NCBI GenBank assembly: GCA_025363355.1
Contig: JANYEB010000195.1
Span: forward strand, 1-40,560
Length of the DNA stretch: 40,560 nucleotides
Direction of reading: 5' to 3'
DNA from: Chitinophagaceae bacterium
Lineage (GTDB): Bacteria > Bacteroidota > Bacteroidia > Chitinophagales > Chitinophagaceae
Position numbers and translations under genes: made by a program. The notes under the pieces are model-generated. The model was not told the origin of the DNA and did not search any database. It worked only from the letters and a program-made list of their open reading frames with translations. Positions 1 through 40,560 of the stretch are shown one piece after another; positions within the stretch are counted from its first letter, which is position 1; the number at the start of each line of letters is the position of its first letter.

Positions 1-2
1 AA

Positions 3-701
3 GAAATTAAAGGATTACATTGTAAAATTTATTTTAATGAAAAAGAAGCAATCATTTCATCAATGAATTTGCTCTTATCTTCAGATACAAGTTCATTGGA
101 TATTGCTTTAAAAACAACTAATGAAGAAGAATATCAAAGTATTTTAAATTTCTATAAAAGATATATTTCTAAAGAATTCGAGGAATACAACAAAATAATT
201 AATGAAACAAAGATTTTAGAGGGTAACATTATACATAATATCAGAACAATTGTAACAAAACAAAAGGGTTACCACGTCGGGGGTATTAGAGATATATTTT
301 TTGCAGAAGATTCATTGATAGTGACTGCTCATTATAGCACTTATAGGTTTATAATAAAAAAAATAAATGATAATAATCATCTTTTTTGTATAACTCAATT
401 AACACAGCACGAGAGTGAAAATATTGAATCCAATATAAAGCAGTTTTTTAAAGATATTGATATGGATTTCAGTTGGGAAAATAATAGTACAGGACTATCA
501 GTATTTCAAGGCATTTTTAGGCAAAAAGTTGATAGTTCAAATCTACAAGATTTACAAGTAAATGAAAAAGATTTAATTGTGAAAACAGTATTAACTTTTA
601 TTGGCTGTAGTGAGGCATATATTGATATTATTAATTCAAATGATAATGAGGTTTATTCTCAGAGAGTTGCTTTGATGAGATATTCCCCCTACTCATCGTA
701 G
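3..701 (+). CDS. Hypothetical protein, 5' end outside window
   Basis: The reading frame is open from base 3 through the first internal ATG at 63 to the TAG at 699-701, so the gene starts upstream of the window and at least 232 residues are visible. I do not recognise the family. The visible part has no signal peptide and no membrane segment, is rich in Asn, Ile, Glu and Lys, and looks like a soluble cytoplasmic protein. It is followed by a hairpin-rich stretch and then by the 21-bp repeat array, so it may belong to an accessory block. That association is inference only. Confidence 0.6.
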   Translation, partial: EIKGLHCKIYFNEKEAIISSMNLLLSSDTSSLDIALKTTNEEEYQSILNFYKRYISKEFEEYNKIINETKILEGNIIHNIRTIVTKQKGYHVGGIRDIFFAEDSLIVTAHYSTYRFIIKKINDNNHLFCITQLTQHESENIESNIKQFFKDIDMDFSWENNSTGLSVFQGIFRQKVDSSNLQDLQVNEKDLIVKTVLTFIGCSEAYIDIINSNDNEVYSQRVALMRYSPYSS

Positions 702-878
702 TTTACAACTTTCCGCCTTTGTTGGTCTTCGCTTCCATCTTCGCCGATGTTGTGTGTTCTTTTTCTAGTGGTTGGTGTCCCAACATCCACAATTAATTTC
801 GGTTTGTGAAGACACAAACCGATAGCCTCAAAAAAGGAGTAACGGATAAAACACTAGTTTAAATTGCATTTCTAAGGC
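702..878. other. Hairpin-rich intergenic stretch
   Basis: No gene is seen here. The stretch has an 8-bp perfect hairpin at 800-821 (CGGTTTGT, loop GAAGAC, ACAAACCG) and a smaller one just before it (GTTGG/CCAAC around 769-784). There is no T-tract immediately after the larger hairpin, so it is not a typical terminator. It may be the end of an interspersed repeat or a structured 3' UTR of the upstream gene. Confidence 0.4.
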
Positions 879-1320
879 TGCAACATCGTACATCTGAAGC
901 ACTAAGTTGCACTTCCGAAGTACACAATCGGACTTAAGAAGTGCAACAGCATATCTAGAAATCCAAATTTGCTGCTAAATTAAGTGCAACAATGTAGTTC
1001 AGGGGTTAACTTGAGTAGTTCAGAACTGCAACATCAAACTTCAGAGTTACAAATTCGTACTTCAACAGGTAAATATCGTAGTTCTGAAGTACACTTTTTT
1101 GCATTAATCAGTACAAAATCGGACTTCACATGTGCAAAGTTTTACTTTGCTGGTGCAACATCGGACTTCAGATGTTCAAAGCTCTACTTTGCTGGTGCAA
1201 CATCGTATTTCCGAGGTATGAATTCGTAGTGCCGAGGTACTAAATCGTGCCTCAGAGGTGTAACATCGTAGTTCAGGAGTACAAACAGATAGTTGAAGGT
1301 ATTAGTTAATGCTTAGGAGG
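879..1320. repeat. Degenerate 21-bp tandem array, 21 units
   Basis: This stretch divides into 21 head-to-tail units. Eighteen are exactly 21 nt, two are 22 nt (963-984, 1090-1111) and one is 20 nt (1280-1299). The core consensus is close to GCAACATCGTACTTCAGA. Many unit junctions carry dyad symmetry of the form ACTTCnGAAGT (for example 911-921), and units 1112-1195 show a higher-order 42-nt period. No unit is strictly conserved and there are no spacers, so it is not a CRISPR array. The period is a multiple of three, which keeps a shadow frame open at 984-1229. Confidence 0.85.
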
Positions 1321-1348
1321 TATTTTTCACCACTGTTGAAGTTCTTTC

Positions 1349-2104
1349 CTAAAGTATCATTCCATCTTTTGCGGCTAATATATTGTAGCTACTATCATCT
1401 TGCATAAAAGCAATTATTTTATGCTGGGTTTTATCAAAGCCCTGAGGCACAGAAAACTCAATCACTTTTTGTTGATTACTTGCAGCAATAGTAACAATAT
1501 CTTTTACAATATTTATATGCTTTAATTGCTTTCCTTCATTTTCTCCACGAAACACTTTAGTTGTTGCATTTAATAGTATTAAAGCAAAATGAAGGGTAGT
1601 ATTTTGCTTTAATGAAATAGCGTAGTTAACAATAATTTTATTGTCAGTTTGTTTAGCATTGATAACAATATTTTCAGCTTTCACCATTTGTAATTCTTGT
1701 TGAACTGTAGCGTATAATTTACTGCTATTAGAACCTACAAATTCTTGTTTGCCATTTACCACAACTTGTGGTGTATAGGCACCATTCAATCCAAAATGTT
1801 CAACGTATTCTTGTTGCCTTGCAGTAAAGCTTGGTTTACTATAAACATCTTTCCAGCCCAGTCTATTCCAATAGTCAACGTGGTAGCTAAGCACATAAAT
1901 ATTTTCCTTTATTTCATTTGAAAGCCTCGCTACTAAAGCATCTGCAGATGGGCAACTAGAGCAACCTTCTGAAGTAAATAATTCAACAACTGCAAATCCT
2001 TGAACTGTGTTAGTATTTATTTTTTTAAAATCAACCTTATTATCACCCTTACCAAAAAGAAAGAATAAGGAAAGAATTGAAATTGCTGCTAATATAATTT
2101 TCAT
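1349..2104 (-). CDS. DUF1223 thioredoxin-like secreted protein
   Basis: The 251-residue protein has an N-terminal hydrophobic signal or anchor (residues 2-18). A thioredoxin-like segment follows with a CSSC redox-type motif at residues 48-51 in the context ELFTSEGCSSCPSAD. The later YHVDYWNRLGW and YTPQVVVNG motifs are typical of DUF1223. The C-terminal half is a beta-rich extension. The family is exported and presumed to act in thiol/disulfide chemistry, but its substrate is unknown. The gene stands alone, with the 21-bp array immediately downstream of its 3' end. Confidence 0.85.
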   Translation of the reverse strand: MKIILAAISILSLFFLFGKGDNKVDFKKINTNTVQGFAVVELFTSEGCSSCPSADALVARLSNEIKENIYVLSYHVDYWNRLGWKDVYSKPSFTARQQEYVEHFGLNGAYTPQVVVNGKQEFVGSNSSKLYATVQQELQMVKAENIVINAKQTDNKIIVNYAISLKQNTTLHFALILLNATTKVFRGENEGKQLKHINIVKDIVTIAASNQQKVIEFSVPQGFDKTQHKIIAFMQDDSSYNILAAKDGMIL

Positions 2105-2259
2105 TTTAATGTTTTATGTGTTTGATACGAAAAGTATAACAATAGCTTACAAAAATTTCATTTCTTCTTGTTGGAGTACAGACCTATAAACAAATCAACT
2201 TAAAAGTTTGGCTATATTGTAATATTCCAGCAATTTAGTTACTTATTTAAAAAACTAAT

Positions 2260-2787
2260 ATGCCCGAAGAGTTTGATATTAATGGTTCGTTTGAAGTAAG
2301 GCGAATGTCATCTGGCTCATTTGCACTTATTACACTTTATTTCTTGGTAGCATTTGTTCTTTTAACTGTGTATCTTTTTTATAACAACTCTTTGATTGTT
2401 ATATTATGCTGTTTATTTTTTATTGGTTTAGGCGTTTACAATGCATCAATAAAGCACAAAAATGATGATGTGTTTATAGAAATTGATGCCACAGGAATTT
2501 GGGTGCATAGTAGAGAAATTAGCACCTGGGATAATTATAAAGGAAGTTATGTTAATATAAAATACGATAGCGATTATGATAATTATACCGACAGACAATT
2601 GAACAATAGGAACAATAGAATAATGCAAAGGGTGATTAATATAGAGTTTTATAAAAAAGGAGAATCGGGCTACTTTATTCATCAACTATTATTTAATGGC
2701 AGCGAAGACAAGGTTGAAGATGAAGTGATTGATGCCATTGAGTTTTATTATAACCATAAAAGAAGAAGTGATAGATTAAGAGTATAA
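2260..2787 (+). CDS. Two-TM hypothetical protein, paralogue of 7932-8402
   Basis: The 175-residue protein starts with a short FEVRRM segment, has two adjacent hydrophobic helices (about residues 22-42 and 44-64), and ends in a soluble domain with IEIDATGIWV and a closing EDEVIDAIEFYYNH motif. The gene at 7932-8402 has the same layout and shared motifs (FEVKR, FFIGL, IEIDKDGIWV, YYKDGERGHFLNQLFFDG, YEVIDAI). The two are clear paralogues about 5 kb apart. The function is unknown. The pattern of a membrane hairpin plus a small cytosolic domain suggests a membrane-attached accessory protein, which is inference. Confidence 0.75.
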   Translation: MPEEFDINGSFEVRRMSSGSFALITLYFLVAFVLLTVYLFYNNSLIVILCCLFFIGLGVYNASIKHKNDDVFIEIDATGIWVHSREISTWDNYKGSYVNIKYDSDYDNYTDRQLNNRNNRIMQRVINIEFYKKGESGYFIHQLLFNGSEDKVEDEVIDAIEFYYNHKRRSDRLRV

Positions 2788-2796
2788 TTTACACAT

Positions 2797-2825
2797 AAAA
2801 AAGCCTCACTAAGTGAGGCTTTTTT
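2797..2825. terminator. Bidirectional terminator between convergent genes
   Basis: A perfect GCCTCAC-TAA-GTGAGGC hairpin is flanked by six A on the left and six T on the right. It can therefore stop transcription from the gene ending at 2787 on the plus strand and from the lipoprotein gene ending at 2834 on the minus strand. Confidence 0.85.
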
Positions 2826-2833
2826 ATGTAATG

Positions 2834-4537
2834 CTAATTCTTCAAATTTTTCAATATCCCTTTCAATTCATCATTACTCACCTTTGCAATACTAAATTCC
2901 AATGGAACATTTTTTTGAACTTTTGTATAGCCAGAACTTCCAAAAAAACTATTGGTTCCATCGCTTCCTAAAGCAACAGCCATCACATCTTCTCCAACAG
3001 GAATATTATTAAAATCATAGTTTCCTTGTTCATCTTTATTTGCAGAAATTAATGAGTTGATGTTTTTAAAAACAAGGTAAACTGTTAAACCCTTTGATTG
3101 CTCTTTGTTAATGATATTTGTTTTGCATATAATTTTTTCGGCAGGGGTATTATAAAATCTATCGCAATTAATCCATCCAAATTTATTAACATCAACAAAC
3201 ATTTTTTCGTTATTATTTAACTCAATACCAACTTTAATTTTGTCTAGCTGCACTAGATATTCATTAAATATTTTACTATAGTTTTCTTTGCAATATTTAT
3301 CAATTTTTTTCTCAATTATTTTTTTCATTTCAATAGGCAATGTTTTGCAATTATTGGTTACTACAATGCTATCAATTACAAACTGACTAATACTGTTGTT
3401 TCTTTCAATTATAAATTCGTAGTTAATAGGATCTTTAGAATTTTTATCAAATACTCTTGCTCTATCAATGCATTCTGCATTTTGCAGCATATCTAATAAA
3501 TATTTTTTTTGAGCATCTGTAAACTCACCATAAGAGAGGCTTTTAATAACATCCTCCATTCTAAATCCATTATCCATAATTTTTTTTCTTGAGAGATCGT
3601 TTTTATTAAACTCCCAAACTTCACTGCATATCTGATTGATACCTCCTTTTTCAACCCAATAACTAAAATAGTTTTCGCCATCCATATCATAATAATGGTC
3701 ATCATAATATGCCCCTCCAAAACAACCCCAATCTATTTTTAAACCTTTAGCTTTAACAGTGCTTTTAATCCCTTGCATTAAACCAACTCTTCCATTATTT
3801 GTATTGTTAGATTTAACAAAACTTGTATTTGCAGGCTTCCAGTTTATTGTTCCATCTGCCTTCTTTTCACCATAAAAAAGAGAGAAGCCAGGTTTCACTT
3901 CAATAGCACTCTCAAGCTTGTAACTCTTGCCATCTTTAAGTTTCACAGCTTCTCCATTGCTGGTTGCATCAATATACCATGAGCCACCACTTTCTAAAAT
4001 CTGGTTATCACTAACAGTTGGCGAATGCATAGCCAGCATATCAAAACTATTTTTCATTTCCATCACCTTTACTTCAACTGGAGCTGTTAGGGACTTTCCA
4101 CTTTCTGTAACCAAATCACTTGTTTTGATGGTTATTACTGAACCTTTTTTTGTTGAAATAGTTGTGGTTGCATTACTTATTGGTATGGAGTATTTTTCTT
4201 TAACAACAACTGTATTAAAATTTTCTCTTAAAAAGTTTGACGTTGTTGCTGTATTAACTTTACTATTTGCTTTGCTAACATAATTATCATTGATTTCGTT
4301 TAATGGGTTGCTTTGTTTTGAAGTGTTAACATTACTTGTTTCTGTTGGCTTATTAGTTTGGTTTGTGTGTGCATTTGAAATTACTGGCTGGGGATTCTGG
4401 TGTACTGTTATTTGTGTTGAATTTGCGTTACTATCAGGTTTAGAACTTTGTGATGAAACTACTGTGGTTGCAGTGTTTTCAGTGTTATTGCAAGATATCA
4501 TTAGAATACCTGCAACAAATAAAATGATTGTTTTCAT
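2834..4537 (-). CDS. Large hypothetical lipoprotein
   Basis: The 567-residue protein begins with a lipoprotein signal (MKTIILFVAGILMISC, Cys16), so it is probably anchored in the envelope. Residues 20-100 are a Ser/Thr/Asn-rich linker. The next part (about 110-230) contains segments such as GSVITIKTSDLV, GKSLTAPVEVKVMEM and ILESGGSWYIDATSNG, a beta-sandwich pattern seen in many Bacteroidota surface lipoproteins. The remainder has no motif I recognise and ends in a small beta domain. The function is unknown. The gene is monocistronic and converges on the gene at 2260. Confidence 0.75.
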   Translation of the reverse strand: MKTIILFVAGILMISCNNTENTATTVVSSQSSKPDSNANSTQITVHQNPQPVISNAHTNQTNKPTETSNVNTSKQSNPLNEINDNYVSKANSKVNTATTSNFLRENFNTVVVKEKYSIPISNATTTISTKKGSVITIKTSDLVTESGKSLTAPVEVKVMEMKNSFDMLAMHSPTVSDNQILESGGSWYIDATSNGEAVKLKDGKSYKLESAIEVKPGFSLFYGEKKADGTINWKPANTSFVKSNNTNNGRVGLMQGIKSTVKAKGLKIDWGCFGGAYYDDHYYDMDGENYFSYWVEKGGINQICSEVWEFNKNDLSRKKIMDNGFRMEDVIKSLSYGEFTDAQKKYLLDMLQNAECIDRARVFDKNSKDPINYEFIIERNNSISQFVIDSIVVTNNCKTLPIEMKKIIEKKIDKYCKENYSKIFNEYLVQLDKIKVGIELNNNEKMFVDVNKFGWINCDRFYNTPAEKIICKTNIINKEQSKGLTVYLVFKNINSLISANKDEQGNYDFNNIPVGEDVMAVALGSDGTNSFFGSSGYTKVQKNVPLEFSIAKVSNDELKGILKNLKN

Positions 4538-4792
4538 AATGCAATTTTTTGATGAAAGTGTAAAGTAGTTTCTCTTTTCTAAAGAAAAAGTTAAGAATAA
4601 CTACGCATTAAAAATTTCACAAAACATTATATAAATTATTGTTAAGATTTTATCTTCATTCAATAAAAAGCAAATACACACATCTGATATGTGAATGGTA
4701 TAATTTTTTTATACAATTGTATAAAAGTTAAGCCAGCAATGCGATTCATCTTTGTGGTGTAATTATTCAATCACAATTAAAAATTAAACAAA

Positions 4793-5554
4793 ATGAAAAA
4801 GATTAATGTTATTTTATGCCTAATTATATTTAGTGCAACAATGAATGCTTGTAAAAAAGATGAAGCATCAACCACTTATACCTATAATGTAAAAATGACA
4901 GATGGTCCAGGACCTTACAATGCAGTTTATATTGATTTGCAAGGTGTAGAAGTTATTGGAAGTGATGGGAGTACTGTTTTATTAAATGTACATTCGGGTA
5001 TTTACAATTTATTAAACTTCTCTAATGGAGTTGATACTTTAATTGCAACAGGAGGTTTAAATGTTGCTACCGTGCAACAGATAAGATTAATTTTAGGAAC
5101 TAATAACTCTGTAGTGGTTAATAATGTTAGCTATCCGTTAAGTACACCAAGTGCCGATCAAACAGGCTTAAAACTTCAAGTACATCAAACATTACAAGCC
5201 GGCGTTGCTTATACAGTGTTATTAGATTTTGATGCTAATAAATCTATTGTTGAAACAGGAAGTGGAACCTACAAATTAAAACCTGTTATTAGAACTGTTG
5301 AAACTGCTATTAGTGGTTCAATAAAAGGCAAAATTTCAGTTGCAGGAACACTTGCGTATGTAACAGCAACTTCTGCATCAAATGTTACTTACTCATCGCA
5401 TGTTGCAACTACTGGAGACTTTATGTTAATGGGTCTTCCTGCAGGAGTTTACTCTCTTACAGTAACACCATTATTACCTTTAATGCCAGTAACAAAAACA
5501 AATATTAATGTTACTACAAGTCTTACCACAGACATTGGTGTTGTTGTTCTTTAA
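4793..5554 (+). CDS. DUF4382 lipoprotein
   Basis: The 253-residue protein has a lipoprotein signal ending at Cys20 (TMNAC). The region TYTYNVKMTDGPGPYNAVYIDLQGVEV followed by LLNFSNGVDTLIATGGL and QIRLILG is diagnostic of DUF4382. A C-terminal beta domain (about 170-253, with GDFMLMGLPAGVYSLTVTP) resembles carboxypeptidase-regulatory or CNA-B-like folds. It is predicted to be surface-exposed and its role is unknown. A strong terminator follows at 5604. Confidence 0.88.
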   Translation: MKKINVILCLIIFSATMNACKKDEASTTYTYNVKMTDGPGPYNAVYIDLQGVEVIGSDGSTVLLNVHSGIYNLLNFSNGVDTLIATGGLNVATVQQIRLILGTNNSVVVNNVSYPLSTPSADQTGLKLQVHQTLQAGVAYTVLLDFDANKSIVETGSGTYKLKPVIRTVETAISGSIKGKISVAGTLAYVTATSASNVTYSSHVATTGDFMLMGLPAGVYSLTVTPLLPLMPVTKTNINVTTSLTTDIGVVVL

Positions 5555-5603
5555 CATAGGTAATTTAAAGCATTACAACAATTACTAATTTAAGATTTAG
5601 TAA

Positions 5604-5628
5604 AACCAGCCTTTCGGCTGGTTTTTTA
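5604..5628 (+). terminator. Rho-independent terminator
   Basis: AACCAGCC, loop TTTC, GGCTGGTT and then a T-tract form an 8-bp perfect stem 50 nt after the DUF4382 lipoprotein stop codon. Confidence 0.9.
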
Positions 5629-5763
5629 TTGCTGTATCATACAACTTTAACTTGTGGCTGTAGCCTCACTTAAGTCATTGAATATTTAGATTTGTAAAAG
5701 ACCTAGAGTTTTATAAAGCTGCATATAAATGTGTCTAAATATTATATTCGCAAAAAATAATCA

Positions 5764-6906
5764 ATGCAGCAAACCAACACAAGATTCAAATTTGGAGAAG
5801 GGAAAATTAGTGGTGCTATTTCAATTTTTTTAGCAGTATTAGCTTTCTTAGCAATATTCTGTTTCAAATTTCCAGAAGTATTTACCTCGCCTGAGTTTAG
5901 AGAAATATATACAGCAAGCTCAATGCAAACATTACTGGTATCAACCATTATTGCATCTTTCTTTTTTGCTGTGCTTAGCTTTATTCTTAGCCATAAAAAA
6001 GCTTGGGCTGCTTATGGATTAATTATTAATACAGCGGCAATTGTTTTAGGTGGTTTTACTATACAAGGCAGGGCTGTAAGTAAAACCAGTTGGCATTTAG
6101 GATTAGATTGGCTATTGCTGGATTTACTTTTAATGGCAGTAATTTTTGTGCCAATAGAAATGATTTGGCCAAAGAATAAAGAGCAAACAAAGTTTCATAC
6201 AGAGTGGAGAACAGATCTTGTTTATTTTGTGATTAGCCATTTATTCATTCAATTTTTTGGGGTCATTACACAAAAGCCTGCAACACTATTTTTTGGTTGG
6301 ATGGGACTTACAGGTTTACATACTTGGGTGCAAGGTTTGCCATTTATTTTAGAGTTATTATTTGCTTTTGTTGTCACAGATTTGTTTCAATATTGGGCAC
6401 ATCGCATTTTTCACTCACACTCATATTTATGGAGATTCCACTCTGTTCATCATTCTACAAAACAAATGGATTGGTTAGCAGGTAGCAGAACACATTTTAT
6501 AGATATATTTTTTACTCGTGCAATGACATTTATTCCATTGTATGTTTTTGGCTTTAGCTCAATTGTTTTTAATAGCTATATTATTTTTATGGCAATACAC
6601 GCAGTTTTAATTCACGCCAACACTCGCATTAATTTTGGTTTTTTAAAATACATATTTGCTACACCTCAATACCATCATTGGCATCATTGTGAAGATCCAA
6701 AGTATTATGGAAAAAATTTTGCCACCATTTTTCCTTTTATTGATAGAATATTTGGCACGTATTATTTACCAGGAAATATTTGGCCAGAAGGAACAGGATT
6801 ACACGAAGCAAATTATCCAAAAGGTTACATGAAACAGTTGGTATATCCCTTTACCAAAAGCCCTTTTGATGGTGATTTGAATATGGAAGAAAGAACAGAA
6901 AGATGA
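5764..6906 (+). CDS. Sterol desaturase/fatty acid hydroxylase family membrane protein
   Basis: The 380-residue protein has several membrane helices in its N-terminal half (about 15-35, 55-75, 83-100, 115-132). It then carries the His-rich diiron signature of the fatty acid hydroxylase superfamily: HRIFH (about 213-217), HSVHH (about 225-229), a further His pair near 280 and HHWHH (about 304-308). Such enzymes hydroxylate or desaturate lipids at the membrane; the substrate cannot be told from sequence. A -7-like box TATATTCG lies at 5743-5750, 13 nt before the ATG. Confidence 0.9.
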   Translation: MQQTNTRFKFGEGKISGAISIFLAVLAFLAIFCFKFPEVFTSPEFREIYTASSMQTLLVSTIIASFFFAVLSFILSHKKAWAAYGLIINTAAIVLGGFTIQGRAVSKTSWHLGLDWLLLDLLLMAVIFVPIEMIWPKNKEQTKFHTEWRTDLVYFVISHLFIQFFGVITQKPATLFFGWMGLTGLHTWVQGLPFILELLFAFVVTDLFQYWAHRIFHSHSYLWRFHSVHHSTKQMDWLAGSRTHFIDIFFTRAMTFIPLYVFGFSSIVFNSYIIFMAIHAVLIHANTRINFGFLKYIFATPQYHHWHHCEDPKYYGKNFATIFPFIDRIFGTYYLPGNIWPEGTGLHEANYPKGYMKQLVYPFTKSPFDGDLNMEERTER

Positions 6907-6944
6907 TTCATATTGCAATGCTTTTCCAACTTTACGCTTACATA

Positions 6945-7394
6945 TTATTTCCAAATTGATTCACGCAAAATACTATCTAAATTATTTTCAGAAATAAAAT
7001 AATAGAGTCTGAATAAATGATAAACAGCTAAGAAAATTGCTAAGAAATAAGCAAGTTTCTTGTTGTATAAAATACTTTTAAAATAAAAATTTTCAGTAAA
7101 TAACGAAGTAGTTAGTGTGGCAATAATAGCTAAACAAAAAGCCACAACCAAAGGTCCAAAAATGTGATATGAAATACTTTTTACAACATTTCCTTCATAA
7201 AGAAAAATGATTGATTTTGTGATGCCACAACCTGGACAAGGGAAGCCAGTAAGCATTTTAATTGGACATAAGGATTGAGAATGTTCAAGATGTTCTGTAA
7301 CAGTATTAAGCATTATAAGATATGGAATTGCAAGCGTTAATAACGCACCTGCAATTCCATATAATTTACGAGTATTAGCAATACTAATCTTCAT
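6945..7394 (-). CDS. DUF2752 membrane protein
   Basis: The 149-residue protein has three predicted membrane helices. It carries the DUF2752 hallmark CPIKMLTGFPCPGCGITKS (about residues 43-61) with its paired Cys-Pro motifs. Its function is unknown. The start overlaps the 3' end of the DUF4234 gene by 11 nt, so the two are co-transcribed and probably translationally coupled. Confidence 0.85.
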   Translation of the reverse strand: MKISIANTRKLYGIAGALLTLAIPYLIMLNTVTEHLEHSQSLCPIKMLTGFPCPGCGITKSIIFLYEGNVVKSISYHIFGPLVVAFCLAIIATLTTSLFTENFYFKSILYNKKLAYFLAIFLAVYHLFRLYYFISENNLDSILRESIWK

Positions 7395-7746
7395 AAAGTT
7401 TATTAATATCTCCTTGCAAAATCATAGCAGACACCACAGGAAATAAAAATCCCATAACTACCAAAAGTGTGGTTTGATCTTTATTGTATTGTCCTGTTCT
7501 TTCATAAATTCTAGGCAAACCTTCTTTACCAGCTAAATAATAGAAATACAAATTCACAGGCATACAACAACCAGCAAAAATGGCTATCGGTTCAGATATA
7601 ACTTCTTTGCCTGAAACTGCATTAATTACTTCGGCCGTTTTAATATTCCAATAAATAAGGTATAAACCACAGGTAATAATACCTAAAATTAAAACCACAA
7701 CGGGGTCGTTTTTAAATCGTGGAATTGGTTGTTGCTCCATAAACAA
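7384..7746 (-). CDS. DUF4234 membrane protein
   Basis: The 120-residue protein has hydrophobic segments and the DUF4234-like opening VVVLILGIITCGLYLIYWNI (residues about 17-36), a second helix around 53-66 and a third near 90-112. It is the first gene of a two-gene operon with the DUF2752 protein. The pairing suggests that both act in the same membrane process, which is unknown. Confidence 0.8.
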   Translation of the reverse strand: MFMEQQPIPRFKNDPVVVLILGIITCGLYLIYWNIKTAEVINAVSGKEVISEPIAIFAGCCMPVNLYFYYLAGKEGLPRIYERTGQYNKDQTTLLVVMGFLFPVVSAMILQGDINKLYED

Positions 7747-7931
7747 TTTTTTAATATTTTGGTTAATAATGTTGCCAAATTAGATAAAATCATCATTGCA
7801 GAAAATAGTTTTTTTAAGAGTTTTAAAATTTGAACCTTTTTAATAGTAAATGATGAAAGCTTTTAACATTTATGCAACAAATAAAATTGTAGTTTCGTCT
7901 CATCAAAGGCTTTAAAAACTTCAGCTAACAA

Positions 7932-8402
7932 ATGAGGGTCAGTATAAACACCAAAAACAGTTTTGAAGTAAAACGAACATCATATTATGTGTTCATTAAA
8001 GCCATACTATGTTTTGTATGGGGCATTTTATTAGCATTATCATTCATAAAATCTCCTATTCTATACTATCTAACGCTCATTTTTTTTATAGGCTTAAGCG
8101 TTTTTATTATCAGTAGAAAAGATAAAGATGCAAGTATATATATTGAGATTGACAAAGATGGTATTTGGGTGCAAAATCAGTTGTTGACAGATTGGAACAA
8201 TTATATTGGCAGCTCTATAAAAAAAGAATATGTAGAAGATAATAGTACAGAGAAGCTAATCATTAATGTTAAGTATTATAAAGATGGTGAAAGAGGACAT
8301 TTTTTAAATCAACTTTTTTTTGATGGGAATGAAGATAAAACAGAATACGAAGTAATAGATGCTATACAATGTTTCTATGAAAATAGAATGCTTAAATTAT
8401 AA
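7932..8402 (+). CDS. Two-TM hypothetical protein, paralogue of 2260-2787
   Basis: The 156-residue protein has FEVKR near the N-terminus, two adjacent membrane helices (about 22-42 and 44-62), then a soluble domain with IEIDKDGIWV and EYEVIDAIQCFYENR. It aligns along its whole length with the gene at 2260 apart from a shorter middle loop. The function is unknown. A -7-like box TAGTTTCG lies at 7890-7897. Confidence 0.75.
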   Translation: MRVSINTKNSFEVKRTSYYVFIKAILCFVWGILLALSFIKSPILYYLTLIFFIGLSVFIISRKDKDASIYIEIDKDGIWVQNQLLTDWNNYIGSSIKKEYVEDNSTEKLIINVKYYKDGERGHFLNQLFFDGNEDKTEYEVIDAIQCFYENRMLKL

Positions 8403-8473
8403 AATTAGTCATAATTTTATTTATTGCTGACAAATAATTTTGTTCTTTATTTATTAACCCAAATTTAAATAAT

Positions 8474-8911
8474 ATGCCACACACTACTGTTATTATCGAG
8501 CAAACATTTAATGCCCCTATTGCCAAAGTTTGGAACGCCTTAACCAACAAAGATGAAATGAGAAAATGGTATTTCAACATTGAAGATTTTGAACTGGAAG
8601 TAGGAAATAAATTTCATTTTTCTGCCGGTTCTCCAGAAAAAGAATATCTGCATTTGTGCAAGATTACAGAAATAATTCCTGAAAAAAAATTAGTATATAC
8701 TTGGAAATATGATGGCTTTGCTGGCTCCTCTTTATTAAGTTTTAAACTTATTGAACAAGACCATAAAACCTATTTAAAACTCACACATACTGATCTTGAA
8801 ACCTTTGCAGAAAATGGAAAAGATTTTGCCATTACAAGTTTTAATGAAGGCTGGAATCACATCATTAATATTGGATTAAAAAAATATCTTGAGACCACTG
8901 TTAATGCCTAA
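8474..8911 (+). CDS. SRPBCC/AHSA1-family protein
   Basis: The 145-residue single-domain protein starts VIIEQTFNAPIAKVWNALTNKDEMRKWYF, the usual start of the AHSA1/START-like helix-grip fold. It continues with ITEIIPEKKLVYTWKYDG and ends with SFNEGWNHIINIGLKKYLE, both typical. Members bind hydrophobic ligands or act as chaperone-like proteins; no specific ligand can be predicted. A perfect -7 box TAATTTTG lies at 8435-8442 without a good -33 TTG. Confidence 0.9.
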   Translation: MPHTTVIIEQTFNAPIAKVWNALTNKDEMRKWYFNIEDFELEVGNKFHFSAGSPEKEYLHLCKITEIIPEKKLVYTWKYDGFAGSSLLSFKLIEQDHKTYLKLTHTDLETFAENGKDFAITSFNEGWNHIINIGLKKYLETTVNA

Positions 8912-8936
8912 TTTATATTGGTTTTAAACTGATAAT

Positions 8937-8966
8937 TTGTTTGGTTTGTAAATCTTTCTATTATTG
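8937..8966 (+). promoter_or_regulatory. Candidate Bacteroidota-type promoter
   Basis: TTG at 8937-8939 and TATTATTG at 8959-8966 are separated by 19 nt. This matches TTG-N19-TAnnTTTG with one mismatch and lies just upstream of the ATG at 8981. Confidence 0.4.
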
Positions 8967-8980
8967 TATAAAATATAAGA

Positions 8981-9595
8981 ATGCAACAAACAAATTTATT
9001 CAACCAAAACAGTTACCCAATTGATTTTAAATTTAAAGTGGGAACTATTCAAAATGATTTTACTGCAACCGATGCAATGGGTAACACATTGGCTTATGTA
9101 AAACAAAAAATGTTTAAGCTTAAAGAACACGTTGAGGTTTTTGAAGACGATTCACAAACCAATTTAAAGTTTGATATAAGAGCAGACAGATGGTTAGACT
9201 TTAGTGCTTGTTATACTTTTTACAGAAAGGATAGCACTCCATTTGGTAAGCTTTTGAGAAAGGGTTGGAAGAGTTTGTGGAAAGCTAGCTACGATATTTA
9301 TGATGAAAATAACAACCCCGATTTACACATAAAAGAAGCCAATCCTTTTGCTAAAGTTTTTGATGCATTGCTAAGTGAAATACCAATTTTGGGAATATTT
9401 ACTGGCTATGTTTTTAACCCAGAATATCACATTACAAGACCAGATGGAACATTAGTATTTAAACTAAAAAAGCAAGCTTCTTTTTTTGGAAGAAAGTTTA
9501 AACTAACAAATGAAGCACTAGTTGAACCTGGAGAAGAGGAAAGAATCTTGGTAGGTTTAATGATGATGCTTTTGCTTGAAAGAAGAAGGGGCTAA
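8981..9595 (+). CDS. LURP-one-related/scramblase-like protein
   Basis: The 204-residue protein lacks a signal peptide. Its strand pattern (FTATDAMGNTLAYVKQKMFKLKEHVEVFED, ASYDIYDENN, YHITRPDGTLVFKLKKQASFFGRKFKL) fits the tubby-like beta-barrel of LURP-one-related and phospholipid scramblase families. A short hydrophobic stretch (about 128-140) and a C-terminal one (VGLMMMLLLERR) may contact membrane. The biochemical role is unknown in bacteria. The downstream side is marked by a 40-bp palindrome. Confidence 0.75.
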   Translation: MQQTNLFNQNSYPIDFKFKVGTIQNDFTATDAMGNTLAYVKQKMFKLKEHVEVFEDDSQTNLKFDIRADRWLDFSACYTFYRKDSTPFGKLLRKGWKSLWKASYDIYDENNNPDLHIKEANPFAKVFDALLSEIPILGIFTGYVFNPEYHITRPDGTLVFKLKKQASFFGRKFKLTNEALVEPGEEERILVGLMMMLLLERRRG

Positions 9596-9610
9596 ACTTC
9601 AACATAAATA

Positions 9611-9650
9611 TTAGATATACTTTTTAGCAATTGCTAAAAAGTATATCTAA
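9611..9650. repeat. 40-bp perfect palindrome, possible bidirectional terminator
   Basis: Two 20-nt arms (TTAGATATACTTTTTAGCAA and its exact complement) meet with no spacer. The element lies between two convergent genes and covers the stop codon of the broken outer-membrane protein gene at 9634. The arms are AT-rich and lack a classic GC stem, so termination is possible but not certain. Confidence 0.9.
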
Positions 9651-10106
9651 TTCCTAAACCACCCCAACCACTTTCAAAATAATTATATCCAACTAAATTA
9701 AAAGAAGGTTGCCAATCAAGACTAAGATTTATGGGTGCTCCGCCAATTTTATAATCAATTCCTAAAACACCATCAACACCAATAGTCAAGCCAGTTTCTC
9801 TTGTTGGATAATCCTTCTTCCATTTATCATTCCAAAAGCCAATATGAGCCCCAAAACCTGCATACCATTTTAAACCATCAATAGGATCTATATCACCATA
9901 AAACTGATAAAGTGCAGTAACCCTGCTTCCATACTCCAAAAATATCCAACACCTTCTATGGCTACATTGTGTTTAATAAAGGTTTTGTAAGTAATTCCTC
10001 CAGGATAAAACTTAAGACCCAAAGCAGATTTATAATCTGATTTTTGTGCATCTGTTTGTGAGCTTATAGCAAGGCTCAAAAACATCAAAATAATAATTCT
10101 TTTTAT
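9634..10106 (-). pseudogene. Frameshifted small outer-membrane protein gene
   Basis: Two frames together read as one secreted beta-barrel protein. The first has a signal peptide-like start and runs to AIEGVGYFW. The second continues EYGSRVTALYQFYGDIDPIDGLKWYAGFGAH to a C-terminal GLGIRYTF that ends in Phe, as barrels do. Adding one base to the five-A run at 9938-9942 (plus strand) joins them without a gap. The likely original start is also lost: the frame reads ATA-AAA-AGA-ATT-ATT-ATT at 10106, where an ATG would give a normal signal peptide. Two lesions favour decay over sequencing error. It lies downstream of the MATE gene on the same strand. Confidence 0.75.
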
Positions 10107-10169
10107 AGCTGTTTTTTATACTGTGAAGACAATCTTTAAAAGAAAATAATTTGAAACTTTCTTTAAAAT

Positions 10170-11525
10170 TTAAACTCTTTTTCCTTTCCATTTTCCACTC
10201 TTGATGTACAAATACGATGGTATCAGCATCACACCCCAATATAACCACTCACTTCCCCAACCAATAGCAATACTCATATTCAACTTTTCAAGTGTTGTAT
10301 AAACATAAATACAATAAACTGTGATAGCCATAAACTCAATTGCTAAATTAATTTTTGTTTGTCCAGTGCCTGTTACAGCATTTAACCAAACCACACTAAT
10401 ACTCATTAAAACCAATGCTGTTGAAACTACTCTTAACACTGGGATTGCAGCATTTATAAAATCATCTCCCTGACCATAAACACTTAAAAATATGTGAGGA
10501 AATATGTTTAAAATAACACAAACAATCAATGCAAAAAGAAAAGAAAGTTTCATAATTTTATAGATGAGTTCTTCTACTCTATTTTCTAATCCTTGCCCAA
10601 TAATATTGCTTACCATTGTATTGGTTGTTGATGCAAATGCCCAGGTAACACATCCAAAAAAACCAAATACATTTCTCATTACGTTGGATATAGCTCCAGC
10701 CTGACTTCCATGATGTTCGTTAAGAATATAAAAAAATTCCCAAGCAATAATACTTAGTAAATGCTGGCCAATCAGTGGTGCACTTTGCGTGAGAATTAAT
10801 ACTGCATTGCTTTTATTCCATTGCCAGTTTTTAAATAGTTGCAGTTGTTTACCAATTCCTTTGTAATGAATTACTAAAAAAATAACAAACAATCCCATTC
10901 CTTCTGCAATAACAGATGCATAAGCTGCACCATTAAATCCCAGTTTTGGCAAACCTAGTTTGCCAAATATTAATCCATAATCAAGAACAACATTAGTAAT
11001 GGCTTCTGCTGCTGTACCATAAATCAATAATTTAGTTTGATTTGTGCCAACCAATAATGCATTTCGCATTTGATATAAATACAAAAAGAACAATCCCCAA
11101 ATTCTGATATTTAAAAAACTCACGGCCATTTTAACATCTTCAGAATTTTTTAATGACCAGCTAAAAACTGTAGGCGTAACAAATGTTGTGATGATGATTC
11201 CTAGAATTGCCATCACTATTGCCAACCTAATTCCTTGAGAAAATAAGCTGCCAATAGCATCTATTTTATTTTCACCAGCTCTTCTAGAAATAAGCATTTG
11301 CAAGCCATTATTCAATCCTATTCCTACAACTGCAAAAATTAAGTAATAAACTCCAGTGATACCTGCAACAGAAAGTGATTGTTCACCCAATTGTCCTAGA
11401 AAAATATTGTTAGTTACAAAGTTTAGTTGTGGCACAATGATAGCAGCAGCTATTGGCAATGTAATAGATAGTATTTGTTTATTGGTAATTTGAACCCTAT
11501 AGTCTTTTATCTCACTAGTTTGCAT
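10170..11525 (-). CDS. MATE-family efflux transporter
   Basis: The 451-residue protein has about twelve membrane helices in two halves. The N-terminal half opens with [38 protein letters not shown], typical of MATE proteins, and [18 protein letters not shown] follows. Family members export drugs or metabolites in exchange for Na+ or H+. The ATG at 11525 is preferred to the TTG one codon upstream. It is divergent from lepA, with about 60 bp between the two start codons. Confidence 0.93.
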
Positions 11526-11574
11526 CAAACAAAACTAATTGAATTTCCCTTTCTATCTATTACACGCTCAACCC

Positions 11575-11582
11575 TATCTTTG
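11575..11582 (+). promoter_or_regulatory. -7 box for lepA, possibly leaderless
   Basis: TATCTTTG is a perfect TAnnTTTG match and ends 6 nt before the lepA ATG at 11589. The start of transcription would fall at or within a few bases of the ATG. No TTG is found 17-23 nt upstream, so the -33 element is missing or weak. Confidence 0.45.
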
Positions 11583-11588
11583 CCCCTT

Positions 11589-13373
11589 ATGAAGAATATC
11601 AGGAATTTTTGTATTATAGCCCATATTGATCATGGCAAAAGCACTTTGGCAGACAGACTTTTAGAAGACACCAAAACCATTGGTAGCAGAGATATGCAGG
11701 CACAGGTTTTGGATGATATGGACTTGGAGCGTGAAAAAGGAATTACCATTAAAAGCCACGCCATTCAAATTAATTATCCCTACAAAGGCGAAGAATATAT
11801 TCTAAATTTAATTGATACACCAGGTCACGTTGATTTTAGTTACGAAGTAAGCCGTGCATTAGCTGCTTGCGAAGGTGCATTGCTTTTGGTAGATGCTTCG
11901 CAAGGTATTCAAGCACAAACCATCAGTAATTTATATTTAGCTATTGATAACAATTTAACGATCATTCCTGTTATTAATAAAATTGATATGGATGGTGCGA
12001 TGATACCAGAAGTAACCGACCAAATTGTTGATTTAATTGGTTGTAAACCCGAAGAAATTTTGCACGCAAGTGGCAAAAGTGGTATTGGTATTTTTGAAAT
12101 ATTGGCAGCTATTATAGCAAGAATTCCCGCACCTAAAGGTGACCCACAAGCTCCTTTACAAGCTTTAATTTTTGATAGCGTTTTCAATAGTTTCAGAGGT
12201 ATTATCATTTATTATAGAATAATGAATGGCACTATTACCAAAGGACAAAAAGTAAAGTTTATTGCAACTGGACAAGAGTATGATGCAACAGAAATTGGTG
12301 TGTTGAAATTAGGAATGGAAGCCAAGAACCACGTGGGTTGTGGAGATGTTGGATACATTATTACTGGTATAAAAAATGCCAAAGAAGTAAAGGTAGGAGA
12401 TACCCTTACACAAAGTGGCAGTATGGTTGAAAGAATTAATGGTTTTGAGGAAGTGAAGCCAATGGTATTTGCAGGTATTTTCCCTGTAGAAACAGATGCT
12501 TTTGAAGAATTGAGAGATTGTATGGAAAAGTTACAATTGAATGATGCTTCTTTAACATTTGAGTTAGAAACCAGTCAGGCATTAGGTTTTGGCTTTAGAT
12601 GTGGTTTCTTGGGATTGCTGCACATGGAGATTATTCAAGAAAGATTAGAACGTGAGTTTAATCAAACTGTAATTACCACTGTACCCAATGTTAGTTTTAT
12701 TGCATATACCACAAGAAAAGAAAAAATTATAGTAAATAATCCTGCTGAAATGCCTGATGGTACTAAGCTTGACAGGATTGAAGAGCCTTATATTAAAGCA
12801 CAAATTATTACACAAAGCGATTACATTGGGAATATTATGACATTATGTTTGGGCAAAAGAGGTAATCTTTTAAATCAATCATACATTACTCCAACACGTG
12901 TGGAGCTTACGTTTGAGATGCCTTTAACAGAAATCGTATTTGATTTTTACGATAAATTAAAATCTCAAACTCGTGGTTATGCAAGTTTTGATTATCATCC
13001 AATTGGCTACAGAGATGCAGATATTGTGAGAATGGATATTATGTTGAATGGGGAAAAGGTAGATGCTTTAGGTTCATTGATTCATAGAAGTAGAGCCCAA
13101 GATTTTGGAAGAAAATTGTGTGAAAAACTAAAAGAATTATTAACACGTCAACAGTTTCAAATATCTATTCAGGCTGCAATTGGTGCTAAAGTTATTGCAC
13201 GTGAAAACATTAGTGCAATGCGTAAAGATGTTACTGCAAAATGTTATGGTGGTGATATTAGTCGTAAACGTAAATTACTTGAAAAACAAAAAGAAGGTAA
13301 GAAACGTATGAGACAAATTGGTAACGTAGAAATTCCACAAGAAGCATTTTTAGCTGTGTTGAAGTTGGATTAG
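11589..13373 (+). CDS. lepA: Elongation factor 4 (LepA)
   Basis: This is a 594-residue translational GTPase that acts on ribosomes. The GTPase motifs are AHIDHGKST (about 9-17), the switch I region with [23 protein letters not shown] and NKIDMDG. The C-terminal LepA-specific domain includes [23 protein letters not shown], which is diagnostic. The frame stays open to 11475, but the [19 protein letters not shown] start at 11589 matches the family and sits behind a -7 box. An upstream start would run into the MATE gene start. The length is normal for the family (about 600). Confidence 0.98.
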
Positions 13374-13400
13374 AATGCGTTGATGGCTTATTGTTGTTTC

Positions 13401-13442
13401 ATTCATAATTCATAATTCATAATTCATAATTCATAATTCTCA
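13401..13442. repeat. (ATTCATA)n heptamer array before miaA
   Basis: Five exact ATTCATA units (13401-13435) are followed by a variant ATTCTCA. The array fills the gap between lepA and miaA and puts an in-frame TAA at 13420-13422 just before the conserved N-terminus of MiaA. Three or more units always include a TAA in every frame, so no start upstream of the array can read through it. Confidence 0.95.
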
Positions 13443-13476
13443 AAATACCGTCATTGTTATTATTGGACCTACTGCT

Positions 13477-14325
13477 GTGGGCAAAACATCGTTTGCTATT
13501 AATGTAGCACAGCACTACAACACACGAATTATTTCTGCTGATTCTAGGCAATGCTATAATGAATTAAATATTGGTGTTGCACGACCATCAACAGAAGAAT
13601 TAAATCTAATTTATCACTATTTTATTGCTTCTCATTCTATTAATCAAGATGTGAATGCAGGGGTATTTGAAAAGTATGCTTTGCAATGTGCGGATGAAAT
13701 TTTTACAAACAATAAAATTGCTGTAATAGTTGGTGGCACTGGATTATACGTGAATGCTTTTTGTAATGGCATTGATGAAATTCCAGATATTCCAGTAGAA
13801 ATTAGAAATGATATTATTGAAAATTATACTGCAAAAGGATTGCCTTGGTTACAAAATGAAGTGCAAACAAAAGACCCTAAATTTTGGAAAACTGCTGAAC
13901 AACAAAATCCTCAAAGATTAATGCGTGCATTAGAGGTTATAGAAGCCACAGGAAAATCGATCAATAGTTTTAAAAGAAACAAACAAGTTGAAAGACCTTT
14001 TAATATTATAAAAATTGGATTGGAATTACCAAGAGAACTATTAATTAGTAATATCAATTTACGTGTAGATAAAATGGTTGAAGAAGGCTTGCTTGAAGAA
14101 GTTGAATCTTTAATTCCATATCAACATTTGAATGCTTTGCAAACTGTTGGCTACAGAGAATTATTTGAATATTTTGATGGAAAAACAACCAAGCAACAAG
14201 TTATTGAAAAAATTAAAATCAGCACTCGTCAATATGCAAAAAGACAAATGACTTGGTTTAAAAAAGATACAGACATAAAATGGATAAATCCAAGTATCAA
14301 TATTGATTTTTCTCAATTATTGTAA
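13477..14325 (+). CDS. miaA: tRNA dimethylallyltransferase (MiaA), start codon unclear
   Basis: MiaA adds a dimethylallyl group to A37 of tRNAs that read UNN codons. The ISADSRQCYNELNIGVARPS motif, GGTGLYVNAF and the C-terminal VGYRELFEYFDG and RQYAKRQMTWFKKD motifs are all present. The conserved P-loop GPTAVGKT begins upstream at 13465 and the frame stays open back to 13423, but that stretch has no ATG, GTG or TTG. The only usual start is the GTG at 13477, which lies inside the P-loop and would destroy it. Translation must begin at a rare codon (for example ATA 13426 or ATT 13429/13453), or the start was lost. The heptamer array abuts this end. I give the GTG coordinate as the only standard start, but the true N-terminus is probably further upstream. 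Confidence 0.9.
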   Translation: MGKTSFAINVAQHYNTRIISADSRQCYNELNIGVARPSTEELNLIYHYFIASHSINQDVNAGVFEKYALQCADEIFTNNKIAVIVGGTGLYVNAFCNGIDEIPDIPVEIRNDIIENYTAKGLPWLQNEVQTKDPKFWKTAEQQNPQRLMRALEVIEATGKSINSFKRNKQVERPFNIIKIGLELPRELLISNINLRVDKMVEEGLLEEVESLIPYQHLNALQTVGYRELFEYFDGKTTKQQVIEKIKISTRQYAKRQMTWFKKDTDIKWINPSINIDFSQLL

Positions 14326-14350
14326 AATCATTTAATAAAAAATGAGGTGT

Positions 14351-14390
14351 AAATCGCAAATCCAAAATCAATAAATCGTAAATCTAAAAT
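14351..14390. repeat. AAATCGT-type heptamer repeat
   Basis: The units AAATCGC, AAATCCA, AAATCAAT (8 nt), AAATCGT, AAATCTA and AAAT run head to tail between miaA and the SPFH gene. The same motif in opposite orientation occurs at 35199-35234. Confidence 0.8.
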
Positions 14391-14423
14391 ATCACTTACT
14401 TTCACTTTCTAAAATTATTTTTT

Positions 14424-15377
14424 ATGCATTCTATTCTATTACAATTGCCTACTATTGTTAGCTTTTGGTGGGTTCTAGTTTTACTTTTTATTGTTTTTAG
14501 TGGACTTGTAACTGTTAATCAAGGCACTATTGCTGTGGTTACAATGTTTGGTAAATACCAAAGAATATTACGTCCTGGTTTGAATTTCAAGATTCCTGTG
14601 CTAGAGCAAGTTTACAAAACTGTGAGCATTCAAAATCGTTCTGTGGAGCTAGAGTTTCAGGCTGTTTCTATTGACCAAGCAAATGTTTATTTTAAAAGTA
14701 TGTTGCTGTACAGTGTAATCAATCACGATGAGGAAACGATTAAAAATGTTGCCTTTAAATTCATTAGTGATAAAGATTTAATGCAAGCATTAATTAGAAC
14801 TGTTGAAGGCAGTATTCGTGCTTTTGTAGCTACTAAAAAGCAATCAGAAATTTTATTGCTTCGCAGAGAAATTATTGAATTTGTAAAAGATCAAATTGAC
14901 CAATCTTTAGAAGAATGGGGTTATCATTTACAAGACCTTCAAATCAATGATATAACTTTTGACAAAGCCATTTTAGATAGTATGAGTCGTGTTGTGGCTA
15001 GTCATAATTTAAAAGCTGCTGCAGAAAATGAAGGACAAGCTTTATTGATTACTAAAACTAAAGCTGCCGAAGCTGAGGGTAATGCAATTAAGATTACCGC
15101 TGAAGCTGAAAAATCTGCTGCACAGCTACGTGGACAGGGGGTTGCATTATTTAGAGCCGAAGTTGCAAAAGGTATGAGCCAAGCTGCTGAAGAAATGAAA
15201 CAAGCTAATCTTGATACCAATGTCATTATGTTTAGTATGTGGACAGAAGCTATTAAAAACTTTGCAGAATTGGGTAAAGGAAATATGATTTTTCTTGATG
15301 GCAGCCCAAATGGTATGGAAAATACAATGAAACAAATTATGGGTATGGTAAAGTTAAAAGAGGATGGCAAAATGTAA
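14424..15377 (+). CDS. SPFH/Band 7 domain membrane protein
   Basis: The 317-residue protein has one N-terminal membrane helix (about 10-32), then an SPFH domain starting GTIAVVTMFGKYQRILRPGLNFKIPVLEQV. An Ala/Glu-rich coiled-coil follows (about 190-255, with KAAEAEGNAIKITAEAEKSAAQLRGQG), as in stomatin/prohibitin proteins. These form membrane-bound oligomers that organise microdomains or control proteases. The exact partner here is unknown; no NfeD gene is next to it. The exbB-like gene follows after 77 nt on the same strand. Confidence 0.92.
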   Translation: MHSILLQLPTIVSFWWVLVLLFIVFSGLVTVNQGTIAVVTMFGKYQRILRPGLNFKIPVLEQVYKTVSIQNRSVELEFQAVSIDQANVYFKSMLLYSVINHDEETIKNVAFKFISDKDLMQALIRTVEGSIRAFVATKKQSEILLLRREIIEFVKDQIDQSLEEWGYHLQDLQINDITFDKAILDSMSRVVASHNLKAAAENEGQALLITKTKAAEAEGNAIKITAEAEKSAAQLRGQGVALFRAEVAKGMSQAAEEMKQANLDTNVIMFSMWTEAIKNFAELGKGNMIFLDGSPNGMENTMKQIMGMVKLKEDGKM

Positions 15378-15454
15378 AATATTCCTAAAATATTTTATTT
15401 AACAACAAATTATAATATCAATTCGTTTATTTGTTAAGTATAAATAAATAACCA

Positions 15455-16129
15455 ATGAATTTACTGTTTTATATTCTACAAGTTCCAGCAGTTGCAACAC
15501 CAGTTGTTGAGAAAGAATCTATGTTAGATCTTTTGCAAAAAGGTGGATGGATAATGTATCCTTTATATCTTCTTTTAGCAATTACAATATTTGTTTTTTT
15601 TGAAAGGTTGATTGCAATTAAAAAAGCTGCAAAAATTGATGATAGTTTTATGAACATCATTAGAGATAACGTTGTTAGTGGCAACATTGCGGCTGCAAGA
15701 AATCTTGCAAAAAATACCAACAACCCTGTTGCAAGAATGATTGACAAGGGAATTCAAAGAATTGGTAAACCCATTGATTCTATTGAAAAAAGTATGGAGA
15801 ATGTTGGCAAACTAGAAATGTATAAAATGGAAAGAAACCTTTCTATTCTTTCTCTAATATCTGGTATTGCTCCATTGTTTGGTTTCTTAGGAACTATTAT
15901 TGGTATGATTACTTTGTTTAAAGGAATTGCTAGTGATGGTCAGGTTACATTAAATGTTATTGCAGGTGGTATTTATATCAAAATGGTTACTAGTGCAACA
16001 GGTTTAATTGTTGGTTTAATAGCTTTTGTTGGGCATAATTTCTTATCTACTCAAGTTGAAAAAACTGCTTACAAAATGGAATCTGCAAGTACTGATTTCT
16101 TAGATATTCTTCAAGAACCGACAAAGTAA
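15455..16129 (+). CDS. MotA/TolQ/ExbB proton channel family protein
   Basis: The 224-residue protein has a first membrane helix (about 32-52, GGWIMYPLYLLLAITIFVFFE) and a cytoplasmic loop. Two C-terminal helices follow, containing LSLISGIAPLFGFLGTIIGMITLFKGIA and IYIKMVTSATGLIVGLIAFVGHNFL, the ExbB/TolQ proton-channel signature. It works with the ExbD-like protein encoded next to couple proton flow to energy transfer across the envelope. A TonB gene is not seen nearby, so the ExbB versus TolQ role is unresolved. Confidence 0.93.
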   Translation: MNLLFYILQVPAVATPVVEKESMLDLLQKGGWIMYPLYLLLAITIFVFFERLIAIKKAAKIDDSFMNIIRDNVVSGNIAAARNLAKNTNNPVARMIDKGIQRIGKPIDSIEKSMENVGKLEMYKMERNLSILSLISGIAPLFGFLGTIIGMITLFKGIASDGQVTLNVIAGGIYIKMVTSATGLIVGLIAFVGHNFLSTQVEKTAYKMESASTDFLDILQEPTK

Positions 16130-16138
16130 TTATGAATG

Positions 16139-16225
16139 TTGAATTATGAGTTATGGATTTATATATTCAACTCTAATTTATTAAACAAAACATTCATAAG
16201 CCATAATTCATAACTCATAATTCAA
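16139..16225. repeat. Inverted heptamer repeat between exbB- and exbD-type genes
   Basis: A 17-nt arm TTGAATTATGAGTTATG (16139-16155) is exactly complementary to 16209-16225. Both arms are made of 7-nt units (TGAATTA/TGAGTTA on the left; CATAATT/CATAACT/CATAATT on the right). The element fills most of the 100-bp gap, would form a stem with a 53-nt loop in the message, and ends 4 nt before the exbD-type start codon. Confidence 0.9.
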
Positions 16226-16229
16226 AGAA

Positions 16230-16631
16230 GTGAATATAAGAAAAAGATTAAAGGAAAAGCCCGAATTACATACAGGAGCATTGAATGATATTCTCTTCAT
16301 CTTGCTTTTGTTTTTTTTAATAGTCTCTACATTGGCAAATCCAAATGTTGTTAAGGTTAATAATCCAAAGGGAAAAGCCGAAACAAAAACAAAGCAAAAT
16401 ATTGTTTTATCAATTGATAAAGAGAATAAAATTTATTTGAATCAACAACAAATTGAAGTAAGCCAATTAGATACTATTATTAGCAGTGAAGTTGTAAAAA
16501 TTAAACAATTTCAAGACACCCCAACTGTTGTTATTAATGCAGATACAATATCGTTTACTGGAGGTTTCTTTAAAATTATGGCATCAGCAAAACGAGCAGG
16601 AGCAAAGGTTGTAGCAAATGTTAAGAGTTAA
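16230..16631 (+). CDS. ExbD/TolR biopolymer transport protein
   Basis: The 133-residue protein has a short N-terminal tail, one membrane helix (about 21-38) with the conserved Asp20 in GALNDILFILLLFFLIVSTL, and a periplasmic domain. It is the partner of the ExbB-type channel. The only available start is GTG at 16230, since a TAA at 16218 closes the frame. The upstream sequence is the repeat arm, so the original translation start region may have been replaced. The stop overlaps the stop of the convergent gene at 16628 by 3 nt. Confidence 0.92.
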   Translation: MNIRKRLKEKPELHTGALNDILFILLLFFLIVSTLANPNVVKVNNPKGKAETKTKQNIVLSIDKENKIYLNQQQIEVSQLDTIISSEVVKIKQFQDTPTVVINADTISFTGGFFKIMASAKRAGAKVVANVKS

Positions 16632-17569
16632 TTATTCTTTTTTTCGTTGGTAAAATCAAATAGCGTTGCTGTAAAAACAGCGTTCTCTCTTTTCTTAAAT
16701 ATTACACTCCAATTACCTTTATATCGAAGTGTTTTAGGAACAAGAAGCCCGTTAAATTTTTGCATCACTACTTCCATACTTACATCAAAATCATAAACGC
16801 CAGCTTTGTAACTTAAGCTGTAATTTCTAGCAAGCACTTCAAGTGTCTTCATATCAAACCAAGTGATCATTTCATCAACCACAATTTTGTCAGTTTTTAA
16901 CCAACCTAAATTTTCTTTTGGTTTAATAGTAAATGTGTAGCAATTCTGCCCATTATACTCAACTATATCAATTTTATAGTCGTAATATTTTTGAGCTTTT
17001 TCATCATACAAGTCAAGCTTGTTACCAACGAATGGAATACCAGGAATTTTTTTCCCAGGATTAAAGAACAACATTTTTAATTGCTCTTTATGCTTTTCCA
17101 TTCCAGATTTATTACTTGCATCTAAACTTTTTCCAAACACAATATTATCTTCTCCACAAACCTTTCCTTTACTAAAAAAGAGCCCAGCATAAAGTTCTGC
17201 TGTTAAATAATTATATTGATGTTTTGCAGTGTAAAAATCCCCTGTTGTAGTTTCTTCTAAAACTTCTGTTGTTCTGCAATTATTTGCTCTCGTTTGTTTA
17301 GTTTTACTGCTTAAAGAGGCTTTGATACTGCCTTTTTTATCTAGTAATTTTATATCATTAAAAGAGGTGTATCCAAGCACTCGTAAATTTCTGAAAGCCT
17401 TATAAAAACTAGTATCTTCTTTAATTTGTTGAATTAGTTTTTTATAGTCAAAATTGTTTCTTAAAAAAATTTCAGGAAGTGTTACAACACGATTGTTGTC
17501 AATGATTGTAGTATCTTGACAGTAAGAAAAAAATGGCAGAGCGAATAAAATTGAAAATAGAATTTTCAT
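16628..17569 (-). CDS. Secreted hypothetical protein
   Basis: The 313-residue protein has a signal peptide (MKILFSILFALPFFSYCQ). The mature part is beta-rich, with segments such as YDYKIDIVEYNGQNCYTFTIKP and GVYDFDVSMEVVMQKFNGLLVPKTLRYKG, a pattern of repeated strands seen in Bacteroidota periplasmic proteins that have an outer-membrane lipid carrier-like fold. The specific family is not recognised. Its ATG overlaps the def stop codon by 1 nt (TAATG), so it is probably translated by coupling with def. Confidence 0.7.
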   Translation of the reverse strand: MKILFSILFALPFFSYCQDTTIIDNNRVVTLPEIFLRNNFDYKKLIQQIKEDTSFYKAFRNLRVLGYTSFNDIKLLDKKGSIKASLSSKTKQTRANNCRTTEVLEETTTGDFYTAKHQYNYLTAELYAGLFFSKGKVCGEDNIVFGKSLDASNKSGMEKHKEQLKMLFFNPGKKIPGIPFVGNKLDLYDEKAQKYYDYKIDIVEYNGQNCYTFTIKPKENLGWLKTDKIVVDEMITWFDMKTLEVLARNYSLSYKAGVYDFDVSMEVVMQKFNGLLVPKTLRYKGNWSVIFKKRENAVFTATLFDFTNEKKNN

Positions 17570-18147
17570 TATTTAATAAATGCCATTTTGTAATCAACTT
17601 TAATCTTGCCTTTATGAATATCGTTCAACTTGCTTTGTAATAATTTCTTCTTAAATGGCTTCATATAATCTATAAATAGTTTACCCTCTAAGTGGTCATA
17701 TTCGTGCAAAATAACACGAGCTGTAATGCCTACAAACGTTTCTTCTTGTGGTTCAAACTTTTCGTTTAAATAACTTAAAGTAACTTTTTCGTGTCTATAA
17801 ACATCTTCTCTAATTCTTGGAATACTTAAACAACCTTCATTGTAACTCCACTCCTTTCCATCCAATATAATAATTTTGGCATTGATAAAAACACGTTTTA
17901 TGCCAGGAGCATCTTTATAATTCATTCTTTCATCTTTCTCCATCCCTTCAAAAATTTGTGTGCTATCAACAATGAACAAACGTATCGATTTATTTATTTG
18001 AGGAGCAGCCAAACCCACACCATTACTATCGTACATCGTTTCCCACATATCTTCTAAAAGCAACTGAAATTCAGGATAAGTTTTATCTATATCAACTGCA
18101 ACTTTTCTTAAAACATTTGCTCCGTATGCAACTATTGGTAAAATCAT
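17569..18147 (-). CDS. def: Peptide deformylase
   Basis: Def removes the N-formyl group from new proteins. The three metal-site motifs are present: GVGLAAPQ (43-50), EGCLS with ligand Cys106 (104-108), and HEYDH (148-152) with His148, catalytic Glu149 and His152. The length of 192 is normal. A good promoter lies at 18168-18200, and the downstream secreted protein gene overlaps its stop codon. Confidence 0.97.
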   Translation of the reverse strand: MILPIVAYGANVLRKVAVDIDKTYPEFQLLLEDMWETMYDSNGVGLAAPQINKSIRLFIVDSTQIFEGMEKDERMNYKDAPGIKRVFINAKIIILDGKEWSYNEGCLSIPRIREDVYRHEKVTLSYLNEKFEPQEETFVGITARVILHEYDHLEGKLFIDYMKPFKKKLLQSKLNDIHKGKIKVDYKMAFIK

Positions 18148-18167
18148 TATTAAAGTTTGTAAGGTCG

Positions 18168-18200
18168 CAAAAGTAGTTGAAAGATACTTTTAGACTTCAA
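18168..18200 (-). promoter_or_regulatory. Promoter of def
   Basis: On the minus strand, TTG (18200-18198), 22 nt, then TACTTTTG (18175-18168) match the TTG-N17-23-TAnnTTTG pattern. It lies in the 56-nt gap between ruvX and def. Confidence 0.55.
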
Positions 18201-18203
18201 GGT

Positions 18204-18614
18204 TTAATTATTTTGTAAATATTCCTGCAACATTATAGTGGCTGCTATCATATCGGTATTTTCTTTTTTTTGTCGGTCTTTCTTTTTCATTCCCATTTCA
18301 ATCATTGCTCTTGATGCCAATTTAGATGTAAACCTTTCATCAACTTGTTTTATTGGCAACGTTGGAAATTCTTTTTTCAATTGATTGATGGCAGCTTTAA
18401 CTAAAGCTGTTCCGTGGGTTGAAGAATTATCTAAATTTAAAGGATAACCAATAAGCAATAATTCCACTTCTTCTACTGCAAAATACTTCTTTAAAAAAGG
18501 AATAAAGTCTTTTGTAGATACAGTATCTAAGGCTGTTGCAATTATTTTAAAAGGGTCTGTAACAGCTATCCCTGTTCTTTTTCCACCATAATCTATACAA
18601 ATAATTCTAGCCAA
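18204..18614 (-). CDS. ruvX: RuvX/YqgF-family Holliday junction resolvase-like nuclease
   Basis: The 136-residue RNase H-fold protein starts ARIICIDYGGKRTGIAVTDP, with the catalytic Asp in the first strand. It continues with LLIGYPLNLD and VDERFTSKLA, and ends KKENTDMIAATIMLQEYL with the last acidic residue. The family acts in rRNA 5' maturation or in junction resolution. It lies 6 nt downstream of the UbiA-type gene and is probably co-transcribed with it. Confidence 0.93.
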   Translation of the reverse strand: MARIICIDYGGKRTGIAVTDPFKIIATALDTVSTKDFIPFLKKYFAVEEVELLLIGYPLNLDNSSTHGTALVKAAINQLKKEFPTLPIKQVDERFTSKLASRAMIEMGMKKKDRQKKENTDMIAATIMLQEYLQNN

Positions 18615-18620
18615 GTTTAA

Positions 18621-19562
18621 TTAATTATTGATGAATAAATCTAAAATTACAAATGCAGCAAAAACAATACTTGCAATGCCATTAGCTGTCATAAAAGCAA
18701 TATTTACTCTACTTAAATCATTTGGTTTTACGATACTATGTTGATAGATTAACATTCCAATAAAAACAACTGCTCCTATCTTAAAAAAGAAATGAAAATT
18801 GAAATAGAATCCAATAAATATCACGATAGATGCTGCAATTAAATGTAGCATTCTTGATACATTCAAAGCTTTTGATTTCCCTAACATTGATGGAATAGAG
18901 TGTAACTTACTTTCTTTATCAAATGCTTCATCCTGTAAAGCATAAATAATATCAAATCCACTTACCCAAAACAAAACAATTAACGAAAATAGAATGGGCA
19001 ATAAATGAAATTCAGCAGTTACTGCAAGGTACGCTCCTATTGGTGCTAACGATAATCCTAAACCTAAAACCAAATGACATAATGCTGTAAATCGTTTTGT
19101 GTAACTGTAGAATAAAATGATAAACAAAGCGATTGGAGAAAGCAACAAAACCTTTGTATTTATAAAATAGCAACTAACAACAAAAGCAATGCAGCAAATG
19201 ATTGTAAAGATTAAAGCACTTTTTGCAGAAATTACGCCAGCAGGAATTTCACGAACTGCAGTACGTGGATTTTTTGCATCAAAACTTCTGTCTAAATATC
19301 TATTGAAAGCCATTGCAGCACTACGTGCTGATATCATACAAAGGATTACTAACACAAAAACTTGAATTAAATATGTTACATCCCAAGAAGAATGTTCAAC
19401 TCTAAATAATAAAGTTATTTTATTCTTATAATTTTCTGAATTAACTAAATCATTAGAATGGAAATAAAAATATCCCAACACAAAACCAATCATTGCAAAA
19501 GGCATTGCAAAAATGGTGTGAGAAAATTTTATAAGATTAAGGTAATTTTTGAATCGAGACAT
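18621..19562 (-). CDS. UbiA-family polyprenyltransferase
   Basis: The 313-residue membrane protein has about eight helices and the two Asp-rich motifs of UbiA enzymes: NRYLDRSFDAKNPRT (about 87-101) and DIIYALQDEAFDKE (about 204-217). It transfers a prenyl chain to an aromatic ring, probably in quinone synthesis. The wording of the motifs fits the UbiA-like group often assigned to the futalosine menaquinone route (MqnP), but MenA or UbiA activity cannot be excluded. The start is at MSRFKNYLNLIKFSHTIFAMPFA. Confidence 0.9.
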   Translation of the reverse strand: MSRFKNYLNLIKFSHTIFAMPFAMIGFVLGYFYFHSNDLVNSENYKNKITLLFRVEHSSWDVTYLIQVFVLVILCMISARSAAMAFNRYLDRSFDAKNPRTAVREIPAGVISAKSALIFTIICCIAFVVSCYFINTKVLLLSPIALFIILFYSYTKRFTALCHLVLGLGLSLAPIGAYLAVTAEFHLLPILFSLIVLFWVSGFDIIYALQDEAFDKESKLHSIPSMLGKSKALNVSRMLHLIAASIVIFIGFYFNFHFFFKIGAVVFIGMLIYQHSIVKPNDLSRVNIAFMTANGIASIVFAAFVILDLFINN

Positions 19563-19612
19563 TTAGATAATAGTTAATGGTTAGTTGTAAAGTGTATATG
19601 AACAACTAATAA

Positions 19613-19999
19613 TTAATTAAGTTTTGTGGGAACAATTAAATCAAAAGCAGGAATATTTACTTTGAATTGTTGTTTTGAATTTAAGTTTTCCATAGTATAA
19701 TAACCGTGCATTTTTCCCATTTCTGTTCTTAAATTGCAACCACTAACATAAGTAAAATGTTCGCCTTGTTTAAGTGTAGGTTGTTCTCCAATAACACCAT
19801 CTCCATCAACTTCACGTTGTTCACCATTGCTATCAAAAATAAACCAATGTCGTCTTAAAAGCTGAATTCCAAAAGCATTGTGATTGTCAATAGTTATTCT
19901 ATATGCAAACATAAACTCATTATTAGTAGGATTGCTGTAACCCGACTGATAATAAGTTTCTACGGTAATTTCTACTCCTTCTGATATTTTTGAAATCAT
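19613..19999 (-). CDS. apaG: ApaG
   Basis: This 128-residue protein contains a fibronectin III-like beta fold. ITVETYYQSGYSNPTNNEFMFAYRITIDNHN, LLRRHWFIFDSNGEQREVDGDGVIGEQPTL and MHGYYTME are conserved ApaG segments. Its role is still debated; it was linked to divalent cation efflux and to diadenosine tetraphosphate. The frame is open further up (20050), but the MISKISEGVEITVE start at 19999 gives the family length and avoids overlap with the next gene. Confidence 0.95.
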   Translation of the reverse strand: MISKISEGVEITVETYYQSGYSNPTNNEFMFAYRITIDNHNAFGIQLLRRHWFIFDSNGEQREVDGDGVIGEQPTLKQGEHFTYVSGCNLRTEMGKMHGYYTMENLNSKQQFKVNIPAFDLIVPTKLN

Positions 20000-20042
20000 A
20001 GTGGTGGTAAAGATAAGTGTATAAATCGTGTTACTACACTTA

Positions 20043-20453
20043 CTAATCAATAAGTTTTATGGCAACTAAAGGCATTGTTCCAACTCTAACTTTTGCTGCT
20101 TGCTTCGGATCGCTAGGTTTTGAAATAACACAGACAATTAACTTTTTGTACTCTAGTAAATTTTTCTTTGTAATAACTAGACTATTATTTTTTACAGTAA
20201 GAATTTTTCTTTCTAATTCTATTCTATTAGTATTCATAATAATCAAAGTGTTAGTCCAACTTTTTTTGTTAAATGCTGGCAAATATTTCACCTTAATTGT
20301 TTTGGAATTAGTACTGGCGATTTCAACATCTTTTTCTTTACCAGCAACTCCGCTGGCAATTTTTTTAGCTCCTATAAAAAGCTGCCAACTATTATTAGTT
20401 TGACTGAAAGATAGAAATGGCAATAGAAATAATGCTGTAATAAAATGTTTCAT
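20043..20453 (-). CDS. Small secreted hypothetical protein
   Basis: The 136-residue protein starts at MKHFITALFLLPFLSFSQ, a clear signal peptide; a longer frame up to 20486 would bury it. The mature part (NSWQLFIGAKKIASG, EIASTNSKTIKVKYLPAF, TLIIMNTNRIELERKIL) looks like a small beta domain. The function is not recognised. It lies upstream of apaG on the same strand and is divergent from the peroxiredoxin gene. Confidence 0.65.
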   Translation of the reverse strand: MKHFITALFLLPFLSFSQTNNSWQLFIGAKKIASGVAGKEKDVEIASTNSKTIKVKYLPAFNKKSWTNTLIIMNTNRIELERKILTVKNNSLVITKKNLLEYKKLIVCVISKPSDPKQAAKVRVGTMPLVAIKLID

Positions 20454-20567
20454 TATTGCAAATTTACTGAAATAGAGATTAATCATATTTCTAAAATCGT
20501 TAACTCAAAACACCATTCAAAAACATTCATTAATTGTTTACGCTTTATTTTGCGAAAAAATAATTTT

Positions 20568-21032
20568 ATGATAATAATTGGTCAAAAAGCCCCGGATTTT
20601 ACTCTACATACTTCTGATAAAGAAGTAAAAATTACTTTAAGTGAATTGCAAGGCAAAAACGTTTTATTACTTTTCTTTCCTCAAGCATTTACAGGTGTTT
20701 GCACTAAAGAACTTTGTAGTGTAAGAGACAATATTGCACAATACAACAATGCAAATGCTGAGGTATTGGGTATATCTGTTGACTCTCCTTTTACACTTGC
20801 AAAATATAAAGAAGAGCAAGGATTGAACTTTACTTTGCTGAGTGATTTTAATAAAGAAGTTTCTACAGCATACGATGCTATTTATGATAATTTTATTGGT
20901 TGGATGAAAGGTGTTAGCAAACGTGCAGCTTTTGTTATTGATAAAGAAGGAACTGTTAAATATGCAGAAGTTTTAGAAAGTGCTGGAGATTTACCAAATT
21001 TTGAAGCCATCAATGCCACTTTAGTAAGTTAG
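20568..21032 (+). CDS. Peroxiredoxin (AhpE/Bcp type)
   Basis: This 154-residue thiol peroxidase reduces peroxides. The PQAFTGVC motif has peroxidatic Cys45 in the PxxxTxxC frame, with a second Cys50 in Bcp position. GISVDSPFTLAKYKEEQGLNFTLLSD and VSKRAAFVIDKEG fit the family. The frame is open from 20445, but MIIIGQKAPDFTL at 20568 is the natural start. A strong terminator follows. Confidence 0.95.
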   Translation: MIIIGQKAPDFTLHTSDKEVKITLSELQGKNVLLLFFPQAFTGVCTKELCSVRDNIAQYNNANAEVLGISVDSPFTLAKYKEEQGLNFTLLSDFNKEVSTAYDAIYDNFIGWMKGVSKRAAFVIDKEGTVKYAEVLESAGDLPNFEAINATLVS

Positions 21033-21052
21033 TAATCATTTTTATTATGATT

Positions 21053-21089
21053 AAAAAACCTCGAAAGAATAATGCTTTCGAGGTTTTTT
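21053..21089. terminator. Rho-independent terminator
   Basis: A 15-bp perfect stem (AAAAAACCTCGAAAG with its complement) and a 7-nt loop AATAATG, ending in six T, lie 20 nt after the peroxiredoxin stop. Confidence 0.93.
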
Positions 21090-21150
21090 ATTTAATACTT
21101 TTCAAGAATCCATAACCAACATTAACTAACATTTAAAACTTCATTTGCAT

Positions 21151-21180
21151 TTGCTGCATTATGTTTGTAAACTAATATTG
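21151..21180 (+). promoter_or_regulatory. Candidate promoter of the nuclease-like gene
   Basis: TTG (21151-21153), 19 nt, then TAATATTG (21173-21180) fit the pattern with one mismatch; the ATG is at 21186, again very close. Confidence 0.4.
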
Positions 21181-21185
21181 CAACA

Positions 21186-22244
21186 ATGAAAAAGATTTTA
21201 ATTTTAATGTTGGCATTTGTTTCAGCCCAACTAAATGCACAAGATAAACCTAAAACAAATTATAAAGTAGCTATCGTGGCTTTTTATAATCTTGAAAATT
21301 TTTATGATACACTTGATGATCCCAAAATTGATGATGAAGAATTTTTGCCAACTGGGGCAAGAAACTATAATAGTGCCATATACTTAAATAAGGTTGGAAA
21401 ACTTGCATCTGTAATTCAAAAATTAGGAACAGATGACGAAAAAATTCCTTGTCCAGATGGACCAGCTTTTATTGGTGTGGCTGAGGTAGAGAACGATAAT
21501 GTATTAAATGATTTAGTACATCACCCCTTAATTAAAGATAGAAATTACCAAATTGTACACTATGATTGTAAGGACAGAAGAGGCGTGGATGTTGGCTTCT
21601 TGTATAACCCTAAATATTTTGTAGTAGAGGAAAGCAAATCACTTTTTGTGAATTTACCTCACGGTTCAAAAGATGCTTATTTTACAAGAGATGTATTGTG
21701 GGTGAAAGGAAAATTGGATGGAGAAACTGTGCATATTTATGTTAATCACTGGCCAAGTCGTTTGGGTGGTGAAGAAAGAAGTGCACCAGGAAGAGCAGCT
21801 GCTGCAATGGTTAGCAAACACCATATTGATAGCATTGCAAAAATTGATGGTGAACAAAAAGTAATTATAATGGGAGATTTGAATGATGACCCTGTAAGCC
21901 CAAGTTTAACCAAGGTTTTAAAGTGCAAATCAAGTATTGCAGAGATGAAACCTGGGGCATTATTTAATCCTTGGGTTGAAATGTATAAGCAAGGTTATGG
22001 CACTTTAGCTTATCAAGATGCTTGGGGCTTGTTCGATCAAATTATCATTGGCAATAAATGGATTGACAAAAAGCAAGATGGTTTTTTCTTTATGAAACAG
22101 CAAATATTTAACAGAGAATTTATGACAGAAAATTATGGAAGATATAAAGGTTATCCAATGCGTACTTGGGATGGATTAACTTATAGAGGTGGTTATAGTG
22201 ATCACTATCCTACATATTTGGTAATGTTGAAAAAAATAAATTAA
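21186..22244 (+). CDS. Secreted endonuclease/exonuclease/phosphatase family protein
   Basis: The 352-residue protein has a signal peptide (MKKILILMLAFVSAQLNAQ). The EEP fold is marked by VAFYNLENFYDTLDDP, FIGVAEVENDNVL (metal-binding Glu), RRGVDVGFLYNP, VNHWPSRLGGEERSAPGRAAAA (catalytic His region), IIMGDLNDDP and a final YSDHYPTYL (catalytic His). It may cleave nucleic acids or phosphoesters outside the cytoplasm. The 3' end overlaps the convergent gene by 4 nt. Confidence 0.92.
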   Translation: MKKILILMLAFVSAQLNAQDKPKTNYKVAIVAFYNLENFYDTLDDPKIDDEEFLPTGARNYNSAIYLNKVGKLASVIQKLGTDDEKIPCPDGPAFIGVAEVENDNVLNDLVHHPLIKDRNYQIVHYDCKDRRGVDVGFLYNPKYFVVEESKSLFVNLPHGSKDAYFTRDVLWVKGKLDGETVHIYVNHWPSRLGGEERSAPGRAAAAMVSKHHIDSIAKIDGEQKVIIMGDLNDDPVSPSLTKVLKCKSSIAEMKPGALFNPWVEMYKQGYGTLAYQDAWGLFDQIIIGNKWIDKKQDGFFFMKQQIFNREFMTENYGRYKGYPMRTWDGLTYRGGYSDHYPTYLVMLKKIN

Positions 22245-22909
22245 ACAAGAGAATAGATTTTACTTGTAAAAGTTTTGTCTAAATTTTCTAGTATAAAAAT
22301 CACATCGGCTTTTGCATTTTGATACTGCAAAAAGTTTGATGTGATTTTTATTTGTTGGGTATATTGCTTAATCACTTCCTTTTTAAAATCAAAGTGACAA
22401 CGTAAATACATTTCTCTTTCTTGTATACGAAAGGAATGATGAACAATGAATAATCTGTTTTGATAATTTTCTCTAACTCCTTTGCTTTGTTGTTGATAAA
22501 AAAAATCAATCATTGCTTGTGGATTAGCAATGACTTCTTCAACATTATTTCTAAATTGTTTGGGGATGAGTGTTCCTTTTAAATCAAATCTTAGTTCAGT
22601 ATTGTTATTAAATTCAATATCATAAGATTGATCTCTTTTGTTTGGATTTGGATTTACATTTTCATTTAAACAAAACAACAACTCATCGCATTTACTGCAT
22701 TGCCACAAGAACCAGCGTCGTTTAAAATAATTTTTATTTTCTTCTGAAAGGCTTGCTATTGTTGATTCTAAGTCACTATACGTTTTTATTGCAAACATAT
22801 TTATTTGCGAATCTGCATTATCGTTTTGCGTTTGACCCCAGTTTAATGGAATAGATTTTACAATGCTTTGTAAGTTTTTGCTAAGTATGTTAAATTCCTC
22901 AATTGTCAT
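22241..22909 (-). CDS. Hypothetical protein of unknown family
   Basis: The 222-residue protein has no signal peptide or membrane segment. It has a WQCSKCDELLFCLN segment (about 69-82) with a Cys pair. A later stretch contains YDIEFNNNTELRFDLKGTLIPKQF, a D...(E)xK-like arrangement reminiscent of PD-(D/E)XK nuclease folds, but this is a weak similarity. FYQQQSKGVRENYQNRLFIVHHS is also conserved-looking. It is the second gene of a possible operon with mnmA, 18 nt downstream. Confidence 0.6.
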   Translation of the reverse strand: MTIEEFNILSKNLQSIVKSIPLNWGQTQNDNADSQINMFAIKTYSDLESTIASLSEENKNYFKRRWFLWQCSKCDELLFCLNENVNPNPNKRDQSYDIEFNNNTELRFDLKGTLIPKQFRNNVEEVIANPQAMIDFFYQQQSKGVRENYQNRLFIVHHSFRIQEREMYLRCHFDFKKEVIKQYTQQIKITSNFLQYQNAKADVIFILENLDKTFTSKIYSLV

Positions 22910-22927
22910 TGAGTTATTAATTATAGT

Positions 22928-24040
22928 TTATAACAATATTCCTTTTTGTATAACGCCTCCACCAATAACATCATTACCCTCATAAAAAACAGCAGATTGC
23001 CCTGGTGCAATACTTTTTACATTTTCGTAGAACTTAATCTTTAAACCTGCATCATCATTATACAAATTACTTAAAGCACCTTTGTCTTTATATCTTATTT
23101 TGGTGATAGCTTCTTGTCCATCAGTAATGCCATCATACTTCATCCAATTTATTTTTGTAACAAGCATTTCACTTTGTTCTAAGTCAGTTTCTTCTCCCAA
23201 AACAACAGTATTATTTTCTGGATCAATAGCTGTTACATAAGCAGGTTTGCCTAAAGCAATTTCCAACCCTTTTCTTTGACCAATGGTATAAAAAGGATAG
23301 CCTTTATGCTTACCCAATTTTTTGCCAGTTTTATCAATAAACCAACCACCATCAACTTGTTCTTCAAGCCCATCAACTCTACGTTTTAAAAAACCACGAT
23401 AATCATTATCTGGCACAAAACAAATTTCGTAGCTCTCGCTTTTTTTAGCTAATTCAGGATAACCTAAATCGTGAGCCATTTGTCTAATTTCAGTTTTACG
23501 ATATTTGCCCAAAGGCATAATGGTTCTGCTTAAAAGCTCTTGGTCTAAGCCCCACAAAACATAGCTTTGATCTTTAGTTTCATCAAGTCCTTTGCTTATC
23601 ACATATCTACCATTTGTGTGTTGCCTAACTTCTGCATAATGACCAGTTGCAATAAACTCACAACCTAATGCATTAGCACGTTTCAGCAATGCTTTCCATT
23701 TGATATGCGTGTTGCACATTACACAAGGGTTAGGGGTTCTTCCTGCCAAATATTCTTCCACAAAATTCTCTACTACAAAATCTCCAAACTCGTCTCTGAT
23801 ATCTAAAATATAATGTGGAAATCCGTGGTGTACAGCAGCCTGACGAGCATCGTTAAAACTATCAATATTACAACAACCCGTTTCCTTTTTTGATGTAGTG
23901 TTACCACCACTTGTAGCATAATCCCAAGTCTTCATTGTAATGCCTAAAACCTCATATCCCTCGTGATGGAGCATCAAGGCAGTAACAGTACTATCAATAC
24001 CGCCACTCATTGCTACCATTACTTTTCCTTTCTTACTCAT
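22928..24040 (-). CDS. mnmA: tRNA 2-thiouridylase MnmA
   Basis: This 370-residue enzyme makes 2-thiouridine at U34 of tRNAs for Glu, Gln and Lys. The PP-loop SGGIDS is at 12-17, the first active Cys lies in NPCVMCN (Cys106) and the second in YEICFVPDNDY (about residue 205). The C-terminal beta domain ends with PGQSAVFYEGNDVIGGGVI. The start MSKKGKVMVAMSGGIDS sits just behind a -7 box. Confidence 0.97.
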   Translation of the reverse strand: MSKKGKVMVAMSGGIDSTVTALMLHHEGYEVLGITMKTWDYATSGGNTTSKKETGCCNIDSFNDARQAAVHHGFPHYILDIRDEFGDFVVENFVEEYLAGRTPNPCVMCNTHIKWKALLKRANALGCEFIATGHYAEVRQHTNGRYVISKGLDETKDQSYVLWGLDQELLSRTIMPLGKYRKTEIRQMAHDLGYPELAKKSESYEICFVPDNDYRGFLKRRVDGLEEQVDGGWFIDKTGKKLGKHKGYPFYTIGQRKGLEIALGKPAYVTAIDPENNTVVLGEETDLEQSEMLVTKINWMKYDGITDGQEAITKIRYKDKGALSNLYNDDAGLKIKFYENVKSIAPGQSAVFYEGNDVIGGGVIQKGILL

Positions 24041-24044
24041 TTTA

Positions 24045-24052
24045 CAAAAATA
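24045..24052 (-). promoter_or_regulatory. -7 box for mnmA, possibly leaderless
   Basis: On the minus strand, TATTTTTG is a perfect TAnnTTTG match that ends 4 nt before the mnmA ATG (24040). No TTG is found at 17-23 nt, so this rests on the -7 element alone. Confidence 0.35.
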
Positions 24053-24196
24053 AAAGAATTGAATTACTAAGGTGGGAATTGTAAAAATGATATTACTTGC
24101 AATAAGTTAGTATTGATTATAAACTTGCAAAATTTGCTAGCTTTTTTGTAAGTTTATTTTATAAAAAACGGTTATGTTCGCAACATTACACATTCA

Positions 24197-26041
24197 ATGA
24201 AAAGGCTTTTTCTTAGCATTATAATTTTACTGATTACTACACCATTAAATGAACTACTTGCACAAAAAGATAGTTTAAATTATGTGTATGATTCCTTTTT
24301 TTTAGCTAAGAAAAAAGGAATTTTTGGGCGTCTAGGTAAAAGTATTACAGCTGATGAACCAAAGCCAACATTAACCATTACTGGTGTTGTAAAAAATAAT
24401 TTGCCTTACAACAGATACAGGGGCTTGCCCATTAGACATATTAATATTGTTTGTTTAGACCTAAATCAAGACATCAACGACTCTACCAAAAGAAAACGTG
24501 GTATTTTAAATAGAATTGCTATTGCACTGCACAAAAAATCAAGGGAGGCTATTATAAAAAATAATTTATTTTTTAGCGAAGGAGATAAACTTTATCCCTA
24601 TTTACTGGCAGATAATGAAAGATACTTACGTGAACAAGTCTATTTAGAAGATGCCAAGATAACTATTAAGCCTGTTGATTTTGGCAATGCAGTAGATGTA
24701 TATGTTTATACCAAAGATGTATTTTCTGTTGGTGGCAGTTTAAACATCAGTGGCAGTAACAGTTTTGATGGAGAATTGAAAGATGAAAACTTTTTAGGTA
24801 ATGCAACAAGAATTTCTTTCAAGGCATTGTATGATGTAACTAGAGGCCCAGAATTGGGATATGGTGGAGAGTTTTTACAAAGAAATATTGCTGGATCTTT
24901 TTTAGATTTTTCTGCTGGATTTAAGAGTTTTAATACAGCTTTCAGCAGTGGAAGACCTGAAGAAACTTATACTTACTTAAAGCTTGACAAACCCCTTGTA
25001 AGTCCATATATGCCTTTTACAGGTGGTATTGATTTGTCTTGGCATAGAACATCTAATAATTATGTAGTTGACTCTGTTTACAACAAAGAAATTAATTACG
25101 AATATGTAGATTTTGATGCTTGGGGTGGATTTAACTTAGGCACTAAAAAATTTCTAAATAAAAATATTCAAAAACGTATTCGAGAGTTTATTGCAATAAG
25201 GGTTTTTCATCATCAATTTCAACAGGTTCCTGGGCTTTACCAAAATAGTTATAATTATGTATATGCCAATATTACTGGGGTTTTAGGAGCCATTAATATC
25301 TTTAAACAAAACTTCTATAAAACAAAATACATTTATGGTTTTGGAAGACAAGAAGATGTACCAGAAGGTTTTAATTTAAGCCTGATTGGTGGTTGGACAG
25401 ATAAACAAAATCGCCCTAGGCCTTATGCTGGAATTGATTTTGCTAGAAATTATTTTGGCGAAAAAGGTAACTACTATAACTACACTTTTAGAACTGGCGG
25501 GTTTTATTACAACTCTAATTTTGAAGACATCAATTTGCTTTTTAACCTTGAATTCTTTAGCAGGTTAAAAGCATTGGGTAAACGTTGGCACTCTAGAAAC
25601 TTCACCAACTTGGGTATTACCCAACAAATACGTACAACACTAGACCAACCTTTATTTCTTAGCAGTCCATTTGGTTTGCCAGAAATTTCTAATGGCGATA
25701 TTGCTGCACAAACAAGGGTTACATTGAAACAAGAACGTGTTTTTTATACCAATTGGAATTTGCTTGGTTTTAGATTTGCTCCTTTTTTATTTGCCAATGG
25801 ATGCTTTTTAGTACCAACTACAGAGAACATTACAAAAGGTGAATTTTACAGCAGTTTAGGTGGTGGTTTAAGAACAAGAAATGAATCTTTAATTTTTGGA
25901 ACAATGGAACTTAGACTTAACTATTTTCCTAGAATTAATTTTGGAATGCAGGAATTTAGAATTGATTTTAAAACTGATTTGCGTTTTAAATACAATAGCC
26001 AATATATTAAACGTCCAGACTTTGTTTTGGCAAACGGATAA
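24197..26041 (+). CDS. POTRA plus beta-barrel outer-membrane protein (BamA-like)
   Basis: The 614-residue protein has a signal peptide (MKRLFLSIIILLITTPLNELLAQ). A POTRA-like domain follows (about 65-170; LPIRHINIVCLDLNQDIND, LFFSEGDKLYPYLLADNERYLREQVYLEDAKITIKPV). From about residue 175 the sequence is a series of beta strands forming a barrel. It belongs to the wide BamA/surface-antigen superfamily; it has too few POTRA repeats to be the essential BamA, so a more specific transport or anchoring role is likely. A -7-like TATGTTCG is at 24173-24180. Confidence 0.8.
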   Translation: MKRLFLSIIILLITTPLNELLAQKDSLNYVYDSFFLAKKKGIFGRLGKSITADEPKPTLTITGVVKNNLPYNRYRGLPIRHINIVCLDLNQDINDSTKRKRGILNRIAIALHKKSREAIIKNNLFFSEGDKLYPYLLADNERYLREQVYLEDAKITIKPVDFGNAVDVYVYTKDVFSVGGSLNISGSNSFDGELKDENFLGNATRISFKALYDVTRGPELGYGGEFLQRNIAGSFLDFSAGFKSFNTAFSSGRPEETYTYLKLDKPLVSPYMPFTGGIDLSWHRTSNNYVVDSVYNKEINYEYVDFDAWGGFNLGTKKFLNKNIQKRIREFIAIRVFHHQFQQVPGLYQNSYNYVYANITGVLGAINIFKQNFYKTKYIYGFGRQEDVPEGFNLSLIGGWTDKQNRPRPYAGIDFARNYFGEKGNYYNYTFRTGGFYYNSNFEDINLLFNLEFFSRLKALGKRWHSRNFTNLGITQQIRTTLDQPLFLSSPFGLPEISNGDIAAQTRVTLKQERVFYTNWNLLGFRFAPFLFANGCFLVPTTENITKGEFYSSLGGGLRTRNESLIFGTMELRLNYFPRINFGMQEFRIDFKTDLRFKYNSQYIKRPDFVLANG

Positions 26042-26068
26042 ACCCTTTAATGCATCTACAAATCAACT

Positions 26069-27031
26069 TTACACTGCGTTGTAGATATAATAGACATTAA
26101 AAATAAGATAGCCAATCAATAACACTCTTGCAGCAATAGAATCAAAACGATTGGCTTTAGTTAATTGATCTTTTTTACCTAATTGCAAAGCATAGGCAGA
26201 ACAGGCAACAACAGCAAAAATAAAAAATAGGGTTATCCCATGCAAGGTATCCACCAAAGTAAATGTTGTAGAATCGGGCAAAGAGGAATCAACAATATAT
26301 TTATTACCGATAACTGCAAACAAAGAACCCACACTTAATCCAAAGCGAGAATCAATATTATCTGCGTGTATAAAAAAGCATACAAATGCTAACAGAAATG
26401 CAACATACATACCCAAAAACATTTTTGCAAACAACTCAAGTGCATCCCTTCTTATTCCCAATTTTACTTTGAAAGAACTGTATTCTGTGCGTGGTTTTCC
26501 AACAATTGAATCACCAAATGCAGTTTCGTAAACCTTAGTGCCTGTAGCCATTTTAAAGCTATCAATATCCCAGCCTCTTAAAGTAAATTTTTTATCAAAA
26601 TGTTCTCCTATTGTATCACATACAAAAACAAAATCTTTTGAATCAAATTGCGAATTTTCTATTGAGAATCGTAGGTTTTGTCTGTCAAAAGGGAAATTAT
26701 TAATCTTCCAATTATCTTTCATCACACATTGCAGCTTCATTAAAATAAACATTTTACCGTTTGATGAATCTACCGTTGAAAATGATTTGGTAAAGGTTTT
26801 TGCCTGTGGAATTTCTAAGTTTTGCAAAAAATCAAGTTCCTTATTGGTATAGGTTAACCATAACCACAGGTTGATATTATATTCGTTTTGTTTAAAATCA
26901 ATATCGTGAATACTGGTAATATAAATACCTGTTTTCACTGTGTCGGGATGACTACTCTCTGCAAAAGAAATAGATGGTAGAAACGCAAAAGCCAAAACAA
27001 ATAGCACTGGAATTATTCTTAGTTTTTTCAT
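26069..27031 (-). CDS. Pentameric ligand-gated ion channel homologue
   Basis: The 320-residue protein has a signal peptide (about 1-24). An extracellular beta domain of about 170 residues contains the hallmark FPFDRQ (113-118), the same core as in bacterial ELIC. Four membrane helices follow at about 201-222, 230-248, 257-283 and 301-319, with an M2-M3 segment SSLPDSTTFTLVD that has the conserved Pro (252). The two loop cysteines are absent, as in other bacterial members. It would form a pentameric channel in the inner membrane gated from the periplasm; the ligand and ion are unknown. It converges on the barrel gene with a 27-nt gap. Confidence 0.85.
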   Translation of the reverse strand: MKKLRIIPVLFVLAFAFLPSISFAESSHPDTVKTGIYITSIHDIDFKQNEYNINLWLWLTYTNKELDFLQNLEIPQAKTFTKSFSTVDSSNGKMFILMKLQCVMKDNWKINNFPFDRQNLRFSIENSQFDSKDFVFVCDTIGEHFDKKFTLRGWDIDSFKMATGTKVYETAFGDSIVGKPRTEYSSFKVKLGIRRDALELFAKMFLGMYVAFLLAFVCFFIHADNIDSRFGLSVGSLFAVIGNKYIVDSSLPDSTTFTLVDTLHGITLFFIFAVVACSAYALQLGKKDQLTKANRFDSIAARVLLIGYLIFNVYYIYNAV

Positions 27032-27075
27032 TTCTATTGATAGTTTGATATAATAAAATTTTATTTCAACACACG

Positions 27076-27402
27076 TTATTTCTTTTTTCCTTTCACTAAA
27101 TCAAATGAATGTTTAATAAATTCTTTTAATTGATTCGATGAAAGTAATCCATCTACAACTATAGTATTCCAATGTTTTTTATTCATATGATAACCTGGTA
27201 AAACGCTGCTATATTTTTCTCTTAATTCAATGGCCAAATCTGGATTGCACTTAACATTAAACCTCAAAGGATTTTCGTCTAAAGCAAGTAATAAAAATAT
27301 TTTATTATTGATTTTATAAACAATAGTATCTGGCCCAAATGGCAGCGATTCTTCTACTTCACCCAAACTCATTGCATAATTATGTAATTGTTCAATATCC
27401 AT
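27076..27402 (-). CDS. MmcQ/YjbR family protein
   Basis: The 108-residue protein has the YjbR fold: SLGEVEESLPFGPDTIVYKINNKIFLLLAL, LRFNVKCNPDLAIELREKY and PGYHMNKKHWNTIVVDG are all typical. The family has a double-wing DNA-binding-like shape but no proven general function. It is in line with the barrel gene upstream (27458) on the same strand. Confidence 0.92.
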   Translation of the reverse strand: MDIEQLHNYAMSLGEVEESLPFGPDTIVYKINNKIFLLLALDENPLRFNVKCNPDLAIELREKYSSVLPGYHMNKKHWNTIVVDGLLSSNQLKEFIKHSFDLVKGKKK

Positions 27403-27457
27403 AGTGATTTATTATACTTCAATAAAAAAAGAAAAAATGGCGTTCAACTATATTGAA

Positions 27458-28063
27458 TTAAAAATCTATTAATACGTGTGTACCAATTGTCGAAAACTTT
27501 TCATCTTCTAAACCCTTTTTATAAAACATTCCTATCATAATACCCAATCCTTTCCAATCAGCTCTTGATGAGCCAAAACGTACACCTGCTCTGTAAAGAA
27601 CTCCATAAGTAGCTCCTGAATAATTAGAATACCGACTACTAGATAAATTAGTTTTTGAATAGCCGAATCCTGTACCAAAAAAATACCCAAATTTTTTAGG
27701 GTTTACTCTTGTTGACTTAAATCCAATATTATAGTCTAAAGCAAGTGGCAAATCGTAAGAAAACACAACACCAGCATCACTATTGCCAGTTGTACTAAAA
27801 AGTCCAATGCCAACACTTAAAGGCATTCCCAAGCTAATTGATGAGTTTTTATTTTCAACAAAATTATAACGAGGATAATAGGTAAGTGTAGATTGTAAGA
27901 GTGAGAAATTATAGTAATTACTTGAACTAACTGGATTAAGATTAGGTGACAATTTTGCTGATATATTACTAATAGTTGCTCCAAAAGCATGCATAAATTT
28001 TTGGGCATTGCTTTTAGTAATTAAAAGCATAAAAAAAATGAGGAAGTAAATTGTTTTTTTCAT
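27458..28063 (-). CDS. Small outer-membrane beta-barrel protein
   Basis: The 201-residue protein starts at MKKTIYFLIFFMLLITKSNAQ, a signal peptide; an open frame seven codons longer is less likely. Repeated amphipathic strands (SLLQSTLTYYPRYNF, SISLGMPLSVGIGLF, FGYFFGTGFGYSKT, YGVLYRAGVRFG) form a porin-like barrel, ending in a strand that finishes with Phe. No substrate can be given. Confidence 0.75.
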   Translation of the reverse strand: MKKTIYFLIFFMLLITKSNAQKFMHAFGATISNISAKLSPNLNPVSSSNYYNFSLLQSTLTYYPRYNFVENKNSSISLGMPLSVGIGLFSTTGNSDAGVVFSYDLPLALDYNIGFKSTRVNPKKFGYFFGTGFGYSKTNLSSSRYSNYSGATYGVLYRAGVRFGSSRADWKGLGIMIGMFYKKGLEDEKFSTIGTHVLIDF

Positions 28064-28141
28064 TTTTAATAATTTGTTGCACAATGATAATAGGAATTCT
28101 ATTAAATGTTTTAAGAAGTTGCTATTATATTCATCAATAAT

Positions 28142-28174
28142 AAAAAAACCTCCGCTCTAAGAATAAAGCAGAGG
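28142..28174 (-). terminator. Rho-independent terminator
   Basis: Read on the minus strand, CCTCTGCT, a 10-nt loop, AGCGGAGG (one G-U pair) and then seven T follow the stop codon of the 28202-28918 gene. Confidence 0.8.
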
Positions 28175-28201
28175 TGTATTATATGCCAGAACCAAACCCT
28201 T

Positions 28202-28918
28202 TTAATAGTTTTGTTTAATAAATCCCCATTCACGCATTACAGCATCTTTATTATCGGGATAATTAGCTGCAATTAAATGACCAATAGCCACCAACACTTT
28301 ATTAATTTGTTCTCTATCGCTATCCTTTGCCGATACTTTATTACTAACAGTTTTAGATGTGTCGGTGGTAGCTTTTAATGCAGTTTTAAAACTAGAAGTT
28401 GTAGCTGTCCAAAATGCAGTACCAAACTCTTCTGCTGCAAAACCATCGGCAGCAATAGCAGCTGCGATAATAGGCAATGCCAATAAACGTTTATCATTAT
28501 CTTTTGGTAAACGATAGTTGCTACCTTCTTTCACAATACCATAACGAGCAAATTGTGCAGTAGCATTGGCTTTTTTAAATTTCCTTTCAATATAAGTTTT
28601 CACGTCTGTAACAGCTGCATCAATTTGAGTATTTACCTGTTTCAAGGTTTGTGTTTGTGCAGGTTTGCTACTTCCAGCAGATAATCTATTTGCTAAATTG
28701 CCGGCATAGCTGTTGGCTAATGCTTCAAAAGCAGCTTGCGTTATCCATAATAAAATGAGTGCAGGATTTAGTTTCCATTTGGCACTAACTGATAGGGCAA
28801 GGGTAGAAAAATCAGAATCTTTTTTAGGAATGTTACTTGTTTTTTGAGCCTTTGTTTTTGGCGTTATTTCTCCGCCTGTTGATGGATTTGCATCTGCTGC
28901 AAGTTGTTTCTTTTTCAT
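28202..28918 (-). CDS. Orphan hypothetical protein beside the second 21-bp array
   Basis: The 238-residue protein has no signal peptide. The first 35 residues are Lys-rich and disordered-looking (MKKKQLAADANPSTGGEITPK). The rest is alpha-helical and rich in Ala, Lys and Thr, with a Trp-containing helix (LNPALILLWITQAAFEALANSYAGNLANRLS), a central YGIVKEGSNYRLPKDNDKRLLALPIIAAAIAADG segment and the ending MREWGFIKQNY. I do not recognise a family. The gene has its own terminator, and its start faces the 21-bp array at 28990-29199. Confidence 0.7.
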   Translation of the reverse strand: MKKKQLAADANPSTGGEITPKTKAQKTSNIPKKDSDFSTLALSVSAKWKLNPALILLWITQAAFEALANSYAGNLANRLSAGSSKPAQTQTLKQVNTQIDAAVTDVKTYIERKFKKANATAQFARYGIVKEGSNYRLPKDNDKRLLALPIIAAAIAADGFAAEEFGTAFWTATTSSFKTALKATTDTSKTVSNKVSAKDSDREQINKVLVAIGHLIAANYPDNKDAVMREWGFIKQNY

Positions 28919-28989
28919 AAATGTATATTTTAATTGTTAAGAAAAAACTGGTTTATCTACGCCACAATTGCTGTATATATTTTTTGATT

Positions 28990-29199
28990 TTTAAACTTTT
29001 TTGCTTGTTTTTTATCATCCCTGCTGTGGTCGGCTGCCGATGTATTCAGGAATTTAAAATTCCTGTTATGTTTTTCTGCCGATGTGTACTGTTTTTTAAA
29101 ATTCCTGTTATGGTAGGCGACCGCTCTGTATTGGTATTTAAAATTCTTGCTATAGTTTTCTGCCTACTTATACTGGTTTTTTAAATTCTTGGCTTGGGA
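28990..29199. repeat. Second 21-bp array with 42-bp alternation, 10 units
   Basis: Ten units of exactly 21 nt start at 28990, 29011, 29032, 29053, 29074, 29095, 29116, 29137, 29158 and 29179. The core of one type is TTAAAATTCCTGTTATGG; the other type has a TGCCGATGTGTACTG core. From 29032 on the two alternate, giving a 42-nt period, so TTAAAATTC or a close variant recurs at 29054, 29096, 29138 and 29180. A 19-nt palindrome (CAGGAATTT-A-AAATTCCTG) lies at 29047-29065. The frame stays open through the array (28921-29184), which I take as a by-product. From 29200 to 29438 I see no feature. Confidence 0.85.
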
Positions 29200-29438
29200 T
29201 GCTGCTACTATTCTTTAAATTTTTTCTATTGGATACTTCTCTTCTAAAAATCTTTTGCTAAAATATGAGGTGTTGGGGAAATGGCAAAAGAATTGGTTGT
29301 TAAAGTTTTGTGAAAGGTTAAAATCTGCTTGTTTGTTGACAGATGAATAAATGTAGTTATAATGAAAACATTGATATTTGAATATATTTAAGGCAGCATT
29401 TTTTATGAATTCAGCATCTTAGCTATAGAAATTGTATA

Positions 29439-30923
29439 ATGAAACAACTAACTACTTTAATCTTTTTTTTTGCAATCATAAATAGTGCAGGTTCTCAAAC
29501 CCAAATTTATAACTACTTAAATCATACATCAGCTTGGGGTGTGCATAGTGGTGGAACTGATTTCTCTAATAATGAATATAGGTCGCATTATAGATACTAT
29601 ATGAATGGCGATACAGTTATTGCATCAAACTTATATTACAAACTATTTAAAGCAGGTGTTGACAGTGTGTATCATTTAACAACTAACACCTCTTCTGCTA
29701 CTTTTTATGATAAATATGTTGGTGCTTTAAGAGAAGATAATAAATGCTTTTATTTTATTTTTTCGAATGATTCGGTAAGCATTAAACTATTTGATTTTAA
29801 TTTAAATGTCACTTATCCAAATTTAAGTCCTGTACCAAATATGTATGCAAATGATGGTTGTGCAAAGCCTTTAGTTGATTTCAATACTACGTTTAATCAA
29901 TATTATTTAGGAACAATAGGCAAACACTTATTTACATTCTCTCAACCATTTCTATGGAACTTATATGAGGGTATTGGTTCAACAAAAGATATTTTAGAAC
30001 AGGGCTCAATGTGTGGAATTGGGTTTGAATACAATTCTTACTTAAGTTGTTATTCAAAGGATAATAATTTAGTTATTATTGACAATACCTTTCCTTGTAA
30101 TCTTACGCTAAATGCCGGAGGAAGTAATTGCACTGCAAAATTTTGTTATAATGCAGTGGATAGTGGCGGATATATTTATACAACTTTGTATAATATATCA
30201 TCAACCCAAGATTCTATTATTAATTCAACTTGGAATTTGGCGTCAGTTAGTTTAATGATAAACAATCCTAGTTTTACTTACTATGCACCATATTGGGATA
30301 CAGCTTACCCATACAGTTTGTTTATACAAACACAAAGTGGTTGCCAGGCAAGTTATTTTAACACAATAAAAATTGGAACTAACTGTACCTTTTTACCACT
30401 AAATTTTGTTTCATTTAATATTAGCAATTCTAACAATAAACCACATTTATTTTGGCAAACAAATAATGAAATTAATATCAAACATTTTATTATTCAAAGA
30501 AGTATTGATGGAAAAGATTTTATTGATATTGCAAAAACATTAGCAACGAATAAGCTGAAAAATCAATACGATTTTATTGATGAATTTGCTAATGAAAACA
30601 ACAGTATCAACAAATACTATTACAGATTAAAATATGTTGAAAGTAATGGTACAAATAGCTTTAGCGATATTCAATCAATAGTTTTATCGGCAAAAAGCAA
30701 GATCACTATATCTCCAAATCCTGCTAAAAATTATGTTACAATTAATACTACAAATGCAAGAGAAATATTGTTACAAGATTATTTTGGAAGAATTATAAAA
30801 AAGCAAACAGCAACAAATACATCAACAAAAATTAATTTACAAAATGTAAAAGCAGGAATATATTTTTTACAAATAATTTATAAAGATAGTTCTGCTGTAA
30901 GTGAGAAATTAGTTGTAGAGTAG
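29439..30923 (+). CDS. Secreted protein with T9SS type A sorting domain
   Basis: The 494-residue protein has a signal peptide (MKQLTTLIFFFAIINSAGS) and a long beta-rich region with Cys/Asn content and no known catalytic motif. A Bacteroidota-typical segment follows (FLPLNFVSFNISNSNNKPHLFWQTNNEINIKHFIIQRSIDGKDFIDIA), then the type IX secretion C-terminal domain (ISPNPAKNYVTI, DYFGRIIKKQT, LQNVKAGIYFLQIIY, VSEKLVVE). It should be exported across the outer membrane. The cargo function is unknown. Confidence 0.9.
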   Translation: MKQLTTLIFFFAIINSAGSQTQIYNYLNHTSAWGVHSGGTDFSNNEYRSHYRYYMNGDTVIASNLYYKLFKAGVDSVYHLTTNTSSATFYDKYVGALREDNKCFYFIFSNDSVSIKLFDFNLNVTYPNLSPVPNMYANDGCAKPLVDFNTTFNQYYLGTIGKHLFTFSQPFLWNLYEGIGSTKDILEQGSMCGIGFEYNSYLSCYSKDNNLVIIDNTFPCNLTLNAGGSNCTAKFCYNAVDSGGYIYTTLYNISSTQDSIINSTWNLASVSLMINNPSFTYYAPYWDTAYPYSLFIQTQSGCQASYFNTIKIGTNCTFLPLNFVSFNISNSNNKPHLFWQTNNEINIKHFIIQRSIDGKDFIDIAKTLATNKLKNQYDFIDEFANENNSINKYYYRLKYVESNGTNSFSDIQSIVLSAKSKITISPNPAKNYVTINTTNAREILLQDYFGRIIKKQTATNTSTKINLQNVKAGIYFLQIIYKDSSAVSEKLVVE

Positions 30924-30962
30924 TTAATACCCCACCAACTTCTTCACACACTAATCTAAACT
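30924..30962. repeat. Displaced copy of the E1 dehydrogenase 3' end
   Basis: 36 of 39 bases match 31546-31584, the last 13 codons of the fused E1 gene; the first 29 bases are identical and start at the stop codon. It lies right after the T9SS gene stop and one base beyond the toxin stop. Confidence 0.9.
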
Positions 30963-30963
30963 G

Positions 30964-31278
30964 TTATTTATTATTTGTCTTTTGCTCCCAAATTTTAGGA
31001 TTTCTACTAGTATGTATCACAGCAAATATTTCAACAATATTATTTAATTCATCAACGCTGTAAGGTATTAAGAAAGGAAATTTTTTAACAAGTAAACATC
31101 TAATGTTTGCATATCTAATACTACACTTTAGAGGATTTGTTTTAAGGGAGTTTATTTGCGTTCTGGTTTGTTTAACAAACCTTGCACCTAGGTCAATTTA
31201 TTGTTCATTATACCAAGCAGCCGCATCTTGAATATCGGCAAAAGCATCCTTATCAATATGTATTTGATAGTGCTTCAC
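30964..31278 (-). pseudogene. ParE/RelE-type toxin with a nonsense codon
   Basis: Read as one frame of 105 codons from a GTG, the sequence gives a RelE/ParE-superfamily toxin. It has an N-terminal strand and an AAAWYNEQ helix, then LGARFVKQTRTQINSL, NPLKCSIRYANIRCLLVKKFPFLIPYSVDE and the C-terminal VIHTSRNPKIWEQ. Codon 27 is TAA (31198-31200, plus strand TTA) where the family has a polar residue such as Gln, so one base change could have made it. No frameshift is seen. The GTG starts 2 nt after the antitoxin stop. The toxin is probably inactive unless the codon is read through. Confidence 0.85.
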
Positions 31279-31280
31279 TA

Positions 31281-31505
31281 TTAACCTAAAGTATTAGCTA
31301 CTTTATCCCAATTCAACATTCTTTCTGGGTTCTTCTTACTCTTCAAAACCCTATCATTTACTAATGCTTGATGTGTTTGTGGTATTGGCATTGACTCATC
31401 CCAAATAGCATCATTAATCAATTGCTTTTCTTGTGGAGATAAGCTTTTTACTAGGTCAATTATTTTGTTAAAACTAATATCTATATTTAATGGAATTGTA
31501 TTCAT
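31281..31505 (-). CDS. Antitoxin of a ParE/RelE-type module
   Basis: The 74-residue protein has LVKSLSPQEKQLINDAIWDE (about 18-37), as in small addiction-module antitoxins that precede a ParE/RelE toxin. The assignment rests mainly on its position and spacing ahead of the toxin frame. It is intact, so it remains after the toxin was lost. It lies between the two copies of the E1 3' end. Confidence 0.75.
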   Translation of the reverse strand: MNTIPLNIDISFNKIIDLVKSLSPQEKQLINDAIWDESMPIPQTHQALVNDRVLKSKKNPERMLNWDKVANTLG

Positions 31506-31545
31506 TGCAACAATTATTATTTAAAACCAAAACTAAATGTTTTTA

Positions 31546-31584
31546 TTAATACCCCACCAACTTCTTCACACACTCATCCAATCT
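31546..31584. repeat. Original copy of the 39-bp direct repeat, 3' end of E1
   Basis: This is the matching copy for 30924-30962, inside the functional dehydrogenase gene. The pair bounds a 583-bp insert that contains only the toxin-antitoxin module. Confidence 0.9.
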
Positions 31585-33552
31585 ACTTTTGGCTAAAAAA
31601 TTCTTTTCCAAATCCATATTAAAAGGAATAGGTGTATCAAGGCTGGCACAACGAAGTATAGGTGCATCCAGCATTGTAAAGCAATGTTCATTTATCCAAG
31701 CACTAATTTCTCCACCAATGCCACCCGTTAAAGTGTCTTCGTGTAGCAATAAAACTTTGCCTGTTTTTACAACTGCATTTTTAATAGCAGAATAATCAAG
31801 TGGTGCAAGTGTTCTAAGGTCTAATATTTCAATACTAATATCTGTGTTTGCTTTTGCATAATCCAAAGCCCAATGCACACCAAAACCATAGGTAATAATA
31901 GTAATATCGTCGCCATTATTTACAACATTGGCTTTGCCAATTTCTACTTCATAATATTCGCTAGGCACATTGCCACTAATACTTCTATACAATACTTTAT
32001 GTTCAAAATATAATACAGGGTTTGGGTTATTGATAGCAGCAATTAATAATCCTTTTGCATCGTAAGGATTGCTTGGGTAAACAACAATCAATCCAGGAGT
32101 ATGTGTAAACCAAGCTTCGTTACTTTGACTATGAAATGGCCCTGCCCCAACGCCACCACCTGTTGGCATTCGCACAACTGTATTGGCTGCAATACCCCAA
32201 CGATAGTGAATCTTTGCAAGGTTGTTAATGATTTGATTAAAGGCAACAGTTACAAAATCGGCAAATTGCATTTCAACAATGCTTTTATAGCCTTCAAGTG
32301 CCAAGCCCAAAGCTGCACCCACAATAGCACTTTCGCAAATGGGTGTGTTGCGAACACGATGTTTGCCAAACTGTTCAACAAATCCTTCTGTAATTTTAAA
32401 TGCACCACCATACTCTGCAATATCTTGTCCCATTATTACAAGGTTTTGGTGTTGCTGCATAGATTGTTGAAGGGCATCTTTAATGGCGTCAATGAAACGA
32501 ATGTCAACGGTCGACCGTCCACTGTCCACAGCAATCTGTCGTCTGTTGTCAGTTGACTGTTGACTGTAAACATCATTCATCTCAACCTCAGTATCCACAA
32601 CCATTTCAGCAGCTCTATAAGCAACTTGCAATTCAGATTCTATATGATTTCTAAATCCATTTCTAATATCAGAAACTTCCATTTCTGTAATAAATCCTTC
32701 ATCAACTATAAATTGTTCAAAGTTTTTTACAGGATCTTTTCTGCCCCATTCTTCAAACAGTTCTTTAGGTACATACTTTGTTCCACTAGCTTCTTCGTGA
32801 CCACGCATTCTAAAGGTTAAACACTCAATTAAAATGGGTTTTTGTTCTTTAATGCAATATTCACGAGCTTGTTTGATGGTATGAAAAACTTCTAAAATAT
32901 TGTTGCCATCAATCTGCATTCCCTTCATTCCATATCCAATAGCTTTATCAACCAAATTGGTGCAACGATATTGTTCATTAGTTGGTGTGCTTAATCCATA
33001 ACCATTGTTTTCTATAATAAAAATAACAGGTAAATCCCACACTGCTGCTACATTTAAAGCTTCGTGAAAATCGCCTTCACTTGTGCCACCATCGCCCGTA
33101 TATGCAACAGAAACTTTGTTTTCATTTTTTAATTTATGAGCCAAGGCAACGCCATCTGCAATTGCCATTTGGGGACCTAAATGAGAAATCATTCCACAGA
33201 TATGATGTTCCATACTGCCAAAGTGAAAGCTTCTTTCTCGCCCTTTACTATACCCATCTTTATTACCTTGCCATTGCATAAACAATTTGTGTAAAGGCAT
33301 ATTGCGAGATGTAAAAACACCTAGGTTTCTATGCAAAGGCATAATCCATTCATCTGGCTGTAATGCAATGGTACTACCCACTGCAATCGCTTCTTGTCCA
33401 ATACCACTAAACCATTTGCTTATTTTTCCTTGACGAAGTAATACCAACATTTTCTCTTCAATCATTCGTGGCAGCAATAAACTTTTATAAATGTGAACAA
33501 GACCTTGAGGAGAGAAATTCTTTTTATAATTATCGTAGTTAATAGCACTCAT
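31546..33552 (-). CDS. Fused alpha/beta E1 of a 2-oxo acid dehydrogenase complex
   Basis: The 668-residue thiamine diphosphate enzyme decarboxylates a 2-oxo acid (branched-chain oxo acid or pyruvate) and passes the acyl group to E2. The alpha half (about 1-325) carries the cofactor motif GDG (153-155)...NN (182-183) and RSFHFGSMEHH. The beta half (about 350-668) has VIMGQDIAEYGGAFKITEGF, RVRNTPICESAIVGAALGLALEG and GAGPFHSQSNEAWFTHTPGL. The linker between the two (about 330-350) is coded by a 7-nt repeat. The start MSAINYDNYKK at 33552 is preferred over the longer frame to 33627. Whether it prefers pyruvate or branched-chain acids is not decided. Confidence 0.92.
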   Translation of the reverse strand: MSAINYDNYKKNFSPQGLVHIYKSLLLPRMIEEKMLVLLRQGKISKWFSGIGQEAIAVGSTIALQPDEWIMPLHRNLGVFTSRNMPLHKLFMQWQGNKDGYSKGRERSFHFGSMEHHICGMISHLGPQMAIADGVALAHKLKNENKVSVAYTGDGGTSEGDFHEALNVAAVWDLPVIFIIENNGYGLSTPTNEQYRCTNLVDKAIGYGMKGMQIDGNNILEVFHTIKQAREYCIKEQKPILIECLTFRMRGHEEASGTKYVPKELFEEWGRKDPVKNFEQFIVDEGFITEMEVSDIRNGFRNHIESELQVAYRAAEMVVDTEVEMNDVYSQQSTDNRRQIAVDSGRSTVDIRFIDAIKDALQQSMQQHQNLVIMGQDIAEYGGAFKITEGFVEQFGKHRVRNTPICESAIVGAALGLALEGYKSIVEMQFADFVTVAFNQIINNLAKIHYRWGIAANTVVRMPTGGGVGAGPFHSQSNEAWFTHTPGLIVVYPSNPYDAKGLLIAAINNPNPVLYFEHKVLYRSISGNVPSEYYEVEIGKANVVNNGDDITIITYGFGVHWALDYAKANTDISIEILDLRTLAPLDYSAIKNAVVKTGKVLLLHEDTLTGGIGGEISAWINEHCFTMLDAPILRCASLDTPIPFNMDLEKNFLAKSRLDECVKKLVGY
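32503..32565. repeat. In-frame heptamer array in the E1 linker
   Basis: Nine 7-nt units (GTCAACG, GTCGACC, GTCCACT, GTCCACA, GCAATCT, GTCGTCT, GTTGTCA, GTTGACT, GTTGACT) run without a gap for 63 nt. That is exactly 21 codons, so the frame is kept. On the coding strand they add a polar linker with the residues SQQSTDNRRQIAVDSGRSTV. Confidence 0.9.
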
Positions 33553-33573
33553 AAAGCAATGATTATTTGGTGG

Positions 33574-33607
33574 CGAAAATAAAGCAATTGGTTTTGGTTG
33601 ATAACAA
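33574..33607 (-). promoter_or_regulatory. Candidate promoter of the E1 gene
   Basis: On the minus strand, TTG (33607-33605), 23 nt, then TATTTTCG (33581-33574), with the ATG at 33552. The -7 box differs from TAnnTTTG by one base (C for T). Confidence 0.4.
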
Positions 33608-33612
33608 GAAAA

Positions 33613-33638
33613 AGAAAAACCTCGCAATTTGCGAGGTT
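33613..33638 (-). terminator. Rho-independent terminator
   Basis: Arms AACCTCGCAA and TTGCGAGGTT with a one-base centre are followed on the minus strand by TTTTTCTTTTT. It ends the transcript of the secreted coiled-coil protein gene before the E1 promoter. Confidence 0.85.
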
Positions 33639-33672
33639 CTCTTTTTCTTGTGGTTAATATATAATCAAGTGA

Positions 33673-34569
33673 TTATTTTTTTAGTTCTGCTAATTCCTTT
33701 TTTGTTTGCTCTAAATCTTTTTTTAATTCAATTAAATAAAGCGTCAGTTCCTCTACTTTTTTCAGCAATAAACCTTGTGTTTTTCCTAAATCTAAACCAG
33801 TTGTTGTAACTTCTGATGTTGTGGGCATATCTGGTAAATGTTTGTTATTGTTCAGATATTTTTCTAAATCTGTTAAAGGCATCAGTTTGTAATCGTGATT
33901 AAAAACATTGTCATACCAATCTTCGCTATTTTTAACTGCAACTTTTATTTTTTCAGTTATTATTCCTTCTTCAACATAAAGTTTATATCCATCAACATTT
34001 GCATTACAATTTCCAATTTTTACTCTGCCTTGATATGAATCTATAGAGAAAAATTCGTGTTCGTCTGGTTCATTTGGAGCTTTAAATCCAATTTTAAAAG
34101 CAATAGGGTTTTTATCAACTTCATTACCTGAAACTTTTGCCCCCAAAGTCCAATAACTAACATTTGCTGGATTTAAATCACCATTAGAGAACATAATACT
34201 CGGTTCATTTAATCCCTTTGAAGCCCAATTATTACTTAACTGTAAAAGAAAATTTTTGCTTAATCCATCACCAGCATTTCTTCTAATTTCTAATGCAGCC
34301 TGTGGAGCGTTTGTTCCAATACCAACATTATTTGTTGATGGGAAAAAATTTTCAGCATTTTTATTAACTGTGTCAATATACTGATAAACAATATTTCTTA
34401 AAGCAGGTTTTTGTACAGGCGACCAAGCACTAGTTGGCTTTTTTGTAATGTAAACTGGTTTTTTAACTGTTGTCTTGTACATAACCTTTTTTCTTGGTTG
34501 AGTAACAGGCATTTGAGCCACAGCAATTGCTGTAGAAAAAACAGCCAAGATGAACATTAACTTTTTCAT
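33673..34569 (-). CDS. Secreted protein with NVGIGT and C-terminal coiled-coil
   Basis: The 298-residue protein has a signal peptide (MKKLMFILAVFSTAIAVAQ) and a Lys/Pro-rich linker (about 25-60). A phrase typical of Bacteroidota tail-fibre-like proteins (NVGIGTNAPQAALEI) follows, then a beta-rich middle. The C-terminal module runs YKLMPLTDLEKYLNNNKHLPDMPTTSEV to a coiled-coil (about 262-298) that is rich in Leu, Lys and Glu. The module looks like a self-trimerising fibre tail. The function is unknown; it may be a surface adhesin-like structure. Confidence 0.8.
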   Translation of the reverse strand: MKKLMFILAVFSTAIAVAQMPVTQPRKKVMYKTTVKKPVYITKKPTSAWSPVQKPALRNIVYQYIDTVNKNAENFFPSTNNVGIGTNAPQAALEIRRNAGDGLSKNFLLQLSNNWASKGLNEPSIMFSNGDLNPANVSYWTLGAKVSGNEVDKNPIAFKIGFKAPNEPDEHEFFSIDSYQGRVKIGNCNANVDGYKLYVEEGIITEKIKVAVKNSEDWYDNVFNHDYKLMPLTDLEKYLNNNKHLPDMPTTSEVTTTGLDLGKTQGLLLKKVEELTLYLIELKKDLEQTKKELAELKK

Positions 34570-34690
34570 TGTAGTAGTATTAGTATGTATATGGTTGTTG
34601 CTAATAACTATGTAAACGAAAAAAAATCAAAAAAATTTTCTTTTGAACTTTAAAAATGAATTAATTGAGCAGAAATAAAATAATAGAAAT

Positions 34691-34723
34691 AAAAAAGCAG
34701 GTCGAATTCGACCTGCTTTTTTT
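34691..34723 (-). terminator. Rho-independent terminator of ndk
   Basis: A perfect 16-bp palindrome (AAAAAAGCAGGTCGAA and its complement) has T-tracts on both sides and is placed 22 nt after the ndk stop. Confidence 0.9.
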
Positions 34724-34744
34724 GTATAAATAAGATAAATAGTA

Positions 34745-35161
34745 CTAGAATCTTTCTAATTTAGAGAAGAAGAAATCTCCTTCAATAGCTGCATTTTCAT
34801 CGCTATCACTTCCATGAACTGCATTTTCACCTATAGAAGCTGCATATTTTTTTCTGATAGTTCCTTCTGCTGCTTGTGCAGGATTCGTTGCTCCAATTAA
34901 TGTTCTAAAATCTGCTACAGCATTTTCTTTTTCAAGAATTGCAGCTACAATTGGCCCACTACTCATAAAATCAACTAGTTCTCCATAAAATGGTCTTTCG
35001 CTATGAACTGCATAAAATTCTCCTGCTTGTTCTTTTGTTAGTTTAATCCATTTCATTGCTTTAATAGCAAAACCACCAGCAATGATATCATTGATAATTG
35101 CTCCTGTATGTCCTTTTGCAGTAGCATCTGGCTTCACCATTGTAAATGTTCTGTTACTCAT
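34745..35161 (-). CDS. ndk: Nucleoside-diphosphate kinase
   Basis: This 138-residue enzyme transfers the gamma phosphate between nucleoside tri- and diphosphates. [17 protein letters not shown] opens the fold, and the catalytic His is in [16 protein letters not shown] (about residue 114). The length is normal. A -7-like box (TATCTTCG at 35188-35181) precedes the ATG by 19 nt. Confidence 0.97.
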
Positions 35162-35180
35162 ATATAAAAAAATTTGGTCG

Positions 35181-35188
35181 CGAAGATA
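35181..35188 (-). promoter_or_regulatory. -7-like box upstream of ndk
   Basis: The minus strand reads TATCTTCGCGACC. The 8-nt core differs from TAnnTTTG by one base. The following CGACC also appears after the def -7 box (TACTTTTGCGACC). No TTG is found at the expected distance. Confidence 0.35.
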
Positions 35189-35198
35189 GGGGTTGACA

Positions 35199-35234
35199 AT
35201 TTACGATTGCCTGATTAGGAATTTACGATTTTGT
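35199..35234. repeat. ATTTACG heptamer repeat
   Basis: ATTTACG, ATTGCCTG (8 nt), ATTAGGA, ATTTACG and ATTTTGT run head to tail between ndk and the ArsR gene. It is the reverse complement of the AAATCGT-type repeat at 14351. Confidence 0.7.
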
Positions 35235-35285
35235 TAAATAATCTAATCTATCACAAATAACCAAACAACTTATTTTTACAATGCT

Positions 35286-35624
35286 ATGCCACAATCGCAA
35301 TACAATATTTTCTTTTCAAACGAATCTTTCAATATTGAAACTGATTTGTTGAAGAACAAAAAAGCCTTACATATTCTTAGAGCCATTAATCACCCTCTTA
35401 GATTAAAAATGTTGAAGCTAATTGATAATAATAAAAGGATGACTGTTACAGAAGTTTTTACTCAATTAGAAATTGAGCAAGCAGTAGCATCTCAACATTT
35501 AGCAGTTTTAAGAAAAGCTGGTTTTGTTATAACGAAAAGAGAGAGCAAGTTCGTTTACTATGCTCTCTCTTATAATTTTATGAACCAATTTACAAATACT
35601 ATTAATAGTTTATTTGCAGAGTAG
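35286..35624 (+). CDS. ArsR-family transcriptional regulator
   Basis: The 112-residue winged-helix protein has LRAINHPLRLKMLKLIDNNKRMTVTEVFTQLEIEQAVASQHLAVLRKAGFVITKRESKFVYYAL, a full ArsR HTH and wing. It lacks an obvious Cys metal site, so it may sense another signal. It is divergent from ndk and ends 2 nt before the convergent aldolase gene. Confidence 0.9.
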   Translation: MPQSQYNIFFSNESFNIETDLLKNKKALHILRAINHPLRLKMLKLIDNNKRMTVTEVFTQLEIEQAVASQHLAVLRKAGFVITKRESKFVYYALSYNFMNQFTNTINSLFAE

Positions 35625-35626
35625 GA

Positions 35627-36277
35627 TTACATTTTTTTAGAATCTTCAATAAACTTAGCCAATCCAATATCAGTTAAAGGATGTTTCAATAAACCAAGAA
35701 TTGAATCTAAAGGACAAGTACAAACATTTGCACCAGCTTCTGCACAACGAATAATATGATTTGCATTACGAATAGATGCTGCTAAAATCTCACTTTTAAA
35801 TCCTTGAATTTTATATATCTTAGATATTTGTTCAATCAATAAAACACCATCCCAACCACTATCATCAATCCTCCCAATAAATGGTGATATATATGTTGCT
35901 CCAGCTTTAGCAGCTAAAATTGCTTGCCCAGCACTGAAAATTAAGGTACAATTTGTTTTAATACCATTATCTGTAAACCATTTAATAGCTTTAATGCCAT
36001 CTTTAATCATTGGTATTTTAACTATGATATTAGGATGAATTGCAGCCAGCTTTTTTCCTTCTTCAACCATTTCTAAATACGTTGTTGAAAGTACTTCTGC
36101 ACTAATATCTCCATCAACTATATCACAAATAGTTTTATAATGATTGATGATAGCTTCTTCGCCTTTAATTCCTTCTTTAGCCATTAAAGATGGGTTGGTT
36201 GTAACACCATCTAAAATTCCTAATTCATTGGCTTCTCTAATTTGAGCAAGATTTGCTGTATCGATAAAAAATTTCAT
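35627..36277 (-). CDS. fsa: Fructose-6-phosphate aldolase/transaldolase (TalC type)
   Basis: The 216-residue TIM barrel has MKFFIDTANLAQIREANELGILDGVTTNPSL, the Schiff-base Lys in NIIVKIPMIKDGIKAI, TNCTLIFSAGQAILAAKAGATYISPFIGRIDD and a C-terminal HPLTDIGLAKFIEDSKK. The short form is either an FSA or a decameric transaldolase, and sequence alone does not separate these. Confidence 0.92.
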   Translation of the reverse strand: MKFFIDTANLAQIREANELGILDGVTTNPSLMAKEGIKGEEAIINHYKTICDIVDGDISAEVLSTTYLEMVEEGKKLAAIHPNIIVKIPMIKDGIKAIKWFTDNGIKTNCTLIFSAGQAILAAKAGATYISPFIGRIDDSGWDGVLLIEQISKIYKIQGFKSEILAASIRNANHIIRCAEAGANVCTCPLDSILGLLKHPLTDIGLAKFIEDSKKM

Positions 36278-36310
36278 AAAAATTTATTTAGACTAGAATT
36301 AAAATAGAAA

Positions 36311-36332
36311 TGCCCCACAAATTGTAGGGGCA
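36311..36332 (-). terminator. Hairpin downstream of the SRP RNA
   Basis: On the minus strand, TGCCCC and GGGGCA pair, with further ACAA/TTGT pairing near the loop. The stem is followed by TTTCTATTTT. It backs up the T-tract at 36337-36332 that directly follows the SRP RNA stem. Confidence 0.7.
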
Positions 36333-36337
36333 AAAAA

Positions 36338-36432
36338 TGGCAGGCTACTCACATCGCACCGCTCAACCGCTTGTCCTTGCTGTATTCCTACCCTGGGGAG
36401 TTTCAGCAGGAGCTGGTCGTGTAAGACCTGCC
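36338..36432 (-). ncRNA. ffs: Signal recognition particle RNA (4.5S-like)
   Basis: The RNA has the hallmark apical helix on the minus strand: CAGG, GUA, GGAA, UAC, AGCA at 36395-36378, which is the symmetric-loop and GGAA tetraloop site that binds Ffh. The ends pair (GGCAGGU near 36432 with GCCUGCC near 36339), giving a 95-nt hairpin. A T-tract follows. A perfect promoter lies just upstream. It guides membrane and secreted proteins to the Sec system as part of SRP. Confidence 0.9.
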
Positions 36433-36436
36433 GCTG

Positions 36437-36466
36437 CAAATGTAGGGGGAACTTGTTTATTGACAA
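36437..36466 (-). promoter_or_regulatory. Promoter of the SRP RNA
   Basis: On the minus strand, TTG (36466-36464), 19 nt, then TACATTTG (36444-36437). Both elements match the Bacteroidota consensus exactly and place the transcript start at about 36432. It is the cleanest promoter in the window. Confidence 0.75.
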
Positions 36467-36591
36467 ATTAGAAATAAAAAGTTTGTATCAATTATCTTTT
36501 AAAGCAATCTATATCTTGCTTTAATAACAATATCAACAAATGGTGTCAACCCTTAACTTCGCCACTCAAAATTTAAAAAATAAAAGGCATC

Positions 36592-36623
36592 GTTGCGTTC
36601 TTTGCTCCTTTGCCTCTTTGCGT
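36592..36623. repeat. Octamer repeat before ileS
   Basis: Four 8-nt units (GTTGCGTT, CTTTGCTC, CTTTGCCT, CTTTGCGT) end 13 nt before the ileS ATG. From 36467 to 36591 no other feature is seen. Confidence 0.8.
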
Positions 36624-36636
36624 GAAATAAATAAAT

Positions 36637-39600
36637 ATGAGCAGTAAGTATAAAGAATTTAGTGGGCTTAATCTTCCTTCAATTGAAAAAGAAATATTAG
36701 CAAAATGGGAGGCAGAAAATGCTTTTCAACAGAGCGTTGATTTGCGTGAAGGTGCTACGCCTTTTGTGTTTTATGAAGGACCACCAAGTGCCAATGGAAT
36801 GCCAGGCATTCACCACGTTATCAGCAGAACCTTAAAAGATTTAGTGTGTAGATACAAGACTATGCAAGGCTTTCAGGTAAAACGTAAAGGTGGTTGGGAT
36901 ACACATGGATTACCAATTGAATTAGGTGTTGAAAAAGAATTAGGCATTACCAAAGAAGATATTGGAAAGAAAATTTCGATTGAAGATTATAACCAAAAAT
37001 GTCGTGAGGCGGTGTTGCGTTATAAAAAAGAGTGGGATGATATTACCACTAAAATGGGTTATTGGGTCGATTTAAAAAATCCATATATCACTTACGAAAA
37101 TAATTATATCGAAAGCCTTTGGTGGATTTTAAAGCAATTGTATAATAAAAATTTATTGTACGAAAGTGTGAGCATTCAACCTTATAGTCCTGCTGCTGGT
37201 ACAGGTTTATCAAGCCACGAACTTAACCAACCTGGCACTTATAAAGATGTGAAGGATACGAGTGCAATAGCACAATTTAAAGCTATTAGGAATGAGAAAT
37301 CTCAATTTTTATTTGATGCTTCAAAAGGGGAAGATATTTACTTTTTAGCTTGGACAACTACACCTTGGACATTGCCATCTAATTTGGGATTGACTATAGG
37401 TGGTAACATTGAGTACGTTTTAGTAAAATGTGAAAACCATTTTGGCTTAATAATAAATATGGTTGTTGCAAAAGCATTACTCTTCAGTTTAGTTTATAAA
37501 TTAATATTAGAAAAAAATAAAATTTCAAGTAGTTTAACTAAAGAAGAAATTAATTTAAGAAATGCCAATGCTGAAGTTTGGAATCAAATTATTTTAGAAA
37601 AAAATAGACAACTGGAATTAGGTAACACAAATGCTGAATTAGAAGCATTAGTAAAAGTTAAAGATGCGAACTTAGTTTATGTTGATTTGATAGATGCTTA
37701 CTTGGGTTCAAAACTTGAAGAAATCCAATACGAACAACTGCTTCCATTTGAAGAAAATAAAATAGACAATCCAAATTCATTTAAAGTTTTATTGGGTGAT
37801 TTTGTAACCACAGAAGATGGAACAGGTATTGTTCACACAGCCCCTGCTTTTGGTGCAGATGATTATAGAGTTGGTAAAAAATACGACATTGGAATTTTAA
37901 CAATGGTTGATCGTCGTGGTAAATTTTTATCAGGCATTAAAGATGATGTGTTTTTATATGGCGATGAATATGTAAAAGAAGCTTACTTAACTGATGCTGA
38001 AAAAGAAGTTGAGTTTCAAAACCAAAAACAAATTTTAGAATTACACGGCAAGGTAAAAGACTTAAAGAAATATTTAAGTGTTGATGATAGAATTGTGCTG
38101 AAATTGCAAGAAGAAGGGAAGTTGTTTAAGAAGGAAAAATACGACCATAATTATCCTCATTGCTGGCGTACAGATAAACCCATTTTATATTATCCTTTAG
38201 ATGCTTGGTTTATTAAAACCACAGCATTAAAAGATAGAATGGTGGAGCTGAATAAAACAATTAACTGGAAGCCGAAAAGCACTGGTGAAGGGCGTTTTGG
38301 TAATTGGTTAGAGAATATGGTGGATTGGAATTTAAGTCGTTCAAGATATTGGGGAACACCATTGCCAGTTTGGAAAACAGAAGATGGCGAAGAGCAAATT
38401 TGCATCGGTTCTATTGCTGAATTAAACGAAGGCATTAGGAAAGCAAATGAGATTTTGGGTGGCGATGTAAACAAGCATTATTTACACGAAGGTATTTTGG
38501 ATTTACATAAGCCTTTTGTGGATGATATTATTTTGGTAAGTGAATCTGGCAAACCAATGCAACGTGTTGCAGACCTTATAGATGTTTGGTTTGATAGTGG
38601 TGCAATGCCTTATGCCCAACATCATTTTCCTTTTGAAAACAAAGAATTATTTGCTAATAATTACCCAGCAGATTTTATTGCTGAAGGCGTTGACCAAACA
38701 CGTGGGTGGTTTTATACTTTACACGCTATTGGTTCTTTAATAAAAGAAAGTGTAATTGAAGAATTAGAGAAAGCAAATTTGCCAACAGATAAAGTGGATG
38801 GTAGGGCTTATAAAACGGTTGTCAGCAATGGTTTGGTGTTGGATAAAAATGGTGTTAAAATGAGCAAACGCTTGGGCAATATTGTTAATCCATTTGAAAC
38901 AATAGAAAAATTTGGAGCCGATGCTACGCGTTGGTATTTGGTAACCAATGCAAGTCCTTGGGATAATTTAAAATTTGATTTAGCTGGCATCCAAGAAGTA
39001 CAACGTAAGTTTTTTGGAACGCTCTACAATACTTACCAGTTCTTTGTTTTATATAGTAATGTAGATGGTTTTGCTTTTAAAGAAGCCTATATTCCTTTAC
39101 AACAAAGACCAGAAATTGACAGGTGGATTTTATCTTCTTTAAACACTTTAATTAAAAAATGTACCGCATCAATGGACGATTATGAGCCAACTGCTGCTGG
39201 TCGTTTTATTGAAGAATTTGTAGATGAACATTTAAGCAATTGGTATGTTCGTTTATGCAGGAGAAGATTTTGGAAAGGAGAATATGAGCAAGATAAAATT
39301 TCAGCATATCAAACTTTATATGAATGTTTAGAAACTGTGTGCAGATTAATTGCTCCAATTTCTCCATTTTTTGCCGATGCTATTTTTCAAAATTTGAATG
39401 CAGTAACAAATCGTTTTAATGCAAGTTCCATTCATCATATTGCTTATCCAAAATCCAATGAAACTATTGTAGATACTGCGTTAGAAGAAAGAATGCAGCT
39501 GGCACAAGATACTTGTAGCTTAGTTTTATCTTTGAGAAAAAAGGTAAATATTAAAGTTCGTCAGCCTTTGCAAAAAGTGATGGTTCCTGTTTTAAATATG

Positions 39601-40221
39601 GATATGAAGCATCAATTAGAAAAGGTGGAAGACTTGATAAAAAGTGAAGTAAACGTAAAAGAATTTGTTTACATCACTGAAACCGAAGGCATCATTAAAA
39701 AGAAAGTAAAAGCTAATTTTAAAACGCTTGGAGCAAAATTGGGAGCCAATATGAAAGAAGCTGCTGCCCAAATTGCCAATTTTAATCAACATCAAATTGC
39801 CGAATTAGAACAAAAAGGAGAGATTGAACTCAAACTTCAAACTTCAAACTTCAAACTTGAATTAGTTGATGTTGAGATAACAGCAGAAGATATTCCTGGC
39901 TGGTCTGTTGCTTCAAAAGGTGCACTAACAGTGGCTTTGGACATTGTGATAACAGAAGATTTACAAAAGGAAGGCAATGCCCGTGAGTTCGTAAATCGTA
40001 TTCAAACCATCAGAAAAGAAAGTAATTTTGAACTTACTGACAAGATAAGTGTTAGTATTGTGGAGAACAAAAATTTGGCAGTTTCGATAAATGAATATAA
40101 AAACTATATTTGCGGCGAAATATTAGCAGAAAATATTACTTGGGTACAAGATATTGATGTGGCTGCTGTTGAGATAGAAGTAAATGATACGCTGCTTAAA
40201 GTGTTGGTAACTAAAAATTAA
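36637..40221 (+). CDS. ileS: Isoleucyl-tRNA synthetase (eukaryotic-like type)
   Basis: This 1194-residue class I synthetase charges tRNA-Ile. The HIGH region reads PPSANGMPGIHHVISRTLKD (GIHH at 57-60), and KMSKR is near 741-745, the pattern of the IleRS2 branch that is often mupirocin-tolerant (known for the family, not tested here). The editing domain includes TTPWTLPSNLGL and GDFVTTEDGTGIVHTAPAFGADD. Between about residues 270 and 365 the editing domain carries a Glu/Asn/Lys-rich stretch (LEKNKISSSLTKEEINLRNA, then NAEVWNQIILEKNRQLELGN) that I do not recall in relatives. The C-terminal region includes a 7-nt repeat (39826-39860). Confidence 0.96.
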   Translation: MSSKYKEFSGLNLPSIEKEILAKWEAENAFQQSVDLREGATPFVFYEGPPSANGMPGIHHVISRTLKDLVCRYKTMQGFQVKRKGGWDTHGLPIELGVEKELGITKEDIGKKISIEDYNQKCREAVLRYKKEWDDITTKMGYWVDLKNPYITYENNYIESLWWILKQLYNKNLLYESVSIQPYSPAAGTGLSSHELNQPGTYKDVKDTSAIAQFKAIRNEKSQFLFDASKGEDIYFLAWTTTPWTLPSNLGLTIGGNIEYVLVKCENHFGLIINMVVAKALLFSLVYKLILEKNKISSSLTKEEINLRNANAEVWNQIILEKNRQLELGNTNAELEALVKVKDANLVYVDLIDAYLGSKLEEIQYEQLLPFEENKIDNPNSFKVLLGDFVTTEDGTGIVHTAPAFGADDYRVGKKYDIGILTMVDRRGKFLSGIKDDVFLYGDEYVKEAYLTDAEKEVEFQNQKQILELHGKVKDLKKYLSVDDRIVLKLQEEGKLFKKEKYDHNYPHCWRTDKPILYYPLDAWFIKTTALKDRMVELNKTINWKPKSTGEGRFGNWLENMVDWNLSRSRYWGTPLPVWKTEDGEEQICIGSIAELNEGIRKANEILGGDVNKHYLHEGILDLHKPFVDDIILVSESGKPMQRVADLIDVWFDSGAMPYAQHHFPFENKELFANNYPADFIAEGVDQTRGWFYTLHAIGSLIKESVIEELEKANLPTDKVDGRAYKTVVSNGLVLDKNGVKMSKRLGNIVNPFETIEKFGADATRWYLVTNASPWDNLKFDLAGIQEVQRKFFGTLYNTYQFFVLYSNVDGFAFKEAYIPLQQRPEIDRWILSSLNTLIKKCTASMDDYEPTAAGRFIEEFVDEHLSNWYVRLCRRRFWKGEYEQDKISAYQTLYECLETVCRLIAPISPFFADAIFQNLNAVTNRFNASSIHHIAYPKSNETIVDTALEERMQLAQDTCSLVLSLRKKVNIKVRQPLQKVMVPVLNMDMKHQLEKVEDLIKSEVNVKEFVYITETEGIIKKKVKANFKTLGAKLGANMKEAAAQIANFNQHQIAELEQKGEIELKLQTSNFKLELVDVEITAEDIPGWSVASKGALTVALDIVITEDLQKEGNAREFVNRIQTIRKESNFELTDKISVSIVENKNLAVSINEYKNYICGEILAENITWVQDIDVAAVEIEVNDTLLKVLVTKN
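39826..39860. repeat. In-frame heptamer array inside ileS
   Basis: GAACTCA, three exact AACTTCA units and AACTTGA run for 35 nt. They encode LKLQTSNFKLE just ahead of the conserved DVEITAEDIPGW segment. The frame is intact. Confidence 0.9.
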
Positions 40222-40227
40222 TGCATT

Positions 40228-40560
40228 ATGGCAACAAAAAAACCTGCTCCTAAAAAAGCACCCGCAAAACCAGCTGCTAAAAAAGTAGTAGCTAAGCCTG
40301 CCGCTAAACCTGTAAAAAAGGCTGCTCTAGTCAAACCTGTTGCAAAAAAAGCAGCAGCGAAACCTGCTGCTAAGCCAGTAAAAAAGGCTGCTCCAGCTAA
40401 ACCTGTTGCAAAAAAAGCAGCAGCGAAACCTGCTGCTAAGCCAGTAAAAAAAGTAGCTCCAGCTAAGCCTGTTGCTAAAAAAGTAACAGCAAAGCCTGCT
40501 TCTAAGCCAGTAAAAAAGGCTGCTCCAGCTAAACCTGTTGCAAAAAAAGCAGCAGCGAAA
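40228..40560 (+). CDS. Histone H1-like Lys/Ala/Pro repeat protein, 3' end outside window
   Basis: The frame is open from ATG 40228 to the window end (111 codons). The protein is almost wholly Lys, Ala, Pro and Val: [19 protein letters not shown] and then 22-residue repeats. Such basic tails resemble histone H1 C-termini and bacterial nucleoid-condensing proteins, so DNA binding is a reasonable guess. It starts 6 nt after the ileS stop and may be co-transcribed. Confidence 0.8.
40321..40560 (+). repeat. 66-bp tandem coding repeat
   Basis: Units start at 40321, 40387, 40453 and 40519, each 22 codons ([20 protein letters not shown] plus two Lys). They are nearly identical in DNA, which points to recent expansion or gene conversion. 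Confidence 0.9.

Follow-up and report, generated by a model that had tools for sequence, protein, structure and literature searches.

An intact open reading frame in the genome of a Chitinophagaceae bacterium encodes what is, by family, a subunit of a Cys-less pentameric ligand-gated ion channel (pLGIC), for which sequence and predicted fold lead us to expect pentameric assembly and gating. The protein belongs to a large clade that lacks the proline of the first transmembrane helix (M1) and carries an unusual, nearly fixed pore helix (M2). Taken singly these features are already on record; what the sequences would add is a strongly selected, uncharacterized branch that combines this M2 with the lack of the M1 proline across the clade.

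A Cys-less pLGIC subunit gene

The window (the whole stretch of 40,560 nucleotides analyzed, contig JANYEB010000195.1 of assembly GCA_025363355.1) carries the gene at 26069-27031 on the reverse strand, where an ATG opens a 320-residue reading frame that is single-copy in its genome. A Pfam search with the window protein returned PF02931 (Neur_chan_LBD) at E 1.4e-8 and, with 34.9 bits, above the cut-off of 26 bits, and a phmmer search of the PDB returned 141 sequences at E<=1, headed by the GLIC/GlyR chimera 4x5t (E 9.6e-16) with GLIC next (best E 1.9e-10). The two NCBIfam ligand-gated-channel models reached only 62 bits where 280 are required and 56 bits where 500 are, and the plasmid-borne relatives L143, L144, and L147 are annotated as hypothetical proteins, so that standard annotation is likely to miss the clade.

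The preliminary description had called the product a Cys-loop-type receptor. Membership of the pLGIC family is borne out by PF02931, the GLIC match, and the fold, whereas the strict Cys-loop label is not: no cysteine lies within residues 103-137 of the window protein, and with no Cys pair beside the loop it is a Cys-less Pro-loop pLGIC. The FPFDRQ motif and the proline of the M2-M3 loop on which that description relied were confirmed at residues 113-118 and at P252. It made no mention of the unusual transmembrane helices of the clade, with glycine for the M1 proline and G6', F9', G13', and K15' in M2. As pLGIC genes in Bacteroidota have been on record since 2004, for example in Cytophaga hutchinsonii (PMC549065), the family call is not new and the finding as first stated is ordinary. 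The features are as follows.

26069..27031, reverse strand: pLGIC subunit gene, Cys-less, 320 aa (reading frame, PF02931, GLIC match, fold)
26960..27031, reverse strand: probable signal peptide, residues 1-24, with a basic start, hydrophobic core, and SFA end (sequence inspection; predicted helix 6-16)
26441..26959, reverse strand: ligand-binding beta-sandwich (ECD), residues 25-197 (Pfam, model, structural alignment)
26678..26695, reverse strand: Pro loop FPFDRQ, residues 113-118, with P114 (119/119 clade rows) and D116 (118/119)
26657..26659, reverse strand: E125 of loop B, aligned with ELIC E131 (acidic in 20/20 diverged rows)
26480..26530, reverse strand: loop C, residues 168-184, with Y168, T170, G173, D174, and Y184 (alignment conservation)
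26447..26449, reverse strand: R195, the pre-M1 arginine (119/119 clade rows)
26372..26440, reverse strand: M1, residues 198-220 (model, alignment)
26411-26413, reverse strand: G207 in M1, at the M1-proline position of GLIC, ELIC, and GlyR (alignments, 61/61)
26282..26356, reverse strand: M2, residues 226-250, with D-2', R0', G2', G6', F9', G13', K15', Y16', and D19' (model, alignment)
26258..26281, reverse strand: M2-M3 loop, residues 251-258, with P252 (model, alignment)
26174..26257, reverse strand: M3, residues 259-286, with D261 and H264 (model, alignment)
26075..26164, reverse strand: M4, residues 290-319 (model)

The AlphaFold2 single-chain model, built from a 61-sequence alignment, had a mean pLDDT of 85.4 and a pTM of 0.67. 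Strands lie between residues 30 and 195 and are followed by helices at 198-220, 226-250, 259-286, and 290-319, giving the order sandwich-M1-M2-M3-M4 with a predicted M3-M4 loop only a few residues long. The four helices had been read from the sequence in the expected order; the predicted chain shows both them and the beta-sandwich, and no contrary fold was seen. A Foldseek search of the PDB gave 1107 chains at E<=0.001 (best E 2.4e-22), and VIA-align re-alignment of 1000 chains gave Z>=8 in all. The best 50 of these 1000 had Z 23.4-24.4 and rmsd 2.1-3.2 A over 276-283 residues at 15-21% identity, and thus no close solved structure exists. The top structural matches, with Z near 24 along the mature protein, were GABA-A, GluCl, and glycine receptors. 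Of these GlyR shares R0', G2', and the M1-M2 loop length, whereas the window protein lacks the Cys pair and M1 proline of these receptors, has DSR in place of PAR, and has almost no M3-M4 loop.

The clade lacks the M1 proline and has a nearly fixed M2

By the published criterion a pLGIC has an [FY]PxD Pro loop with an invariant proline, and across pLGICs the pre-M1 arginine is found in 94%, the M2-M3 proline in 88%, and the M1 proline, a usual rather than a defining residue, in 77% (PMC4795631 Table 1). The window protein has the Pro loop, the sandwich with four transmembrane helices, the pre-M1 arginine, and the M2-M3 proline, and it lacks the M1 proline, a residue elsewhere stated to be present in all pLGICs (PMC4813548, PMC9607081). 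From the loci collected we took open reading frames of at least 180 aa that matched the A1 profile at E<=1e-5. The 167 matches fell to 140 upon removal of rows with identical last 150 residues and made 141 rows with the window protein. At the GLIC M1-proline column these rows have G in 119, P in 13, C in 4, V in 2, T in 2, and I in 1; the clade was taken to comprise 124 rows, namely all those with G or C and one of the two with V.

M2 was numbered from ELIC, in which L240 is 9' (PMC9674596) and aligns with F238 of the window protein. The 119 G rows, which include the window protein, retain the coupling residues (pre-M1 R in 119, Pro-loop P in 119 and D in 118, M2-M3 P in 118 with one gap) and share R0' (117), G2' (105), G6' (117), F9' (117), G13' (115), K15' (116), and Y16' (118), with D/E at -2' in 112 and at 19' in 116. 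The 13 P rows have instead T6' (11) and L9' (11), no K15', and a mixed 19'. A second Bacteroidota pLGIC group with the normal M1 proline and Leu9' (L125-L132) is nearer in sequence to the GLIC, GABA-A, and GlyR chains. In an unrooted tree of 76 rows the window side (64 rows) was separated from the M1-Pro Bacteroidota plus GLIC with support of 100/99. Two Streptomyces rows within the window side carry M1 Pro, and GLIC, Azospirillum, L164, L123, L161, and L142 sit on long branches.

An acid at 19' accompanies K15' in 121 of 121 rows, as against 1 of the 18 non-K 15' rows having a letter at 19'. One helical turn apart, K15' and D19' could form an intrahelical salt bridge. GlyR Q266, which in M2 comes closest to the M1 proline (PMC9607081), aligns directly before the K244 column, and K15' is therefore hypothesized to lie near the M1 glycine. 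A statistical test of the K15'/acid19' and M1 Pro/F9' couplings was dropped owing to too few independent changes; for K15'/acid19' only one to two were counted, on a tree built from all 320 columns, the trait columns included.

Among the 14 diverged rows, mean pairwise identity was 64% for M2, 46% for the M2-M3 loop, 43% for M1, 37% for M3, 33% for the ECD, 25% for M4, and 17% for the M1-M2 loop. The pore helix is thus the segment most guarded by evolution.

Jaiteh et al. reported 5% Gly at the M1-proline position and 13% Phe at 9' (PMC4795631), which suggests that clade members were among their sequences. As early as 2004 Tasneem et al. noted that the residue at the bend of M1 is P, G, or S, in the first report of such channels in the phylum (prokaryotic ART-LGICs of Cytophaga and others); by the description given there, on which our comparison is based, the sequences were treated together and neither the clade nor its M2 pattern was singled out (PMC549065). 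In the portions of the open-licence literature consulted we found no description of the combination of M1 Gly with G6', F9', G13', and K15'/D19' as fixed in one large clade.

The M1 proline is needed in GLIC, nAChR, and 5-HT3R, and in nAChR and 5-HT3R the lack of a backbone NH at this position is reported to be important (PMC4813548); GLIC P203A is non-functional. Substitution by Ala has no effect in ELIC and in GlyR comes at a cost of about 5-fold in EC50 (PMC9607081), so that loss of the M1 proline is not fatal in every channel. A glycine in its place would keep a weak point in the helix but retain the backbone NH. A large, strongly selected natural set without the proline is suited to asking what purpose is served by an M1 kink that is essential in several channels.

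A putative ligand site and a proposed gating mechanism

We compared ECD conservation across 14 diverged clade members and 13 M1-Pro rows. Positions common to both groups include G35, Y37, W58, Q118, E125, D139, Y168, T170, and G173, together with P114, D116, and R195. As the two Bacteroidota groups have site residues in common, they may also share an old ligand class. Y184, aromatic in 19 of 20 rows, aligns with ELIC F188, which together with ELIC Y175 we take to be a ligand-site aromatic. Y168 aligns two columns before ELIC Y175, making that match ambiguous, and ELIC F133 is S127 in the window protein. In ELIC, E131 contacts the ligand and E131, F133, and Y38 are site residues (PMC9674596); the E125 column that holds E131 is acidic in all 20 diverged rows and is Ile in GLIC. 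ELIC, the amine- and GABA-gated channel of Erwinia/Dickeya, further shares the fold, the domain order, FPFDRQ, and an aromatic at 16' (F247; Tyr in the window protein), and differs in having the M1 proline P211 and Q2', T6', L9', A13', and A15'. An amine-type ligand is the best single guess from these alignments, although not a strong one, the reading being softened by the replacement of F133 and the lack of a clean match to Y175. On Azospirillum sp. B510 plasmid pAB510b (L169:8564-17834) a clade member belongs to a run of co-directional genes that also encode an SBP_bac_5 peptide-binding protein, a TPR protein, an alanine racemase, and an ABC-type substrate-binding protein. This run, which resembles the binding-protein neighbors described by Tasneem et al. 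(PMC549065), hints at an amino-acid-like ligand.

Judging from sequence and model, the product is probably a stand-alone, Cys-less homopentameric channel of the inner membrane with a periplasmic ligand-binding domain and a putative Phe9' gate, which a ligand in the periplasm, perhaps an amine, would open. Five identical subunits would assemble, as the single gene copy and the family suggest. A small periplasmic solute, most likely cationic (an amine, as for ELIC), would bind between subunits in a pocket made of E125 in loop B and Y168, T170, G173, and Y184 in loop C, residues that are conserved. Binding would then shift both the Pro loop, involving D116 together with R195, and the M2-M3 loop with its P252; here too the residues are conserved and the movement is presumed. 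A tilt of M2 would open two rings, that of F9' between the 6' and 13' glycines and that of Y16', allowing ions to pass, and the polar K15'/D19' pair in upper M2 may take part. With its proline replaced by a nearly fixed glycine, M1 would have to gate without it. D-2' and D19' might confer a slight cation preference, although the pre-M2 motif is no guide to selectivity in prokaryotes (PMC4795631). The plainest guess at a cellular role is a lone sensor that alters membrane potential or ion content. More tentatively, and with doubt outweighing confidence, the clade may form a widespread Bacteroidota branch of lone-gene sensors that combine a conserved periplasmic amine-type site with an alternative gating core (M1 Gly, Phe9' between glycine rings, and K15'/D19') and no M1 proline hinge.

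GLIC, the proton-gated Gloeobacter channel, shares the Pro loop, the pre-M1 arginine, and the M2-M3 proline and is the nearest PDB sequence when chimeras are included. Proton gating of the GLIC type, with acidification of the periplasm rather than an organic ligand opening the channel, gains from this kinship and from several conserved acids and the M3 residue H264, which could titrate. It is nonetheless unlikely, since loop B has the glutamate of ELIC at a position occupied in GLIC by isoleucine, the conserved loop C motif is absent from GLIC in the alignment, and the GLIC 11' histidine is V240 in the window protein (V or A in most rows). GLIC also has and needs the M1 proline and has S6', I9', and N15'.

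Slightly less likely again is a divalent sensor resembling DeCLIC of Desulfofustis, in which Ca2+ at the interface of loop F and beta1-beta2 would hold the channel shut and its depletion would open it. The conserved acids D139 (where loop F begins), D146 (inside loop F), and D43 (beta1-beta2 loop region) occupy suitable sequence positions, and divalent cations commonly inhibit family members at this interface (PMC9897478). DeCLIC, compared here by its published description, is likewise a prokaryotic pLGIC with a 16' aromatic, F561, but it has L9' (L554) and an extra N-terminal domain (PMC9897478) that the window protein lacks, and the aromatic residues conserved in loop C hint at an organic ligand.

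It is improbable that the protein is a non-conducting periplasmic sensor of pLGIC fold, which would have lost the M1 hinge and the polar pore lining and would signal by conformation only. The missing M1 proline of the clade, the glycines at 6' and 13', and Phe9' in place of the usual Leu would fit such a protein. A pore helix that is more conserved than the ECD and the retention of all coupling residues do not, and with an M3-M4 loop predicted at a few residues and no conserved partner gene there is no obvious downstream partner.

Distribution, selection, and gene neighborhood

Among 84,980 GTDB species genomes, 370 stretches encode a relative, of which 80 were kept, all bearing the names of Bacteroidota taxa. 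Since genera such as Chitinophaga, Mucilaginibacter, and Pedobacter are represented and include named strains, a single-gene knock-out is feasible as a step toward a first biological role, none being known for any unicellular-organism pLGIC according to Jaiteh et al. (PMC4795631). Searched with the window protein, 34 of 195 genomes of the host family have the gene; the matches are free of internal stops, and of two congeners one carries the gene and the other lacks it. These figures uphold the earlier remark that such channels are patchy in bacteria, and a profile search found the gene in 33 of the 395 class genomes searched and in 23 of 395 at the level of the phylum. Plasmid outliers at 25-31% identity came from Azospirillum (8 records) and Streptomyces (2). 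No relative was found in 50,697 phage records, and 29 pattern matches in IMG/VR included none. Two far longer open frames with partial profile matches, G1098:C46 (795 aa) and G1045:C75 (752 aa), are possible fusions to extra domains.

A single copy is usual among the 80 loci (78, with two tandem pairs), and the tandem pairs lie in L005/L039 and L014/L105. Genome G1072 has four clade members, two in tandem at C36 (L158) and the others at C1 and C17. In the tandem copies examined, none of the site and pore residues checked has been lost, and heteromers are therefore possible.

Close pairs gave dN/dS values of 0.022-0.093 (15 of 17 pairs; the other two were saturated), a sign of strong purifying selection that led us to reject a pseudogene. 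That the gene might be decaying, or a functionless passenger in its host, is favored only by the patchy occurrence within the host family and between congeners and can practically be dismissed given these values, the stop-free host-family matches, and the 370 encoded relatives.

The largest non-channel similarity cluster among the neighbors covers 7 of 81 loci. Of 80 loci, 39 have the upstream gene on the strand of the channel gene and 41 have it divergent. Together with the single copy, the lack of a conserved neighbor and this mixed orientation are what one would expect of a gene acting alone. Pfam assignments covered 70 of 77 upstream proteins (six of at least 900 aa and the near-copy L095 were left out) and 73 of 78 downstream proteins (one of at least 900 aa, L034, L052, L072, and L095 were left out), and no family recurred in more than four members. 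Gene neighbors were accordingly rejected as a route to the ligand, in keeping with the preliminary view that they do not point to one. Na+/H+ exchangers flank 3 of 70, too few to count; the two that are named are both from Mucilaginibacter and both divergent, and they recall the Microbulbifer case of Tasneem et al. (PMC549065).

In the window the channel gene begins 44 bases after yjbR on the same strand, and the YjbR neighbor noted earlier is real (PF04237, E 8.7e-29). None of the window genes appears in the 24 next-largest neighbor clusters listed. The 27458-28084 frame, previously called a small barrel, has no Pfam or NCBIfam match, and 28202-28918 (reverse strand, 238 aa) has no family above the Pfam or NCBIfam cut-off. 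Just past the 3' end of the channel gene, 24197-26041 (forward strand, 614 aa) matches TIGR03303 (BamA-type) below cut-off and no Pfam family; it is probably an outer-membrane barrel. On an Azospirillum argentinense Az39 plasmid (L145:93-3972) the gene of a distant pLGIC with M1 Thr and F9' comes immediately downstream of genes for type VI secretion (ImpA_N and Hcp families), and in A. brasilense L146 has open reading frames of the same sizes as this type VI region.

Follow-up and report, generated by a model that had tools for sequence, protein, structure and literature searches.

Locus-private 42-bp repeat arrays with helical phasing upstream of a family of small basic proteins in Bacteroidota

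In plasmid iterons with Rep and in centromere-like arrays with ParB/ParR-type proteins, helically phased repeats adjoin the gene of the binding protein. Type III toxin-antitoxin systems (ToxIN, CptIN, and TenpIN) have a tandem array of a fixed unit, varying in copy number, directly upstream of one protein gene. Repeats of the ToxIN family are nearly constant in length while diverging in sequence (PMC5086642), and closely related type III toxins have been reported with conserved antitoxin repeats (PMC5086642). The palindromic repeats of REP/BIME or REPIN systems with RAYT (TnpA-REP) adjoin a protein gene and recur at other genomic positions, among them intergenic sites at the 3' ends of genes. 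Intergenic direct repeats that are candidate regulatory sites have also been reported in a few Bacteroidetes, namely the TAACTGA repeats (PMC4679880).

The locus discussed here resembles each of these in part. Like iterons and Par arrays, loci of the gene family that we call F1 carry helically phased repeats beside a protein gene, but F1 has no Rep or Par homology, its homologues are absent from the plasmid collection, viral contigs, and phages searched, and there are several loci per chromosome, each with its own repeat sequence. The TAACTGA repeats differ in being a single fixed 7-bp unit common to genomes, found mostly near start codons and without a dedicated protein family. A search of the open-access literature covering the array, repeats of 21/42 bp, and DUF6261 (a second family discussed below) found no description of such loci, which is weak evidence of absence. 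The F1 family with its private array looks like an undescribed module consisting of a repeat plus its own partner protein.

The window, meaning the whole stretch of 40,560 nucleotides that was analyzed, comes from a Chitinophagaceae bacterium and contains the features collected in Table 1. The array boundaries given there are those of a looser extension; Tandem Repeats Finder places the array at 29053-29188 with a period of 42, 3.2 copies, and a score of 139. Self-identity at lag 42 is 0.57 over 28969-29220 (z of about 8.9-9.6 against local composition), compared with just 0.38 at lag 21, where the background is about 0.31. The sequence unit is therefore 42 bp, and the 21-bp register is a matter of symmetry alone. 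The first-pass annotation had described ten units in exact 21-nt register with a 42-bp alternation. The 42-bp period holds up, the 21-bp sequence unit does not, and the first two claimed units (28990-29031) are weak; what survives of the 21-bp register is the second dyad at half a period that emerges when arrays are pooled. Taken alone, the dyad of the window array is marginal (P of about 0.07 against column shuffles). A coding origin of the array was ruled out by 41- and 43-bp periods and by stop codons in most frames. A search of Rfam gave no match at the array, and units of this type are contiguous, lacking the spacers of a CRISPR array.

Table 1. Coordinates of the F1 locus and its neighbor in the window
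Feature	Positions	Strand	Remarks
Intrinsic terminator of the F1 orphan gene	28140..28175	-	CCTCTGCTTTATTCTTAGAGCGGAGG, then a T run
F1 orphan gene, 238 aa	28202..28918	-	Basic, pI 9.8; mostly helical by low-confidence prediction
Spacer from array to F1 start codon, about 75-76 bp	28919..28993	-	No terminator-like site, as across the family
Array of 42-bp units, about 5.5 units	28994..29226	.	+ strand consensus about TTTAAAATTCCTGTTATGGTTTTCTGCCGATCTGTACTGGTT
Divergent neighbor with Por secretion C-terminal sorting domain	29439..30923	+	Also beside the G001 orthologue, 73% identity

Arrays of such pitch are a feature of the source genome, as in a 331-kb sample of it the lags 21, 42, and 63 are enriched with 9, 6, and 3 matches; other lags mostly have 0-1, and lag 33 has 3. 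Another 21/42-bp array is found in the window at 879-1320, between convergent genes at 63-701 (+) and 1349-2104 (-, DUF1223). It had been likened to the array upstream of F1, and the two do share the 21/42 pitch, but a common type is not supported; no gene of the four array-linked families (F1, F2, F3, and DUF6261) lies beside it.

Since the F1 gene is read from the minus strand, the array lies on its upstream side, as had been claimed, and the gene's own terminator was confirmed. The same terminator hairpin recurs 3' of a paralogue on contig C3 and of the orthologue in genome G001. The divergent neighbor is probably not part of the module. Two more F1 copies are present in the source genome, one on C188 and the frame-broken one on C3; the latter (L029, G000:C3, 9080-9780) is split over two frames, and its array is still recognizable. 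Relatives of F1 occur in about 2% of the sampled Bacteroidota genomes, and the paralogues are mostly lineage-specific duplications in which cassettes of gene plus array duplicate within genomes. The F1 proteins are basic (median pI 9.3), and no relative was found in Pfam, NCBIfam, PADLOC, PHROGs, or the PDB. A fold model built from two sequences reached a pLDDT of 44, too low to be usable.

The linkage between gene and array was scored for all F1 homologues with usable upstream DNA, an array being counted when it showed a lag of 41-43 with a z of at least 5 no more than 800 bp upstream of the start codon. Across Bacteroidota, 36 of 39 homologues carry such an array, compared with 13 of 553 control ORFs; these 13 include F1 and DUF6261 genes as well as neighbors of such genes, and the controls came from several genomes covering part of the F1-bearing ones. 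For the first 37 homologues, 34 of which pass, Fisher's exact test against the controls gives P = 5e-41, a value that overstates independence as the homologues are related. Both homologues added later, one of them from another class, also pass (z of 5.6 and 13.7). The best lag at loci with a z of at least 6.5 is 42 in 21 cases, 41 in 6, and 43 in 3, with no other lag represented. Three homologues fall below the threshold: the C188 copy of the source genome, G525a, and the truncated G272c. The prediction that homologues of the orphan gene would have a periodic array beside them is thus borne out, and of the suggestion that array and gene form an undescribed locus type the linkage stands; the 21-bp sequence unit and the common type with the 879-1320 array are not supported.

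Arrays of F1 loci comprise three to ten units, and the distance from array end to start codon is usually 40-380 bp. In 27 of 39 arrays (F1 and DUF6261 together) the best dyad exceeds all 30 column shuffles (P = 0.00). Each unit contains one dyad and a weaker dyad half a period (21 bp) away. When the 39 arrays are pooled, a second dyad axis 20.5-21 bp from the first has mean z values of 0.96 and 1.35 (s.e. 0.3), against values near 0 at most other offsets. The Bacteroidota promoter motif TAnnTTTG was observed 9 times downstream of the arrays, compared with 4.6 expected, an excess too small to be decisive. Nor does a sigma-54 promoter between array and gene unite the loci: it is present in just a few of those in G649 and G914.

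Despite their shared pitch, arrays of different loci are unrelated in sequence, with a single short blastn match among 496 pairs. The paralogues G1030a and G1030b encode proteins that are 82% identical and retain 64% identity over the proximal 80 bp, yet their array units show no more similarity than shuffled units do. In G001, the orthologous locus is preserved in its flanking DNA and its divergent neighbor gene, but its array has a different sequence with similar copy number and position.

Arrays of the same type are also found away from the gene. In G649, querying the whole genome at the DNA level with paralogue f's array recovered three remote arrays of the same unit (on C5, C117, and C114), and a sample of that genome contained, on C14, a sibling of paralogue c's array. 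The dyad cores, AGGGCTTATACCAACTGGTATGTA for paralogue f and CGGGCTGCCCAAGTATA for paralogue c, recur at a spacing of about 42 bp while the filler between them differs. In the DNA examined, the remote G649 arrays have no F1, F2, F3, or DUF6261 gene beside them; for the C117 array, near a contig end, this DNA covers one side only. This C117 array (L169:254-804) precedes by about 100 bp a gene that, judged by eye from its sequence, encodes an apparent type III restriction-modification methylase. The window array has one related array in its own genome, on C194 near a contig end, at 68% identity over 141 bp. Cognate palindromic repeats at unlinked sites are thus seen for the f and c arrays of G649 and for the C146 and C194 arrays of the source genome. 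Whole-genome DNA searches found no set of dispersed single units, just one to three remote arrays per type. With one long array counted twice, 0 of 15 stand-alone arrays lie between divergent genes, compared with 95 of 344 control intergenic regions, and 6 of 15 lie between convergent genes, compared with 46 of 344 controls. A 21/42-bp array at L028:3990-4400 is flanked on one side by a 293-aa gene with a carboxypeptidase-regulatory-like domain and on the other by 5S-rRNA-like sequence at the contig end.

Three further families are linked to arrays of this kind. DUF6261 (PF19775) resembles F1 in being a Bacteroidota protein of about 245 aa whose gene is preceded by a 41/42-bp array (6 of 8 members at a z of at least 5, the other two weak), but it is not basic (median pI 6.4). 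No sequence homology between it and F1 was detected: hhalign assigns the pair a probability of 2.6%, and no F1 member is listed with a match to PF19775. DUF6261 loci with an array are L016:14065-14868 (array 14976-15190), L142, L143, L145, and L147. Family F2 (248 aa, with an SETGHAKNVANF motif) has a 21-bp-period array in most homologues, mostly just past the stop codon; examples are L023 (array 11242-11540, gene 11548-12294) and L112-L130, and in G030 the array is upstream. Family F3 is small and HTH-like by eye, with arrays upstream at lags of 41-44 or 63 (22/44 in L141); its loci include L108:10965-11279, L087:18063-18383, and L134-L141. Homology of F1 to F2 or F3 was likewise looked for and not detected.

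We give an even chance to the proposal that an F1 locus consists of a small basic protein and, upstream, a tandem array of its own DNA sites, acting in cis and in trans. We infer that F1 itself is the ligand of the array and binds double-stranded DNA. The 42-bp unit would correspond to four helical turns bearing one dyad, the weaker second dyad being offset by two turns. F1 dimers would then all occupy the same face of the DNA and could assemble cooperatively along the array, each member of the family having its own site sequence. Action in cis might be autoregulation or the formation of a nucleoprotein patch at the F1 gene, and the existence of sibling arrays implies that F1 would act in trans as well, at three remote arrays for one G649 paralogue and at one for the window array. 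DNA as the bound partner is favored by the constant pitch, close to four turns, by the basic proteins, and by the core conserved in trans. The first-pass suggestion of a repeat and its binding protein is in this way supported indirectly, by the dyads, the helical pitch, the basic character of the proteins, and trans siblings with a conserved core; a separate array-linked family that is HTH-like by eye (F3) is also in keeping with it. Against the model, F1 has no homology to known DNA-binding folds, the DUF6261 proteins are not basic, and three homologues fall below the array threshold. The least comfortable fact for the model is the replacement of arrays between paralogues that are 82% identical, as it demands very fast co-evolution of specificity, and the avoidance of divergent (promoter) regions by stand-alone arrays fits simple gene regulation poorly.

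Other explanations must be weighed against this DNA-binding model. The layout of F1 loci, in which an array of fixed-length units directly precedes a single gene at 36 of the 39, is that of a type III toxin-antitoxin-like RNA module, where transcribed array units would bind and restrain the protein encoded downstream. Constant repeat length with diverging sequence is also a property of the ToxIN family (PMC5086642), and private arrays would provide cognate-only neutralization. Such a module is nevertheless unlikely. Between array and gene, 0 terminator-like sites were observed over 5,458 bp (0.5 expected), while the same detector found terminators 3' of 20 of 44 genes. No match to ToxN, CptN, TenpN, or another toxin family was found with Pfam or PADLOC. 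Mismatches in the dyad arms are of the G:T (G:U) type in 42 cases and of the A:C type in 62, and since the former are not in excess there is no signature of RNA pairing on the gene strand, which fits a DNA site. In addition, close toxins are reported to keep their antitoxin repeats (PMC5086642), whereas the G1030a and G1030b arrays match at the level of shuffled units, and remote F1-type arrays exist without the gene. With terminator, toxin homology, and repeat conservation all lacking, membership in the type III systems fails.

It is also improbable that F1 replicates in a REP/RAYT-like manner, multiplying or moving its own palindromic repeats so that the remote arrays would be their descendants. 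Siblings at unlinked sites with a conserved dyad core, the duplication of gene and array cassettes, and the way in which stand-alone arrays shun divergent and favor convergent regions, as harmless insertions would, all speak for it, but a Y1/HUH or other transposase matches 0 of 34 members in Pfam, and F1 arrays are fixed tandem 42-bp structures with few remote copies and no dispersed single units. On the transposase and on copy number, membership in the REP/RAYT class fails. Recognition of shape in place of sequence, for instance of extruded hairpins or bent DNA at fixed pitch, would explain the free turnover of sequence, as period and dyads are kept while the sequence is replaced; the remote G649 siblings keep the sequence of the dyad core while the filler changes, which points to sequence recognition and makes the shape reading rather doubtful. 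Finally, the array may serve another factor, with the orphan gene as a frequent neighbor or cargo. In its favor, arrays of this pitch accompany several protein families, and many have no member of the four families next to them, yet polarity and proximity are fixed at 36 of the 39 F1 loci in many Bacteroidota families, and we regard this last explanation as very unlikely.

Extending the DNA-binding model beyond F1, we lean slightly toward a Bacteroidota-wide class of at least four families (F1, DUF6261, F2, and the HTH-like F3), each with a locus-private array of phased dyads and forming independent recognition pairs that act in cis and, in certain genomes, also in trans. The linkage offers a testable function for DUF6261 and the unannotated F1 family and a rule for one class of periodic intergenic repeats in Bacteroidota. 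Should binding be confirmed, these loci would be natural examples of a small protein paired with an array of its own, in which a very fast-changing site is set against a slow-changing protein, and would provide a new system in which to study the co-evolution of DNA recognition.

Elsewhere in the window, a Bacteroidales small SRP RNA (Rfam RF04183) is encoded on the minus strand at 36334-36440. Short tandem arrays of 7-bp units occur at 13401-13439, 16192-16224, and 39830-39858, two of them built from ATTCATA and one from TCAAACT. The contig end (40267-40560) holds a 66-bp repeat rich in lysine and alanine codons that resembles a histone H1-like tail.
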